The notes below the pieces were generated by a model. The model was not told the DNA's origin. It made no database searches and saw only the letters and a program-made list of their open reading frames with translations. From Pseudomonadota bacterium (lineage in GTDB: Bacteria; Pseudomonadota; Gammaproteobacteria; Acidiferrobacterales; UBA6901): a stretch of DNA of 64,000 bases. The stretch lies in assembly GCA_021819085.1 (NCBI GenBank), contig JAKASJ010000014.1, forward strand, positions 18,442 through 82,441, written 5' to 3'. This document shows positions 1-64,000 of this stretch, piece by piece; the stretch's first letter is position 1, and each line of letters begins with the position of its first letter. Both the position numbers and the translations under genes were made by a program.

Positions 1-1394
1 CCGAGCCACAATACCAGGGCGAGATGGATCGCCACCGGCAGCATGTTGGCCTTGACGCGGGTCTGCCCCGGCGGCGGGGTACCGTAAACCATGGGTTGCA
101 GGTGACGGAACAGGCCGGCGAACGCGATCGCCAGACCCAGCAGCAGCGGCAGGGTCAGCCACGGCCAGGATTTCATGGTCGCGTTAAGCACCAGAAACTC
201 GCTCATGAACACGCCGAAGGGCGGAAAGCCGGCGATTGCGAGCGTGCCGATCAGCAGACCCCATCCGACCTGGGGCTGGGTGCGGATCAACCCGCGTATG
301 TGCTCGATGCGCTGGGTGCCGGCGAGCTGCGAGGCGTGGCCAACGGTAACGAAGATAGAGGATTTTGTGAGTGAGTGTACGGTCATGTGCAGCAGGGCGG
401 CAAAGGTGGCGAGTGCGCCGCCGATTCCGAAGGCGAAAGTCATGAGACCCATGTGTTCGATCGAGGAATAGCTGTACATGCGCTTTATGTCATGCTGGCG
501 GTGCAGGAACAGACTCGCTACCAGAAAAGACAGCAGGCCGAATCCCATCATCAGGTGCCCGGCAAGTGCCGTATGCAGCGAGCCGTCCACCAGCATCTTC
601 ACGCGCACGAGCGCATAGAGCGCGACGTTGAGCAGCAGGCCTGACAGCACCGCCGACATCGGCGTGGGACCCTCGGAATGCGCATCCGGCAGCCAGTTGT
701 GCAGCGGCACCAGTCCGACCTTGGTTCCATAGCCGACCAGCAGGAACACGAAGGCGATTGCCAGCACGGCCGGATCGAGCTGGGTAGCGTGGTTGTGCAG
801 GACGCTCCACAGAAGCGTGTCGTTGCGCTGGGCGCCGAGGCGGCGCTCTGCCGCGAAGTACAAAAGTACCGTTCCGAACAGCGCCTGGGCGATGCCGACA
901 CCGCACAGGATGAAGTATTTCCAGGCCGCTTCCACCGATTCCGGGGTGCGATACAGGCTTACCAGCAGCACCGTCGTGAGGGTAGCGGCTTCCATTGCCA
1001 CCCACAGCACACCCATGTTGTTGGTCGTGAGGGCAAGCAGCATTGCGAACAGGAAGCCCTGGTACATCGAGTGATACAGCCGCATACGCGGGGGACCGAC
1101 CCGTCCGCGTTCGACCTCGTGCTGCATGTAGGGCCGCGAGAAGATCGCCGTAGTCAATCCGACGAAAGCGGTCAACGCCACGAGGTAGACGTTGAAGGCG
1201 TCGATGTAGAACAGCTTGCCCGGCGACAGCTCCGGGCCGGTGCCCAGCACATTCCAGGCGAGCCATACCGAGGAGCCGAAGGTCGCGGCTGCAATTGTCA
1301 CGTTGATATAGCCTGCGATGCGGTAGTTCGGCACCAGCGCGAGCAGCAGGCCGCCGGCGAGTGGCAGCCACAGTACCAGGTAGAGTGGACTCAT
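1..1394 (-). CDS. hyfF: Hydrogenase-4 component F / ND5-like membrane subunit, 3' end truncated by window edge
   Basis: Minus-strand reading from ATG at 1394 (MSPLYLVLWLPLAGGLLLALVPNYRIAGYIN...), overlapping the hyfE stop (ATGA). Open to the window start, with ...HNWLPDAHSEGPTPMSAVLSGLL... typical of proton-pumping antiporter-like subunits. Not in the ORF track because it runs off the edge. Confidence 0.85.
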   Translation of the reverse strand, partial: MSPLYLVLWLPLAGGLLLALVPNYRIAGYINVTIAAATFGSSVWLAWNVLGTGPELSPGKLFYIDAFNVYLVALTAFVGLTTAIFSRPYMQHEVERGRVGPPRMRLYHSMYQGFLFAMLLALTTNNMGVLWVAMEAATLTTVLLVSLYRTPESVEAAWKYFILCGVGIAQALFGTVLLYFAAERRLGAQRNDTLLWSVLHNHATQLDPAVLAIAFVFLLVGYGTKVGLVPLHNWLPDAHSEGPTPMSAVLSGLLLNVALYALVRVKMLVDGSLHTALAGHLMMGFGLLSFLVASLFLHRQHDIKRMYSYSSIEHMGLMTFAFGIGGALATFAALLHMTVHSLTKSSIFVTVGHASQLAGTQRIEHIRGLIRTQPQVGWGLLIGTLAIAGFPPFGVFMSEFLVLNATMKSWPWLTLPLLLGLAIAFAGLFRHLQPMVYGTPPPGQTRVKANMLPVAIHLALVLWL

Positions 1395-2068
1395 TCGCCT
1401 CGCTCCGACAGACGGTTCAGACGATCGACATCGAGCGAGTCGATGCTGGTGCGGATCTGGAAGAAAAACACGCCGAAAAGCACGGCCGCCACCAGGACGT
1501 CGAAGGCGACACCCAGTTCGACGATCATCGGCATGCCGTAGGTCGAGGCCACGGCCGCGAAGAACAGGCCGTTCTCGATGGACATGAATCCGATCACCTG
1601 TGCCACTGCGGTCCGGCGGCTGATCATGAGCAGCATGCCGAGCAATACGGTTGCCATGCTCACAGCGATCGTATTGCGGGTCACGAGCGTCGAAAGCTGG
1701 GCAATCGGCAGCGCTACGTAGTAGCAGAACACCACCAGCACAGCGCCGCCCAGGAGCGTGAGCGAGGGGTGGGCGACGATTTCAACGTCGTACTGGATAT
1801 GGAGTCGCCGCGTCAGGCGATAAAGCATCCACGGGATCAGCAGCGCCTTGAGTCCGAAGGTGAGCAGCGCCGATATATAAAGGTGTGTATGTCCCGATAC
1901 CAGCGCCACCAGCGCGGTGGTGATCGACAGCAGTGCGCCCTGCCAGGCGAAAGCGTATATGAGCGGCTGGATGCGTGCCTGGGCGAGCATCACGAACGAG
2001 GTGAACAGCACCAGTGCGGCCGAAACCAGGATGCCCTGGCTGAAGAGGCTGAGCTCACTCAGATGCAT
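1391..2068 (-). CDS. hyfE: Hydrogenase-4 component E-like membrane protein
   Basis: 225 aa hydrophobic ORF in operon order between hyfC and hyfF; stop overlaps the next start. Confidence 0.8.
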   Translation of the reverse strand: MHLSELSLFSQGILVSAALVLFTSFVMLAQARIQPLIYAFAWQGALLSITTALVALVSGHTHLYISALLTFGLKALLIPWMLYRLTRRLHIQYDVEIVAHPSLTLLGGAVLVVFCYYVALPIAQLSTLVTRNTIAVSMATVLLGMLLMISRRTAVAQVIGFMSIENGLFFAAVASTYGMPMIVELGVAFDVLVAAVLFGVFFFQIRTSIDSLDVDRLNRLSERGE

Positions 2069-2120
2069 GGCATCGTGGCTCCCGGAATCATGGGCAGGCA
2101 GTTCCCTGGGGTGATGGTAT

Positions 2121-3080
2121 TCACAATGCGCTCTCGAGGATGACGTGCGTCAGGATCCCCAGCAGGCTCAGCACAAATGCAAACCCCAGAAACTGTGGGA
2201 CCCTGAACAGGCGCATCTTGGCGAGCACGGTTTCCCACAGCGCCAGGAGCACCGCCAGGAGCGCGAGCTTCGCGGTTACCGCCACGGTGCCAAGCGCCAG
2301 ACCGGGAAGCGTGAGGTGCCGGGCGATTCCCCAGGGCAGAAAGATGTTGCTGATCAGGACTGCATAGATCATGAGTTTGATCATGCCGGCCCAGTCTATC
2401 AGCGCCAGATGGCGGGCGCCGTATTCCAGGACTGTCGCCTCGTGAAGCATGGTGAGCTCGAGATGGGTCGCCGGGTTGTCGATCGGGATGCGACCGGTCT
2501 CGGCGACGGCCACCATGGCCAGGCTGAGCAGTGCGAAAAGAAAAGACGGACGCAGCACCAGGCCGGCGTTCAGAATGTACTGGATCGCCACCGAGAGGTT
2601 GGTCGTGGAAGCGGTCATGGTGAGCGTGAATATCGCCATCAGCATGGCGGGCTCGGCGAGCGACGCGACGGTCATTTCGCGCGAGGCACCCATGCCGCCG
2701 AAGGCGGTGCCTATGTCCATGCCCGCCAGTGCCTGGAAAAAGCGCGCCAGCGCGAAAAATCCGACCAGCACGATGACATCGGCAATGGCAGCGGTCGGCA
2801 GCGGTATCGCCACCAGCGGCACTACTGCTGCCGCCAGCAGCATGGCGCCGAACACCACGTACGGCGTCACCCGGAAGATCCAGGATGCGTCATGCGCAAG
2901 CACCAGATCCTTGGCGAAAAGCTTGGCGAGATCGCGGTACGGCTGGAGGAGCGAGGGAGCAGCCCGGTTCTGCAGATGGCATTTCAGGCGCTTGATCCAG
3001 CCAGCCAGCAGCGGCGCACCGCCGATGAACAGCAGTGTCTGAAGCGCGGCCCACAGCCAGCCGTTCAGGTTATCAGCCAT
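2121..3080 (-). CDS. hyfC: Respiratory-chain NADH dehydrogenase subunit 1 / formate hydrogenlyase subunit 4 family
   Basis: From MADNLNGWLWAALQTLLFIGGAPLLAGWIKRLKCHLQNRAAPSLLQPYRDLAKLFAKD...; conserved ETGRIPIDNPATHLELTMLHEA motif. The ORF-track start is too far upstream. Confidence 0.88.
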   Translation of the reverse strand: MADNLNGWLWAALQTLLFIGGAPLLAGWIKRLKCHLQNRAAPSLLQPYRDLAKLFAKDLVLAHDASWIFRVTPYVVFGAMLLAAAVVPLVAIPLPTAAIADVIVLVGFFALARFFQALAGMDIGTAFGGMGASREMTVASLAEPAMLMAIFTLTMTASTTNLSVAIQYILNAGLVLRPSFLFALLSLAMVAVAETGRIPIDNPATHLELTMLHEATVLEYGARHLALIDWAGMIKLMIYAVLISNIFLPWGIARHLTLPGLALGTVAVTAKLALLAVLLALWETVLAKMRLFRVPQFLGFAFVLSLLGILTHVILESAL

Positions 3081-5125
3081 AGCAGCAGCAGCAGGGTGAA
3101 GAAAGAATAGGCGAGGTAGATGCGTATGCTGCCAGTCTGTATGCGGCCGACGCGCCGCGCTGCCGCGAGCACCAGACGGCCGATGGGCAGGTAGACGGCG
3201 GACCATGACCAGTCCGCGACATGCAGGTGATGGCGCATGCTGGTGTAACGGGCCGCAGAGGTCTGGACCTTGTCGACGTGCTCGTCGATCTGCCATACCG
3301 GCGCGAACACCCGGCGAATCGGTTGTGCGAACGCAGTTGAAGTGTATTGCATGCGCGCGTTCAGTCCGCCGAAGCCGCAGTCCCAGGGGTCGCTGCGCCG
3401 CGCGCTGCGGGCGCGGCGATGCAGAAGCAGGTAGCCGGCGAGGAAAGTGAACGCCATGGCGGCGACAACGAGCGGTGCGGAATACGAGGCCACGTGCGGC
3501 GAGACCGGCGTCAGCCACAGCCAGCCGCGCACCGTGGCCCCCGCCGGGCTGAGGTGCAGCAGACCCTGCGTGATCGGGCTGATCAGGCGGATTACCAGCG
3601 TGGGCACTACGCCCAGCACCACGCACAGCAGCGCCAGCAGCCCCATTCCGGCGCGCATTCCCAGACCGACTTCGCGGGCGTGCGCCACGTGGCGCGTGCG
3701 CGGCTGGCCGAGGAACGCCACCCCGTAGACCTTGACGAACGTGGCGGCCGCCAGCGCCGTGGTCAGCGCCAGCAGCGCTGCAGCGATCGGAATGATGGAG
3801 CGCAGCACGCCGCTCGAGAGCGCCGGTACCTGCAGCGCGGCCTGCAGCGTCAGCCATTCCGAGACGAAGCCGTTGAAGGGGGGCAGGGCGGCGATGCTGA
3901 AACAGCCGATGAGCATGAAGAACGCAGTGACCGGCATGCGCCGGATCAGGCCGCCGAGGCGGTCGAGATCGCGCTCGTGGGTGCGGTAGAGCACCGCCCC
4001 GGCGCCGAGGAACAGCAGGGTCTTGAATACGGCGTGATTCAGGCTGTGATACAGGGCGGCGAGCAGTGCTACGGCGCCGAGGACAGGATGACCGGTGCCG
4101 ATGAAGATCATGCCCAGGCCAAGGCCCATGAGGATGATTCCGATGTTCTCGACGGAGGAATAGGCGAGCAGCCGCTTGAGGTCATTCTGCATGAGTGCAT
4201 ACAGGACGCCGAGCACAGCGGTGGCGGTGCCGATCGCCAGGGTCGTCAGGCCCCAGGACCACTGGGGGTGGCCGAGCAGATCGAATACGAAGCGGATGAG
4301 TCCGTAGATCGCTACCTTGAGCATTACTCCGCTCATCAGCGCAGAGATATGGGACGGAGCTGCCGGATGTGCCTCGGGCAGCCATACGTGCAGCGGCACC
4401 ATGCCGGCCTTCATGCCGAATCCGAACAGCGCCAGCACGAACGCAAGCGATGCCCAGGCCGGTGACAGGTGCGCCGCGCGCATTGCATCGAAGGTGAAAT
4501 TGCCGCCGAATCCCGCGAGCACGCCAAAGGCAAGCAGGATCACGAGTGCGCCGATTTCGGCGAGCAGCAGGTAAAGGAAGGCGGCGTGACGGTTGGCCGG
4601 ATTGTCATGCTGATAGGCGACCAGCAGGTAGCTTGACACCGACATCAGTTCCCACGCGATCATGAACACAAAGGCGTCGTCGGCCAGCAGTACCGCTAGC
4701 ATGCCGGCGACGAATATGCCAGTGAACAGCCCGAGTGCAGCCAGTGAATTGCGTGCCTGCGGTTCGCTGGCGTCCGGCGTCGCTTGGTGCGCATGCCTGT
4801 CCCGCTCGTACTCGCGCACGTAGCCGGGTCCGTAGAGGCTGACTGCAATCACGGCGATGCCGACTATCGCCATGAAAAATCCGGAGAGCGGATCCAGGCG
4901 CAGGTGCCAGTTGAGCCAGGGCAATCCGAAGGGAAGCTGCGCGGTGGTGCGGGTGCCCGTCAGCAGTGCCCAGCCGCCGGCAGCCACTGCGGTCACGCCG
5001 GCAATACCGAGGATGCTGAACGAGCCTGCACGCAGCGCAGCGGGAAACCGGTCTGCGGCCAGGGCCACTACGCCCGACAGCAGCGCACCTGCCACCGCTA
5101 CGTACGCGAGTATGAGAGGCGACAA
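3065..5125 (-). CDS. hyfB: Hydrogenase-4 component B / ND5-like antiporter subunit
   Basis: 686 aa with PLHVWLPEAHPAAPSHISALMSGVMLK and LAYSSVENIGIILMGLGLGM. Confidence 0.88.
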   Translation of the reverse strand: MSPLILAYVAVAGALLSGVVALAADRFPAALRAGSFSILGIAGVTAVAAGGWALLTGTRTTAQLPFGLPWLNWHLRLDPLSGFFMAIVGIAVIAVSLYGPGYVREYERDRHAHQATPDASEPQARNSLAALGLFTGIFVAGMLAVLLADDAFVFMIAWELMSVSSYLLVAYQHDNPANRHAAFLYLLLAEIGALVILLAFGVLAGFGGNFTFDAMRAAHLSPAWASLAFVLALFGFGMKAGMVPLHVWLPEAHPAAPSHISALMSGVMLKVAIYGLIRFVFDLLGHPQWSWGLTTLAIGTATAVLGVLYALMQNDLKRLLAYSSVENIGIILMGLGLGMIFIGTGHPVLGAVALLAALYHSLNHAVFKTLLFLGAGAVLYRTHERDLDRLGGLIRRMPVTAFFMLIGCFSIAALPPFNGFVSEWLTLQAALQVPALSSGVLRSIIPIAAALLALTTALAAATFVKVYGVAFLGQPRTRHVAHAREVGLGMRAGMGLLALLCVVLGVVPTLVIRLISPITQGLLHLSPAGATVRGWLWLTPVSPHVASYSAPLVVAAMAFTFLAGYLLLHRRARSARRSDPWDCGFGGLNARMQYTSTAFAQPIRRVFAPVWQIDEHVDKVQTSAARYTSMRHHLHVADWSWSAVYLPIGRLVLAAARRVGRIQTGSIRIYLAYSFFTLLLLLWLIT

Positions 5126-5409
5126 CTCAGCCCGTCCTCAACGCCGACCGGGCAGTGCACACATGGTGACAGGGATGAACCGTAGCTGCCTCGTTCTTTT
5201 TTCGTGATGTGGATTCCGCCGCCTGGCCACACGTCGGCCAGCATGTCCTGTCAGGCAGACTCCTGCCAGCGGAACGGATGCTAAGGCGCTGGCGTCGAAA
5301 ATTCAAGAGTGATCTGCGACCGCCGCGCATTGCGCCAGGGGCAGCGTGGATCGGAGAGGTGCGGCAACCGCGTGCATGCCGGGCGCCGCAGGACGAAGCG
5401 CGGCCCGGT

Positions 5410-6762
5410 TCAAGCACCGGCGCCGGTGTCGGCAGCGACCTTTGGTGCCTTCGGACGTATACGCGCCAGCTGCACGGCAGTGCCGCGCGTACGCACGATC
5501 TCTACCTGGTAGCCCTCCAGGGCCAGACTGGTGCCCGGCTGGGGGATGTCCTCGAGGTACTCGGTGATGAGTCCGTTGAGGGTTTTGGGGCCGGTGATAG
5601 GCAAATCCCATTCGAGCCGCCGGTTGAGGTCGCGCAGGGTAATGCTGCCGCTGACCATATAGCTGCCGTCGTCCTGGGGCTGAATCTCATCGATGACACC
5701 CGGTGCCGGGGTCGCGAACTCGCCGACGATCTCTTCCAGGATTTCGTGCAGCGATACGAGCCCCACGAGATCCCCGTACTCGTCGACCACCAGGGCGATG
5801 CGCCGCTGTGCTTCGCGGAAGTTGAGCAGCTGTCTTCCGAGCGAGGTTCCTTCCGGCACGAAATAGGGTGCCTCCAGGATCTTCTCCAGGTTTTCACGCC
5901 CGAACGCCCCCGAGCGCATTAGGAGCAGCACCTTGCGCACATGCACGATGCCCACGATGTTGTCGAGGCTGCCACGGCAGACCGGCAGGCGCGAATAGTG
6001 GCTGGTGGCGATGCTTGTCAAAATGCGTTCCCAGTCGGAATCGAGATCGATCATTTCGATCTCGCCGCGCGGCACCATCACATCCTCCACGGTCATATTC
6101 TCCAGATCGAGGACAGCGAGCAGCATCTGCTGATGGCTTTGCGGCATGAACGTACCGGCTTCCCGAACCACCGTGCGCAGCTCCTCGGTGCTGATCTGGT
6201 CGGCGGTCCTGCCGTGGATTGCGACGCCAAGAATCCGCAGCAGTCCGTTGGCCATGACATTCACCAGCCACACCAGCGGCGACAGCAGTTTCAGCAGAAA
6301 GCCGAGCACGTAGGCAACCGGAAACGCGACGCGCTCGGGATAGAGCGCCGCAACGGTCTTGGGGGCCACCTCGGCAAAGACCAGCACTACCAGGGTCAGC
6401 AGGCCGGTGGCGATGCCGATGGCCGGCGTGCCGTACAGGTTCAGGGCCAGAAGCGTCGCCACGGAAGAAGCGGCGATATTGGCGAAATTGTTCCCGAGCA
6501 GTATCACGCCCAGCAGGCGGTCCGGGCGCTCGAGCAGTCGCGACGCGATACGTGCCGCACGGTGGCCAGAGCTGGCGAGGTGGCGCAGTCGGTAGCGGTT
6601 CAGGGTCATCATCCCGATCTCCGCGGCGGAAAAAAACGCCGAGAGGAGGATCAGGAACACCAGAACCGCAAGCAATACGCCAGTATGGGGATCGTCCAAT
6701 TGGTCATCTCGGATTTTCTGCGGCCCGGCGGCTTCAATACGCCCGCCGACGGGCCAGAACAC
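5410..6762 (-). CDS. HlyC/CorC (CNNM/CorB) family: DUF21 membrane domain + CBS pair + CorC_HlyC domain. The true start may be a downstream codon near 6699.
   Basis: LSAFFSAAEIGMMTLNRYRLRHLA; GNNFANIAASSVATLLAL; VPRGEIEMIDLDSDWE; ALVVDEYGDLVGLVSLHEILEEIVGEF. Confidence 0.88.
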   Translation of the reverse strand: MFWPVGGRIEAAGPQKIRDDQLDDPHTGVLLAVLVFLILLSAFFSAAEIGMMTLNRYRLRHLASSGHRAARIASRLLERPDRLLGVILLGNNFANIAASSVATLLALNLYGTPAIGIATGLLTLVVLVFAEVAPKTVAALYPERVAFPVAYVLGFLLKLLSPLVWLVNVMANGLLRILGVAIHGRTADQISTEELRTVVREAGTFMPQSHQQMLLAVLDLENMTVEDVMVPRGEIEMIDLDSDWERILTSIATSHYSRLPVCRGSLDNIVGIVHVRKVLLLMRSGAFGRENLEKILEAPYFVPEGTSLGRQLLNFREAQRRIALVVDEYGDLVGLVSLHEILEEIVGEFATPAPGVIDEIQPQDDGSYMVSGSITLRDLNRRLEWDLPITGPKTLNGLITEYLEDIPQPGTSLALEGYQVEIVRTRGTAVQLARIRPKAPKVAADTGAGA

Positions 6763-6795
6763 AACGCCAGCTCATGGTGCAGCTGCGATGCCTGC

Positions 6796-7599
6796 TCAGC
6801 GGCGCAGGAGGATTTCCAGCGCGAATTTGCTGCCGAAATACGCGAAGGCAAGAAGCGTGAACCCGCCCAGCGTCCAGCGGATCGCGGTGCGGCCACGCCA
6901 GCCGAAGCGCCAGCGTCCGGCGAGCAGCACGGCAAACACTACCCAGGCAATTATCGACAATACTATATGATCAGTGAATTCCAGTGGCTTGTTGAACAGC
7001 TGCTCCGAGAAGAATACGCCGCTGATCACGGTCAGTGTGAGCAGTACGAAGCCGAGCGTGATCATCTGGAACATGAGATTTTCCATGGTCTCGAGTGGCG
7101 GCAGCGCGCGCAGGAACCGGCTCGGCTGGCGGCGATGACGAAGATGGCTCTCGACACAGGCAAGCATCAGGCTCTGGACCACGGCGATGCTGAGAAGACT
7201 GTAGGCGAGCAACGAAATCACGATGTGCACCGACTGCATGGGCGTGACCGTGACGATGAGAAGGTGGCCGCGCGGCGTCAGCCAGTCGACCAAGACGGTC
7301 GCGGCCGCTACCGGCATGATAAGGATGCCGAGGCTTTCGATGGGGCGGGTGATGCTGGCGATCAGAAACAGCACTGCGATTGCCCAGGCGATCAGCGAGA
7401 TGGCGTTGACCAGGCCGACATTCAGGCCTCCCTCGTGCAGCATGCCGGTGTACAGGACCGCGGCATGCGCCGCGACCGCGCCCACTGCCAGTGCGTAGAT
7501 GCCGAGGCGGGCCGGGCCGCGGGCCGCCTCAGGACGGCCCAGGCCGAGCCACAGCAGAGCGCCGACGCACAGATACAGCACAGCCGCTAGCAAATTCAT
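6796..7599 (-). CDS. ypjD: Cytochrome c assembly (CcsA/YpjD-like) inner-membrane protein
   Basis: 267 aa, 8-TM-like, next to corB-like and ffh as in many gammaproteobacteria. Confidence 0.82.
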   Translation of the reverse strand: MNLLAAVLYLCVGALLWLGLGRPEAARGPARLGIYALAVGAVAAHAAVLYTGMLHEGGLNVGLVNAISLIAWAIAVLFLIASITRPIESLGILIMPVAAATVLVDWLTPRGHLLIVTVTPMQSVHIVISLLAYSLLSIAVVQSLMLACVESHLRHRRQPSRFLRALPPLETMENLMFQMITLGFVLLTLTVISGVFFSEQLFNKPLEFTDHIVLSIIAWVVFAVLLAGRWRFGWRGRTAIRWTLGGFTLLAFAYFGSKFALEILLRR

Positions 7600-7893
7600 T
7601 GTTTAATTGGTCATAATGTAATTATTTAGGCCGAATGATGGCACAGCTTACGCCGCCAATGAAGAGGACGGCAGCAAACACTGGCGGATTGCGTGTTGCC
7701 GCGGACGGAGAAACGCCGCTGCCGGGCGGGCGCCCGGAACCGCGTCGTGCATCGTGGCATCCGTGCGCGCCGGGCGCTTTGCTGGCATTATTCGTGCGTA
7801 TTTCGCAGCCAAGACCGTCGCAGACGCCATGCCGGCCAAGGCAAATCCGGGCGGCGGCTACGGCACAATCGATCGACAAACAGGTAGCAGACC

Positions 7894-9249
7894 ATGTTCG
7901 ATAATCTGAGCGGGCGGCTGCAGCAGGTTCTGAAGAAACTGCGCGGCGAGGGGCGGCTGACCGAGGAGAACATCAGCGAGGCCCTGCGCGAAGTGCGCAT
8001 GGCATTGCTCGAGGCAGACGTGGCTCTGCCGGTGGTAAAGTCCTTTATCGAGGACGTGCGTTCACGTGCCGTCGGCAAGGAGGTGCTCACCAGCCTGACT
8101 CCCGGCCAGGCCGTGATCAAGGTCGTGTACGACGCGCTGGTGGCGCTCATGGGGGAGGCGAACGACCGTCTCCATCTGGCAACACGGCCGCCGGCGGTGA
8201 TCCTGATTGCGGGACTGCAGGGCTCCGGAAAAACCACCACGGTCGCGAAGCTCGCGCGTTTCCTGCGCGAGCGCGAGCACAAGTCAGTGATGGTTGCGAG
8301 CGCCGACGTCTACCGGCCGGCAGCCATCGAGCAGCTCAAGGTGCTCGCAGGCACGGTCGGCGCCGCGTTCTTTCCAAGCACGGCACAGCAGAAGCCGGTT
8401 GACATCGCGCGTGCGGCCGTGGAGCAGGCACGCAGATCGGGTTCGGATGTGGTCATCATCGACAGTGCCGGACGCCTGCATGTCGACCGCGAGATGATGG
8501 ACGAGATCCGTGCGATCCACGCCGCGGTCGATCCGATAGAAACGCTGTTCATCGTCGACAGCATGACCGGACAGGATGCCGTCAACACCGCCCAGAGCTT
8601 CAACGAGGCGCTGCCCCTGACCGGCGTGATCCTGACCAAGGCCGATGGCGATGCGCGTGGCGGCGCAGCGCTGTCCGTGCGGCGTGTCACCGGCAAGCCT
8701 ATCAAGTTCCTCGGGGTCGGCGAGAAGACCGAGGCGCTCGAGCCGTTCTATCCGGATCGCATGGCTTCGCGCATTTTGGGTATGGGCGATGTGCTGAGTC
8801 TCGTCGAGCAGGCCCAGCAGTCGGTGGACCAGGAACAGGCGCGCAAGCTCGCACAGAAGATCAGCAAGGGCAAGGGTTTCGACCTGGAGGATTTTCGCGA
8901 CCAGCTCCAGCAGATGGAAAAAATGGGCGGTATTGCAAGTCTCATGGACAAGCTTCCGGGAACGGCCGGCATCCCCGAGGCCGCCAAGGCGCAAATGGAC
9001 GACAGGCAGACACGGCGTCTTATTGCGATTATAAATTCCATGACGCCTCAGGAGCGGCGGTTTCCGGACATCATCCGCGGTTCGCGCAAGCGCCGGATTT
9101 CCGCCGGTTCGGGCACGCAGGTGCAGGAGATCAACCGGCTGCTGAAGCAGTTCGGCGAGATGCAGAAGATGATGAAGCGTCTTGGCAAAGGGGGGCTTGG
9201 CAAGATGATGCGGGACATGAGAGGAAAGCTGCCGGGGCTTCCGTTCTGA
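7894..9249 (+). CDS. ffh: Signal recognition particle protein Ffh
   Basis: GLQGSGKTTTVAKLARFL, DSAGRLHVD, TKADGDARGGAALS; methionine-rich M domain. Confidence 0.97.
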   Translation: MFDNLSGRLQQVLKKLRGEGRLTEENISEALREVRMALLEADVALPVVKSFIEDVRSRAVGKEVLTSLTPGQAVIKVVYDALVALMGEANDRLHLATRPPAVILIAGLQGSGKTTTVAKLARFLREREHKSVMVASADVYRPAAIEQLKVLAGTVGAAFFPSTAQQKPVDIARAAVEQARRSGSDVVIIDSAGRLHVDREMMDEIRAIHAAVDPIETLFIVDSMTGQDAVNTAQSFNEALPLTGVILTKADGDARGGAALSVRRVTGKPIKFLGVGEKTEALEPFYPDRMASRILGMGDVLSLVEQAQQSVDQEQARKLAQKISKGKGFDLEDFRDQLQQMEKMGGIASLMDKLPGTAGIPEAAKAQMDDRQTRRLIAIINSMTPQERRFPDIIRGSRKRRISAGSGTQVQEINRLLKQFGEMQKMMKRLGKGGLGKMMRDMRGKLPGLPF

Positions 9250-9602
9250 ACGACCCAAGGCCGGTTCGCGGATTTAAGCCGCCGCGATCCGCAAGAGTGT
9301 GGTGCCGGACTCCGGATCCCGATGTCTCTGCCGCGGTTTCCGTTGACCGGGCGTCATGACCGCACCATTGCAGGCCACGACGCGCGGCGCCATACCCGCT
9401 CTGCCGGCCGCAGATCACCGGATCTGCCCTGGGGGAAGTCACCCGCCTGCGATGCGTCGACGCTGGCGGGGGTTTCCGGTTGAATTGATCGAAGGGACCT
9501 GATATATACGATTTATCAGGGGACAAGAATCGTTGCAGAACGACGCACGACCGCTTTTTCGACAGGAATTGCGGATAACGGAATATAAGGGGAGGCGAGC
9601 GC

Positions 9603-10070
9603 ATGATCACGGTGAACGAGACGACCTCGCAGGAAAAGTCGGCCGCGCGCCGCGCACGCAGCCATGAGCTGACGCAGAAACTCGTCGCTGAAAGAACCGA
9701 GATGCTGGTGCTGTTCTGCCGCCTGGCAGGCATCGAATCCTATGCCCCGGAGATTCGGCCGGTGAAGAAATTGCTCGAGGAGTTCTGCCAGATTCTGGTC
9801 GACTATATTTCCGCCGGCCATTTCGCCCTGTACGAGCGCATCATTGATGGCACCGAGCGGCGGCGCGATGTCGCCAGCCTGGCCGAACAGCTCTACCCGG
9901 CTATCGCCGAGACTACGGACGCTGCGCTCGATTTCAACGACCGGTACGATCGCGACAATCACCGTCCGATGCTCGAGAACCTGCCGCAGGAGCTGTCCCA
10001 GCTGGGTGAGCAGATCGCCGTGCGCATCGAGCTCGAAGACCGGCTGATCGCGGCCTTAGCCCGCCCCTAG
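9603..10070 (+). CDS. rsd: Rsd/AlgQ family anti-sigma70 regulator
   Basis: 155 aa with ERTEMLVLFCRLAGIESY...LEEFCQILVDYISAGHFALYERI and LPQELSQLGEQIAVRIELEDRLI. Confidence 0.88.
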   Translation: MITVNETTSQEKSAARRARSHELTQKLVAERTEMLVLFCRLAGIESYAPEIRPVKKLLEEFCQILVDYISAGHFALYERIIDGTERRRDVASLAEQLYPAIAETTDAALDFNDRYDRDNHRPMLENLPQELSQLGEQIAVRIELEDRLIAALARP

Positions 10071-10090
10071 CTGCGCCGGCCGGTGGAGCG

Positions 10091-11077
10091 TCAGCCGCCC
10101 GTTGCCGACATGAAACGCACGATCTTCTCCGGCTGAGTGGTGAACTCGTGCCGTTCCGGCTTGAGCAGGACGGCCCGGCAGATCGCTTTCTTCAGTTCCT
10201 CGTCGGATACCCCCGACCGCAGCAGCGGGCGCAACTCCAGCTTGTGCTCCTGGCCGAGACATGTGTAGATCGTCCCGTCCACCGCCAGTCGCACGCGGTT
10301 GCAGGTGGCGCAGAAATGCTGGGAAATGGGTGTGATGAAGCCGATCCTGAGATTTGTTCCGCCCACGCGCACATAGCGTGCCGGTCCGCCGCCTGCCATC
10401 ATCGTGGGAATCAGCTCGTATCGGGACTGCAGGGCGCGCTTCACCTCCTGCAGGTTCAGGTAACGTTCCGTGGCGTCGCGACCGGTGGCGCCCATGGGCA
10501 TCGTTTCGATAAGCCGCAGAGTGAAATCATGGCGGATGCAGAAATCGACCATGTCGCCGATCTCGCCGTCGTTCACGCCCTTCATCGCCACCATGTTGAT
10601 TTTGACCGGTTCAAATCCCGCCTCCTTGGCAGCCATCAGTCCGTCCAGGACCTGATCAAGCCGGCCACCGCCGGTAATCTCGGCGAAGCGTTCGGGATTC
10701 AGCGAATCGAGGCTGACGTTGAGGCGGGCGACACCGGCACGCCGCAACGGTAGGGCGAGTCTGCGCAGGCGCGTGCCATTGGTGCTGATCGACAGATCGT
10801 GCAGCCCCGCAAGATGTACCAGGCGGGCCGCCAGGTCCGGCAGTTTGCCGCGCGACAGCGGTTCGCCACCGGTCAGGCGCACGCGCCGGACTCCGAGCTG
10901 CGTGAAGGCGCGCACCACGCGCTCTATTTCGTCAAAGGTAAGCCAGTGTCCGGGCTCCTCGAATCCGGTGAAGCCCTTGGGGATGCAGTATGAGCAGCGC
11001 AGCTCGCAGCGGTCGGTTACCGAGACCCGCAGGTACTCGATGCGGCGGCTGAACGAATCGATCAATGCGGTCTCCAT
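10091..11077 (-). CDS. moaA: GTP 3',8-cyclase (radical SAM)
   Basis: From METALIDSFSRRIEYLRVSVTDRCELRCSYCIPKG (CxxxCxxC) to FCATCNRVRLAVDGTIYTCLGQ and the C-terminal Phe/Gly end. Confidence 0.95.
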   Translation of the reverse strand: METALIDSFSRRIEYLRVSVTDRCELRCSYCIPKGFTGFEEPGHWLTFDEIERVVRAFTQLGVRRVRLTGGEPLSRGKLPDLAARLVHLAGLHDLSISTNGTRLRRLALPLRRAGVARLNVSLDSLNPERFAEITGGGRLDQVLDGLMAAKEAGFEPVKINMVAMKGVNDGEIGDMVDFCIRHDFTLRLIETMPMGATGRDATERYLNLQEVKRALQSRYELIPTMMAGGGPARYVRVGGTNLRIGFITPISQHFCATCNRVRLAVDGTIYTCLGQEHKLELRPLLRSGVSDEELKKAICRAVLLKPERHEFTTQPEKIVRFMSATGG

Positions 11078-11293
11078 GACCGGGAAATGTTTGCACATCT
11101 GCCCGGCCGGGTCCATATGGCCAAGGTGGGGTGCTGGCCATCCCGGGGAACCGCTACTTTTTGCGGTGGATTCGGATGTGCCACGAACCTGACTGGCCGG
11201 CACGTCGGTGCGCGCATGGGTCGATGCATTCTGCATTGCGCGTGGCGGCGCGAGCGGCTACCTTGTGATGAGTCAAGAAAAAGCGGGGGAGCA

Positions 11294-12136
11294 ATGAACA
11301 AGGCAGGTTTGCGGACCTTGGGTTTCGCAGTGGCCATCGCCGCCGCCGGCCAGGGCGCGCAGGCGCGCGAACCCTGGAATTACGGTCCGCGGCAGACTTA
11401 CGTGCAGGTCGGGTTGGAGCAGTACGATTGGAAGGAATTCTCCAGCACGGACAGTATTCTGGACAAGGAATCCGGGCCCCTGCTCACGTTCGGTGCCGGC
11501 GTCAGCAATTTCCGGCGCATCGACAGCGGACCTCTCTATCAGGCGGGTGGCCACGTGTATCTCGGAACCCTGGACTATGATGGCGAGACCCAGAGCGGCA
11601 TTCCGCTGACGACGAAGTCGGATTACTCCGGACTGCAGTTGGAGGGACTGGGCGGCTATCGCTTTGTCCGGTGGCCACACGGGATCGATCTGTTCGGTGG
11701 GGGTGGCTGGGAGTACTGGAGCCGGTCCATTCAGGACGCATTGGCCGCCAACGGTTCGCCGGCCTACGGCTACCTCGAGCAGTACTATGTCCTGTATGCA
11801 AAATTGGGTGCCGGGTTCTTTCAGGAGTTCGGATCGTGGTCGTATCGCATCAAGGCCGGCGGGAAATATCCCTTGTACACCTATGAACACGCGAATCTCG
11901 GCGATGGCCTCAGTCTGTCACCGGGAAGGGAATTGTCCGGATTCGCCCAGATCACCGTGGAATTCGGACCCGTCACGCAGGATCATCTTGGCCTGATGCT
12001 GAGCTACGACAGCTTTCGGTTCAGCCAGTCCACCGCCCAGCTGCTGACCGTTGCCGGGGCGCCAGCGGGTCTTTTCGTGCAGCCGCGTAGCCACCGCAAT
12101 GTCTACGCGATCCGCGGCGTGTACTATTTCCGCTGA
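11294..12136 (+). CDS. Outer-membrane beta-barrel-like secreted protein of unknown function
   Basis: Signal peptide MNKAGLRTLGFAVAIAAAGQGAQA; alternating aromatic strands; terminal ...VYAIRGVYYFR ends in an aromatic-x pattern. Confidence 0.6.
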   Translation: MNKAGLRTLGFAVAIAAAGQGAQAREPWNYGPRQTYVQVGLEQYDWKEFSSTDSILDKESGPLLTFGAGVSNFRRIDSGPLYQAGGHVYLGTLDYDGETQSGIPLTTKSDYSGLQLEGLGGYRFVRWPHGIDLFGGGGWEYWSRSIQDALAANGSPAYGYLEQYYVLYAKLGAGFFQEFGSWSYRIKAGGKYPLYTYEHANLGDGLSLSPGRELSGFAQITVEFGPVTQDHLGLMLSYDSFRFSQSTAQLLTVAGAPAGLFVQPRSHRNVYAIRGVYYFR

Positions 12137-12148
12137 CGGCTGCCAGCG

Positions 12149-12898
12149 TCAGCGGGCGTTGAAAGCCCGGCCGGTAGTGCCGCGGCTGTCCGGGCCCATC
12201 AGATAAAGATAGGGCGCCATGACCTCCTCGGGGCGCGGATGCTGGTCCGGAACCTCGCCCGGGTAGGCGCGGGCGCGCAGCCCGGTCGCTACTGCGCCCG
12301 GGTTCAGGCTGTTGAACCGGATGTGGGTGTTGTTTTCGAGTTCATCCGCCCAGGTCTCCATGAGGCGCTCGAGCGCACCACCCGCGGCTGCGTAGGCGCC
12401 CCAGTAGGCGCGAGCGTGGCGCGCCACGTCGGAAGAGCTGAATATCACCGATGCATCGCTCGAGCGTTTGAGCAGGTCGATGCACAGGCGGGTGATGACG
12501 TATGCTGCATTGAAATTGACCTGCATCACCCGCGTCCACAGTTCCGGCTCGTAGAGCTCGAGCGGCGTCAGGGTGCCGAGCTCAGCCGCGCTGTGCAGGA
12601 TGCCGTCGAGCTTGCCGAACTCCTTGTCAATCGCGGCTCCGAGGCCGTCGTATTCCTTGGACGTCGCCCGTGCCAGATCCAAGGGCGTGATTGCCGGCTG
12701 CGGTCCGCCGTCGGCGAGGATCTCGTCGTAGACGCTTTCCAGCTTGGAAACCGTGCGTCCCAGAAGAATGACGCTGGCACCGTGCTTTGCGTAGGCGCGG
12801 GCGGCCGCCCGGCCGAGGCCATCGCCTGCTCCCGTGACAAGTACAACGCGGCCAGCGAGCAGATCGGAAGCGGGTTGATAAGGATTCGGTGCGGTCAT
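12149..12898 (-). CDS. YciK-like short-chain dehydrogenase
   Basis: From MTAPNPYQPASDLLAGRVVLVTGAGDGLGRAAARAYAKHGASVILLGR. Position downstream of ubiG/gph matches YciK synteny. Confidence 0.85.
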   Translation of the reverse strand: MTAPNPYQPASDLLAGRVVLVTGAGDGLGRAAARAYAKHGASVILLGRTVSKLESVYDEILADGGPQPAITPLDLARATSKEYDGLGAAIDKEFGKLDGILHSAAELGTLTPLELYEPELWTRVMQVNFNAAYVITRLCIDLLKRSSDASVIFSSSDVARHARAYWGAYAAAGGALERLMETWADELENNTHIRFNSLNPGAVATGLRARAYPGEVPDQHPRPEEVMAPYLYLMGPDSRGTTGRAFNAR

Positions 12899-13300
12899 TG
12901 ATTGCGGCATGGATTGCAGACGGGAGTCAGGTTGAAACCATGCATTGTACCGCACTCCGCATGGAAGCTTCGAGCACTGTCGCATCGCACTGTCTTCACG
13001 AAAAAGGCGCGATTGATTTCCGCCCCGGGAATCGAGGATGGCGCGCAGCGCCGGGTCACAGTGTCTTGATCCGTTCCAGATTGCGTATGCAGGTGTCTCG
13101 CAAGCGCGACCCAGGGAGGGTCGCAAGCCGTCGCGATGGCAGGTTTTTGTGCGGAGTGCGGCACGGCCAGCTGGACAGTCGGTGCGAGTTTCCGGCCAGG
13201 ATGAGAAGCACGGCGGGCGTGATCCGCAGATCGACCGTCGCAAGGCGACAGGCCGTTGGCCTGTCGGTGCCGGACGCGGCTGGCTACCGCACAATTATGT

Positions 13301-14290
13301 TCAGGCGAAACGCGACTTCCCTTCGTCGTTGACGCAAATGCGGTTGCGGCCCTGATTCTTGGCGAGATAAAGGCGGCGGTCGGAGACGGCGAGCAGCTCA
13401 TCGAAGGTATCGACAGATTCGGCACTGAAGGAGGCCATCCCGATGCTGATGGTGACCCGGATGCGGGCATCGGCGGTGACGATTTCCGCCTTCTCGACGC
13501 GTATGCGAATGCGCTCGGCCAGCACTGCGGCACCGAGGCGGTTGGTTTCCGGAAGCAGCACCGCGAATTCCTCGCCGCCGATGCGTGCGACGACGTCGCC
13601 ATTGCGCACGATGCCGCCGAGCAGGGATGCGACTTTGACCAGGACCTCGTCGCCTGCCTGGTGACCGAATTTGTCGTTGACCTGCTTGAAGTGGTCAATG
13701 TCGATCAGCAGTACCGACAGTTCTCCCATGTAACGCTTTACGGCCGCGACCTGCTGTGTGCCCTGTTCGTAAAAGCTGCGCCGGTTGCGCAGCCGTGTCA
13801 GCGGATCGGTGCTGGCCTGCTCGACGAGTGCGCGGCGGCTTTCCTCGAGTTCGCGAATTGTCCTGCTGAGCTTGTAGTGGACGTTGACCCGCGCCTGGAG
13901 CTCCATGACGTCGACCGGTTTGGTAAGAAAGTCATTGGCACCGTTCAGGAACGCCAGGTTCTTGTCGACGCTGTCGTTGGCCGCGGTCATTACGATCACC
14001 GGTATGCTTGCGATACGGGCGATCGGACTCTTGCGGATTTTGACCAGAAGCTGCTGTCCGGTCATGCGTGGCATGTTGACGTCGGTGATGACCACGTCGA
14101 TATGCTCGTCAGCCGCCAGGATCTGCCATGCTTCTTCGCCATCTTTGGCTTCGATAAGCTGGTAGCTTTCCGAGAGATTCTTGGACAGCATTGCCTTCGA
14201 GGTCTGGGAATCCTCGGCAAGCAGGATGCGGGGCCGGGAGTCTGCACCCGTTGGATCGCTGTGCACCATGAGCAGTTGCGGACGCGTCAC
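13301..14290 (-). CDS. Response regulator receiver (REC) + GGDEF diguanylate cyclase, PleD-like
   Basis: REC: VVITDVNMPRMTG, PVIVMTAAND; GGDEF: RNGDVVARIGGEEFAVLLPE (RxxD I-site five residues before GGEEF). Confidence 0.92.
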   Translation of the reverse strand: MTRPQLLMVHSDPTGADSRPRILLAEDSQTSKAMLSKNLSESYQLIEAKDGEEAWQILAADEHIDVVITDVNMPRMTGQQLLVKIRKSPIARIASIPVIVMTAANDSVDKNLAFLNGANDFLTKPVDVMELQARVNVHYKLSRTIRELEESRRALVEQASTDPLTRLRNRRSFYEQGTQQVAAVKRYMGELSVLLIDIDHFKQVNDKFGHQAGDEVLVKVASLLGGIVRNGDVVARIGGEEFAVLLPETNRLGAAVLAERIRIRVEKAEIVTADARIRVTISIGMASFSAESVDTFDELLAVSDRRLYLAKNQGRNRICVNDEGKSRFA

Positions 14291-14384
14291 ACCTTGTCAG
14301 AATTGCCGGAAGCCGGAAAGATACCGCAACTATAGCATCATGCGGAAGCCCGTGTGGGGCAGGATAGCGCCAGCGCGCGGGCTG

Positions 14385-15629
14385 TCAGGCCCGGTCGTCG
14401 CCTTCCGGTCGCGATATCTCGCGTACGCCTTTCTCGATTTGCGCCAGGGGCTCGATGTTTTTTCTGGCGGTGACTCCCATTTCGGTGAACTTGCGCGCAC
14501 CCGGAAGCAGCTTGCTGTCGAACGAGCCGATGGCACGGTTGTAATGACCAATGCTGCTGTCGAGGCTCGTTCCGAGGCGCGCGAGATGCTCCGAGAACGT
14601 AGCCAGGCGCGCGTACAGTTCCTCTCCGGCGTCGCGGATTTGCGCAGCATTGGCCGCCAGCGCCTCTTGGCGCCAGCCATAAGCCACGGCACGCAGCAGC
14701 GCGACGAAGCTCGTAGGCGTGGCCAGGATCACCTTCTGGCGCAGCGCGTCTTCCAGAAGATTGCGGTCGATGTCGAGCGCCGCGCTGAGGAACTGCTCGC
14801 CGGGGATAAACAGGACAACGAAGTCGGGAGTATTCTTGAATTGGCTCCAGTAGGCCTTTCGCGATAGCTCGGCCACACGCTCGCGGACCTTGCGTGCATG
14901 ATGTTCGAGGTGGCGTGCGCGTTCGGAATCGTCGGTTGCCTCCATGGCGTTGAGGTAGGCGTCGAGCGGGGTTTTGACGTCTACGACGATCTCGCGGCCA
15001 TCCGGCATGCGCACGACCATGTCCGGACGGAGCACGCCGTCGTCGGTGCTCACCGATTCTTGCTGGGTGAAGTCGCAGTGCTCGACCATGCCAGCCAGTT
15101 CGGTCAGGCGCTTGAGCGTGAGCTCGCCCCATTTGCCGCGGACTTCGGGCCGGCGCAGGGACTTAACCAGATTCTGGGTTTCGGTCCTCAGCTGATCCTG
15201 GGTCTGTGCCATGGTCTCCAGATGTCTGGTTAACGCGCCATAGGCTTCCTTGCGCGTGTTTTCCATCAGCTGAATCTGCTGTTCGGTCTTGAGCAGGGCT
15301 TCGCGGATTGGTGTCACCAGGTTTTCCACCGCTTTTTCCTTCTGTTCCAGGTCCGCTGCCGCCTGGACCTGAAAGCGCTTGAGGGTCTCCTGGGCGAGCT
15401 GCAGGAATGCCTGGTTGTTGCGCTGCAGCGCCTCGTGCGACAGGGCATTGAAGGTGCGCTCCAGTCCCTGCATCTGCTCGACCGCTTTGCGCCGCTCCAG
15501 GTCGAGGGTGGCGGAAAGCTCGGCGATACGCCTCAGGCTGCGGGCGCTCGCGAGCAGCCAGCCGAGCGCACCGGCCACCGCGGCGACCGTCGCCAGCAAT
15601 GCCAGAGTCGAAAGATCAGCGGCGGGCAT
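14385..15629 (-). CDS. rmuC: DNA recombination protein RmuC
   Basis: From [31 protein letters not shown]; conserved RGKWGELTLKRLTELAGMVEHCDF and VVDVKTPLDAYLNAMEA. Confidence 0.93.
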   Translation of the reverse strand: MPAADLSTLALLATVAAVAGALGWLLASARSLRRIAELSATLDLERRKAVEQMQGLERTFNALSHEALQRNNQAFLQLAQETLKRFQVQAAADLEQKEKAVENLVTPIREALLKTEQQIQLMENTRKEAYGALTRHLETMAQTQDQLRTETQNLVKSLRRPEVRGKWGELTLKRLTELAGMVEHCDFTQQESVSTDDGVLRPDMVVRMPDGREIVVDVKTPLDAYLNAMEATDDSERARHLEHHARKVRERVAELSRKAYWSQFKNTPDFVVLFIPGEQFLSAALDIDRNLLEDALRQKVILATPTSFVALLRAVAYGWRQEALAANAAQIRDAGEELYARLATFSEHLARLGTSLDSSIGHYNRAIGSFDSKLLPGARKFTEMGVTARKNIEPLAQIEKGVREISRPEGDDRA

Positions 15630-16281
15630 CGATCCATTCCAGGACATTGCCGGGCGAGTACACCAGGGCATCGGCGCCCCAGCTCGGCGGATCGTCGGCT
15701 TCACCGATGTAACCGAACATCGCCACGAGCGTGTGCATGCCGGCGCTGCGTCCGGCCTCGATGTCGCGTGCGGCATCTCCGACGAACAGGCAGCTGGCGG
15801 GCGCGCTACCGCACTGTGCGCAGGCATACAGCAGCGGAGCGGGGTGCGGTTTGGAATTGGCCGTGGTGTCGCCGCTCACGACGCAGGCCGCCGTGTCGGC
15901 CAGCCCGAGCGCGCGCACCAGAGGTTCGGTCAGGAAAGCCGGCTTGTTGGTGACAATGCCCCAGTTGAGTCTGCGCCCGGGCAGCGCCGACAGCAGTTCG
16001 CTGACACCCGGGAACAGCCGCGTTTCCCTGCACAAGTTCGCGGCGTACAGGTCGAGGAAACGGCGGCGCAGCACGTCGTAGCCCGTGTCGTGCGGGGCGA
16101 TTCCGAAGCCGAGCCGCAGGAGCGCGCGCGCGCCGTACGAGGCTACGGGCCGGATCCGGTCATAGGGCAGGGGCGGCCGGTTGTGCTCACGCAGCAGTTC
16201 GTTGAGAGCGAAACCCAGATCGGGGGCAGTGTCCGCCAGAGTCCCGTCGAGGTCGAACAGGACAGTGTGGATGTCAATCAT
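15616..16281 (-). CDS. gph: Phosphoglycolate phosphatase (HAD)
   Basis: [39 protein letters not shown]; overlaps ubiG stop. Confidence 0.92.
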
Positions 16282-16993
16282 CCGTGCGTTGGCACCAGGC
16301 TAGGTAATTGACGTCGACTCCCGGCCCAAGCGTGTACTGGGCGGTCACGGGATTATAGTGCATGCCGGTGAATCCGAGCATCTCGAGGCCGGCATGACGG
16401 CACATGTCCTGGAGTTCGGACGGCTTGATGAATTTCATGTAATCGTGTGTGCCGCGTGGCAGCAGGCGCAGCACATACTCCGCGCCCACGATCGCGAACA
16501 GCCAGGCTTTGGGATTGCGGTTTATCGTGGAGAAGAACACCTGTCCGCCTGGCTTGACCAGATGTGCGCAGGCGGTCACCGCCGATGCCGGGTCGGGGAC
16601 ATGTTCCAGCATCTCCAGGCAGGTGACCACGTCGAACGACTGCGGCTGCTGCTGTGCCAGGTCCTCGACGGAAATGCGGCGGTAGTCGACCACACGCCCG
16701 GTTTCCTTCAGATGCAGGCGCGCGACGGCCAGCGGCGCCTCCCCCAGATCTATTCCGGTCACCTGCGCATCCAGGGCTGCCATGCTCTCGGAGAGGATGC
16801 CGCCGCCGCAACCGACGTCGAGCACGGCCTTGCCGCGCAGGGCGGCACGCTCCTCGATGTACCGCAGCCGCAGCGGATTGATATCGTGCAACGGCTTGAA
16901 CTCGCTCGTCGGATCCCACCAGCGCTCGGCCAGCTTCTCGAATTTGGCGATCTCGGCTTCGTCGACGTTGTGGGTGGTCGTTGTCATAGGCAT
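16274..16993 (-). CDS. ubiG: Ubiquinone biosynthesis O-methyltransferase UbiG
   Basis: [47 protein letters not shown]. Confidence 0.94.
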
Positions 16994-17084
16994 GTTGACC
17001 CGCTGCCGGGAATGAAGTGTGGCGGTTGCAGTGTACCTCCGGACATGTGCCAGGGCGGCTGTACGCCCGCTCCGCGACATGGCG

Positions 17085-18407
17085 TCAAGGGTTCGGCTGC
17101 GGGTGTATTCTAGCACTCCAGCTTTGCGCGCGTTGCAGAATTTCGGACTCGTCCAGGGTTGTCAGGCGGCCGCTGTCGAGCAGCTGACGGCCGGCCACCC
17201 AGACATCGGTGACCTGGTCGCGGGCGGCGGTGTAGACGACCTGCGAAAGCGGATCGTAGACCGGCTGGCTGGGGATGCGCGCGAGATCGATTGCTGCGAG
17301 ATCCGCGTACTTGCCGACGCTGATCGAGCCCGTGACGGAGTCGAGTCCGAGCGCGCGCGCACCATTGAGTGTGGCCATGCGCAGCGCCGCACGCGCGGGC
17401 AGGGCGGTGGCGTCTCCGCTCACGGCCTTGGCCAGCAGTGCTGCGGTGCGCATCTCGTCGAGCATGTCGAGATCGTTGTTGCTTGCAGCGCCGTCGGTGC
17501 CGAGGGCGACATTGACGCCGGCGCGCAGCAGCTCGTGTACCGGACAGAAGCCGCTGGCGAGCTTGAGGTTCGACTCAGGGCAATGGACGACGCTTACCCC
17601 GGTGCGCGCCAGCAGCGCGATTTCCTCGGGCAGCAGCTGTGTCATGTGCACCGCGACGAGATTCGGGGTGAGCAGATCCAGTTCGTGCAGCCGCTCCAGC
17701 GGCCGCCGTCCGGTCCTGGCGAGCGCCTCCTGCACCTCGTGGGCGGTCTCGTGGACGTGCATGTGGACCGGAAGATCCAGTTCGTTGTTGAGGGTGCGGA
17801 TGCGGATAAGCGGCTCGTCAGATACGGAATAGGGCGCGTGCGGCGCAAACGCCGCCGTGGTCAGCTCGCTGCCGCGCAGTTCATCGTGCAGTCTGAGGCC
17901 CTTGTCGAGATAGGCGGCGGGCGAGTCGGCATAGGGTGTGGGGAAATCGATTACGATCATTCCAATGCAGGCGCGGATGCCGGCCTTGCGCACCACCCGC
18001 GCGCAGTCTTCGGGAAAGAAGTACATGTCGCTGAAACAGGTGGTGCCGCCTTTCAGCATCTCGGCGACCGCCAGCTGCGCTCCGTCGCGCACGAACTGCG
18101 GCGATACCCAGCGGACTTCCGCCGGCCAGATGTGGTTGTGCAGCCAGTCCATGAGCGGCAGGTCATCCGCCAGGCCCCGAAACAGCCCCATGGCCGCATG
18201 GGTGTGGGCGTTGACCAGGCCCGGGATCAGCGCGTGGGTCGCGAGATCGATCGTCCGGCGCGCCCGGTAGCGTGCGAGCGCCACAGGGGTCGGCAAGACC
18301 TCCAGGATGCGCCCCTGGTCGATGGCGACACTGTGGTGATCGAGATGGCCTTCCGGATCCACCGGAATCACCCAGCGCGCATTGATCAGCAGTTCGATTT
18401 CAGTCAC
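17085..18407 (-). CDS. mtaD: TRZ/ATZ family hydrolase (MTA/SAH deaminase-like)
   Basis: [48 protein letters not shown]; adjacent to ubiG. Confidence 0.87.
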
Positions 18408-18754
18408 GGAGCGACAAGACCACTTTAACGATGCCCACGAAATTTTGTGCAGTATATTGCATCAAAGCCCAATGTCACGTGACTTTACGTATGCCGCAGC
18501 GCTGGCTTCAGGGAGCCATCCGACCCATCACCGCCTGGCCGACTGCGCCCTGGCTCGCGACTTCCCGGTTTCCTCATTGATCGATGCCAAGGGTGGTGGC
18601 TCAGCACGACTCGTGTGGTTCTCGCAGCGGCCACGTTGCCGCAGTCCGTTGCCGGCGCCCATGGCGGCGCGATCGCGAATGCACCACGGAAACGGTCCCG
18701 GCATGGCCCCCGATTGCCGCCGAAGCCGTGCAGCTGATGGAAAGACCTGCTATT

Positions 18755-19807
18755 TCAATTTATTCGTCGCAGTTTCGGCAGCAGGCGCACAAGCTCCACG
18801 ATCGCCTTCTGATTGTGCGCCAGTCGCCGCAGTGCCGCCATCTCGTGCAGCACTTGCTTGCGGTCGGCCGCGGGAAACCCCATTACCTCGCTTCCGTCCC
18901 CGATGTCCTTGGTCACGCCGGCGTGCGCCAGCACGACGGCCTGCGAACCGATGGTGACATGGTCCACTACGCCGCATTGCGCGGCCAGCGTTACGTAGTC
19001 CTTGATCACCGTTGAACCGCCGATGCCGACCTGGCCACATAACAGCGAGCGCGCGCCGATCTGCACGTTGTGCGCGATATGTACCTGGTTATCGATCTTC
19101 GTACCCTCGCCCACACGCGTCTCCCACAGGGCGGCCCGGTCGATGCAGGTGTTGGCGCCGATCTCCACGTTCGATTCGATCACCGCGGTGCCCACCTGGG
19201 GGAATTTCACGTGTTCGCCATTGCGGAACTTGTAACCGAAGCCGTCCGAACCGATGACGACCCCGGAGTGAAGCACGACGTTGTTCCCGAGCTGCACTCC
19301 GTCGTAAAGCACCACGTTTGGGTGAAGTACGCAGTTATCGCCCAGCGTGACGCCATTGCCGATATGGCATCCGGCCTTTATCCAGCAGTTGCTGCCGAGG
19401 GTCGTGTGAGTGCCGATGGACGCGAACGCTTCCACGCATGTGCCTTTGCCGATGATCGCCGACGGATCGATGTGTGCCTTGGCGCTCAGCGTGCCGCAGC
19501 TTGTCTTTTGCGGATAAAGCCGGTGCAGGCAGGAGATGAATGCCAGCTCCGGATCGTCCACAGCCAGCAGACAGGTGTCGACATTCGAGGCATTGTCCGG
19601 TGTCCCCTTCTGCACGAGTATGGCGCTTGCTGTCGTGGTCTTGAGTTTGCATGCGTATTTCGGATTGCTGAGAAAGGTGAGCTGGTTTGCGCCGGCCTCA
19701 TCGATGTGGGCGGCAGAATCAATGGTCTGATGGGGGTTCCTTCCAAAGATGTCGGCACCGCACACCTCGGCAAGTTCGCTGATCGTGATGGTCATGGGGC
19801 GTCCCAA
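18755..19807 (-). CDS. lpxD: UDP-3-O-acylglucosamine N-acyltransferase (LpxD), solitary copy
   Basis: Left-handed beta-helix hexapeptides; GSDGFGYKFRNGEHVKFPQVG; HIAHNVQIGARSLLCGQVGIGGST. Confidence 0.87.
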   Translation of the reverse strand: MGRPMTITISELAEVCGADIFGRNPHQTIDSAAHIDEAGANQLTFLSNPKYACKLKTTTASAILVQKGTPDNASNVDTCLLAVDDPELAFISCLHRLYPQKTSCGTLSAKAHIDPSAIIGKGTCVEAFASIGTHTTLGSNCWIKAGCHIGNGVTLGDNCVLHPNVVLYDGVQLGNNVVLHSGVVIGSDGFGYKFRNGEHVKFPQVGTAVIESNVEIGANTCIDRAALWETRVGEGTKIDNQVHIAHNVQIGARSLLCGQVGIGGSTVIKDYVTLAAQCGVVDHVTIGSQAVVLAHAGVTKDIGDGSEVMGFPAADRKQVLHEMAALRRLAHNQKAIVELVRLLPKLRRIN

Positions 19808-21030
19808 ACTGCGTTCTTTAATACAGATGGTGATGTTTGAATCTTAGTTGAAGGTTACTCAGAAGCCAGAAATCGGGGCAGGCACCCGGGTACCTGCGGA
19901 CCGGCGAGCGACGATTGCCGGTTGAGGCAGTCCGTGCGCCGGTGTGCGGCTCGAACTTCTCGCCGTTCTGCAGCGGCCGGCGTACAGTGCGCTTGGATGT
20001 CAGCATCGCACGTGTTCATCCGGTTCACGATCCGTGTGGGTAGTCCGGAAGCAAAGTGCAACGTCAGGCACTCCGGGAGGGGGACGCCGTGGGACCCTTC
20101 ACCGGATTTCGTGCATCCGCGTCGATTCATGCTCAGTCTGAGCCATGAGGCCGGCAAAAAGTTCACATGATGTCACGATTCACGGTACCGGCCGGTCTGC
20201 GCCATTGGCCTCGAGAATGGCCACCGGCTCGACGGATTTCGACAGCGCCGCAGGCCGTGGATCGGTGTGCGCTGATGCCGGGAGGCAATGCCGGCCGACC
20301 GTCCTGTGTTGGGGCGCAAGGTCATGCGGGCCTTTGCACGACGCGGTTGGCGGTTCGGTGCAGGCCAGTCTGTCGCAGTCTGGCGGTATACGGTGCTGCC
20401 TGCGGGAAGGTCATCGCGTGTGCGTCACGAGCGCCGGCCGTTCCCGGTGGGGTGTCCGATGGATTCGGCCACGGCATCCGGCAGCCGTCTTGAGCGGGAC
20501 GGCGCGCGGCATTGGCAGATCCTGCGGTTAATGAGACAGACCGGTGATTTTATTATTTAGTTATAACAATGTGTTACAGGATACATCTATACCGGGATCT
20601 CAGATTTCATGCCTGGGGACTTCCGCAACAGAGAGGCCTCAGACGGGGGCGGGACGCATTCCCGCTTGCCGTTGCACCGGATCATCTTTGGGCGCGCGGA
20701 GCGGCGCCGGATCCCCGTGCAAGACCTTCGGCCACAACGCTGCGGCTGCAGGCGGCCGGTTTTTCAGAATGCTCCGGGACGCCCACCGGCGGAAGCGCCC
20801 GGGCCTGTGGCGGACACCCTGTCGTGTGCCCGTGCGTCATCGGGTCCGCTGCCGGGTGGTGGAACCGTCTGGTATGATCCGCCGCGGTGCCGGGCGCCGC
20901 TGTCGGTGCACGGCGCGGGGGGTGCGCTGGTTCTTTGGCTCGTGGACCGGTGCGCGGAAGTCAGAGATGCTGCCCGCAAGGCGAGCGTTTGTGCCGAAAG
21001 CAGGCTGTGCCGCAAGGTGATGGGTGTCCG

Positions 21031-22098
21031 ATGAAGAATCCGCAGATTTCTGAAAACATTCCGTACGATCGAGTGCGGGCGGTGCAGTGGGAAAACGACC
21101 GGCTCAGTCTGATCGACCAGCGCCGCTTACCGGGCCGCACCGAAATGGTGGCACTCGGGCATCTGCCGGAATGCATCGACGCGATCCGGGACATGGTTGT
21201 GCGTGGCGCGCCTGCGATCGGTATCACCGCCGCCTATGCCGTGGTCCTGGCGGCACGAGACCGGTATCGCACCGATCCTGCAGGCTGGCGCAGCGCGCTT
21301 TTTTCCGATCTCGAGCTGCTGGCGGCGGCGCGCCCGACGGCGGTGAATCTGCGCTGGGCGGTGGAGCGCATGCGCTGCGTTGTCGAATCGGCAATCGGCG
21401 CCGACCCCGTGGCCCTTCTGCTGGCCGAGGCGCGCCGCATCCACGCAGAGGACATCGCCGCCAACCATCGCATGGGGACACTGGGCATGGCGTTGATCGA
21501 GCCCGGCAGCGGCGTGCTGACACACTGCAACACCGGTGCGCTCGCGACGGGCGGGTATGGCACGGCGCTTGGAGTGGTGCGCGCCGGATTTGCCGCCGGG
21601 CGCATCGGGCCGGTCTATGCCGACGAGACCCGCCCATGGCTGCAGGGTGCGCGGCTGACTGCCTGGGAACTGGTGCAGGAGAACATCCCGGTAACGCTGA
21701 TTGTCGAGGGGGCAGCGGCACAGCTCATGAAGGAGGGGCGCATACGCTGGGTGATCGTGGGTGCCGACCGCATCGCGGCCAACGGCGACACGGCCAACAA
21801 GATCGGTACCTACGGGCTGGCGGTGAGCGCGCGCTACCACGGCGTGAAATTCATGGTTGTCGCTCCGACCAGCAGCGTCGATATGACCATCACCGATGGT
21901 GGCGGGATCCCCATCGAAAGCCGTGACCCGGCTGAGGTGCTCAACTGTTCAGGAACGCGCACAGCTGCCGAGGGCGCCCAGGCATGGAACCCGGCATTCG
22001 ATGTTACCCCCGCGACGCTCATCGATGCCATTGTCACGGAAAAAGGCGTGGTCGAGGCGCCGTCGGCTGCGAAGATGCGGGCGCTTGCGGATTCCTGA
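21031..22098 (+). CDS. mtnA: S-methyl-5-thioribose-1-phosphate isomerase
   Basis: [58 protein letters not shown]. Confidence 0.95.
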
Positions 22099-22684
22099 GC
22101 CACCTGTGCTGACTCCGTGCAGGAGGCAGGCGGATCGCATCTGACTGCGCGGCTGCGCTGGCTGCGGGCGGGCTGCCCATGGATGTCAGGGGCAGGTCAA
22201 CGACTGCCTGGCCGCGCAAACGGTTGCGCAAGCGTGGCGATGGTTGCGTGGCGGTGCAAGCCGGCCAGCCCCCGTTCGCAGATGGCCGATCACACGGGTG
22301 TGTACCATAACGCATATTACGAGGACGGACCCGGATGGCGGCAGGGGCGCCTTCTCGTCAGCGCGAGCCCAAGGAAGATGTACGCACGGCCGTACCTCTG
22401 CGCCTGATGCAGATCAACAAAATGCGCAGACCGGACCCCGGTATACGGGCGTGGGCTGGATAGTACAGAATAATCGGCTATACGTTTTCAACGTAACCAT
22501 CGAAAAACGGATGTTGTAGCAATTCATGGCGGTCGGCTTGGTCATCACCATCCGGCAGGGACGCTCTGGAGCGGTTAAAGATGACGACGTACAAATTCGA
22601 TTTCCTGCCGTGGTTCTCTGGTCCCAACCACGCCTGCCGTAGTTCCGCGCCGCCTCCGCGCCCGGGAAAGGATGAACGGCGGGC

Positions 22685-25360
22685 ATGAGGACGGTCCACG
22701 CAATCAGAGATGATTCGCATATTTTCCAGTTCTTGGGGCTGACTGACGCCGATTTCTCGCTTCTGGAAAAATATCGCGGTGCGATCGTTCAGGATGCCGA
22801 GATCCTGGCACGGGATTTCCATGATTATCTCCTGCGCCTTCCGGCGATGGCCACGGCGCCGGGTCACTGCCCTGCGGAGCACCTGGAGCGACTTTCCCGC
22901 AGGCAGGCCGCACACGTCCGGGTACTGCTGACCAGCCGTCTGGGTGTCGCCTGGACGGCAAGCGTGCGGGACGTGGTCCGGCTTCACCACGTTCTGGGCA
23001 TCGAGCCTCATTGGGTGTCGGGAGCCTATATGCTGTGCTGGCGTCACTGGGCACATGCTGTGGAAGCGGACGTTCCCCAAGGCCACCGCATGCCCCTACG
23101 CGAGGCGCTCCTGCGGCTGCTCGTCGGCGATCTCATGGCGCAGCTGGACGGGTATGCCCGCGCCGCCCAGGAGCCCTGCGACGAGCGACTGCTGGTGTTC
23201 GACGTCCTGCTGCGGACGCTCTCCATGCCCGAGGTCGCGGACGATCCCGACAGCAACCGGCTGTTGAACGAGCTGTGCGGCGGACTCGTCAGCCATGGCG
23301 CGGCTGACTGGGCAGGTTATGCCGTGCAGGACGAGGACAATCTGTTGATATTTCGTTGTGCGACCGGCGAGTTGCTGACCGATTTGCATATCCCGCGCAC
23401 GCCGCTCGATCCGTCCTGGACGGCTCTCGAGAGCGGCGAGGCCGTGACGGTGTCGGTGAACGATCTGCGGGCACCGCCATGGATGGCGCAGCTGCGCGGG
23501 CACCTCACGGAGATCGCCTGCCTGCCGTTCGGACACGGCACGCTGCGCGCCGTAGGAATGATCGGCTCTCGCGAGCCAGGATACTTCGCGCGTGTGGGTC
23601 CTGGCTATTTTCTTGCCTTCGTCCGTCTGGGGGATCTGGTGCTGCGGATGCGGGCGCAATCGCAGGAGGATCCCTTGACCGGTCTGCCCAACCGGCGATT
23701 CTTTTTCGAGCGCCTGCAGCAAGCCTGCCTTCAGAACGACAAGCGCTCACTGCTGCTGGGTGTGGGAATGCTTGATCTCGACGGCTTCAAGCAGGTCAAC
23801 GACCGGCTCGGGCATGCGGCCGGGGACGTGCTGCTGTGCCAGGTGGTTGCGCGCCTGAAGCTTGCGCTGCGGGCCGGCGACACCCTGGCGCGCATGGGGG
23901 GTGATGAGTTCGGGCTGCTGCTTCCCGATCTGGAACGGATGGACGATCTCGACGCCATCTGTGAGCGGGTCTCGGAAGGTCTGCGCCGGCCCTTCAGCAT
24001 CCACGGCGAACCGGTCACCATTTCCGGCAGTCTCGGGTTCACCGTACATCCGGTCGACGAGGGTGATGCCGAAGGCCTTGTGCGGCATGCCGACCTCGCG
24101 CTGTACGCTGCCAAGGAGCAGGGGCGCGACCAGTACCAGCTGCACACGCTCAGCCTGGATGCGCGCATCAGCAATGAGGCATCGGTGCGCGAAAAGGTGG
24201 ACCTCGCTCTGCGCGAGGGGCGGCTGCTGCTTCATTACCAGCCCGTCGTCGCCATGGGTGGCACTGGCGCAGGATCGAGCGTAGTGGGGTTCGAGGCTCT
24301 GCTCAGGCTGAATGATGGGCACGGGACGCTGTTGACGCCGGCTGATTTCGGCGGCGCCCTGGATCATGTCCGTCTCGGCCGCTCCATCGGGCGTTTTGTT
24401 CTCTCCTCGGCGCTTGCCGAGGCCGAAGTCTGGCACCGCCAGGGACTGGCGCTGCGCATCTGCATCAATATCAGCGCTTTGCATCTGCTGGATCCACGAT
24501 TCCACGCGGACCTCCAAGAGGCGCTCGCCCGTCATGCGGATCTGGCCGCCCGCTATGTCGAGATCGAAATAACCGAAAGCGCCCCGCTGCGGGACTTCGA
24601 AGCAGCGCAGCGCGTGCTCGAGGACTGCATGCGCCTGGGTGTGCGCATTTCGCTGGATGACTTCGGAACCGGCAATGCCTCACTCGTTTACCTGCAGAAG
24701 ATACCGGCCCACACCCTGAAGATCGACCGCAGTTTCGTGCGCGACATCCTCGATGATCCGCGCGACCTGGCCATCGTATCCGGGCTCATCATGACGGCCC
24801 GCATGCTTGGTCTGGATGTGGTTGCCGAGGGGGTAGAGACTTCCCGCCAGGCGGCGCTGCTGACCGACATCCAGTGCCGCCTGCTGCAGGGCTATTTTGT
24901 TGCGCGCCCCATGCTCGCAGAGGCGGTGCCGGCGTGGTTGCAGCAGTATCGGTCCGGTCCCGGCAGTATCATGCAGGAAGCGGGATTCCCGCCCCCGGCC
25001 CCGATCGGTTATGCGGCCGACAGCATCTTCCGGGCACATACCCATCGGGTGCACCAGTTCGTGGCGGCTCTGGAAGGAAAGGAACCGTTTCCGGCCCTCG
25101 TGCTGGAGGTCTATACCGAGACGCAGTGCCATCTCGGGCGGTGGCTGGAGCACGAAGGATTTGCGCGCTTCGGCCTGAATCCGGTCTACCCCGCCCTGCG
25201 GGAGCGCCATGCCCGGACCCACCGGCTGGCCCGTGAGGCCCGGTTGTATCTGGATGCCAATAAGGAGGCCGATGCCTTGCTCACCGGCCGGCTTCTGCAG
25301 ATCGAAAACGATGCCCTGATGGCAGAGTTGAGGGTGTTGCTGGAGAACGGTGGCGCCTGA
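22685..25360 (+). CDS. Globin-coupled sensor + GGDEF + EAL + C-terminal CZB-like zinc-binding domain (c-di-GMP turnover)
   Basis: N-term FLGLTDADFSLLEKYRGAIVQDAEILARDFHDYLL...VVRLHHVLGIEPHWVSGAYMLCW (protoglobin-like); RAGDTLARMGGDEFGLLLP; GFEALLRL / DDFGTG / LKIDRSFV / AEGVET; C-term TQCHLGRWLEHEG...RERHARTH. Confidence 0.9.
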   Translation: MRTVHAIRDDSHIFQFLGLTDADFSLLEKYRGAIVQDAEILARDFHDYLLRLPAMATAPGHCPAEHLERLSRRQAAHVRVLLTSRLGVAWTASVRDVVRLHHVLGIEPHWVSGAYMLCWRHWAHAVEADVPQGHRMPLREALLRLLVGDLMAQLDGYARAAQEPCDERLLVFDVLLRTLSMPEVADDPDSNRLLNELCGGLVSHGAADWAGYAVQDEDNLLIFRCATGELLTDLHIPRTPLDPSWTALESGEAVTVSVNDLRAPPWMAQLRGHLTEIACLPFGHGTLRAVGMIGSREPGYFARVGPGYFLAFVRLGDLVLRMRAQSQEDPLTGLPNRRFFFERLQQACLQNDKRSLLLGVGMLDLDGFKQVNDRLGHAAGDVLLCQVVARLKLALRAGDTLARMGGDEFGLLLPDLERMDDLDAICERVSEGLRRPFSIHGEPVTISGSLGFTVHPVDEGDAEGLVRHADLALYAAKEQGRDQYQLHTLSLDARISNEASVREKVDLALREGRLLLHYQPVVAMGGTGAGSSVVGFEALLRLNDGHGTLLTPADFGGALDHVRLGRSIGRFVLSSALAEAEVWHRQGLALRICINISALHLLDPRFHADLQEALARHADLAARYVEIEITESAPLRDFEAAQRVLEDCMRLGVRISLDDFGTGNASLVYLQKIPAHTLKIDRSFVRDILDDPRDLAIVSGLIMTARMLGLDVVAEGVETSRQAALLTDIQCRLLQGYFVARPMLAEAVPAWLQQYRSGPGSIMQEAGFPPPAPIGYAADSIFRAHTHRVHQFVAALEGKEPFPALVLEVYTETQCHLGRWLEHEGFARFGLNPVYPALRERHARTHRLAREARLYLDANKEADALLTGRLLQIENDALMAELRVLLENGGA

Positions 25361-25858
25361 CATGGCGCCGCGGCCTGAGCCGGACCGGTCGCGGGACGAA
25401 TGTGGGTCGCATAGGGTGGGCCGGATCTCCCGTCGGGTGCGGTTGCCGTGATCCGGCGCAGCAAAAGCGGGTGGGGTCGACGGCCGATTGACCCGTCAAG
25501 ATGAAATGGGCGGCCTCCCGCGCGCGCACGGCCGCTTCCGGACCAGGCATCCGTCACCTTGGCGCTGTTCGCGCCGAACCAACCCCTTCCCGGAATCACG
25601 GGCGCCCGACTGCGCGCAATCCGGACGGCGACGCCGGAGATCGACCGATCCTTCCGGGCTGCCGGCGGGCGCTGGCGCTGCGCTGCGCGTACAGCAGGTC
25701 GCGAGTGCAGCGGGAATGGCTTCCGTGCTAAAATTCGTTTTTTCCGGAGTGCCGATCCGAGCCTCGCAGGACTGAGCTGATGTGCAAGAACAGCGACAAA
25801 AAAGCGCTCTGTCCTCGGGTTCTGGCTGAGCTAACGTCCCCATAGCGGCATCGAAAAA

Positions 25859-28435
25859 ATGGAACAATTCGCCAAAGAGACGATTCCTGTCAATCTAGAA
25901 CAGGAGATGCGCCAGTCGTATCTCGATTACGCGATGAGCGTGATCGTCGGCCGCGCGCTCCCCGATGTCCGCGATGGTCTCAAACCGGTGCACCGCCGCA
26001 TTCTCTACGCCCAGCACCAGGCCAACAATGTCTGGAACCGGGCGTACGTCAAGTGCGCGCGCATCGTCGGTGACGTGCTCGGCAAATTCCACCCGCACGG
26101 AGATACGGCCACCTACGATGCGCTGGTACGCATGGCGCAGGACTTTTCGATGCGCTACCTGCTGACCGACGGACAGGGAAACTTCGGGTCGATCGACGGC
26201 GATCCGCCGGCTGCCTATCGCTATACCGAATGCCGCATGACCAGGCTCGCCTCGGAAATGCTGGCGGACATCGAGATGGAGACCGTTGACTTCGCGCCGA
26301 ACTACGACGGCAAGGAGTTCGAGCCGGTCGTGCTGCCGACACGGCTGCCCAACCTGCTTGTGAACGGGTCCTCCGGCATCGCCGTGGGCATGGCCACCAA
26401 TATACCTCCGCACAATCTCACCGAGATCGTCAATGCCTGCATGGCCCTGATAGACGATGAAAGCATAACGGTGGACGGATTGATGGAGCACGTGCCGGGG
26501 CCGGATTTTCCGACGGCCGCGGTCATCAACGGCAGCGCCGGAATCCGCGAGGCCTATCGCACCGGACGTGGCAAGATCTACGTACGTGCACGCGTGTCGA
26601 TCGAGACCGACGAGAAGCGTGGCCGCCAGTCGATCATCGTGACCGAGCTTCCCTACCAGGTAAACAAGGCCCGGCTCCTGGAAAAGATCGCCGAGCTCGT
26701 CAAGGAGGGCAAGCTGGAAGGCATTTCGGAGCTGCGCGACGAGTCGGACAAGTCCGGAATGCGCATGGTGATCGAACTCAAGCGCGGCGAGGTGGCCGAT
26801 GTCGTGCTGAACAATCTCTACCAGCACACGGCGCTGCAGAGCGTATTCGGCATCAACATGGTGGCGCTCGACGGCGGCCAGCCGCGCGTGCTCAACCTGA
26901 AGGAGATCATCGAGGCGTTCGTACGCCACCGCCGCGAAGTGGTCACGCGCCGCACGCTCTTCGATCTGCGCAAGTCGCGCGAGCGCGCCCATATCCTGGA
27001 GGGCCTGGCGGTTGCGCTGGAGAACATCGACGCCGTGATCACCCTGATCAGGGCCGCGGGCGATCCGGCCACGGCCAAGCTCGGGCTCATGCAGCGGACG
27101 TGGCCGGCGAAGATCGTCGGCAGCATGCTGGAGCGCGCGGACAGCTCCCTGTCGCGGCCTGCGGGGCTCGAAGCCGCATACGGGCTAAGTCCGGACGGCT
27201 ACCGTCTGACGGAAATCCAGGCGCAGGCGATCCTCGATCTGCGTCTGCACCGGCTGACCGGGCTAGAGCGCGAAAAGATTCGCGGCGAGTACGAGGAGAT
27301 CCTGGAAAAGATCCGGGATCTGCTGGATATCCTGCAGAGCCACGAGCGGCTTATGCGTGTTATCCGCGAGGAACTCAGCGTGCTGCGCGCGGAGTATGGG
27401 GACAAGCGGCGCACCGAGATCCAGGAGAGCCAGGTGGCGCTCAGTCTCGAGGACCTGATCGCCGAAGAGGATGTCGTGGTCACGCTGTCGCATGCCGGGT
27501 ACGTGAAAGCCCAGCCGCTCGACGATTACCGCGCCCAGCGCCGTGGCGGACGCGGCAAGTCCGCAACTTCGATGAAAGAAGAGGATTTTGTCGACAAGCT
27601 TTTCATAGCCAACACCCACGACACGATCCTGTGCTTCTCCAACCGCGGAAAGGTCTACTGGCTCAAGGTCTACGAGATTCCGCAGGCCGGGCGCGGGGCG
27701 CGAGGCAGGCCCATTGTCAATCTGCTGCCGCTGGAAGACGGCGAACGCATCAATGCCATCCTCCCGGTGCGCACGTTCGAGGAGGGCAAGACCGTTTTCA
27801 TGGCCACCTCCGACGGAACCGTGAAGAAGACGGCGCTCAGCGAATTCTCCCGGCCGCGCGCGAGCGGCATCATCGCGGTCGAGCTGGTCGATGGCAACTG
27901 CCTGATCGGGGTCGGTCTGACCGACGGGAGCTGCGACATCCTGCTGTTCAGTACCGCCGGCAAGGTCATACGCTTCGGCGAGGCGGATGTGCGCACCATG
28001 GGGCGCGCGGCGCGCGGCGTGCGCGGCATTGCGCTGCCGGAAGGGCAGGCGGTCGTGTCGCTGATCATCGCGGGTGCGGCCGAGGCCGAGGCCACGGTCC
28101 TGACGGCGACGGTCCGGGGTTACGGCAAACGCACGCCGCTGTCCGAGTATCCCAGGCATGGTCGCGGCGGCCAGGGCGTGATTTCCATCCAGGTGAGCGA
28201 GCGCAATGGCCCGGTAGTGGGTGCGACCCTGGTGCGCGCCGACGACGAGGTGATGCTCATTACCGATGGCGGCACGTTGATCCGCACGCGCGTCAGCGAG
28301 ATTTCGGTGGTTGGCCGCAATACGCTCGGCGTGCGCCTGATCGAGCTGGGCGAGGGCGAGAAGCTGGTCGGAGTAGAAAAGGTGGCCGAGTCCGAAGGCG
28401 ACGAAGGCGCGAAAGATCTGCAGCAAAATTCCTGA
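25859..28435 (+). CDS. gyrA: DNA gyrase subunit A
   Basis: [58 protein letters not shown]. Confidence 0.98.
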
Positions 28436-28448
28436 AGGTGAAACCCTG

Positions 28449-29534
28449 ATGACGAGATTGTTCAATTTCGGTGCGGGGCCGGCGGTATTGCCGCTGGCGG
28501 TGCTCGAGCGTGCGCGCGAGGAACTCGTAGACTGGCATGGCTCGGGCATGTCGGTGATGGAGATGAGCCATCGCGGCAAGGAATTCATGGGAATCGCCGA
28601 GAAGGCCGAGCGCGATCTGCGCGATCTGCTGGCGATTCCGGCCGAATACAAGGTGCTGTTCCTGCAGGGCGGGGCGAGCGCGCAGTTCGCCATGGTTCCC
28701 ATGAACCTGCTGCGCGGAAAGAGCACGGCCGACTACATCAACACCGGCGAATGGTCGAAGAAGGCGATCAAGGAAGCGGGCAAGTTCTGCCGGGTGAACG
28801 TGGCAGCCAGCTCCGAGGCGTCGAAATTCACTACGGTGCCGGTGCGTGGCGAGTGGCGCCTCAATCCCGACGCCGCATATGTCCACTACACGCCCAACGA
28901 GACCATCGGCGGCGTCGAATTCCACGATGTTCCGGACGTCGGACAGGCCGTGCTGGTCGCCGACATGTCCTCGACCATTCTTTCGCGGCCCATCGACGTG
29001 CGTCGCTTCGGGCTCATCTATGCCGGCGCGCAGAAGAACATCGGTCCGGCAGGGCTCACGATCGTGATCGTGCGCGAGGATCTGCTCGGACAGACGCTGG
29101 CGGGTACGCCGACCATGTTCGACTACAAGATCCAGGCCGACAACGGGTCGATGTACAACACGCCGCCGGTCTACGCCTGGTACGTCGCCGGGCTGGTATT
29201 CGAATGGCTGAAGGACCTCGGCGGGCTGCGCGCCATCGCTGAAATCAACTTGCGCAAGGCCGAGAAGCTCTATGCCTGCATCGACAGCAGCGATGGGTTC
29301 TACCGCAACCCGGTCGAGCGCAAGTGCCGTTCGTGGATGAACGTGCCGTTTACGCTGCTCGACCCGGCGCTCGACGATGCCTTCCTCAAGGGCGCCAAGG
29401 CTGCCGGCCTCCTGCAGCTCAAGGGGCACCGCTCCGTCGGCGGGATGCGCGCGAGCATCTACAATGCCATGCCCGAGGAGGGTATCGATGCGCTCATCCA
29501 CTACATGCGAGAGTTCCGTAATAAACAAGGTTAA
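28449..29534 (+). CDS. serC: Phosphoserine aminotransferase
   Basis: [51 protein letters not shown]. Confidence 0.97.
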
Positions 29535-29539
29535 CAGAA

Positions 29540-30703
29540 ATGTTCAAGATATTGATATTAAACAATATTTCTGTGTCCGGCCTTGAGCGGCTTCCCCCGG
29601 CGCGCTATCAGATCGGCGACGACATCGCCGAGCCCGATGCGATTCTGCTGCGCTCGTACAAGATGCACGATATGCCGATCGCGCCCGGTCTGAAGGCGGT
29701 GGGACGGGCAGGCACTGGCGTCAACAACATTCCCGTCGACAAGCTCAGCCGTTTGGGCATTCCGGTGTTCAACGCCCCCGGGGCCAATGCCAACGCGGTG
29801 AAGGAGCTCGTTGTAGCGGGGCTGATCCTCGCCTACCGCCACGTGTGCGAGGCCTGGGATTTCGCGCGCGCTCTGCACGGGACGGATGCCGAGATCAACA
29901 AGGCGGTCGAGGCAGGCAAGAAGAAATTCGCCGGATTCGAGCTGCCTGGGCGCACATTCGGGGTAATCGGCCTTGGCGCGATCGGGCGCGCCGTGGCCAA
30001 TGCCGGTATTGCCCTTGGCATGAAAGTCGTCGGCTACGATCCGGGGCTGACCGTGGAGGGCGCCTGGCAGCTTTCAGCCGATGTGAAGAAAGCCGCAAGC
30101 GTCGAAGAGCTGCTGCGCGTGGCCGATTTCGTCAGCTTTCATGTGCCCCTGGTCGAGACAACCCGCCACATGATCAACGCCGCGCGCCTCAAGCTTATGA
30201 AGGACGGGGTGGTGATCCTCAATTTCGCGCGCGAAGGCATCATCGACGATGCCGCGGTGAGCGCGGCGATAAAGGCTGGCAAGGTCTATGCCTACATCTG
30301 CGACTTTCCGTCCAATCTGCTTAAGAACCATGAGCGGGTAATCACGCTTCCGCACCTCGGCGCCTCGACCGCCGAGGCCGAGGACAACTGCGCGGTGATG
30401 GTCGCCGATCAAGTGCGTGATTTCCTGGAGAACGGAAACATCGTAAACGCCGTGAACTTTCCGGACGTCGTCGTTGCACGCGAGTCCGAGCACCGGCTGG
30501 TCGTCGCCAATGCAAATGTGCCGAACATGCTCGGACAGATCTCCACGGTAATGGCCGATGCCCACCTCAATATCCGCGATATGGTCAATCGCTCGCGCGG
30601 TGACTTTGCCTACACCGTCGTGGACCTGGACAGCCCGGTGCCGGAATCGGTGTGCAGCCAGATCGCCGCCATACAGGGCGTGATGATGGCGCGAATCGTC
30701 TGA
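29540..30703 (+). CDS. serA: D-3-phosphoglycerate dehydrogenase with C-terminal ACT domain
   Basis: GRAGTGVNNIPVDKLSRLGIPVFNAPGANANAVKEL; TFGVIGLGAIGRAVA; PHLGASTAEAEDNCA. Confidence 0.94.
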   Translation: MFKILILNNISVSGLERLPPARYQIGDDIAEPDAILLRSYKMHDMPIAPGLKAVGRAGTGVNNIPVDKLSRLGIPVFNAPGANANAVKELVVAGLILAYRHVCEAWDFARALHGTDAEINKAVEAGKKKFAGFELPGRTFGVIGLGAIGRAVANAGIALGMKVVGYDPGLTVEGAWQLSADVKKAASVEELLRVADFVSFHVPLVETTRHMINAARLKLMKDGVVILNFAREGIIDDAAVSAAIKAGKVYAYICDFPSNLLKNHERVITLPHLGASTAEAEDNCAVMVADQVRDFLENGNIVNAVNFPDVVVARESEHRLVVANANVPNMLGQISTVMADAHLNIRDMVNRSRGDFAYTVVDLDSPVPESVCSQIAAIQGVMMARIV

Positions 30704-30718
30704 ATGCGGGCTTGACCC

Positions 30719-31804
30719 ATGAGCGACGACCAACAGCGCCTGCAGGATCTGCGCAAACGGATAGACGGCCTGGACGAGCGGATTCAGGAGCTGATCACGC
30801 AGCGCGCGCGCTGCGCCCAGGAGATCGCTGCGATAAAGCACCAGGCGGGGTCAGCGAATTTCTACCGGCCGGAGCGCGAGGCCCATGTACTGCGCCAGGT
30901 GATCGAGCGCAACCATGGCCCGCTGACCGGGGAGGAAATGGCGCGTCTGTTCCGCGAGATCATGTCGGCCTGTCTCGCCCTCGAATCGCCGATGACAGTC
31001 GTTTTCCTGGGTCCCGAGGGAACCTTCACCCAGACGGCGGCACTCAAGCATTTCGGACATTCTGTGCGTACGCTGCCGCTCAACGCGATCGACGAGATAT
31101 TTCGCGAAGTCGAGTCCGGGTCTGCGGAATTCGGAGTGGTACCGATCGAGAATTCGACCGAGGGTGTGGTGAACCATACGCTCGACATGTTCATGAGCTC
31201 CGACCTGAAGATCTGCGGGGAAGTGGAGCTGCGCATCCATCATCACCTGCTCGGTCTGGGAGAGGGTCTGGAAGGCAGGAAAAGGATCGTTTCCCATCAG
31301 CAGTCGCTCGCCCAATGCCGCGAATGGCTCGATGCAAATCTGCCCGGGCTCGACCGTGTGAGCGTGGCGAGCAATGCCGAGGCGGCGCGCCTCGCCGCCG
31401 CGGACCGGACCCTGGTGGCGATCGCAGGCGGATCGGCCTCGGAAATTTACGGCCTGCAGAAGCTCGTTTCGAACATCGAGGACGAGCCGGACAATACCAC
31501 TCGCTTCCTGGTTGTCGGCAAGATCGACACGCAGCCGAGCGGCGACGACAAGACCAGTCTGCTGCTGTCAGGGCAGAACCGGTCGGGTGCGCTGGTGGGC
31601 CTGCTGGAGCCGCTCGCGCGCCATGGAATCAACATGACACGCATCGAATCGCGACCTTCGCGCAAAGGGCTGTGGGAATACGTGTTTTTCATCGACATCG
31701 TCGGCCATATATGCGATGAAAACGTGCGCGAGGCGATCGGGGAACTCGAGCGCGAAGCTGCCTTTGTAAAACTCCTGGGGTCTTATCCAAGGGCCGTGTT
31801 ATGA
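30719..31804 (+). CDS. pheA: Bifunctional chorismate mutase / prephenate dehydratase
   Basis: N-term chorismate mutase helix; FLGPEGTFTQTAALKHF; VPIENSTEGVVNHTLD; ESRPSRKGLWEYVFFIDI ACT. Confidence 0.96.
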   Translation: MSDDQQRLQDLRKRIDGLDERIQELITQRARCAQEIAAIKHQAGSANFYRPEREAHVLRQVIERNHGPLTGEEMARLFREIMSACLALESPMTVVFLGPEGTFTQTAALKHFGHSVRTLPLNAIDEIFREVESGSAEFGVVPIENSTEGVVNHTLDMFMSSDLKICGEVELRIHHHLLGLGEGLEGRKRIVSHQQSLAQCREWLDANLPGLDRVSVASNAEAARLAAADRTLVAIAGGSASEIYGLQKLVSNIEDEPDNTTRFLVVGKIDTQPSGDDKTSLLLSGQNRSGALVGLLEPLARHGINMTRIESRPSRKGLWEYVFFIDIVGHICDENVREAIGELEREAAFVKLLGSYPRAVL

Positions 31805-32916
31805 GCACAACACGGCGCATGATCGATCTGGCGGTGCCCGGTGTCCGGGGTCTCGAGCCTTATCAGCCGGGCAAGCCGATCGAGGAGCTGGAGCGCGAGT
31901 ACGGAGTGCAGGGCGCCATCAAACTCGCATCCAACGAGAATCCCCTGGGTCCGAGCCCGCTCGCGCTGGAGGCGCTGGAGCGTGCGGCGAAGGGGGTCGC
32001 GCGCTATCCGGACGGCGGCGGCTTCGCACTCAAGAGCGCTATCGCCCGCTACCACGGCGTCGGCCCGCAATGCATCACGCTGGGCAACGGCTCCAACGAC
32101 ATTCTGGAACTGGCGGCGCGCAGTTTTGCGGGTGCCGGCGACGAAGTGGTGTTTTCGCAGCATGCCTTCGCGGTCTATCCGATTGTCACCCAGGCGGTAG
32201 GGGCGCGCGCGGTCTCCGTGCCGGCGCTCAACTGGGGTCACGATCTCGATGCCATGCTGCGCGCGGTGACGGATCGCACCAAGCTCGTTTTCATTGCCAA
32301 TCCGAACAATCCGACAGGCACCTGGCTTGAGCGGACGGCGCTCGCACGGTTCCTGGCGGAACTCCCGGACCGGGTGGTCGTGGTGCTGGACGAGGCCTAT
32401 TTCGAGTACGTCGAGGCACCGGACTTTCCCAATGGTATCGAGTGGATCGGCAGGCACCCGAACCTGCTGGTGGCGCGCACGTTCTCCAAAGCCTATGGGC
32501 TCGCCGGCCTGCGCGTCGGATTCGGGGTGTCGGATGCAGCGCTGGCGGATCTGCTGAACCGGGTGCGGCAACCATTCAACGTCAACAGTCTTGCGCAAGC
32601 CGCCGCTCTGGCCGCGCTCGCGGACAGCGATCACCTGGAGCGCTCGCGCCGGATCAACCGCGAAGGCATGCGCCAGCTCACCGAGGGCTTCCGCAGGCTC
32701 GGACTCGGCTTCATCGAGTCAGCCGGTAATTTCGTCAGCGTGGAGCTACCGATCCCGGGGCGCGAAGTGTATGAGCGGCTCTTGCGTCGGGGCGTGATCG
32801 TGCGGCCGGTGGACAACTACGGCATGCCGCGCCACCTGCGGATCACGGTCGGGTTGCCTCACGAGAACCAGCGCTTCCTCGAGGCGCTCGCCCAGGCGAT
32901 AGGCGCCAACGCATAA
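31801..32916 (+). CDS. hisC: Histidinol-phosphate aminotransferase
   Basis: IKLASNENPLGPSPLA; NPNNPTGTW; RTFSKAYGLAGLRVG. Confidence 0.95.
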   Translation: MSTTRRMIDLAVPGVRGLEPYQPGKPIEELEREYGVQGAIKLASNENPLGPSPLALEALERAAKGVARYPDGGGFALKSAIARYHGVGPQCITLGNGSNDILELAARSFAGAGDEVVFSQHAFAVYPIVTQAVGARAVSVPALNWGHDLDAMLRAVTDRTKLVFIANPNNPTGTWLERTALARFLAELPDRVVVVLDEAYFEYVEAPDFPNGIEWIGRHPNLLVARTFSKAYGLAGLRVGFGVSDAALADLLNRVRQPFNVNSLAQAAALAALADSDHLERSRRINREGMRQLTEGFRRLGLGFIESAGNFVSVELPIPGREVYERLLRRGVIVRPVDNYGMPRHLRITVGLPHENQRFLEALAQAIGANA

Positions 32917-33397
32917 CCGCAAGACAATCGGGACGCGCGCGGCTGAAATCGCGGCGCCGACCGGGCAGGGCGGGTCATCGTCTCCCCCGAACCGAAGACA
33001 GACCATACCTCGGCGAGGGCCGGATCGCCCTGAAGTTTACACCACGCGCGGTGAACGGCATTACAGATGTGCGGGCTATTCGGATGGCAGCTGGAATCAA
33101 CCAGACTCCTTATCACTGGGAGCTTCGGCAGGTCCTGTTCGAACTTCACCAAGTTGGCCGGCAACCTCGTTGGCGTTGATCTGCCGCGACTGGTGCGGGA
33201 TGTGTGCGCGCCCTTCTTTCGCTGAGGCGTGATGGTGCAACTGGCCTGTTGACGGTCCACGATGTCCTTAGGTCTTTGGAATGCTGTTCGGCTTTAATTC
33301 TCTCCGGGGATTGGAATATCGGCAGATACCAGAGAAAGTGAAATCTGATGTGATCGGATTTCCACGGGTCAGACAATCGTCGCGCTGCCTCGCCCGT

Positions 33398-33406
33398 TGC
33401 TATAAT
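33398..33406 (+). promoter_or_regulatory. Candidate extended -10 promoter upstream of the Sel1-repeat gene
   Basis: tgctataat (TGn-TATAAT) about 48 nt upstream of ATG 33454; no good -35. Confidence 0.4.
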
Positions 33407-33453
33407 TTGAATCGAGTAAATTCCCATAGCCAATAATTAAAAGGGAAGCGATT

Positions 33454-34017
33454 ATGAAAATGGTGAAGATACAGGTGACCATGGCAATTTTCTGCACGCT
33501 TGCTGTGGCTGGCCAGGCGCTGGCGGAATCGCCCGGTCTGGTTACGCTGGAGAGGCGGGCGGAGGCTGGAAACGCGCCTGCAGCAGATCTGCTTGGCCTC
33601 TCTTATCTGCAGGGTCGTGGTGTCGAACAGGACTATGCCAAAGCCAGGTACTGGTTCGAAAAGGCTGCGGCGCATCATGGTCCGGCAGCCATGATGAATC
33701 TCGGTTTGATGTATTTGCACGGGGTCGGCGTACCCCAAGATGACGACAAGGCTGCCGCCTGGTTCAAGAAATCCTCTGACCTCGGCTGGGCGCCTGGACA
33801 ATACTGGATGGGCTACATGTACCAGCATGGCTTCGGCGTAAAGAAAGACATCGAGCATGCCATGCTTTTATACGGCCTGGCAGCCAATTCCGGCTTCAAG
33901 CCCGCCCTGCGGATGCTTATCCAGATCAGGGCGGAACAGGATTTCGAAAAGATGCACAAGGATGATGGTCGGGCCAGGAATTCCGGTACATCGAATACCA
34001 CGAATAATCGGATCTAA
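33454..34017 (+). CDS. Secreted Sel1-repeat (TPR-like) protein
   Basis: Signal peptide MKMVKIQVTMAIFCTLAVAGQALA; three Sel1 repeats (ADLLGLSYLQGRGVEQDYAKARYWFEKAA...). Confidence 0.87.
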   Translation: MKMVKIQVTMAIFCTLAVAGQALAESPGLVTLERRAEAGNAPAADLLGLSYLQGRGVEQDYAKARYWFEKAAAHHGPAAMMNLGLMYLHGVGVPQDDDKAAAWFKKSSDLGWAPGQYWMGYMYQHGFGVKKDIEHAMLLYGLAANSGFKPALRMLIQIRAEQDFEKMHKDDGRARNSGTSNTTNNRI

Positions 34018-34757
34018 TTCCCGGCCGGCGCCCAGGACGCAAAAGACGACCGGCATTCCAGGGAACAGCGCACCGGCGTCGATGCGCAGATCTTCGCGGC
34101 TGTCCGTGCCGAGCTTTCCGCAATGCTCCCCCCGCATATCATGTACAGACGGTGAAGTTAGTCCGGGGTCATGCCCGAGATGTCTGCGCACCGCCAGGAC
34201 TGGCCAAGCTGTCCCGATCTCAGGGTCGGAGACGGTGCCATAGTCAGGTCCGATAGGCAGGAAGCCGGAAATGGGAAGAACCCCCGCTGCCGCAGGAATG
34301 CCGTTCCCCCTGGGGTCCTGAGGGCGCAGCGGTGGCCGTCCGGGATGGGCGCCACGCGCAACAGCGCCCTGGCGTGTTCCGAATGCCAACCATTCGAGAA
34401 AATGCCCTCGCCGCGCCGGCATATCGAACACCCCGGGGTCCATTCCAAATTCCATCGCGTTGAACACCCCAACGCGCGCACCGGCCGGTGGGCGGATGTG
34501 TGATATGCTTCCGGAGCCGGCAGGCGGGGTTCAAGTGTGCGGCTTCATCAACGGCACCGGCTGTCCGTCGGACCCGCGGACCAGGCGCAACGGCCGGTTC
34601 CAGGCAACGTGCGCCAGGAAGCGCCCAAAGTGCCAGCCGGGTTTCCGCGTCCTGGCAGGGAACTGCAGCCGGCGCGATTTCGAATTCATGGAGCGGGTGT
34701 TCTTAACGCAGACCATCGTCGCCACCTCCTGATGGTGGCTGACGTGGCGGAGATATT

Positions 34758-35774
34758 ATGATCATTGTCATGCGCTCGGATGCCACCGAGGAGCAGGTCA
34801 AGGCGGTAGACGACAGGTTGCGCGTGCTTGAGCTCGCGGCCAACATTTCGCGTGGACATGAGCGCACCGTTATCGGGGCGATCGGCGACGACCGCAAGGT
34901 TCAGACCGAGACCCTCGAGGCCTTGCCGGGCGTCGAGCGCGTCATACGTGTCCTCAAGCCCTACAAGATCGTGGCGCGCGAGTGGCACCGGGATGACAGC
35001 GTCATTCAGATAGGCGGCGTACCGCTGGGAGGCCGCACCGTACAGGTGATCGCCGGCCCGTGCTCGGTTGAGACCCCGGAACAGATGGATGTCTCGGCCG
35101 CCGCCGTGCGTGCCGCCGGCTGCCGGCTGATGCGCGGCGGCGCGTTCAAGCCCCGCACCAGCCCGTACACATTCCAGGGTCTCGGCGAGAAGGGGTTGGA
35201 ATACCTCGTGAATGCCGCGCGCCAGCATGGACTGCCGGTTGTTACCGAGCTCATGGATGTGCGCCAGCTCGACACGTTTCTGCGCTACGGCGTGGACGTC
35301 ATTCAGATCGGCACGCGCAACATGCAGAATTTCGACCTGCTGAAAGAGGTCGGTCGCGTGGACCGGCCGGTGATCCTCAAGCGCGGTATGGCGGCGACGA
35401 TCAGCGAGTGGCTCATGTCGGCCGAGTACATCGCTGCGGGCGGCAACCACAAGATCATCTTCTGCGAGCGCGGGGTGCGCAGTTTCGAAACCGCTTACCG
35501 CAACATGCTGGATGTAACCGCGGTTGCGGTGCTCAAGCGCGAGACCCATCTGCCGGTGATCATCGATCCGTCGCATGCCGGCGGCAAGGCCTGGATGGTT
35601 CCTTCCCTGGCCCGCGCTGCGGTTGCGGCCGGCGCCGACGGGCTGCTGGTGGAGATGCACCCCTGCCCGAACGAGGCCTGGTGTGACGCCGACCAGGCGC
35701 TCACGCCGCAGGAGCTCAACACCCTGATGGGGGAATTGCGCGGGATTGCGGCGGTGCTGGGGAGGGATCTGTGA
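34758..35774 (+). CDS. aroF: 3-deoxy-7-phosphoheptulonate synthase (AroF/I-beta type)
   Basis: N-term ferredoxin-like MIIVMRSDATEEQVKAV; IAGPCSVE; GGAFKPRTSPYTFQGLG; IDPSHAGG. Confidence 0.95.
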   Translation: MIIVMRSDATEEQVKAVDDRLRVLELAANISRGHERTVIGAIGDDRKVQTETLEALPGVERVIRVLKPYKIVAREWHRDDSVIQIGGVPLGGRTVQVIAGPCSVETPEQMDVSAAAVRAAGCRLMRGGAFKPRTSPYTFQGLGEKGLEYLVNAARQHGLPVVTELMDVRQLDTFLRYGVDVIQIGTRNMQNFDLLKEVGRVDRPVILKRGMAATISEWLMSAEYIAAGGNHKIIFCERGVRSFETAYRNMLDVTAVAVLKRETHLPVIIDPSHAGGKAWMVPSLARAAVAAGADGLLVEMHPCPNEAWCDADQALTPQELNTLMGELRGIAAVLGRDL

Positions 35775-35871
35775 TACCGGATACAGCGGGACAGACACAC
35801 CGGCACGGCCGTGGTCAGTGTGCCGGTGTCCTGGGCGGTGCCGTGCTGCAACCGGCGGAGCGCGTCGGTCC

Positions 35872-36738
35872 GTGATCGGGCGGCTGGCCGTCCTCGGCGT
35901 CGGCCTCATCGGCGGGTCGCTGGCGCGCGCCCTGCGCGCGGCGGGGGCGGTCGAGGAGGTCGTCGGTTACGGCCGCGGCCAGGCCAATCTCCGGAAGGCG
36001 ATGGAACTTGGCGTGATCGACCGTGCGGAGTGCTCGGCTGCGCGTGCGGTGAGTGCGGCCGACATGATTGTGCTTGCGCTTCCGGTCGGATCGATGGCCG
36101 CCACGCTGAGCGAGATCGCCCCGCAGATCGGTGCCCAGACTGTGGTGACCGACGTCGGCAGCGTGAAGGGCAGCGTCGTGAGTGCGGCACGCGCGGCACT
36201 CGGTGAGCACTTCCGCCGGTTCGTGCCGGGACATCCGATCGCCGGAACCGAGCAGTCCGGCGTCGCAGCGTCCTTCGCCGAGCTGTTCCGGGACCGGCGT
36301 GTGGTGCTCACCCCGGTGGCCGAGACCGATCCCGATGCACTCGAGCGCGTGCGTTCGATGTGGCAGGCGACCGGGGCGCAGACCGTATCGATGGAGGTCA
36401 GCCATCACGACGAGATCCTGGCCGCAACGAGCCATCTGCCGCATCTTCTGGCCTATTGCCTGGTCGATACCCTGGCGTGCATGGATGACAGCCGCGTGAT
36501 TTTCGATTTTGCCGCTGGCGGGTTCCGCGATTTCACCCGCATCGCAGGGAGCGATCCGGTGATGTGGCGCGACATCTGTCTGGCAAATCGCGCTGCGATC
36601 CTGGCCGCGCTCGGGCAATACCGCAGCGACCTGGATGCACTGATGTCCGCCATAGGGCGGGACGACGGTGACTGGCTGCTGGAACTTTTTACGCGCGCCA
36701 AACGCGAGCGCGATGCGCTCAACGGCGGCCGCAGGTAG
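35872..36738 (+). CDS. tyrA: Prephenate dehydrogenase (GTG start)
   Basis: RLAVLGVGLIGGSLARALRAAG; VPGHPIAGTEQSG; ATSHLPHLLAY. Confidence 0.92.
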   Translation: MIGRLAVLGVGLIGGSLARALRAAGAVEEVVGYGRGQANLRKAMELGVIDRAECSAARAVSAADMIVLALPVGSMAATLSEIAPQIGAQTVVTDVGSVKGSVVSAARAALGEHFRRFVPGHPIAGTEQSGVAASFAELFRDRRVVLTPVAETDPDALERVRSMWQATGAQTVSMEVSHHDEILAATSHLPHLLAYCLVDTLACMDDSRVIFDFAAGGFRDFTRIAGSDPVMWRDICLANRAAILAALGQYRSDLDALMSAIGRDDGDWLLELFTRAKRERDALNGGRR

Positions 36739-36810
36739 GAAGCTGCGCCATGCCGTCCGGCCACAAACCCCTGCCGCCCGCGCGCCGATTCATATACTTC
36801 GAGAACCGCG

Positions 36811-38163
36811 ATGACTGCCAGACCAGAAACAGCGCAATCCCCGTTTGACTACCTGATAGAACCCGGAGGGAGGCTGAGCGGCCGCCTGCGCGTGCCCGGC
36901 GACAAGTCCATCTCCCACCGCTGCGTCATGCTTGGGGCGCTCGCCCGCGGGCAGACGCGGGTGAGCGGACTGCTGGAGGGCGAGGATGTGCTCGCCACGC
37001 TTGCCGCGTTCCGTGCCATGGGCGTGGAAGCCGCCGGTCCACGCGACGGCTCTCTGCTGATCCGTGGTGCGGGTCTGCACGGCCTGCGTCCGCCGCCGGC
37101 GGCGCTCGACATGGGCAACTCTGGCACCGCGATGCGCCTGATGGCCGGGATTCTTTCGGGACAGGCATTTGATTCGGTACTCACGGGGGATGAATCGCTG
37201 AGCAATCGTCCGATGGGCCGGGTCGCCGAACCGCTGGCGGCGATGGGCGCTCGCATCGAGACCGCCGCCGGCGGCAAGCCACCGCTGCGGATCCACGGCG
37301 GGCAGCGGCTGTGCGGCATCGACTACCGCCTGCCGGTGCCGAGCGCCCAGGTCAAATCGGCACTGCTGCTCGCCGGCCTGTACGCCGGGGGCGTGACGTG
37401 CGTGCGTGAACCCGCGCCCACCCGGGACCACACCGAGCGCATGCTGCGGGGTTTCGGATACCCGGTCCAGACCGAGGGAAGCATCATCAGCCTGCGCGGC
37501 GGCGGCGCCCTGACCGCCTGCGCCATCGATGTGCCTGCGGACATTTCCTCGGCCGCGTTTTTTCTGGTAGGTGCGGCCATGACCCCCGGCTCTGATCTGG
37601 TCCTGGAGCATGTCGGTGTCAACCCAACGCGCATTGGTGTGCTGAACATTCTGCGTGCCATGGGAGCGGCGATCGAGGTGGTCAACGAACGCATGATCGG
37701 CGGCGAGCCGGTAGCTGACCTGCGTGTGACGGGAAGCCGACTGCACGGCATCGATGTCCCGCAGGACCAGGTGCCGCTGGCGATTGATGAATTTCCGGCG
37801 CTGTTCATTGCGGCCGCCAGCGCCGAAGGCCGGACGCGGCTCGCCGGAGCGGGGGAGTTGCGGGTAAAGGAAAGCGACCGCATTTCGGTCATGGCTAAAG
37901 GACTCATGCGCCTGGGCGTGGACACGCACGAGACGCCGGATGGGATCATTATCCAGGGCGGGAAACTGGGATTTAGCCGGGAGCGGATGGAGGTCGACAG
38001 CGGCGGGGACCATCGCGTGGCCATGGCGTTTGCCATGGCTGCACTGCGCGCCGGGGGACCGATCCGCGTGCGAGACTGCCGCAATGTTGCCACCTCGTTT
38101 CCCGGTTTCGCAGCACTGGCGAGCCGCGCCGGGCTGGCCATTCGCGCGATCGGGCCGGACTGA
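36811..38163 (+). CDS. aroA: 3-phosphoshikimate 1-carboxyvinyltransferase
   Basis: VPGDKSISHRCVMLGALA; LDMGNSGTAMRLMAGIL; RVKESDRISVMAKGL. Confidence 0.96.
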   Translation: MTARPETAQSPFDYLIEPGGRLSGRLRVPGDKSISHRCVMLGALARGQTRVSGLLEGEDVLATLAAFRAMGVEAAGPRDGSLLIRGAGLHGLRPPPAALDMGNSGTAMRLMAGILSGQAFDSVLTGDESLSNRPMGRVAEPLAAMGARIETAAGGKPPLRIHGGQRLCGIDYRLPVPSAQVKSALLLAGLYAGGVTCVREPAPTRDHTERMLRGFGYPVQTEGSIISLRGGGALTACAIDVPADISSAAFFLVGAAMTPGSDLVLEHVGVNPTRIGVLNILRAMGAAIEVVNERMIGGEPVADLRVTGSRLHGIDVPQDQVPLAIDEFPALFIAAASAEGRTRLAGAGELRVKESDRISVMAKGLMRLGVDTHETPDGIIIQGGKLGFSRERMEVDSGGDHRVAMAFAMAALRAGGPIRVRDCRNVATSFPGFAALASRAGLAIRAIGPD

Positions 38164-38166
38164 GAC

Positions 38167-38859
38167 ATGAACGCGAACGCAACTGCAACCGTACCGGTCG
38201 TCGCTATCGATGGCCCTGGCGGATCCGGCAAGGGGACGGTGAGTCAGCTGTTGGCGGCGCGTCTGGCCTGGCATTACCTGGACAGCGGCGCGCTGTACCG
38301 CGCGGTCGGGCTGGCGGCGCAGGAAAAGGGGGTCAGGTTCGATGACGCCGCGGCTCTGGCCCATTTGGCGCGCGTGGCGGACATCCGCTTCGAGCCGCAG
38401 GCCAGCGGGCAGCCGCCCCGGGTCTGGCTCGACGGACGGGATGTGAGCGACGTGTTGCGCACCGAGGAGACGGGGTGCCTTGCCTCGCGGGTCGCCCAGT
38501 TTCCCGCCGTGCGCGAGGCACTGCTCGACAAGCAGCGGGATTTTCGCCGTCAGCCGGGCCTGGTTGCGGACGGGCGCGATATGGGCACGACCGTGTTTCC
38601 GGAGGCGATTCTTAAGGTGTTTCTGACCGCCAGTCCGGAGGTGCGTGCCGAAAGGCGCTATAAACAGTTGAAGGAAAAGGGGTTAGATGTTATCCTTTCA
38701 AGGCTATTGGGGGAGATTCGTGAGCGCGATGCGCGCGATGCCGCGCGCCAGGCCTCACCGTTAAGACCCGCCGCAGATGCCGAGATACTCGACACTTCCA
38801 GCCTGAGCATTGCGCAGGCGGTGGAGTTGATCTTTCAGCGTCTTCAGCAGCGGTTGTGA
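38167..38859 (+). CDS. cmk: Cytidylate kinase
   Basis: VVAIDGPGGSGKGTVSQLLA; VADGRDMGTTVFPEA. Confidence 0.95.
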   Translation: MNANATATVPVVAIDGPGGSGKGTVSQLLAARLAWHYLDSGALYRAVGLAAQEKGVRFDDAAALAHLARVADIRFEPQASGQPPRVWLDGRDVSDVLRTEETGCLASRVAQFPAVREALLDKQRDFRRQPGLVADGRDMGTTVFPEAILKVFLTASPEVRAERRYKQLKEKGLDVILSRLLGEIRERDARDAARQASPLRPAADAEILDTSSLSIAQAVELIFQRLQQRL

Positions 38860-39031
38860 CGGCAGGTCCGGCGGACGGCTGCCACGAAACTCCAGAACGT
38901 TAACGTCTATCCCATGGTGCCACGCGGCCTTCCGTATCCAGATGGTGCGCCGTGATTCCATGGACAGCGCATTGGGAGGTCACGGTTTGTGCTGCGGCCG
39001 CCCCAATTTTCAAACAGGTTAACCAACAATC

Positions 39032-40708
39032 ATGAGTGAAAGTTTCGCCGAGCTGTTCGAACAGAGTCTGACCAAGGTCCCCGTCCGTTCCGGCGGGTTG
39101 GTTACAGGCGAGGTCATGCATGTCGATAACGAGATTGTCGTCGTGGATGCCGGCCTTAAGTCCGAAGGCATGATCCCGGCCGAGCAGTTCCGCGATAGCC
39201 ACGGCGAACTGAATGTGAAAGTCGGCGACATGGTCGAAGTCGTCGTCGAGAATATCGAGGACGGGTTTGGCGAAACCCGCCTTTCGCGCGAGAAGGCCTG
39301 CCGCGTCAAGGCCTGGGACATCCTGGAGAAGGCGTTCGAAGCGCAGTCGGTGGTCACCGGCGTCATCACCGACAAGGTGAAGGGCGGATTCACGGTTGCG
39401 ATCGACACCATCCGGGCCTTCCTGCCCGGGTCGCTGGTGGACGTGCGCCCGGTGCGCGACCCGAGCTATCTCGAAGGCAAGGACCTGGAGTTCAAGGTCA
39501 TCAAGCTGGACCGCAAGCGCAACAACGTCGTTGTGTCGCGCCGGGCAGTGGTGGAATCGGAGATGTCGGTGGAGCGCGATGCGCTGCTGTCGAACCTCGA
39601 AGAAGGCCAGATCGTGAAGGGAGTGGTCAAGAACCTCACGGATTACGGCGCCTTTGTGGACCTCGGCGGCATCGACGGCCTGCTGCATATCACCGATCTC
39701 GCCTGGAAACGCGTGAAGCATCCCTCGGAAGTGCTCAAGATCGGCGATGAAATCGAGGCGAAAGTGCTGCGCTTCGACCGCGAACGCAATCGCGTTTCGC
39801 TCGGACTCAAACAGCTTGGCGACGACCCCTGGGTCGATCTCTCGCGGCGCTATCCGGAAGGTACGCGCCTGTTCGGGAAAGTCACCAACATCACCGACTA
39901 CGGCGCCTTTGTCGAGATCGAGGAGGGCGTGGAAGGTCTGGTGCATGTTTCGGAGATGGACTGGACCAACAAGAACATCCATCCCACCAAGGTCGTTCAG
40001 CTGGGCGACGAGGTGGAAGTCATGGTGCTCGACATAGATTCCGAGCGCCGGCGCATCTCGCTCGGCATCAAGCAGTGTCAGCCGAATCCGTGGGAGGAAT
40101 TCGCCGCCAGCCATAACAAGGGCGACAAGGTGCACGGCCAGATCAAGTCGATCACCGACTTTGGCGTGTTCGTCGGACTTGAGGGTGGCATCGACGGTCT
40201 GATTCACCTGAGCGATCTGTCGTGGGGCCGTGCCGGAGAAGAGGCGGTTCGCGACTACAAGAAGGGCGATGATCTGGAGGCCGTGGTGCTGGCCATCGAT
40301 CCGGAACGGGAGCGCATTTCGCTCGGTATCAAGCAGATGGAGGGCGATCCGTTTACGAGTTTCGTGGCCGAGCACGGCAAGGGAAGCGTCGTCAAGGGCA
40401 CCGTCGGCGCAGTTGACGCCAAGGGAGCAGTGGTTAAACTTTCTGATGAGGTCGAGGGATATCTACGGGCGTCCGAGCTTTCGCGCGACCGGATCGAGGA
40501 TGCGCGCACGGTACTCAATGAAGGTGATGCCATAGAGGCCAAGATCACCACGATTGACCGCAAGAACCGCAAGATCTCGCTGTCTGTGAAGGCCAAGGAT
40601 CTTGAGGAGGAGAATGAAGCGGTTCAGGAGTACACGCGCAAGTCCGGAACCGGGGGGTCGAGCCTCGCGGACAAGCTGAAAGAGAAGCTGGTCAACAAGG
40701 ACAGCTAG
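39032..40708 (+). CDS. rpsA: 30S ribosomal protein S1
   Basis: Repeated S1 domains, e.g. [37 protein letters not shown]. Confidence 0.98.
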
Positions 40709-40769
40709 GCGTCGTGTGATGTGCGGCTGTTGCTAGCCGGCTTTATGCACAGTCCTGAGGGTGCCAGAG

Positions 40770-41048
40770 ATGACCAAGTCGGAGTTGATCGCTGTGCTTG
40801 CGGCCAAGCAGCCGCAGCTCGAATACCGGGATGTGGAGCTTGCCGTGAAGGAGCTGCTTGAGCAGATGTCTGCGGCGCTGGCGGCGGGGGAGCGCATCGA
40901 AGTACGGGGTTTCGGGAGTTTCTCGCTGCATTACCGTCCGCCGCGGCTGGGACGCAACCCCAAGACCGGAGACTCGGTCAGGGTTCCTGACAAGCACGTG
41001 CCGCACTTCAAGCCCGGCAAGGAGTTGCGGGAGCGCGTCGATCTTTAG
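40770..41048 (+). CDS. ihfB: Integration host factor subunit beta
   Basis: [11 protein letters not shown]...[51 protein letters not shown]. Confidence 0.96.
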
Positions 41049-41087
41049 AGGCGGTCATCGGTCCAGTCCGGTCCGGCTTCAGGACAG

Positions 41088-41126
41088 AAAGCGGCATTGG
41101 GGTTTTCCAATGCCGCTTTTGTTTTC
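41088..41126 (+). terminator. Rho-independent terminator downstream of ihfB
   Basis: Perfect 13-bp inverted repeat aaagcggcattgg / ccaatgccgcttt (41088-41100, 41107-41119), 6-nt loop, T-rich tail ttgttttc. Confidence 0.9.
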
Positions 41127-41212
41127 GGTGGCCCGCAACGGCGGTTAATCCTTTCCGGTTTTTCTTGTATTGTGTCTGCCGGATCCTTAATAGCGAGTGT
41201 GTGGAGGCAGTT

Positions 41213-41509
41213 ATGAAACGGCTGCTGTATTTCCTGCTGGGAGTCGTGACGGTTTTCATCGGTCTGAGTTTTGCCTACAAGAATTCCGATGTGGTTGCGC
41301 TGAACTACTATTTCGGCCTGCACTGGGAAAGCCCGCTGTCCCTGATGCTCCTTGCGACTCTGGCGATCGGCATCGTCCTGGGGTTCGTAGCGAGCCTCGG
41401 CATGGTCGTGCGCATGCAGCGCCAGCTGGTGCGCGCCCGCCGCGAGATACGCGAGATCGAACAGGAAGTCATGAACCTGCGCGCGTTGCCGATCAAGGAC
41501 GTGCTGTAG
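41213..41509 (+). CDS. lapA: LapA-family inner membrane protein (DUF1049)
   Basis: MKRLLYFLLGVVTVFIGLSFAYKNSDVVALNYYFG; between ihfB and lapB. Confidence 0.9.
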   Translation: MKRLLYFLLGVVTVFIGLSFAYKNSDVVALNYYFGLHWESPLSLMLLATLAIGIVLGFVASLGMVVRMQRQLVRARREIREIEQEVMNLRALPIKDVL

Positions 41510-41511
41510 GC

Positions 41512-42723
41512 ATGCAACTCGCCGCGATCGATCTGCTGTGGCTGCTGTTGCCCGTGGCGGCGGCGTCCGGCTGGTTCGTGGCGCGCCTGGATCAGAAGCA
41601 TCGGTCAGGGCGTACCGCCCGGGGCCTGCCTTCGGCCTACTTCAAGGGGCTCAATTTCCTGCTCAATGAGCAGCCCGACAAGGCGATCGAGGTGTTCATC
41701 CAGATGCTCGAGGTCGACTCGGATACGGTCGAAACGCATCTCGCCCTGGGCAATCTTTTCCGGCGTCGTGGCGAGGTGGAGCGTGCCATCCGCATTCATC
41801 AGAATCTCATAGCCCGCCCCACGCTCGACAAGAACCAGCGTTCCCTGGCGCTGCTGGAACTCGGCCAGGATTACCTCAAGGCGGGCCTGTTCGATCGAGC
41901 CGAGAACCTGTTCCTGGAGCTCGCGGAAATACGGCAGCACACCGAGCAGGCACTGCGCTTCCTGGTGCATATCTTCCAGCAGGAAAAGGAGTGGGATCAG
42001 GCGATCTCGGTAAGTCGCCGGCTCGCGCGGGCGTCGGGCCGCAGTCAGGACGAAGTGATTGCGCAGTTTTACTGTGAACTTGCCGAGCAGGCCTTTGCCG
42101 AGGGCAACGCCGTCTCGGCGCGGCGTCTGGTGAACGATGCGTTCGGCGCCGACCGCAATTGCGTGCGCGCAAGCATACTTCTGGGCCGTCTCGAAGTGGC
42201 GGCAGGCCGGCACCGGGAGGCGCTCAAGGCATGGAAAAGGATCGAGGAGCAGGACCCGGTTTATCTGGGCGAGGTGGCAGGCCTGATCGCTGCAAGCTAT
42301 CAGGCGCTCAATGACGAAGCGGGGCTGTATGAATATTTCGACGCGGTGCGGCGCCGGCATGGCGGCGTTGCGCTGATGCTGGCGCTTGCCGATGTGATCA
42401 GGAGCCGGGACGGCGTACAGGCTGCCGAAGAGTTCGTTACTGCCTGGCTGCGTCAGCAACCTTCGGTTCAGGGACTGCATCGCCTTCTGGCGCTGAATCT
42501 GGTCGGGGCGGACACCACGAACCAGGCCGATCTCAATCTGCTGCAGGGCGTGATCGGCGAGTTGCTCGAGCAGCAGCAGGGTTACCTGTGCCAGGAATGC
42601 GGTTTCCGGGGCAAGACGCTGCACTGGCAGTGTCCGGGCTGCCACCGGTGGAATACGGTAAAACCGATTCCCGGACAGCCCGAGGAGCGGACGCAGGAGA
42701 GGCGGCGTGGCCAGCATATCTGA
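41512..42723 (+). CDS. lapB: Lipopolysaccharide assembly protein LapB (TPR + C-terminal rubredoxin-like metal site)
   Basis: TPR repeats; C-term [29 protein letters not shown]. Confidence 0.94.
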
Positions 42724-43447
42724 CGGCATCGCCGGCCCGCTGCGCAAGGATCCGCGCATCATAGTGGCGCTGGATTTTCCGTCCCGGGCTGATGCGCTTG
42801 CGTTCGCCGGCCGGGTCACGCCCGCACTGTGCCGACTCAAGGTGGGGCTTGAGCTGTTTGCCGCCGCGGGCCCGGGGGTTGTCGAGGAGCTTGCAGCGCG
42901 CGGATTCGATGTCTTCCTCGATCTGAAGTTTCACGACATCCCTACTACTGTGGCACGGGCGTGTGCGGCCGCCGCCCGTCTGGGTGCGTGGATGCTCAAC
43001 GTACATGCGCTGGGCGGTGTCCAGATGCTTGAAGCGGCGCGCACGGCGCTGGAGGCAGGCGTGACACGCCGCCCGCTCCTGATCGGCGTGACCGTCCTCA
43101 CGAGCCATGGAGCCGAAACGCTCGGGGAGATCGGGTTGCCGCCGGATCCGGCGGCCCAGGTGCTGCGACTCGCGAGGCTGGTGAAGACGGCTGGACTGGA
43201 CGGGATAGTCTGTTCCGCTCGCGAGGCCGGGATCCTGCGTGTACGGTTTGGAACCGACTTCGTGCTGGTCACTCCGGGCATCCGCCCGAGCGGTGTCGCG
43301 CCCGATGACCAGCAGCGAACCATGACTCCGCTTGCGGCGCTGCGTCAGGGGGCAGATTTTCTCGTGATTGGCCGGCCCATTACCCAGGCTCCTGATCCGG
43401 TCGCGGCGCTTGAGGAAATCAATAATCAGCTGCGGGCCCCGCTTTGA
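42707..43447 (+). CDS. pyrF: Orotidine 5'-phosphate decarboxylase
   Basis: [37 protein letters not shown]. Confidence 0.96.
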
Positions 43448-43619
43448 GGATTGCCTGCATGTATTGCGACCGGATCCGGTACAGATCTGCGCCGAACCAT
43501 TGGCGTCGAGGCTGCTTTGTCCGGGAGAGATTGCAGATTAACGCGGCGGATCCGGTTTCCACCGCCTGTGCGGACAGAACACCAGTCTGGGTCATCGAAA
43601 GCAGCGTGGTGGCGGTGTC

Positions 43620-44135
43620 ATGAGCGGTTCCGATACTGAGTGCTGGTTTCTCGTTTACTCCAAGCCGCGCCAGGAAGAGACGGCGAAACAGAATCTGGAG
43701 CGTCAGGGGTACACCGTATATTTGCCGCGCGGGGTCCAAAGCCGGCGGCGTGCCGGAAAGCGCGTCACGGTAGTGGATCCGCTGTTTCCGCGTTACCTCT
43801 TCGTCCGACTGAACAGACAGTCGGACAACTGGGCGCCGATCCGATCTACGATCGGGGTCGCCGCACTGGTGCGCTTCGGATTGGAGCCGGCGCGCGTGCC
43901 CGATACGCTGGTTGCCTTGCTGCGTTCGCACGAAACCGCATCCGGAGTGCACGAGTGGACGCTTGCTCCGCTGCGCACTGGTCAGACGGTGCGGGTCGCA
44001 GAGGGCGCATTCGCGGGGTACCACGGGATCTTTCTTGCCCGCACGAGCCGCGAGCGGGTGACCGTGCTGCTCGACATCCTGGGGCGCCCGGTACGTGCGC
44101 AGCTAACGGCAGATCAGGTGGATCCGGCGGATTAG
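43620..44135 (+). CDS. rfaH: NusG paralog RfaH-like transcription antiterminator
   Basis: WFLVYSKPRQEETAKQNLERQGYTVYLPRG...VVDPLFPRYLFVRLN; 171 aa. Not in a secE-nusG context and close to a polysaccharide locus carrying an ops-like site. Confidence 0.85.
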   Translation: MSGSDTECWFLVYSKPRQEETAKQNLERQGYTVYLPRGVQSRRRAGKRVTVVDPLFPRYLFVRLNRQSDNWAPIRSTIGVAALVRFGLEPARVPDTLVALLRSHETASGVHEWTLAPLRTGQTVRVAEGAFAGYHGIFLARTSRERVTVLLDILGRPVRAQLTADQVDPAD

Positions 44136-44845
44136 CCGGCACAGGAACGATCAGCCTCTGCCAGATCGGTCGGACTGCCATCTATGCGGCGGTGCCCGGC
44201 CACCAGGGACCCCTGATCGCTTCCGGCAGCACGATCACGCCGGCGGGGCAGGTCTGACTGCAGTGACCCAAGACAGAAACGTCCATTACTGCGCCCGGGC
44301 GAACCCAGCGGGCGGCGACCTGGGCCAGTTCACTTAGGGCAATGTGACCCTCATGAACTCGCGCACCCGCGCCCAAATGGAGGCGAGATTTAATTGATAG
44401 GTAGTTCCTCCGCTGTTTTTAGCAGGCGCCCGGTTATATCGACACGGTAGATCAGGCCGCAGCCCTTGACGATAGCTGACTAGGTATTCGACACTGTATA
44501 GTAAGATGGCGCCCGTGGCGCAGCAAGGGGCGTGCATACCTGCCAGAATGCAGGTTCTACGTGTTGCTTCCGCGCTTTCATTCTGTTCCAGCGCACCTGC
44601 GACCCACGGTGAGCCGCTTGCTGATGAATGGTACGGCGACCAAGCCTCGATCGCGAAACTTGAGCGACGCGCGAATGGGCGTCTCGTGTTTCTGTATTGA
44701 TGTCCATGTGAAGGTTGCGCGAAACGGTGGTGCGTTTTCCGCAGAGTGCCGTGTGCATCAGGCAGTTTGAAGAAATGAGGAGCGCCGGAGCCACGCGGAC
44801 TGAGCGTTTCGGAAGTCTACCGGGGGGTTCGGCGGACAAGCCATC

Positions 44846-46312
44846 ATGATGAAGACGGTTCGGACTGCGGTGGTCATGCGCACGCTGCGCGAACAGCCGC
44901 TCTGGCGAATGCTTGCCGCCACCAAGGCGCCTGCCATCATTGCATTGCTTCAACAGCTGCTGCTTGACAGCGACCGTAGTCTGCCGGGATCGATTCTGCA
45001 TGAGCGTCTGGCACGCGAGCTGAGCCAGCTGAGAGCCGCGGGCGAGGACCTGCCGGAAACTGCGCGGCAGTATGTGGCCCAATGGCTGGCTCAGGGCTGG
45101 CTGACCCGGAGGCTTCCGCCAGGAGCGAACGAAGAGGAGTATGAGCTTTCTGTGGAGGCTGTAAGCGCGATTCGCTTCGTCAACGGCATACTCAGACCAC
45201 GCACGACGGCCACGGAGAGCCGTCTATCGCTGGTCATCCAGCAGCTGGCGCAACTCGCGGAAGAAACCAACCCCAACCCCACGGCACGCATCCAGGCGCT
45301 CAGGGACGAGCGCGAGCATATCGACCAGGCAATCTCCGAAGCCGAACGTAACGGTGTCCAGGTACTTTCGTCAGATCGTGCGCTGGAACGGGCGCATGAA
45401 ATCATCGGACTTGCCGAAGAACTGACCAGTGATTTTCGCAGCGTGCGCGATCAGTTCGATCGCCTCAACCGGAGTCTTAGGCACAGCCTAATGGAGAACG
45501 ATGGCAGTCGCGCCGAGGTGCTCGAGCAGCTTTTTGCGGGCGTAGACCTTGTAGCCGAAAGCGAAGCCGGACGGACGTTCAATGCCTTCTGGCGCCTGCT
45601 TACCGACAGTGAGCAGGCCGCAACTCTCGTACAGTCGCTTGATGAGATCACGAATCGCTCCTTCGCGAGACAGCTCGAGAGCCGGGAGCGCAGATTTCTG
45701 CTGAACCTGACGTCGACTCTGCTCGATGAAGGCGGCGGTGTGCATGATGTGTTTCAAAACTTTGCGAGAAGCCTCAAGAGATTCGTGCAGAGTCGGGAGT
45801 TTCAGGAGCAGCGGCGCCTGCATTACCTTCTGAAAGAAGCGACCCAGGCAGCGTTGTCGGCAAAGGAATGCGTACGCGCTAACCAGCCGACAGGTTACGC
45901 GCTTATGCTCACGAGCAGCCCCGTGCGGTCTGTTTCGCAGTGGGTACTTTACGACCCGGCGCAGCGGGTGACGGATTCGTCGATGGCGTCCGCAGATCCC
46001 CCACAGCTCGGCATCGAGACGGTCGCCGAGCTGCTGCGGCAATCAGAAATCGATTTCCGCACCCTGCGCCGGCATGTTGTCACGGTGCTGGAGGGCCAGT
46101 CGCAGGCTTCCATCTCGGAAGTGCTTGCGGCATTCCCAGCCGAGCAGGGGCTGGGCAGCGTGGTCGGTTATGTAGCACTGGGCGCCCGGTACGGAGAAGT
46201 GACACCGCACCTCGAAATTGTTGCATGGGAGGGTAGCGATGGGATTTGCCGCCGCGCTCGCATACCCGCCATTTTCTTTATCCAAGAGAGACTGCATGAA
46301 CTCATCGCATGA
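44846..46312 (+). CDS. jetA: Wadjet type I JetA (DUF3375, kleisin-like, MksF-like)
   Basis: 488 aa DUF3375-like; first of four overlapping genes in JetA-B-C-D order. Confidence 0.88.
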   Translation: MMKTVRTAVVMRTLREQPLWRMLAATKAPAIIALLQQLLLDSDRSLPGSILHERLARELSQLRAAGEDLPETARQYVAQWLAQGWLTRRLPPGANEEEYELSVEAVSAIRFVNGILRPRTTATESRLSLVIQQLAQLAEETNPNPTARIQALRDEREHIDQAISEAERNGVQVLSSDRALERAHEIIGLAEELTSDFRSVRDQFDRLNRSLRHSLMENDGSRAEVLEQLFAGVDLVAESEAGRTFNAFWRLLTDSEQAATLVQSLDEITNRSFARQLESRERRFLLNLTSTLLDEGGGVHDVFQNFARSLKRFVQSREFQEQRRLHYLLKEATQAALSAKECVRANQPTGYALMLTSSPVRSVSQWVLYDPAQRVTDSSMASADPPQLGIETVAELLRQSEIDFRTLRRHVVTVLEGQSQASISEVLAAFPAEQGLGSVVGYVALGARYGEVTPHLEIVAWEGSDGICRRARIPAIFFIQERLHELIA

Positions 46313-47021
46313 ACTGCCGGAGAGTGAAGAACCGCACTTGCCGGCAGCACTGCCGGTCAATGATGCGCCGGAGGGCGGAACCTTCAATGGCGATACGGGC
46401 CAGCTGGCGGTGGAATCGCGGCGTGTGCTTGTGCAGCTTCTGCTGGGTCCGGCGCTTGATTTTCGGCGCCAGTCCAGGCTTTGGCCGGTGCTGCTGCGCG
46501 ATGAGGAAGTCATCCGTTCCCGGCTGCACGAGCTTTTTCTTGAACTGGTCGTTGACCGGGAACAGCAGATCGCGTTTACGCGGCAGGTCGCATCGGAACA
46601 TCTTGATGTCCCCGTTCTTCTTCGAAAAGCACCGCTTACCTTTCTCGAGTCCGCGTTGCTGCTGCATCTGCGCAGCCGCCTGACGCAGGCCGATGCGCAG
46701 GGGGATCGAGCGGTGGTGTCGCTGCAGGAGATGCTGGAGCATCTGAGCGTCTTCGAGCGCGAGAAAAATCCGGACCGCGCCCGCTTCGAGCGGCAGATGA
46801 CCAATGCGGTGGAGAAGGCCAAGAAACTGAGTCTGCTTCAGCGCATTCGGGGCGACGACGAGCGCTTTGAGGTGTCACCGACCCTCAAGCTGCTTTTTCC
46901 GGCAGAGGAGATACAGGCGCTTGCGCGGATCTATTCCGAATTAGCCGCTTCCGGAAATGGAGCCGGACACGAGATGTCTGACGATGAACACGGCGACGCT
47001 GAAGCGGGGGTCATCGAATGA
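46296..47021 (+). CDS. jetB: Wadjet type I JetB (DUF4194, kite-like, MksE-like)
   Basis: MNSSHELPESEEPH...; LHLRSRLTQADAQGDRAVVSLQEMLEHLSVFE; overlaps jetA and jetC. ORF-track start 46218 is likely too far upstream. Confidence 0.87.
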   Translation: MNSSHELPESEEPHLPAALPVNDAPEGGTFNGDTGQLAVESRRVLVQLLLGPALDFRRQSRLWPVLLRDEEVIRSRLHELFLELVVDREQQIAFTRQVASEHLDVPVLLRKAPLTFLESALLLHLRSRLTQADAQGDRAVVSLQEMLEHLSVFEREKNPDRARFERQMTNAVEKAKKLSLLQRIRGDDERFEVSPTLKLLFPAEEIQALARIYSELAASGNGAGHEMSDDEHGDAEAGVIE

Positions 47022-50000
47022 ACGACTCCACCCAATCCGGTCTGGTATTCGGGGTTCAGGACCAGTTCCGTCTCACGCGTGTCCAGCTTTTCAACTGGGG
47101 CACGTTCTGTAATGTCTTCGATTTTTCGATCCCCGCGGACGGCTATCTGATCGTCGGCCCGTCAGGATCGGGGAAATCCACGCTGCTGGATGCCCATGCA
47201 GCCCTGCTGACACCGCCGAAGTGGGTGGATTTCAATGTGGCCGCCCGCGAAGCGGAGCGGCACGGCAAGGACCGCAATCTGATGACCTACATCCGCGGCG
47301 CCTGGGCGCAGCAGACCGGTGACAGCGGCGAATACGTGTCGCAGTACTTGCGGGGTGACACGACCTGGTCGGCCATTTCCGAAACCTATCGAAACGGTCT
47401 AGGACGTTGCGTGACTCTGGCTCAGGTGCTCTGGGTAAGAGGCAAGTCGACCGCGGCAGCGGACGCGCGGCGGCTCTATCTGGTGTTGGGGCGCGAATTC
47501 GAGATCCGGGAGCTGGAGTTTTTCCCGAAGAATGACTTCGACGTCCGGCGTTTCAAGAGTGAGTTGCCTGATGCGCACGTACACCACGAGTTCAGTGCCT
47601 ATCAGGAGCGATTTCGCAGGGAGCTGGGCATCGAGAACGAACGGGCGCTGCGGCTTCTGCACAAGACCCAGTCGGCCAAGAACCTGGGGGACTTGAACAC
47701 CTTCATGCGGGATTTCATGCTTGATGCGCCCGCGACATTCGAGATCGCTGAGCGGTTGGTCGAGGAATTCGGCGAACTCAATGCTGCTCACCAGGCGGTG
47801 GTCGCCGCCCGCCAGCAAATCGACACGCTCAGGCCGGCACGGGATGAGTATCTCGAACTGGAAGGCAGTGGGCGTGATCGCAACGGCCTGCAGGCATTAC
47901 TGGCGGCGGTCGATCACTATCGTGAACACCGCCGCAGGATCCTGCTGGGCGAACGTCGGGCTGTGCTGCAGGTCGAGCTCGAGGGTGTTCGTCAGGAGAC
48001 CCGGCTTTTGATGGACGCCACGGATCGCGAGTTTCGCAAACTGAACGAGCTGCAACGGCAAAAGCTCGGCATGGATGCTGGTATCGTCGAGCAGCTGCAG
48101 CAGGAACTCCGCGTGTCCGAGGAGGAGAAGCCCGAGCGTATCCGCAGGCGCAGCCAGGCCGAGTCGGCCTGCCGGGCGATGGGCTGGGTGATGCCGGAGA
48201 CGACGGCGGGATTCGTGGAGCGGGTGGAGGCCGCCAGGGCGCAGGTGCTCAAGGCACACGAATACCAGGAACAGAGCGAGCGGCACAAGGACGGCGTCAA
48301 GGAACAGCTGCGCGTAGCTGAACAAGAATTTGCATCGACGATGTCCGAAGTGCGGGCGCTCGAGCGCAAGCGTTCGAATCTGGACGAAGCGCTGCAGACG
48401 CTACGCGAACGCATGGCGGCGGATCTGGGCCTAGCCGAGGAGAAACTGCCGTTTGTCGGAGAACTGCTCGAGGTCAAGGCGGAGGAATCCGCCTGGCAGG
48501 GCGCGATCGAACGCGTGCTCGGCGGGTTTGCGCGTTCCCTGCTCGTCGATGATCGCAACTATGCGGCCGTGTCGGCGTACATCAACGAGCGTCACTTCGG
48601 CCGGCGGCTGGCATATTTCCGTGTCCTGCCGCAGGCGCCGGTGGGCCGTACGCCAGGCCCGAGTTCACTTGCGCGAAAGCTCAGCATTGCGCCAGGGCCG
48701 TACGCCGACTGGCTGCGGGAGGAGATCAAGACCCATTTCGATTTTGAATGTGCCGGCACTCTTCAGGCGTTCCGTGCGGCGCCACGGGCCGTCACCCTCG
48801 AGGGCCAGGTCAAGCACAGCGCCACCCGCCACGAAAAGAACGACCGCGAACGCATCGACGACCGCAGCCGCTGGGTGCTGGGTTTCGACAACCAGGCGAA
48901 GCTTGCCCTCTACCGGGACAAGGCTGGCGAACTGGGCAGTCAGGTCGCCGGGCTGCGCGCGGCGCTCGCGCGGTTGCGGGAAGACGAGGCCAACCAGCAA
49001 ACCGCGATGTTGCACTGCCAGACGCTTTCGAATTTTTCCTGGAACGACGTGGATGTCGGTTCCCTGCTGGCGCGCATCGCCGACCTTCACAAGCGTCTGT
49101 CTGCGGAACTGGCGGTACGTCCGGAGCTGGCGCGCGTGGATGAACTTATCCAGACGCAGGCAGACCGCCATCGGGAGGCGGCGGAGCGGCACCAAGCCGA
49201 GGAAATCCGCGGGGGCGGCATCGCACGCGACATTGGCCGGCTGGAGGAGAAGCTTTCGGAGATCATCCGCCTGTGGCCCCAGACAGCACAGGAACCCGCG
49301 TTCCGGGAGGCGCTCGACCAGCGTTTTTCCGGCACTGGACGTGCGCTTACCCTGGAGAATATCGATGAGGCGACCCGCGTGGTGGAGCGCCGTATCAACG
49401 AGGAGGTGCGTGCCCTGGACAGCCGGATGGCCGAATTGCGCAATTCCATCACCCGGCGGTTTGCAGACTTCAACCGCTCTTGGCCTGCTGAAGCTGGCGG
49501 GCTGGACCCCGTCATGGAGAGCAGCGAAGACTACTTCGCTAAGCTCCGCAGACTGGAGACCGACGGCCTGCCCCGCTTCGAGGAGCGCTTTCTTGCGTTG
49601 TTGCGGGAACAGAGTGACCAGAACCTGACGCTGCTTTCAACCAAGCTCGACCAGGAGCGCACTGACATCAAGGGACGCATGGAGCTAGTGAACGAGAGTC
49701 TGCTGGGCGCACCCTTCAATCCGGGAACCCATCTGGTGATCGAGACGGGCGACAGACGTCTGGAGGAGGTCCGGCAGTTTCGTGCGGACCTCAAGGGTGC
49801 CCTTAGCCATTCGTTCAGTTCTGAACCACAACTTGCCGAGCAGCGGTTTGTTGCGCTGGCGGCGCTGGTCAAACGCCTTGCCAGTCACGAGACGGCGGAC
49901 CGAAACTGGCGGGCGCTGGTGCTCGACGTGCGTCTGCACGTTGAATTCGTTGCGCGCGAGATCGACGAGGACGGTATCGAGGTCGAGGTGTACCGCAGTG

Positions 50001-50377
50001 GTGCGGGCAAATCCGGAGGTCAACGGCAGAAGCTCGCCGCCACCTGCCTTGCAGCCGCGCTGCGCTACCAGCTTGGTGGCCAGGATCGGGCGATACCGGG
50101 TTTCTCGACCGTCATGCTCGATGAAGCTTTCGACAAGGCAGATGCGGAATTCACCGCGATGGCCATGAATATCTTCCGGACCTTCGGTTTCCAGATGGTG
50201 GTGGCGACGCCCCTGAAATCGGTCATGACGCTGGAGCCCTTTATCGGCGGCGCCTGCTTCGTGCATATCCGGGACCGCAAGATGTCGGCGGTCATTCCAA
50301 TCGATTATGACGGCGAGGCGCGGCGGTTGAAACTGTCCCCGCATGAACTGCATGGCGAAGAAACTGCTGCACCCTGA
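47018..50377 (+). CDS. jetC: Wadjet type I JetC (SMC/MukB-like ATPase)
   Basis: Walker A GPSGSGKSTLLDA; long coiled coils; hinge-like VGELLEVKAEESAWQGAIERVLGGFARSLLVDD; signature KSGGQRQKLAATC; Walker B STVMLDEAFDKAD. Confidence 0.94.
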   Translation: MNDSTQSGLVFGVQDQFRLTRVQLFNWGTFCNVFDFSIPADGYLIVGPSGSGKSTLLDAHAALLTPPKWVDFNVAAREAERHGKDRNLMTYIRGAWAQQTGDSGEYVSQYLRGDTTWSAISETYRNGLGRCVTLAQVLWVRGKSTAAADARRLYLVLGREFEIRELEFFPKNDFDVRRFKSELPDAHVHHEFSAYQERFRRELGIENERALRLLHKTQSAKNLGDLNTFMRDFMLDAPATFEIAERLVEEFGELNAAHQAVVAARQQIDTLRPARDEYLELEGSGRDRNGLQALLAAVDHYREHRRRILLGERRAVLQVELEGVRQETRLLMDATDREFRKLNELQRQKLGMDAGIVEQLQQELRVSEEEKPERIRRRSQAESACRAMGWVMPETTAGFVERVEAARAQVLKAHEYQEQSERHKDGVKEQLRVAEQEFASTMSEVRALERKRSNLDEALQTLRERMAADLGLAEEKLPFVGELLEVKAEESAWQGAIERVLGGFARSLLVDDRNYAAVSAYINERHFGRRLAYFRVLPQAPVGRTPGPSSLARKLSIAPGPYADWLREEIKTHFDFECAGTLQAFRAAPRAVTLEGQVKHSATRHEKNDRERIDDRSRWVLGFDNQAKLALYRDKAGELGSQVAGLRAALARLREDEANQQTAMLHCQTLSNFSWNDVDVGSLLARIADLHKRLSAELAVRPELARVDELIQTQADRHREAAERHQAEEIRGGGIARDIGRLEEKLSEIIRLWPQTAQEPAFREALDQRFSGTGRALTLENIDEATRVVERRINEEVRALDSRMAELRNSITRRFADFNRSWPAEAGGLDPVMESSEDYFAKLRRLETDGLPRFEERFLALLREQSDQNLTLLSTKLDQERTDIKGRMELVNESLLGAPFNPGTHLVIETGDRRLEEVRQFRADLKGALSHSFSSEPQLAEQRFVALAALVKRLASHETADRNWRALVLDVRLHVEFVAREIDEDGIEVEVYRSGAGKSGGQRQKLAATCLAAALRYQLGGQDRAIPGFSTVMLDEAFDKADAEFTAMAMNIFRTFGFQMVVATPLKSVMTLEPFIGGACFVHIRDRKMSAVIPIDYDGEARRLKLSPHELHGEETAAP

Positions 50378-51545
50378 CGCGGTACGTGATTTTCTCACCA
50401 GACGTTACGAAAACCAGCATCAGAGCTGGCTCGCCGGTGGCGGTATCTGGCCGCTCAGCATCTCTTTGGGTGCGCCGACGGAGAAGGCGGTTGCCGACAA
50501 TCCGGGTAGTGTGCGTGATTGGGTGAATGCGTGGTCGCTGTGGAGCGGGCCGGGGGAGGTCGTGTGGGCGTCGCGCCATTGGCCCCGTCTGGGCAGCCAG
50601 CGCCTTCCGGTGTGTTTCGCGGTTTCTTCGCCGGAGGCGGTCGCCGTCCTCGTTGGACAGTCGGCACGCTGGTTGCGCGCATCGGAACGCTTCCGGCAGC
50701 TGATTGCGCGCTGGCCTGCCCTGGCGCGAGGCGCAGTGCTGGCGTCAAAATTTTGTGCGCTGGCGGAGTATTCGTCGGAAGATTTCGAGCGGCTGGTTTT
50801 GCTGCTCGGCTGGCTGGAAATCCACCCGGCATCGAACCTCTACCTCCGGCAGCTGCCGGTACACGGGATCGACACCAAGTGGGTTGGACAGCGATCGGGG
50901 ATAGTGGCGGACTTGGCGCGCGCGGTACTGGGCGCACCGGATGGAAGTGATTTCCACGCTGCCTGCGGTCTGCGTAAACCGCCTGATCGCATGCGGATGC
51001 GGGTTCTGTGTCCGGATCTGCGTAAGCTCATGGGCGGACTGCGTGATATCGAGGCGCCCGTCGATGAGCTCGCCGATCTGCCGTTTGCACCCGCGGTTTG
51101 TCTCGTTGTCGAGAATCTTGAGAGTGGACTCGCGCTTCCGGATCTGCCTGCGGCGGTCTGCATCATGAAGCTCGGCAACGCGGTTTCGATGCTCGGCGGT
51201 CTGCCTTGGATGCAGACTGCGAAGACTGTCTACTGGGGGGACATCGATACCCACGGTTTTGCCATCCTGGACCGTGCGCGCCGAGCTTTGCCACGGTTAC
51301 AGTCTGTTCTCATGGATGAGGCAACGCTGCTGATGCACAGGACGCTCTGCGGGACCGAAACTGTCCAGTGCCCGGATATCGAATTTCCCCGTCTGCAATA
51401 CCATGAGCGGCTGGTGTACGAGGGGCTGCGCTCGGGGGCGTGGGGACGACAGCTGCGCCTCGAGCAGGAACGGTTGCCGTGGGCGTTTGTGCTGGCGGCG
51501 CTAAAGGCCGCACTGGACCCAGCGGAAAAAATGGCACGGAGGTGA
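50352..51545 (+). CDS. jetD: Wadjet type I JetD (DUF3322 + DUF2220, Toprim nuclease); alternative start 50343
   Basis: AKKLLHPDAVRDFLTRRYENQHQSWLAGGGIWPLSISLGAPTE; Toprim acidic residues LVVENLES and VYWGDIDTHGFAIL; overlaps the jetC 3' end. Confidence 0.92.
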   Translation: MAKKLLHPDAVRDFLTRRYENQHQSWLAGGGIWPLSISLGAPTEKAVADNPGSVRDWVNAWSLWSGPGEVVWASRHWPRLGSQRLPVCFAVSSPEAVAVLVGQSARWLRASERFRQLIARWPALARGAVLASKFCALAEYSSEDFERLVLLLGWLEIHPASNLYLRQLPVHGIDTKWVGQRSGIVADLARAVLGAPDGSDFHAACGLRKPPDRMRMRVLCPDLRKLMGGLRDIEAPVDELADLPFAPAVCLVVENLESGLALPDLPAAVCIMKLGNAVSMLGGLPWMQTAKTVYWGDIDTHGFAILDRARRALPRLQSVLMDEATLLMHRTLCGTETVQCPDIEFPRLQYHERLVYEGLRSGAWGRQLRLEQERLPWAFVLAALKAALDPAEKMARR

Positions 51546-51582
51546 TTGGCAACCTCTCGGAACTTACAGTGAAGGTTCAATC

Positions 51583-51750
51583 CCGCCGCGTTTGCATGTG
51601 CTGCATGCCGGGTTCGCAGCAATGGTTCAGGCGCTGCTCGGGCATGCTGACATCTCCACCACGCAGATCTACGTGCATGTGGCGATCGACAAGCTCAGAG
51701 AGATCCACGACGCCACCTATCCGGCGAAGCCCGCGCGCGGCCTGGTGAAA
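51583..51750 (+). pseudogene. C-terminal remnant of an XerC/D-type tyrosine recombinase
   Basis: LHVLHAGFAAMVQALLGHADISTTQIYVHVAIDKLREIHDATYPAKPARG matches the XerD end (HxLRHxFAT...LLGHxDISTTQIYTHV...LxxxH) with degraded HxLRH and an internal deletion. Confidence 0.8.
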
Positions 51751-51907
51751 TCCACATTCCTGTTTCCCAATGCGGGGCTGTTGCCCGGATGTCGACCCGC
51801 CGCCCGGCAGTCGCGGATCGGTGCGGGGATGACTTCGTGCCGGTGGGAAGACGGAGGGCAACGGTCCGAACGGCCTATCCTGGCAGATGATTGAGACGTC
51901 TGGCGGC

Positions 51908-51937
51908 TTGACCGAATGAATTAGACATCAGTATAGT
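51908..51937 (+). promoter_or_regulatory. Putative sigma70-like promoter TTGACC-N18-TATAGT
   Basis: -35 TTGACC 51908-51913, -10 TATAGT 51932-51937, upstream of the wHTH gene. Confidence 0.55.
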
Positions 51938-51954
51938 GTTCATTAAATGAACAC
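51936..51954. promoter_or_regulatory. Palindromic candidate operator GTGTTCAT-TAA-ATGAACAC overlapping the -10 edge, TSS and start codon
   Basis: Perfect 8-bp inverted repeat with 3-nt spacer. Confidence 0.55.
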
Positions 51955-52573
51955 GGACCGTGACCGGGAGGATGCCTTGACTCTGGAGATTCTGGACGTG
52001 GTCCAGAAACAGAGCGACGTCAGCCAGCGGCACCTGGCAAGGCATCTGGGTGTTGCGCTGGGGCTGGCGAATTCCTACCTCAAACGCTGTGTGCGCAAGG
52101 GCCTCATCAAGATCACCGAGGCGCCGGCCAACCGCTATCTATATTACCTCACGCCCAAGGGGTTCGCGGAAAAGAGCCGTCTCACCGCCCAGTACCTGAG
52201 TTACTCCTTTTCCTTTTACCGACAGGCCAGCGAGTCGTGCATGCGGGTGTTCGACCACTGCCGCGACCAGGGGTGGCGGCGACTGCTGCTGTGCGGTATT
52301 TCGGATCTGGCGGAGGTCGCTACGCTGCATGCCGTGGATAGAGGGATCGTCATCGTCGGTTTCTACGATCCACACAGTGAGCGGCGGCGGTATCTCGACC
52401 GGCCGGTCTGGCGAGAGTTCGCGTTGGCGGGTCCGTATGACGCCTGTGTGGTGACGGATTTTCTGGCACCGCAGTTGACTTGCGACCATCTGACGGACCT
52501 TGTCGACAGCGAGCGGGTGCTGATCCCGGATGTGCTGGGCTTGACGCCGTACGACGTACACAGAACGCTTTAG
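51947..52573 (+). CDS. Winged-helix (MarR-like) transcriptional regulator with C-terminal nucleotide-binding-like domain
   Basis: LEILDVVQKQSDVSQRHLARHLGVALGLANSYLKRCVRKGLIKI wHTH; C-term LLCGISDLAEVATLHAVDRGIVIVGFYDP. Confidence 0.8.
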   Translation: MNTDRDREDALTLEILDVVQKQSDVSQRHLARHLGVALGLANSYLKRCVRKGLIKITEAPANRYLYYLTPKGFAEKSRLTAQYLSYSFSFYRQASESCMRVFDHCRDQGWRRLLLCGISDLAEVATLHAVDRGIVIVGFYDPHSERRRYLDRPVWREFALAGPYDACVVTDFLAPQLTCDHLTDLVDSERVLIPDVLGLTPYDVHRTL

Positions 52574-52643
52574 GCGGTCCGGGTGACCGGGCCGGCAGGG
52601 TGGTTGGCGAAGGAACCGAACCTGTGCGGAGCACGCTCTGCAT

Positions 52644-52656
52644 GGCGGTAGCGTGC
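52644..52656 (+). promoter_or_regulatory. Candidate ops (operon polarity suppressor) element for RfaH recruitment
   Basis: GGCGGTAGCGTGC at 52644-52656 matches the E. coli-type ops sequence as known; sense strand, about 308 nt upstream of manC. Confidence 0.75.
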
Positions 52657-52963
52657 CTGAACGCCGAGCGATGTGCCGGATCGGACAACGGGTTACCGGC
52701 AGGGTTGGGATGCCGCTGGGGGCTTCATCCGGGCGCGGAGTCGAAGATGCCGCGCATCTGCAGGCAGAGGGGATCGAGCATGGCAAGCAGGCGCAGGCGC
52801 TTGTGGTATTTCGCAGCTTTGATGCTTAACTATGAGTAATATCAACAGAAATATGGCGTCCGATCATGTCGGATCGCGCGGGGTACGCAGGGGCATCTAT
52901 TTTTGCGTCGTTCTCGGATCTGCCACAGGATTCATCGCGCCCAAATGCCGAGCATTTGACTGA

Positions 52964-54397
52964 ATGACCATTCATCCAGTAATTCTTTCCGGCGGTTCGG
53001 GGACACGGCTTTGGCCGTTGTCGCGCGAGCATTATCCCAAGCAATTGCTGCCGTTGATGCAGAAGCTGTCGTTGCTGCAGGAGACCGCCGTGCGCCTGGA
53101 TGGGTTTGATGACGTGGCCGACCCATTGTTCATCTGCAATGAGGAGCACCGGTTTCTGGTGGCTGAACAGATTCGCCGGATTGGCAAGACCGCAGCCCGG
53201 ATCGTGCTCGAGCCCGTCGGACGCAATACCGCACCGGCCATGACGCTTGCGGCGCTCGCGCTGGTGAATTCTGGACCGGACACGGTGATGCTGGTGATGC
53301 CGGCCGATCATGTCATCCGGGATGTCGCTGCCTTCCGGCAGGCCGTTGCGCGGGGCGCCGGGCTGGCGCAAGACGGTCATCTGGTCACCTTCGGCATCGT
53401 TCCTAATGCGCCCGAGACCGGGTTCGGATATATCCGCCGGGCGGAACCCGTCACGACGAAGGGGTCCGATAACGGTGCATCTGCCTTCCGTGTCGACTGC
53501 TTCGTCGAGAAGCCCGATATCGTCACGGCTCACCGGTACGTAGAGTCCGGCGAGTACTTCTGGAACAGCGGCATTTTCATGGCACGCGCAAAGGTCTGGC
53601 TGGAAGAAATCGGGCGGTACCATCCGGATATCGAGCAGGCGTGCGTGCGGGCTTATGAACAAGGCAAAGCGGACGCGGATTTTTTTCGCGTTGGCAGGGC
53701 GGACTTTACCGGTTGCCCAAGCGTTTCCATCGACTACGCGGTCATGGAAAAGACCGATCGCGCTGTGGTGGTACCCCTGGATGCCGGTTGGTCCGATGTT
53801 GGCGCCTGGTCGGCATTGTGGGAAGTTTCTCCGCATGATGCCCAGGGAAACGTCATCCAGGGTGACGTCGAGACCTATGCCACCCGCAACGCGCTGGTGA
53901 TCGCCCAGCACCGCCTGGTTGCGGCAATCGGGCTTGAGGACATGATTGTCGTGGAAACGGCCGATGCGGTGCTGGTGGCGCACAAGGACCGGGCGCAGGA
54001 CGTGAAGGAGATTGTCAGCCGTTTGAAGGAAAAGAATCGGGGGGAATACCGGGCGCACCGCAAGGTCTATCGTCCCTGGGGTTCATACGAAGGTGTCGAC
54101 GCCGGACTGCGGTTCCAGGTCAAACGCATCATCGTCAATCCCGGCGCCGCTCTGTCCCTGCAGATGCATCATCATCGGGCCGAGCACTGGATCGTGGTGA
54201 CCGGTACGGCCCGGGTGACGCGGGGCGAGGAAGTGTTTCTCATTACCGAAAATCAGTCCACGTATATTCCGATCGGCACCCGGCATCGTCTTGAAAATCC
54301 TGGAACCATACCGCTGGAGATGATCGAAGTGCAGTCCGGCGCCTATCTGGGCGAGGACGACATCGTCCGGTTCGAAGATCTCTATAACCGGGGCTGA
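52964..54397 (+). CDS. manC: Mannose-1-phosphate guanylyltransferase / mannose-6-phosphate isomerase
   Basis: [42 protein letters not shown]-term cupin [20 protein letters not shown]. Confidence 0.95.
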
Positions 54398-54402
54398 ATC
54401 GC

Positions 54403-55041
54403 ATGCAGAACAAAAACAACGTGGTCTGGCACCATGCCACGGTGACCCGTAGCCGGCGCGAAGGCATCAACGGACATCGCAGTGTCGTACTCTGGTTTAC
54501 CGGTCTATCGGGCGCCGGGAAATCGACGCTCGCCCACGCGGTGGAAGAGCATCTTCACCAGAAAGGCTGCCGCACTTTCGTGTTCGACGGCGACAACGTG
54601 CGTCATGGTCTGTGTGCGGATCTGGGATTTTCCGCAGCCGACCGCAGCGAGAACATCCGCCGCATCGGACAGATGGCAAAGCTCTTTGTCGACGCCGGAG
54701 TGATCGCGCTTACCGCGTTCATTTCGCCCTTCCGGGCAGACCGGCAGCGCGTGCGTGAAATCGTGGGAGAGTCCGATTTTCTGGAAATCTACTGCCGGTG
54801 TTCGCTCGAGGAGTGCGAACGGCGTGATGTGAAAGGGCTTTATGCCAAGGCGCGCGCCGGGGTGATCCGGGAATTTACCGGTGTTTCCTCGCCGTATGAA
54901 GAGCCGCTTGCTCCCGATCTGGTGATCGACACCGAGCGGCAAAGCCTCGAAGAGGCGGTGGAACGTGTGTGTGGGTTGTTGGCCGAAAGGGGTCTGATTG
55001 CCCGCAGAGCAGGCCAGGGCGCCGGTCATGCCGGAAGTTGA
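54403..55041 (+). CDS. cysC: Adenylyl-sulfate (APS) kinase
   Basis: [59 protein letters not shown]. Confidence 0.95.
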
Positions 55042-55358
55042 GGCCCACGGGGAATATTGCATTGTCCAGTGTGTGCAGGCGGATCCTGCCTGACAAAGTG
55101 CAGCGGATGTTCGAACAAAAGTCTGAGGTTGGCGCGCTGTGAGCCTGGACGCTCTGGGCACCATCGACGGGAACCGTGGGATCCCTCGCATTAGCCACCG
55201 AAACGGTGGCCGTGGATCGAAGTCGAGCGACTACCGCATCAAGATCCGGGACGCGTCGGTCCACGCGCAGCGCTGGCGATGATCCGGTGCGGTGACGCGG
55301 CTGGTCGATAACCAGCGATGACGAATGAAACGGGATCCCCGGAATCCGTCGGAGGGCA

Positions 55359-55847
55359 GTGCTACTCAGTGCCGCACGCATTCTCGATGATCCGCATCGG
55401 AGCCTGCTGGGCCAGATTCTTGCACGCCTGCGCTCCGAGATCCCGGATGCCGTGGGCATCTGTGTTTTCAGCAGTCGGGGTAACGCCGCAGAGCGCAGGG
55501 ACAGCCACCTGGATCTGGCCGTTTTGCGGAGGCAGGTGCTCGCATCGGCCGGAACCTGGGACATTGCCCAGGAACTCGCGGGACGGGCAGGGAGGAACGA
55601 GGTTCTCGTCGATCTGCGTGCGGCTCCGACGGTCATGCGTGCTCAGGTGATTGCTCATTGCGAGCGCCTGTTTTGTTGCGACGAATGGCAATGCACGGAG
55701 TTCGAGGGCATGACGTTTTCCGATTACGCCTGTCTGAACGAGGAGCGCGCAGGAATCCTGAGGATATATAGCGGCGGGGATCCCGGACAGCGTTCTTGGC
55801 GCGCGCATGTGTGCCATGGTCGGGTTCCGCTACATTGCGGTCCATGA
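55359..55847 (+). CDS. Degenerate MNT/MntA-like minimal nucleotidyltransferase domain protein (GTG start)
   Basis: ICVFSSRGNAAERRDSHLDLAVLR corresponds to the GSx(10)DxD block (usual GSRARGDARPDSDLDLAV) with G>S and first D>H; no HEPN ORF follows. Confidence 0.55.
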   Translation: MLLSAARILDDPHRSLLGQILARLRSEIPDAVGICVFSSRGNAAERRDSHLDLAVLRRQVLASAGTWDIAQELAGRAGRNEVLVDLRAAPTVMRAQVIAHCERLFCCDEWQCTEFEGMTFSDYACLNEERAGILRIYSGGDPGQRSWRAHVCHGRVPLHCGP

Positions 55848-56460
55848 TTATCAGTAGCTAAGCTTTGACGTGGTGCGGTCCATTTTTGACTGCCATCTGG
55901 ACGATTTCCGCGGTTTCAGAGCTTTGGCAATCCAACTGTCGGGTTCTCGTGCATTCAGGACGGTCCCGCGAAGATGATCTGACAGGGCCGATACGTCTAT
56001 CGGCATGGCCGGCAGCCGTACAGCTTTGTTTCTCACCTCAGACCGCGCGCTGTGGTGACGCTGGTGGTCGGCGGAAATTTCCGAAGGGATGGCGTTTCGA
56101 TCTGCCACACTCGGTCGATCCTGCGCCGCCAGGACACGAGAGCTGGGCATGGTCTGTGACTGGCCGTGCGCGCAAGTTGGGCCAGGTGCCCACGAGGACT
56201 CGGAAAAATTTCCCATACTAGGCCTGTACCGGAACGATGGGTCGCAACGGGGGTCAGAGATTGCGCGGCAGTTGTTCTTGACATCACGGGGATCCGAAGA
56301 CGTGACATGGGGATCCAGTTCGCGGTTTGAGCGGCAGGCGCAGGGATCAGCAAGGGAACAGGCAGAACCGAAAAAATGGGAACGATGTGCCGCATGGTCT
56401 GGAAGGGCCTGCCGGGAGTTCCGAATAATTTCGAGACGAGATTTTTCAGTGACTTCAGAA

Positions 56461-57276
56461 ATGACTGATATTGTCGAAAACAGCCGGACCAGCACGGGCG
56501 CCATCAGCAGCCTTTCAACGTTGTGGCGCTATCGCGATCTGGTGCGTAATCTGGTGGCGAAGGAAATCAAGGTCCGTTACATGGGGGCCGCACTGGGATT
56601 TATCTGGTCACTGGTCAACCCGCTTGTTGTGACCTTGATGTATCTCGTCATTTTCACCTACGTCTTTCCGTCGATGCAGCCGCATTATGCGCTGTTCATG
56701 GTCACGGGTATCGTGCATTGGACTCTGTTCAACCAGGTTACCAGCCAGAGTTGCGAGATCCTTGTCCAGAATGCAGGTCTGTTGAAGAAGATCTATTTTC
56801 CGCGGCTGCTGGTACCGCTGTCGAGCGTACTCGTGAATCTGACTCTGTGGTCAGCGGCGCTCGCGGTGTATCTGGTCTTCTTTCCGCTGCTCGGCGGGCA
56901 CTTCAGCTGGGTCTTGCTCACCTATCCTTTTTACCTTCTACTTTTCTTTCTGTTTGTCTGGGGAGTGGGCATGATCCTGGCGACCCTGTATGTCGACTTC
57001 CGGGACATAAAACATCTGGTGGAGGTTTCCCTGCAGGTTCTTTTCTGGGCAACTCCGATCATCTATCAGCTGGACCGGGTTCCAGTACAGTTCCGGCACG
57101 TCCTCCTTCTCAGTCCACTGGCGGAATTCACTGTCGTGTTCCAGTCCATTTTCTATGATAATCGTGTTCCATCGCTGACAATCACCATCGCATTCATGAT
57201 GTGGACAATGGCGGTGGTAATCGTGGGGTTGTGGCTATTCAACAAGCGTGTTCCGGAACTTGTGGAAAGGCTTTGA
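56461..57276 (+). CDS. ABC-2 type polysaccharide transporter permease (Wzm/KpsM-like)
   Basis: MTDIVENSRTSTGAISSLSTLWRYRDLVRNLVAKEIKVRYMGAALGFIWSLVNPL; ORF-track start is upstream of the likely ATG 56461. Confidence 0.9.
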   Translation: MTDIVENSRTSTGAISSLSTLWRYRDLVRNLVAKEIKVRYMGAALGFIWSLVNPLVVTLMYLVIFTYVFPSMQPHYALFMVTGIVHWTLFNQVTSQSCEILVQNAGLLKKIYFPRLLVPLSSVLVNLTLWSAALAVYLVFFPLLGGHFSWVLLTYPFYLLLFFLFVWGVGMILATLYVDFRDIKHLVEVSLQVLFWATPIIYQLDRVPVQFRHVLLLSPLAEFTVVFQSIFYDNRVPSLTITIAFMMWTMAVVIVGLWLFNKRVPELVERL

Positions 57277-57297
57277 AATGACGGGTGTCTCTTAATT

Positions 57298-58035
57298 ATG
57301 AAAGACGATGTCATCGTGGTGGACCAGGTTTCGAAGTCCTTTAAGCTGCACCACAATCGTGTGGAAAGTCTCAAGGGGCGTTTTGTCGGCATTTTCAAGC
57401 ACCGCTGGCGTCAGAAAACCGAATCCTTTCATGCGTTAGAAAATGTTTCTTTCCGGGTCCGGCGCGGTGATTCTCTGGCGCTTATGGGTTCGAACGGATC
57501 CGGTAAAAGCACGTTGTTGCAGATCATTGCCGGAATTCTGAGACCGAGCAACGGGTGGGTGCAGGTGCAGGGACGGGTGGCGCCGTTGATCGAATTGGGA
57601 GTGGGGTTTCATCCTGAGTTGACAGGCGAAGAGAACATCTACCTGAATGCCAGCCTCTATGGATTCCGGAACCGGGAGATCCGTGCCCGCTTCTCGAAGA
57701 TCGTGGAATTCTCGGAGCTGAGTCATTTTATCGACACGCCGGTTAAGAACTACTCATCGGGCATGTACATGCGCCTCGGTTTTTCTATCGCGGTTCATCT
57801 CGACCCAGAGGTTCTCCTTGCGGACGAGATTCTAGCTGTTGGCGATGCTGCGTTTCAGGACAAATGTCACGCGAAGGTCGCCGACATGCAGCAGGAAGGC
57901 ATGACATTGATTCTGGTATCCCATAACTTCGATCAGGTATCAAAATACTGTACCAAATTTGTGCGTTTGGATAAGGGTCAGGTGGTGGAGACTGGGACAT
58001 TAGGTAAACAGAATCAGGGCTGGGCGGCAAAGTAG
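57298..58035 (+). CDS. Polysaccharide ABC transporter ATP-binding protein (Wzt/KpsT-like), probably C-terminally truncated
   Basis: GSNGSGKSTLLQIIAGIL; YSSGMYMRLGFSIAVHLDPEVLLADEILAVGD; no C-terminal carbohydrate-binding domain. Confidence 0.9.
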   Translation: MKDDVIVVDQVSKSFKLHHNRVESLKGRFVGIFKHRWRQKTESFHALENVSFRVRRGDSLALMGSNGSGKSTLLQIIAGILRPSNGWVQVQGRVAPLIELGVGFHPELTGEENIYLNASLYGFRNREIRARFSKIVEFSELSHFIDTPVKNYSSGMYMRLGFSIAVHLDPEVLLADEILAVGDAAFQDKCHAKVADMQQEGMTLILVSHNFDQVSKYCTKFVRLDKGQVVETGTLGKQNQGWAAK

Positions 58036-58328
58036 TTGAATTGTGTGCCAGCTACGTCGGGGAAATCTATAGGGCGCATAAGATGCTACGCAGAGAGCAT
58101 TTTGCAGGGTCTGTTATGATGAAGGAGTAGCGATCAATGATGATCCAGCGCCGAGGCAGTCATCCAGGAGGTTTGGGTATCGATCTCGGGGATTTTTTCC
58201 GCATTACTTGCCCGTTTCTGGTGTCTCCCAAATTCGCTGCCTACAGGTTATAACTGAGTCTGTAACTGGAAGCAATCGAAGCAGTCGGCGACAGCAACAT
58301 CGAGTCAACAACTGGGTCCAGCCCTTCG

Positions 58329-59245
58329 ATGCAAAAGAGGGCAGCAATCTACGCTCGAGTCTCCTCGCAACAGCAACGCGAGGAAAAAACGATTGCGAGT
58401 CAGACGGCGGCGCTGATCGAGTTCGCGAAGACACACGAGTTGGAAGTGCCCAAAGAGTGGGTGTTCGAAGACGCAGGATTTAGCGGCGCCACGCTCGAGC
58501 GGCCGGGCCTCGAGCGGGTGCGCGATCTTGCTGCGGAAGGCCAAATCCAGGTGGTATTGGCCTATTCACCGGATCGCCTGAGCCGCAAATACGCCTACCA
58601 GATCCTGCTGATGGAAGAGCTTGCCAAGCAGGGAGTCGAGACCCTGTTCGTCAACGCACCGCAAGGCACGAGCGCCGAGGATCAGCTACTGGTTCAGTTC
58701 CAGGGCATGATCGCCGAATACGAGCGCGCGCAGATCCTGGAGGGCTCCCGGCGCGGCAAACGGCATCGGGCCCGCTCCGGAGAAGTAAGTGTGTTGAGTG
58801 GTGCGCCCTATGGATATCGGTATATCCGAAAGAGCGATGAAGCGCCTGCCTCGTATGTCGTCCTCGACGCCGAGGCCCGTGTCGTGCAGCAGGTCTATGA
58901 GCAGTACACCGTCGAAGGGCTCAGCATCGGCGAGATCGCGCGTCGGCTCAATGCCGAAGGTATCCCCACGCGCAAGCAAAGCGCCCGCTGGGAGCGTTCG
59001 GTCGTGTGGGCCATGCTGCGCAATCCCGCCTATCGGGGCGCGGCCGGTTTCGGCAAGACCCGTGGCGCTGGCCGCCTTCGCGTCACGCGCGCGCTGCGCC
59101 GGCGCGGTGGCATCGTGTCCTGCAACAGCGTCGGCCACGAGCGTCCGCCGGAGGAGTGGATCGAAATCCCGGTCCCTGCGCTTGTGAGCGAGGAGCGCTT
59201 CGCTCACGCGCAAGAGCTGCTTCACGACAATAAAATACGCTCGCG
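58329..59245 (+). pseudogene. Large serine recombinase (resolvase + Recombinase domains), 3' end lost; ORF continues artefactually to 59501
   Basis: AAIYARVSSQQQREEKTIASQ...AYSPDRLSRKYAYQ; LSIGEIARRLNAEGIPTRKQSARWERSVVWAMLRNPAYRG. Recombinase-like sequence stops near HDNKIRSRR and no zinc-ribbon/coiled-coil region follows. Confidence 0.78.
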
Positions 59246-59291
59246 GCGCACCGGAATCCTGCCGTGGGCGAAGGTCTGTTGTGTTGTCCGA

Positions 59292-59443
59292 GAGCGTAGG
59301 GCGGGAAATCCGCACGCTGCGTTCGATGAGGGAGATGTGGAAACGATACTATGGCAAGATTATTTGGGCACCGCCAGACGAAAATGGGTGGCAACAGACA
59401 AACCGACCCTACAGTCACCGTGCCACATCTCAACTCTGCCTAT
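59292..59443 (+). ncRNA. 3' fragment of a group II intron (domain V and domain VI-like stem)
   Basis: GAGCGTAGGGCGGGAAATCCGCACGCTGCGTTC (59292-59324) resembles the ~34-nt domain V (GAGC triad, GAAA loop, AC bulge, GUUC end), followed by GATGAGGGA and a perfect 9-bp stem gagatgtgg (59332-59340) / ccacatctc (59423-59431), then CTCTGCCTAT. Confidence 0.6.
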
Positions 59444-59793
59444 AACTTTGCGACGATCGACCATTTTCTCTTGGCGTTTCCTTGAATGCGATTTCGTTTA
59501 ACTAAGCCTGAGATGCAGGTATGCACGTCGCTGGAGCTGGGATGTGCCGCCCAAAAGTCATTCATGTTCTGATGGCAAGTCGAACGGGGTCAATATCGTA
59601 GATTTCGTTACCGGCGAGGGCGGGGCCATCAGCACAACGGGCCGGCATTAAACGCATTTCGATCGTATCTTTGCGTTGCACTAAGGGGGCGTATTCTTCC
59701 TCGCTCACGCGATGCCGAATAGCGATGCCGAGCGGCCCTATCCGGTGCTTACCGATCGATAAAGCGGTGCGCTACAATCTACTGAAAATCCAA

Positions 59794-60534
59794 ATGGCGG
59801 AGAGCGGTTCTGTGATTTTATGTCGGCCGAGAGAAGCGATCATTTTGGCTGGTGGTTTGGGAACCCGGTTACGCTCGGTTGTCGATGATCGCCCCAAACC
59901 GATGGCGCCGGTATCGGGGCGCCCATTCCTCGAACATCTTATGGATTATTGGGTAAATCAAGGGATTTCTCGTTTTGTCCTATCAGTTGGATATCTAGCT
60001 GAAAACATCAGATCGCACTTCCGAGACTGCTATCGTGGTTGCAGTATTGAATACGTGGAGGAAGCGGTTCCTCTTGGTACAGGTGGCGGGTTTCGTCAAG
60101 CATTGCAGAACACACTTTGGAAGCAGCAATACGTGACACTCGTTAATGGTGATACGTGGTTCGAAGTAGATTTGGCACAACTGACTCTGGATGCGGATAA
60201 ATCCCGCTTGCCAGTTACGATCGCCCTGAAACCAATGCGAAGCAATGACAGGTACAGCGCCGTTCGTATCGATAAGGACAATCGGGTCGTGGAATTTGGC
60301 ATCAAGTCTGGTGACATAGGTTTGGTTAACGGCGGCTGCTACTTGATTGACGTCAAGCGAGTAGCCGAGGTGCTATGTAAATACCCGAATAAATTTTCTT
60401 TGGAAGAAGATTTTCTAGTGCAAATGGCAAGCAGTGGAAGAGTTGGCGCGAGCATTCATGAGTCAACTTTTCTGGACATAGGTATTCCTGCCGATTATTA
60501 CCGTTCTGCTAATGTCATTGGGGCACAGAAATGA
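59794..60534 (+). CDS. Sugar-1-phosphate nucleotidyltransferase, HddC-like (D-glycero-D-manno-heptose 1-phosphate guanylyltransferase family)
   Basis: EAIILAGGLGTRLRSVVDDRPKPMAPVSGRPFLEHLMDYWVNQGISRFVLSVGY; EEAVPLGTGGGFRQAL; VNGDTWF. Confidence 0.87.
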   Translation: MAESGSVILCRPREAIILAGGLGTRLRSVVDDRPKPMAPVSGRPFLEHLMDYWVNQGISRFVLSVGYLAENIRSHFRDCYRGCSIEYVEEAVPLGTGGGFRQALQNTLWKQQYVTLVNGDTWFEVDLAQLTLDADKSRLPVTIALKPMRSNDRYSAVRIDKDNRVVEFGIKSGDIGLVNGGCYLIDVKRVAEVLCKYPNKFSLEEDFLVQMASSGRVGASIHESTFLDIGIPADYYRSANVIGAQK

Positions 60535-61079
60535 CTGCGGCGTATTCTTCTCTGTGTCCATTATTGTGCACGCCGCGGAACTAACACACGACAGAAACGA
60601 GAGACCTGTCCGTACTTTACTGTGCGGGCGCACAGGCCGTTTGTCAGTATTGGCGCAGCTGCGAGGTATCCATCGCGGCTAGATCTGACTTGGTACCTGG
60701 CCAGGGCTGGCCGCAGAATGCGCCGGCACAAAATGTAGGGCGCTGCCGAAAAAGCCAAAACTTTGCTTATGTAATCACCGCTTTCTGCAGGAATGACTAC
60801 CTCCGAAAAGCGCTTTTTTGTATCAATTTGGCAAAAAACCGCAACGCCTGCTAGGGCTTGCCACTTTCAGGTAGCAAGAAGAAGACTTCCAAATGCGTCG
60901 ATACAACGCAAAATAATCGGTATCGGAAGCCGATGTGTAAGGTATAGAAGCGGTGGTATCTATTTACGTCAAAATAAATTGTATTATTTTCTGAACCGGC
61001 ACGGGAGCTAGGCTCAGAGAATCCTGAGAATTCATCGACACACATCTTCCCCATTGATTTCCTACTAAGGAGTAATTGC

Positions 61080-62018
61080 ATGTCGTATAAGATTTTGGTC
61101 ACCGGCGGTGCTGGCTATCTCGGGTCCATCATGGTGCCTGACCTGTTAGCCGCTGGCCATGAAGTCGTCGTGCTCGACAACTTCATGTTCAAGCAAACAA
61201 GCCTGAATCACTGTTGCTACCATCCGAACTTTACGGTAATTAAGGGTGATATCCGTGTAGAGGCCACCATGAAGACTTTGATGAAAGATGCCGACGTGGT
61301 AATACCATTAGCCGCTCTTGTCGGTGCGCCTCTATGCAGTTTGGACCCAATTGGTGCCACCACGATCAATCATGATGCCATCATGCTGATGCTCAATATG
61401 TTATCCAAGGAGCAGATCGTGTTGATGCCGACCACCAACAGCGCTTATGGCACGGGAGATAAAAATAATTTCTGTACTGAAGAGTCGGCTTTGAATCCGA
61501 TTTCCCAGTATGCAATTGAGAAGGTTGCCATTGAAAAGGAGCTTATGCAGCGCCAGAATTCTGTGAGCTTCCGTCTAGCTACGGTGTTCGGCATGTCACC
61601 AAGAATGCGAATCGACCTGCTAGTCAATGACTTTACCTACCGCGCTATCTATGATCGTTTCGTCGTCTTGTTCGAAAGCCATTTCAAACGTAATTACATT
61701 CATGTTCGTGACGTGTCGCGTGTATTCCAACACGCGCTTAACAACTTCGACAAAATGAGGGGTCAGATATTCAACGTTGGCTTGTCGGATGCCAACGTTT
61801 CCAAGAAGGAACTATGCGAACATATTCAGAGGCAGTTACCCGATTTTGTTTTTGTAGAGGCGCCTGTGGGCAAGGATCCGGATCAGCGCAACTACATTGT
61901 TTCAAATGCGAAAGTGGAAGCTACGGGCTTCAAACCGGAGTTTTCTCTCGATCTCGGTATTGGCGAATTGATAAAAGGTTACAAAATGATCCGCAATACT
62001 CGCTACGGAAACGTTTGA
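61080..62018 (+). CDS. NAD-dependent epimerase/dehydratase (extended SDR)
   Basis: KILVTGGAGYLGSIMVPDLLAAGHEVVVLDN; NPISQYAIEKVAIEKEL; RNYIHVRDVSRVFQHAL. Confidence 0.92.
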   Translation: MSYKILVTGGAGYLGSIMVPDLLAAGHEVVVLDNFMFKQTSLNHCCYHPNFTVIKGDIRVEATMKTLMKDADVVIPLAALVGAPLCSLDPIGATTINHDAIMLMLNMLSKEQIVLMPTTNSAYGTGDKNNFCTEESALNPISQYAIEKVAIEKELMQRQNSVSFRLATVFGMSPRMRIDLLVNDFTYRAIYDRFVVLFESHFKRNYIHVRDVSRVFQHALNNFDKMRGQIFNVGLSDANVSKKELCEHIQRQLPDFVFVEAPVGKDPDQRNYIVSNAKVEATGFKPEFSLDLGIGELIKGYKMIRNTRYGNV

Positions 62019-62031
62019 AGCGGATTTGCTA

Positions 62032-63234
62032 ATGCCGAAGGTCTTCGATTTCATCGTTGTCGGCGCCGGGATTGTTGGTCTTACGGTGGCAGCAGAGCTG
62101 CTAAAACGGCACCCCAGTGCGCGTCTTGGCGTCTTAGAGAAGGAATCAGGGGTGGGATTGCATGCAAGTGGGCGCAATAGCGGCGTCATGCATTGTGGGA
62201 TTTATTACGGCAGCGATACATTTAAGGCGAAAGTCTGCGCTTCTGGGGCCCGGCGCATGATCGAATTCGCCAGGACGGAGGGTATTGCTGTGAAGCAGTG
62301 CGGGAAGGTGATTCTGGCTACAGCAGAAGAGCAGCTGCCGACGGTGGACAAGTTGATGCGCAACGCGCGCGAAAACGACATTCGGGCTGAACGCATCGAC
62401 AGTCAACAACTTGGGGAACTTGAGCCTTGTGCTGCCAAAGGGCCAGCCGCGATTTACTGTCCAGATACGGCAGTGATCGACAGCGCAGCCATCGTGAGCC
62501 GGCTGAAAGAAAACCTCGCGCGGAGCGGTGTCGAGTTTATTTTTGATTGCCACGTAAATGGCGTGCATGGCAAGGGCCAGCTTCAGACCAGTCATGGAAA
62601 AATTGGATATGGGTATCTAGTAAATTGCGCGGGTGCTTATGCCGATGTCCTTGCTAGGCATTTCGGTCTTGGCGAAGACTACGCCTTAGTGCCGTTCAAA
62701 GGCATCTACTGGAAGTTGAGCAAGGCATCTAACTCCAAGGTAAAGGCGAATATCTATCCCGTCCCCGATGTATCCACGCCATTCCTAGGAGTACACTTTA
62801 CACGTGTAATCAGTGGTGAGGTGTACGTCGGACCGACCGCTATTCCTGCATTCGGCCGTGAAAATTACGGTATTTTCCAAGGGATCGATCTGAACGAAGC
62901 GCTGAACATCGGTCTGCTGCTTGCAGGCATGTATTTGCGCAACGAAAGTAACTTTCGCAATCTCGCCCATTGTGAGATGGGAAAATACCGCAAAAGCAAC
63001 TTTCTGGCGGAAGCTCGCCAGCTGTTGCCGACGCTGGAAGCGGCCGATATGGTACCGACCAATAAGGCGGGTATTCGTCCTCAGCTTGTCAATGTTAAGA
63101 CGCGCAAGCTGGAAATGGATTATATTCTAGTTGCAACGGATGACTCTATGCATGTGCTTAATGCGATTTCACCGGCATTCACCAGTGGTTTCGTATTCGC
63201 TGAACGCATCGTGGACCAGATCGAGTTGCGATAA
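62032..63234 (+). CDS. L-2-hydroxyglutarate oxidase (LhgO)-like FAD oxidoreductase
   Basis: FDFIVVGAGIVGLTVAAELLKRHPSARLGVLEKESGVGLHASGRNSGVMHCGIYY; VPFKGIYWKLS. Confidence 0.87.
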   Translation: MPKVFDFIVVGAGIVGLTVAAELLKRHPSARLGVLEKESGVGLHASGRNSGVMHCGIYYGSDTFKAKVCASGARRMIEFARTEGIAVKQCGKVILATAEEQLPTVDKLMRNARENDIRAERIDSQQLGELEPCAAKGPAAIYCPDTAVIDSAAIVSRLKENLARSGVEFIFDCHVNGVHGKGQLQTSHGKIGYGYLVNCAGAYADVLARHFGLGEDYALVPFKGIYWKLSKASNSKVKANIYPVPDVSTPFLGVHFTRVISGEVYVGPTAIPAFGRENYGIFQGIDLNEALNIGLLLAGMYLRNESNFRNLAHCEMGKYRKSNFLAEARQLLPTLEAADMVPTNKAGIRPQLVNVKTRKLEMDYILVATDDSMHVLNAISPAFTSGFVFAERIVDQIELR

Positions 63235-63661
63235 AAGGTAGATTGGCTAGTTTTGTTATACTGGCTCTTCCGGATTTCGTAATGTGGATAAACAGCTGAA
63301 GAATCATAGCTCAGCCTTTGGGATAGCGATCAAAATCACTACAGCGGAAGAGAATGGCAGGCCGGTATTGGGCGAGATTGCGAAGGCTTCATCACACGGC
63401 CTCTGCGATTCCCGGAGTGATCCAGGAGAGTACCCATTTTTTACCCGAGGCCTATGCCTGCATTCATCCGCCTGCAGAGTGACTGTGCACATTGCTGCTG
63501 CCTCGGCCTTTGTGTTGCTGCCCTTGGACAAACACGGTCCACGCAGTTCTCATCATTCAGGGGCTACCATAAAGTGTGCCGAGACTGCACGCCTCCTTGC
63601 CAATATTCTGCTGCGGCAATGGCTTCCATCGCGGAAGGAATAAAAAAGTGTACCAAGTTGT

Positions 63662-63994
63662 ATGAAACCCGATAATCATATGCTCAAAAGCGCATTAAAC
63701 AACGGTGTTGAGGCGAAGAGAATTATCGTTGTGGATCCCTCGCTGACTGATTTCATCGGACATCACGCACAGTACGACATTTCGGTGATCCAAAACGCCG
63801 AGAATTTAGGGATGAAAGGCATCGTTCTTTGCCACAGGTCGGTGTCTGACACGATCGGCAAGCATGTCGCTGTTATCAGAACATTCTCGGAGGATATGTG
63901 GGGTATGCTCAGAACCCGCAGGCGATTCGCGTTTGAGCTGGAGCTGCGTGTGCTCGCGATCATATCAATGCTTATCGTTCCCTCAATGATGTAA
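63662..63994 (+). CDS. Probable N-terminus of a glycosyltransferase; possible frameshift near the window end
   Basis: RIIVVDPSLTDFIGHHAQYDISVIQNAENLGMKGIVLCHRSVSD; in another frame the last bases read ...ARDHINAYRSLNDVRS. Confidence 0.4.
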   Translation: MKPDNHMLKSALNNGVEAKRIIVVDPSLTDFIGHHAQYDISVIQNAENLGMKGIVLCHRSVSDTIGKHVAVIRTFSEDMWGMLRTRRRFAFELELRVLAIISMLIVPSMM

Positions 63995-64000
63995 GATCGG

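Follow-up and report, generated by a model that had tools for sequence, protein, structure and literature searches.

A conserved hairpin and ops element as a candidate RfaH-loading signal ahead of a polysaccharide operon in the Acidiferrobacterales

A 64,000-nt stretch of gammaproteobacterial DNA (hereafter the window, meaning the whole stretch analysed) carries an ops-like element ahead of a run of polysaccharide genes, and comparison with related genomes makes it very probable that this element is a working ops and the downstream part of a composite leader signal, made up of an RNA hairpin, a 1-nt spacer and ops, through which RfaH is loaded before the polysaccharide operon. The initial annotation had reported an exact 13-nt ops-like element on the sense strand ahead of the polysaccharide genes, and the letters at 52644-52656 of the forward strand indeed read GGCGGTAGCGTGC. 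That account was nonetheless incomplete, as it missed a covarying hairpin, a MarR-type gene with its conserved promoter and a second site in the genome. No mapping of ops for this group was found in the openly accessible literature; the subscription literature may hold one.

With both strands searched, the site at 52644-52656 is the sole exact match to GGCGGTAGCNTG in the window, the remaining matches having two mismatches each and occurring at chance frequency. The ops core GGCGGTAGCGTG, assigned by sequence match and conservation, spans 52644-52655 on the forward strand, which is the non-template strand of the operon, and includes the bases G4, G5, A7 and G8; the expected pause position, U11, is 52654. 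The element follows a marR-type gene, which stops at 52573, and precedes manC, which starts at 52964; 307 nt separate the end of the motif from the manC start, and 8508 nt separate the rfaH stop (44135) from the motif. It has a predicted promoter upstream, at 51908, and would belong to the leader of a long operon with the order promoter, marR, ops and manC onward.

The sigma-70 promoter TTGACC-N18-TATAGT (51908-51937, forward strand), predicted by consensus, is the only promoter-like site in the leader. Directly behind it, the palindrome GTTCATTAAATGAAC (51938-51952, forward strand) covers the marR start codon and is a probable MarR operator; palindromes of the form GTTCATnnnATGAAC recur over the marR start codon in relatives, and the promoter is conserved there as well. 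The gene itself (51947-52573, forward strand) encodes a winged-helix protein related to the MarR_EPS family TIGR04176, which it matches at 65.9 bits against a curated cut-off of 88, so that it is a relative and no equivalog. We infer that the transcript opens with marR, leaderless and self-regulated, and reaches ops after some 700 nt. The genes after ops, all on the same strand, begin with manC for mannose-1-phosphate guanylyltransferase (52964-54397) and a cysC-like adenylylsulfate kinase gene (54403-55041), and include a Wzm-like ABC export permease (56479-57276) and a Wzt-like ABC export ATPase (57298-58035). A serine-recombinase-like open reading frame (58329-59501) also lies on the same strand inside this run of polysaccharide genes; judged from its translation only, it probably marks the insertion of a mobile element into the predicted RfaH operon. 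Between rfaH and marR, positions 44846-51545 hold a complete type I Wadjet defence system, JetABCD. The two genes are close neighbours in most relatives, and the gap between them seems to be a hot spot for insertions within this genus, since it is filled with other DNA in three further genomes (G002, G003 and G004).

What lifts the site above chance is that its position relative to rfaH is conserved across the order. The comparison set held 60 genomes, mostly of the order, of which 20 carry this rfaH; in one of these (G001) rfaH lies at a contig end and could not be scored. Each of the 19 that can be scored has an exact GGCGGTAGCGTG downstream of rfaH and on its strand, at a distance of up to 1.9 kb in 16 of the 19, against a chance expectation for the 12-mer of about 0.0009 per genome for 3 kb. 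The ops of the rfaH-bearing genomes stands directly ahead of a polysaccharide operon. The initial annotation had named a lack of conservation ahead of homologous loci and a random scatter of copies as findings that would count against it; the motif proved to be conserved at those loci, and exact copies are not scattered through the genomes. From the rfaH stop to ops the distance in the order is typically 700-1130 nt, falling to 50 nt in G018, and in the genus of the window it takes the values 1.9, 3.1, 8.5 and 21 kb, with other DNA between rfaH and marR. The common gene order is rfaH, marR, ops and polysaccharide genes, with marR, rfaH, ops found in G018 and in a betaproteobacterial locus (L018). 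The link between rfaH and ops extends to other gammaproteobacteria (L012, L013, L014), to that betaproteobacterium and to a Desulfobulbaceae record (L021). No GGCGGTAGCGTG occurs in the loci of four alphaproteobacterial rfaH-like genes (L016, L017, L019, L020), in whose proteins residue 10 is R and residue 23 is N or S.

Immediately before ops, the window can form an RNA hairpin (52625-52642, forward strand; -8.5 kcal/mol) with arms TGCGGAG (52625-52631) and CTCTGCA (52636-52642) and the loop CACG, and a single spacer base, T at 52643, separates its foot from ops. This arrangement is conserved as TGCGGA, a loop, TCTGCA, one nucleotide and then ops. In a MAFFT alignment of 20 elements, 93% of the paired positions are standard pairs at the true register, compared with 26-63% when the partner arm is slid, and the same alignment contains 12 double-change cells in the hairpin pairs; across many families the hairpin is kept by compensatory changes. 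A covariance model of hairpin plus ops finds matches in 63 of 369 genomes of the class at an E-value of 0.01, most of the top matches adjoin rfaH or marR homologs, and changes on both sides are seen in seven of the eight pairs among the 63 matches, a count that leans towards the model to which that alignment was fitted. Within the comparison set the model matches strongly in 19 of the 20 genomes with rfaH and in one of the 40 others (p 2e-13).

That one exception, G016, has five copies of GGCGGTAGCGTG and no rfaH match. The copy at the start of contig C92 is a full element with a sugar-epimerase-like gene behind it, and the rfaH of this genome therefore probably lies in an assembly gap; the other copies of G016 gave no match to the hairpin-ops model. 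At the level of the class, by a hand tally, exact ops occurs in 52 of 66 genomes with an RfaH above the cut-off versus 87 of 269 without (p 7e-12), and many of the sites lie within 3 kb of rfaH. At three loci, L143 (G183), L159 (G173) and L137 (G286), ops is found upstream of rfaH itself on the same strand, and in these genomes RfaH may act on its own operon.

At 57 linked sites the foot of the hairpin falls 0-2 nt before ops, with a mean of -6.8 kcal/mol at offset 1, whereas 40 control ops copies from genomes without an rfaH match average -1.6 kcal/mol and do not place a foot at 0-2 nt. The linked sites at class level were picked in part with the hairpin model; the subset found by the RfaH protein alone is unbiased, and there the foot lies at offsets 0-2 in 21 of 24 sites against 11 of the 40 control copies. 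In two small subsets from outside the order (five sites each), the hairpin position was not significant on its own. The energy test counts only hairpins present in the predicted minimum-energy fold and is conservative, because weak ones, including those of E. coli, usually receive zero. A reading of the structure as an intrinsic terminator was dropped, as none was found.

An inverted repeat before ops might instead be a DNA operator, bound by MarR or another protein, with no RNA structure involved. The MarR-type gene just upstream invites such a reading, and operators commonly consist of inverted repeats that are perfect or nearly so. At one hairpin position, however, G-U predominates, with 37 of the 47 sequences scored, and would count as a mismatch if the repeat were a DNA palindrome, which argues for RNA; moreover, the loop varies widely in length and the arms covary while the distance to ops stays fixed, and MarR more probably binds the separate palindrome at the start of marR. 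An operator at this position is for these reasons unlikely, and the RNA hairpin is the preferred reading.

The composite design recurs elsewhere in the genome of the window. A second hairpin-ops site, at G000:C74:39078-39112 on the reverse strand (within locus L122, G000:C74:36000-41219), consists of an 8-bp hairpin followed by TGCGGTAGCGTG, in which G1 of ops is changed to T. It lies between a gene for an XrtA glycosyltransferase (TIGR03013) and genes for an XrtA polysaccharide deacetylase and a FemAB protein (TIGR03006, TIGR03019), recurs in the same place in G003 and G004, and has a counterpart ahead of a similar deacetylase gene in G012. From its sequence and placement, it is a probable target of RfaH in trans.

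RfaH is the textbook fold-switching transcription factor, and in the E. coli protein E48, through the E48-R138 bridge, is needed for autoinhibition or locking, with the C-terminal domain in its alpha-helical form. The E. coli row of our alignment agrees with the PDB chain wherever the two were compared. The initial annotation had placed an RfaH-like gene 8.5 kb upstream of the motif, and the product of that gene (43620-44135, forward strand) passes the TIGR01955 cut-off, scoring 160.4 bits against 144.5. It keeps K10 and R23, has N for H20 and I for R73, so that it lacks the full set of E. coli contact residues, and carries D48 and R138. Among the ops-linked RfaH homologs in and near the order, T72 is kept, K10, R23 and Q24 are kept in nearly all, H20 is replaced by N, and R73, with few exceptions, by I, L or V; position 48 is variable in relatives. 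AlphaFold2 predicts a beta-barrel C-terminal domain for the window protein and for a second member with a similar alignment, in runs without an alpha-hairpin positive control. All 12 ops bases are invariant in the alignment despite the replacement of two of the four E. coli contact residues. In E. coli, K10, H20, R23 and R73 of RfaH contact ops, and the ops bases G4, G5, A7 and G8 matter for RfaH while being dispensable for pausing (PMC5995543). R73 is said by Wang et al. 2020 (PMC7593976) to have arisen late.

These features could also belong to an RfaH that has no use for ops, being constitutively active and loading in cis while it is made beside its target, with ops and hairpin left as relics or as a mere pause site. 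A 2026 preprint ties RfaH homologs with a beta C-terminal domain to ops-independent action in cis and calls such proteins ops-independent (PMC13015549); the usual adjacency of rfaH to its target operon, the lack of conservation of H20, R73 and E48, and the predicted beta fold all agree with that picture. Yet a relic would hardly retain 12 of 12 ops bases, including the RfaH-specific G4, G5, A7 and G8 (PMC5995543), nor would loading during synthesis sit easily with a second site in trans or with an rfaH up to 21 kb from ops in the genus of the window. We regard ops-independent loading as decidedly unlikely, and favour recognition of ops by the linked RfaH.

Very improbable, too, is a reading without RfaH, in which the hairpin-ops pause sets the timing of translation or of transcript processing behind marR: ops-like sequences do pause polymerases in the absence of RfaH (PMC7593976), but the near-perfect co-occurrence with rfaH in the order and the conservation of central bases that are dispensable for pausing (PMC5995543) both speak for a role of RfaH. 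Raw counts of the motif decide little. The genome-wide count that the initial annotation proposed as a check yielded six copies of GGCGGTAGCNTG versus four of the reversed control, and is uninformative as a test for that reason, neither supporting nor refuting the reading; exact GGCGGTAGCGTG occurs twice versus zero times for the reversed control. The other five GGCGGTAGCNTG copies all lie within open reading frames, sense or antisense, and none of the five matches the hairpin-ops model. A chance match, to which these counts at the level of the reversed control might point, has next to no likelihood and is already contradicted by position, strand, hairpin and downstream operon, which are conserved in 19 of 19 scorable genomes.

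From the sequences, their conservation, position and covariation, we infer a pause, RfaH binding, autoregulation by MarR and a role for the hairpin, which may be combined as follows. Polymerase would start at the MarR-controlled promoter (51908) and produce a leaderless marR message; shortly past the marR stop, the hairpin would be transcribed and polymerase would pause at U11 of ops (52654), where the foot of the hairpin stands 12 nt behind the RNA 3' end. Pause hairpins have a spacing of about 12 nt from the RNA 3' end. The hairpin would hold the complex in register, giving a longer pause, less backtracking or both, with the ops bubble staying exposed. RfaH from the linked gene would then bind the flipped-out ops bases in the non-template strand, replace NusG and keep Rho off, and the modified polymerase would continue through manC-cysC and the genes for export and nucleotide sugars, recruiting ribosomes; the second site of the same design would serve the XrtA polysaccharide operon in trans. 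The prediction of the initial annotation that the operon from manC onward is RfaH-dependent gains support from the sequence comparison in this form. Against it speak the 8.5 kb that part rfaH from ops in the window, the replacement of H20 and R73 and, less decisively, the variable position 48 and the predicted beta fold. The ops and RfaH steps are drawn from the E. coli mechanism (PMC5995543, PMC11001881). The part given to the hairpin is new and unproven, because the ops complex described in the literature functions with no RNA hairpin and is distinct from hairpin-stabilised pauses (PMC11001881). It is plausible, if somewhat short of probable, that outside enterobacteria RfaH uses a two-part signal of a hairpin at pause spacing plus ops, in which the hairpin is required, and that the RfaH proteins of these lineages recognise the invariant ops with another set of contacts, H20 and R73 being absent and the E. 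coli type of locking possibly so.

The signature of rfaH, marR, hairpin and ops predicts RfaH-controlled polysaccharide operons in many uncultured lineages, far outside E. coli. The ops sites of E. coli (rfaQ, rfb, wza) have the same 12-mer, likewise on the sense strand in the leader of polysaccharide operons and with an RfaH paralog present; here, by contrast, a MarR-type gene accompanies rfaH beside its target, ops comes after the stop of that marR gene, and the contact residues H20 and R73 have given way to others. The JUMPstart element reportedly goes back to Hobbs and Reeves in 1994. A stem-loop among JUMPstart elements was noted by Weinberg et al. 2010 (PMC2864571), and in JUMPstart (RF01707), as here, the stem-loop directly precedes ops. 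The window shares this JUMPstart-like architecture, which is not an Rfam family, with the foot of its stem-loop adjoining ops. A weaker hairpin of 5 bp, likewise ending 1 nt short of ops, can form in the rfb, rfaQ and wza leaders of E. coli K-12, and the JUMPstart stem-loop may be the E. coli form of the hairpin described here. The two differ in that there is no evident sequence likeness outside ops and the hairpin here is mostly longer and stronger. RF01707 scores 16.8 bits on the window, below its gathering score of 35, and at the gathering threshold matches none of the loci of 17 relatives. The nearest known system is the enterobacterial JUMPstart/ops (RF01707), of which the element is an unrecognised, sequence-divergent form below threshold.

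The his-type hairpin-stabilised pause also places the foot of its hairpin some 12 nt behind the 3' end of the paused RNA, but here the hairpin is combined with ops, whose paused complex differs from hairpin-stabilised ones (PMC11001881). A covarying hairpin at pause-hairpin distance is testable against a current model in which the cycle depends on nothing but the sequences of ops and RfaH (PMC11001881). By its described neighbourhood, the RfaH cluster CL4 of Wang et al. 2020 (PMC7593976) resembles the present group, rfaH adjoining an HTH gene and envelope polysaccharide genes; in the accessible part of that paper, CL4 is described by neighbourhood, with no ops or hairpin mapping seen. Finally, the monomorphic beta-RfaH homologs share with the window protein a cis location, missing ops-contact residues and a beta C-terminal domain in AlphaFold2, and are reported to be ops-independent (PMC13015549), whereas the ops here is invariant, a testable point given that the protein has lost two of the four contact residues.
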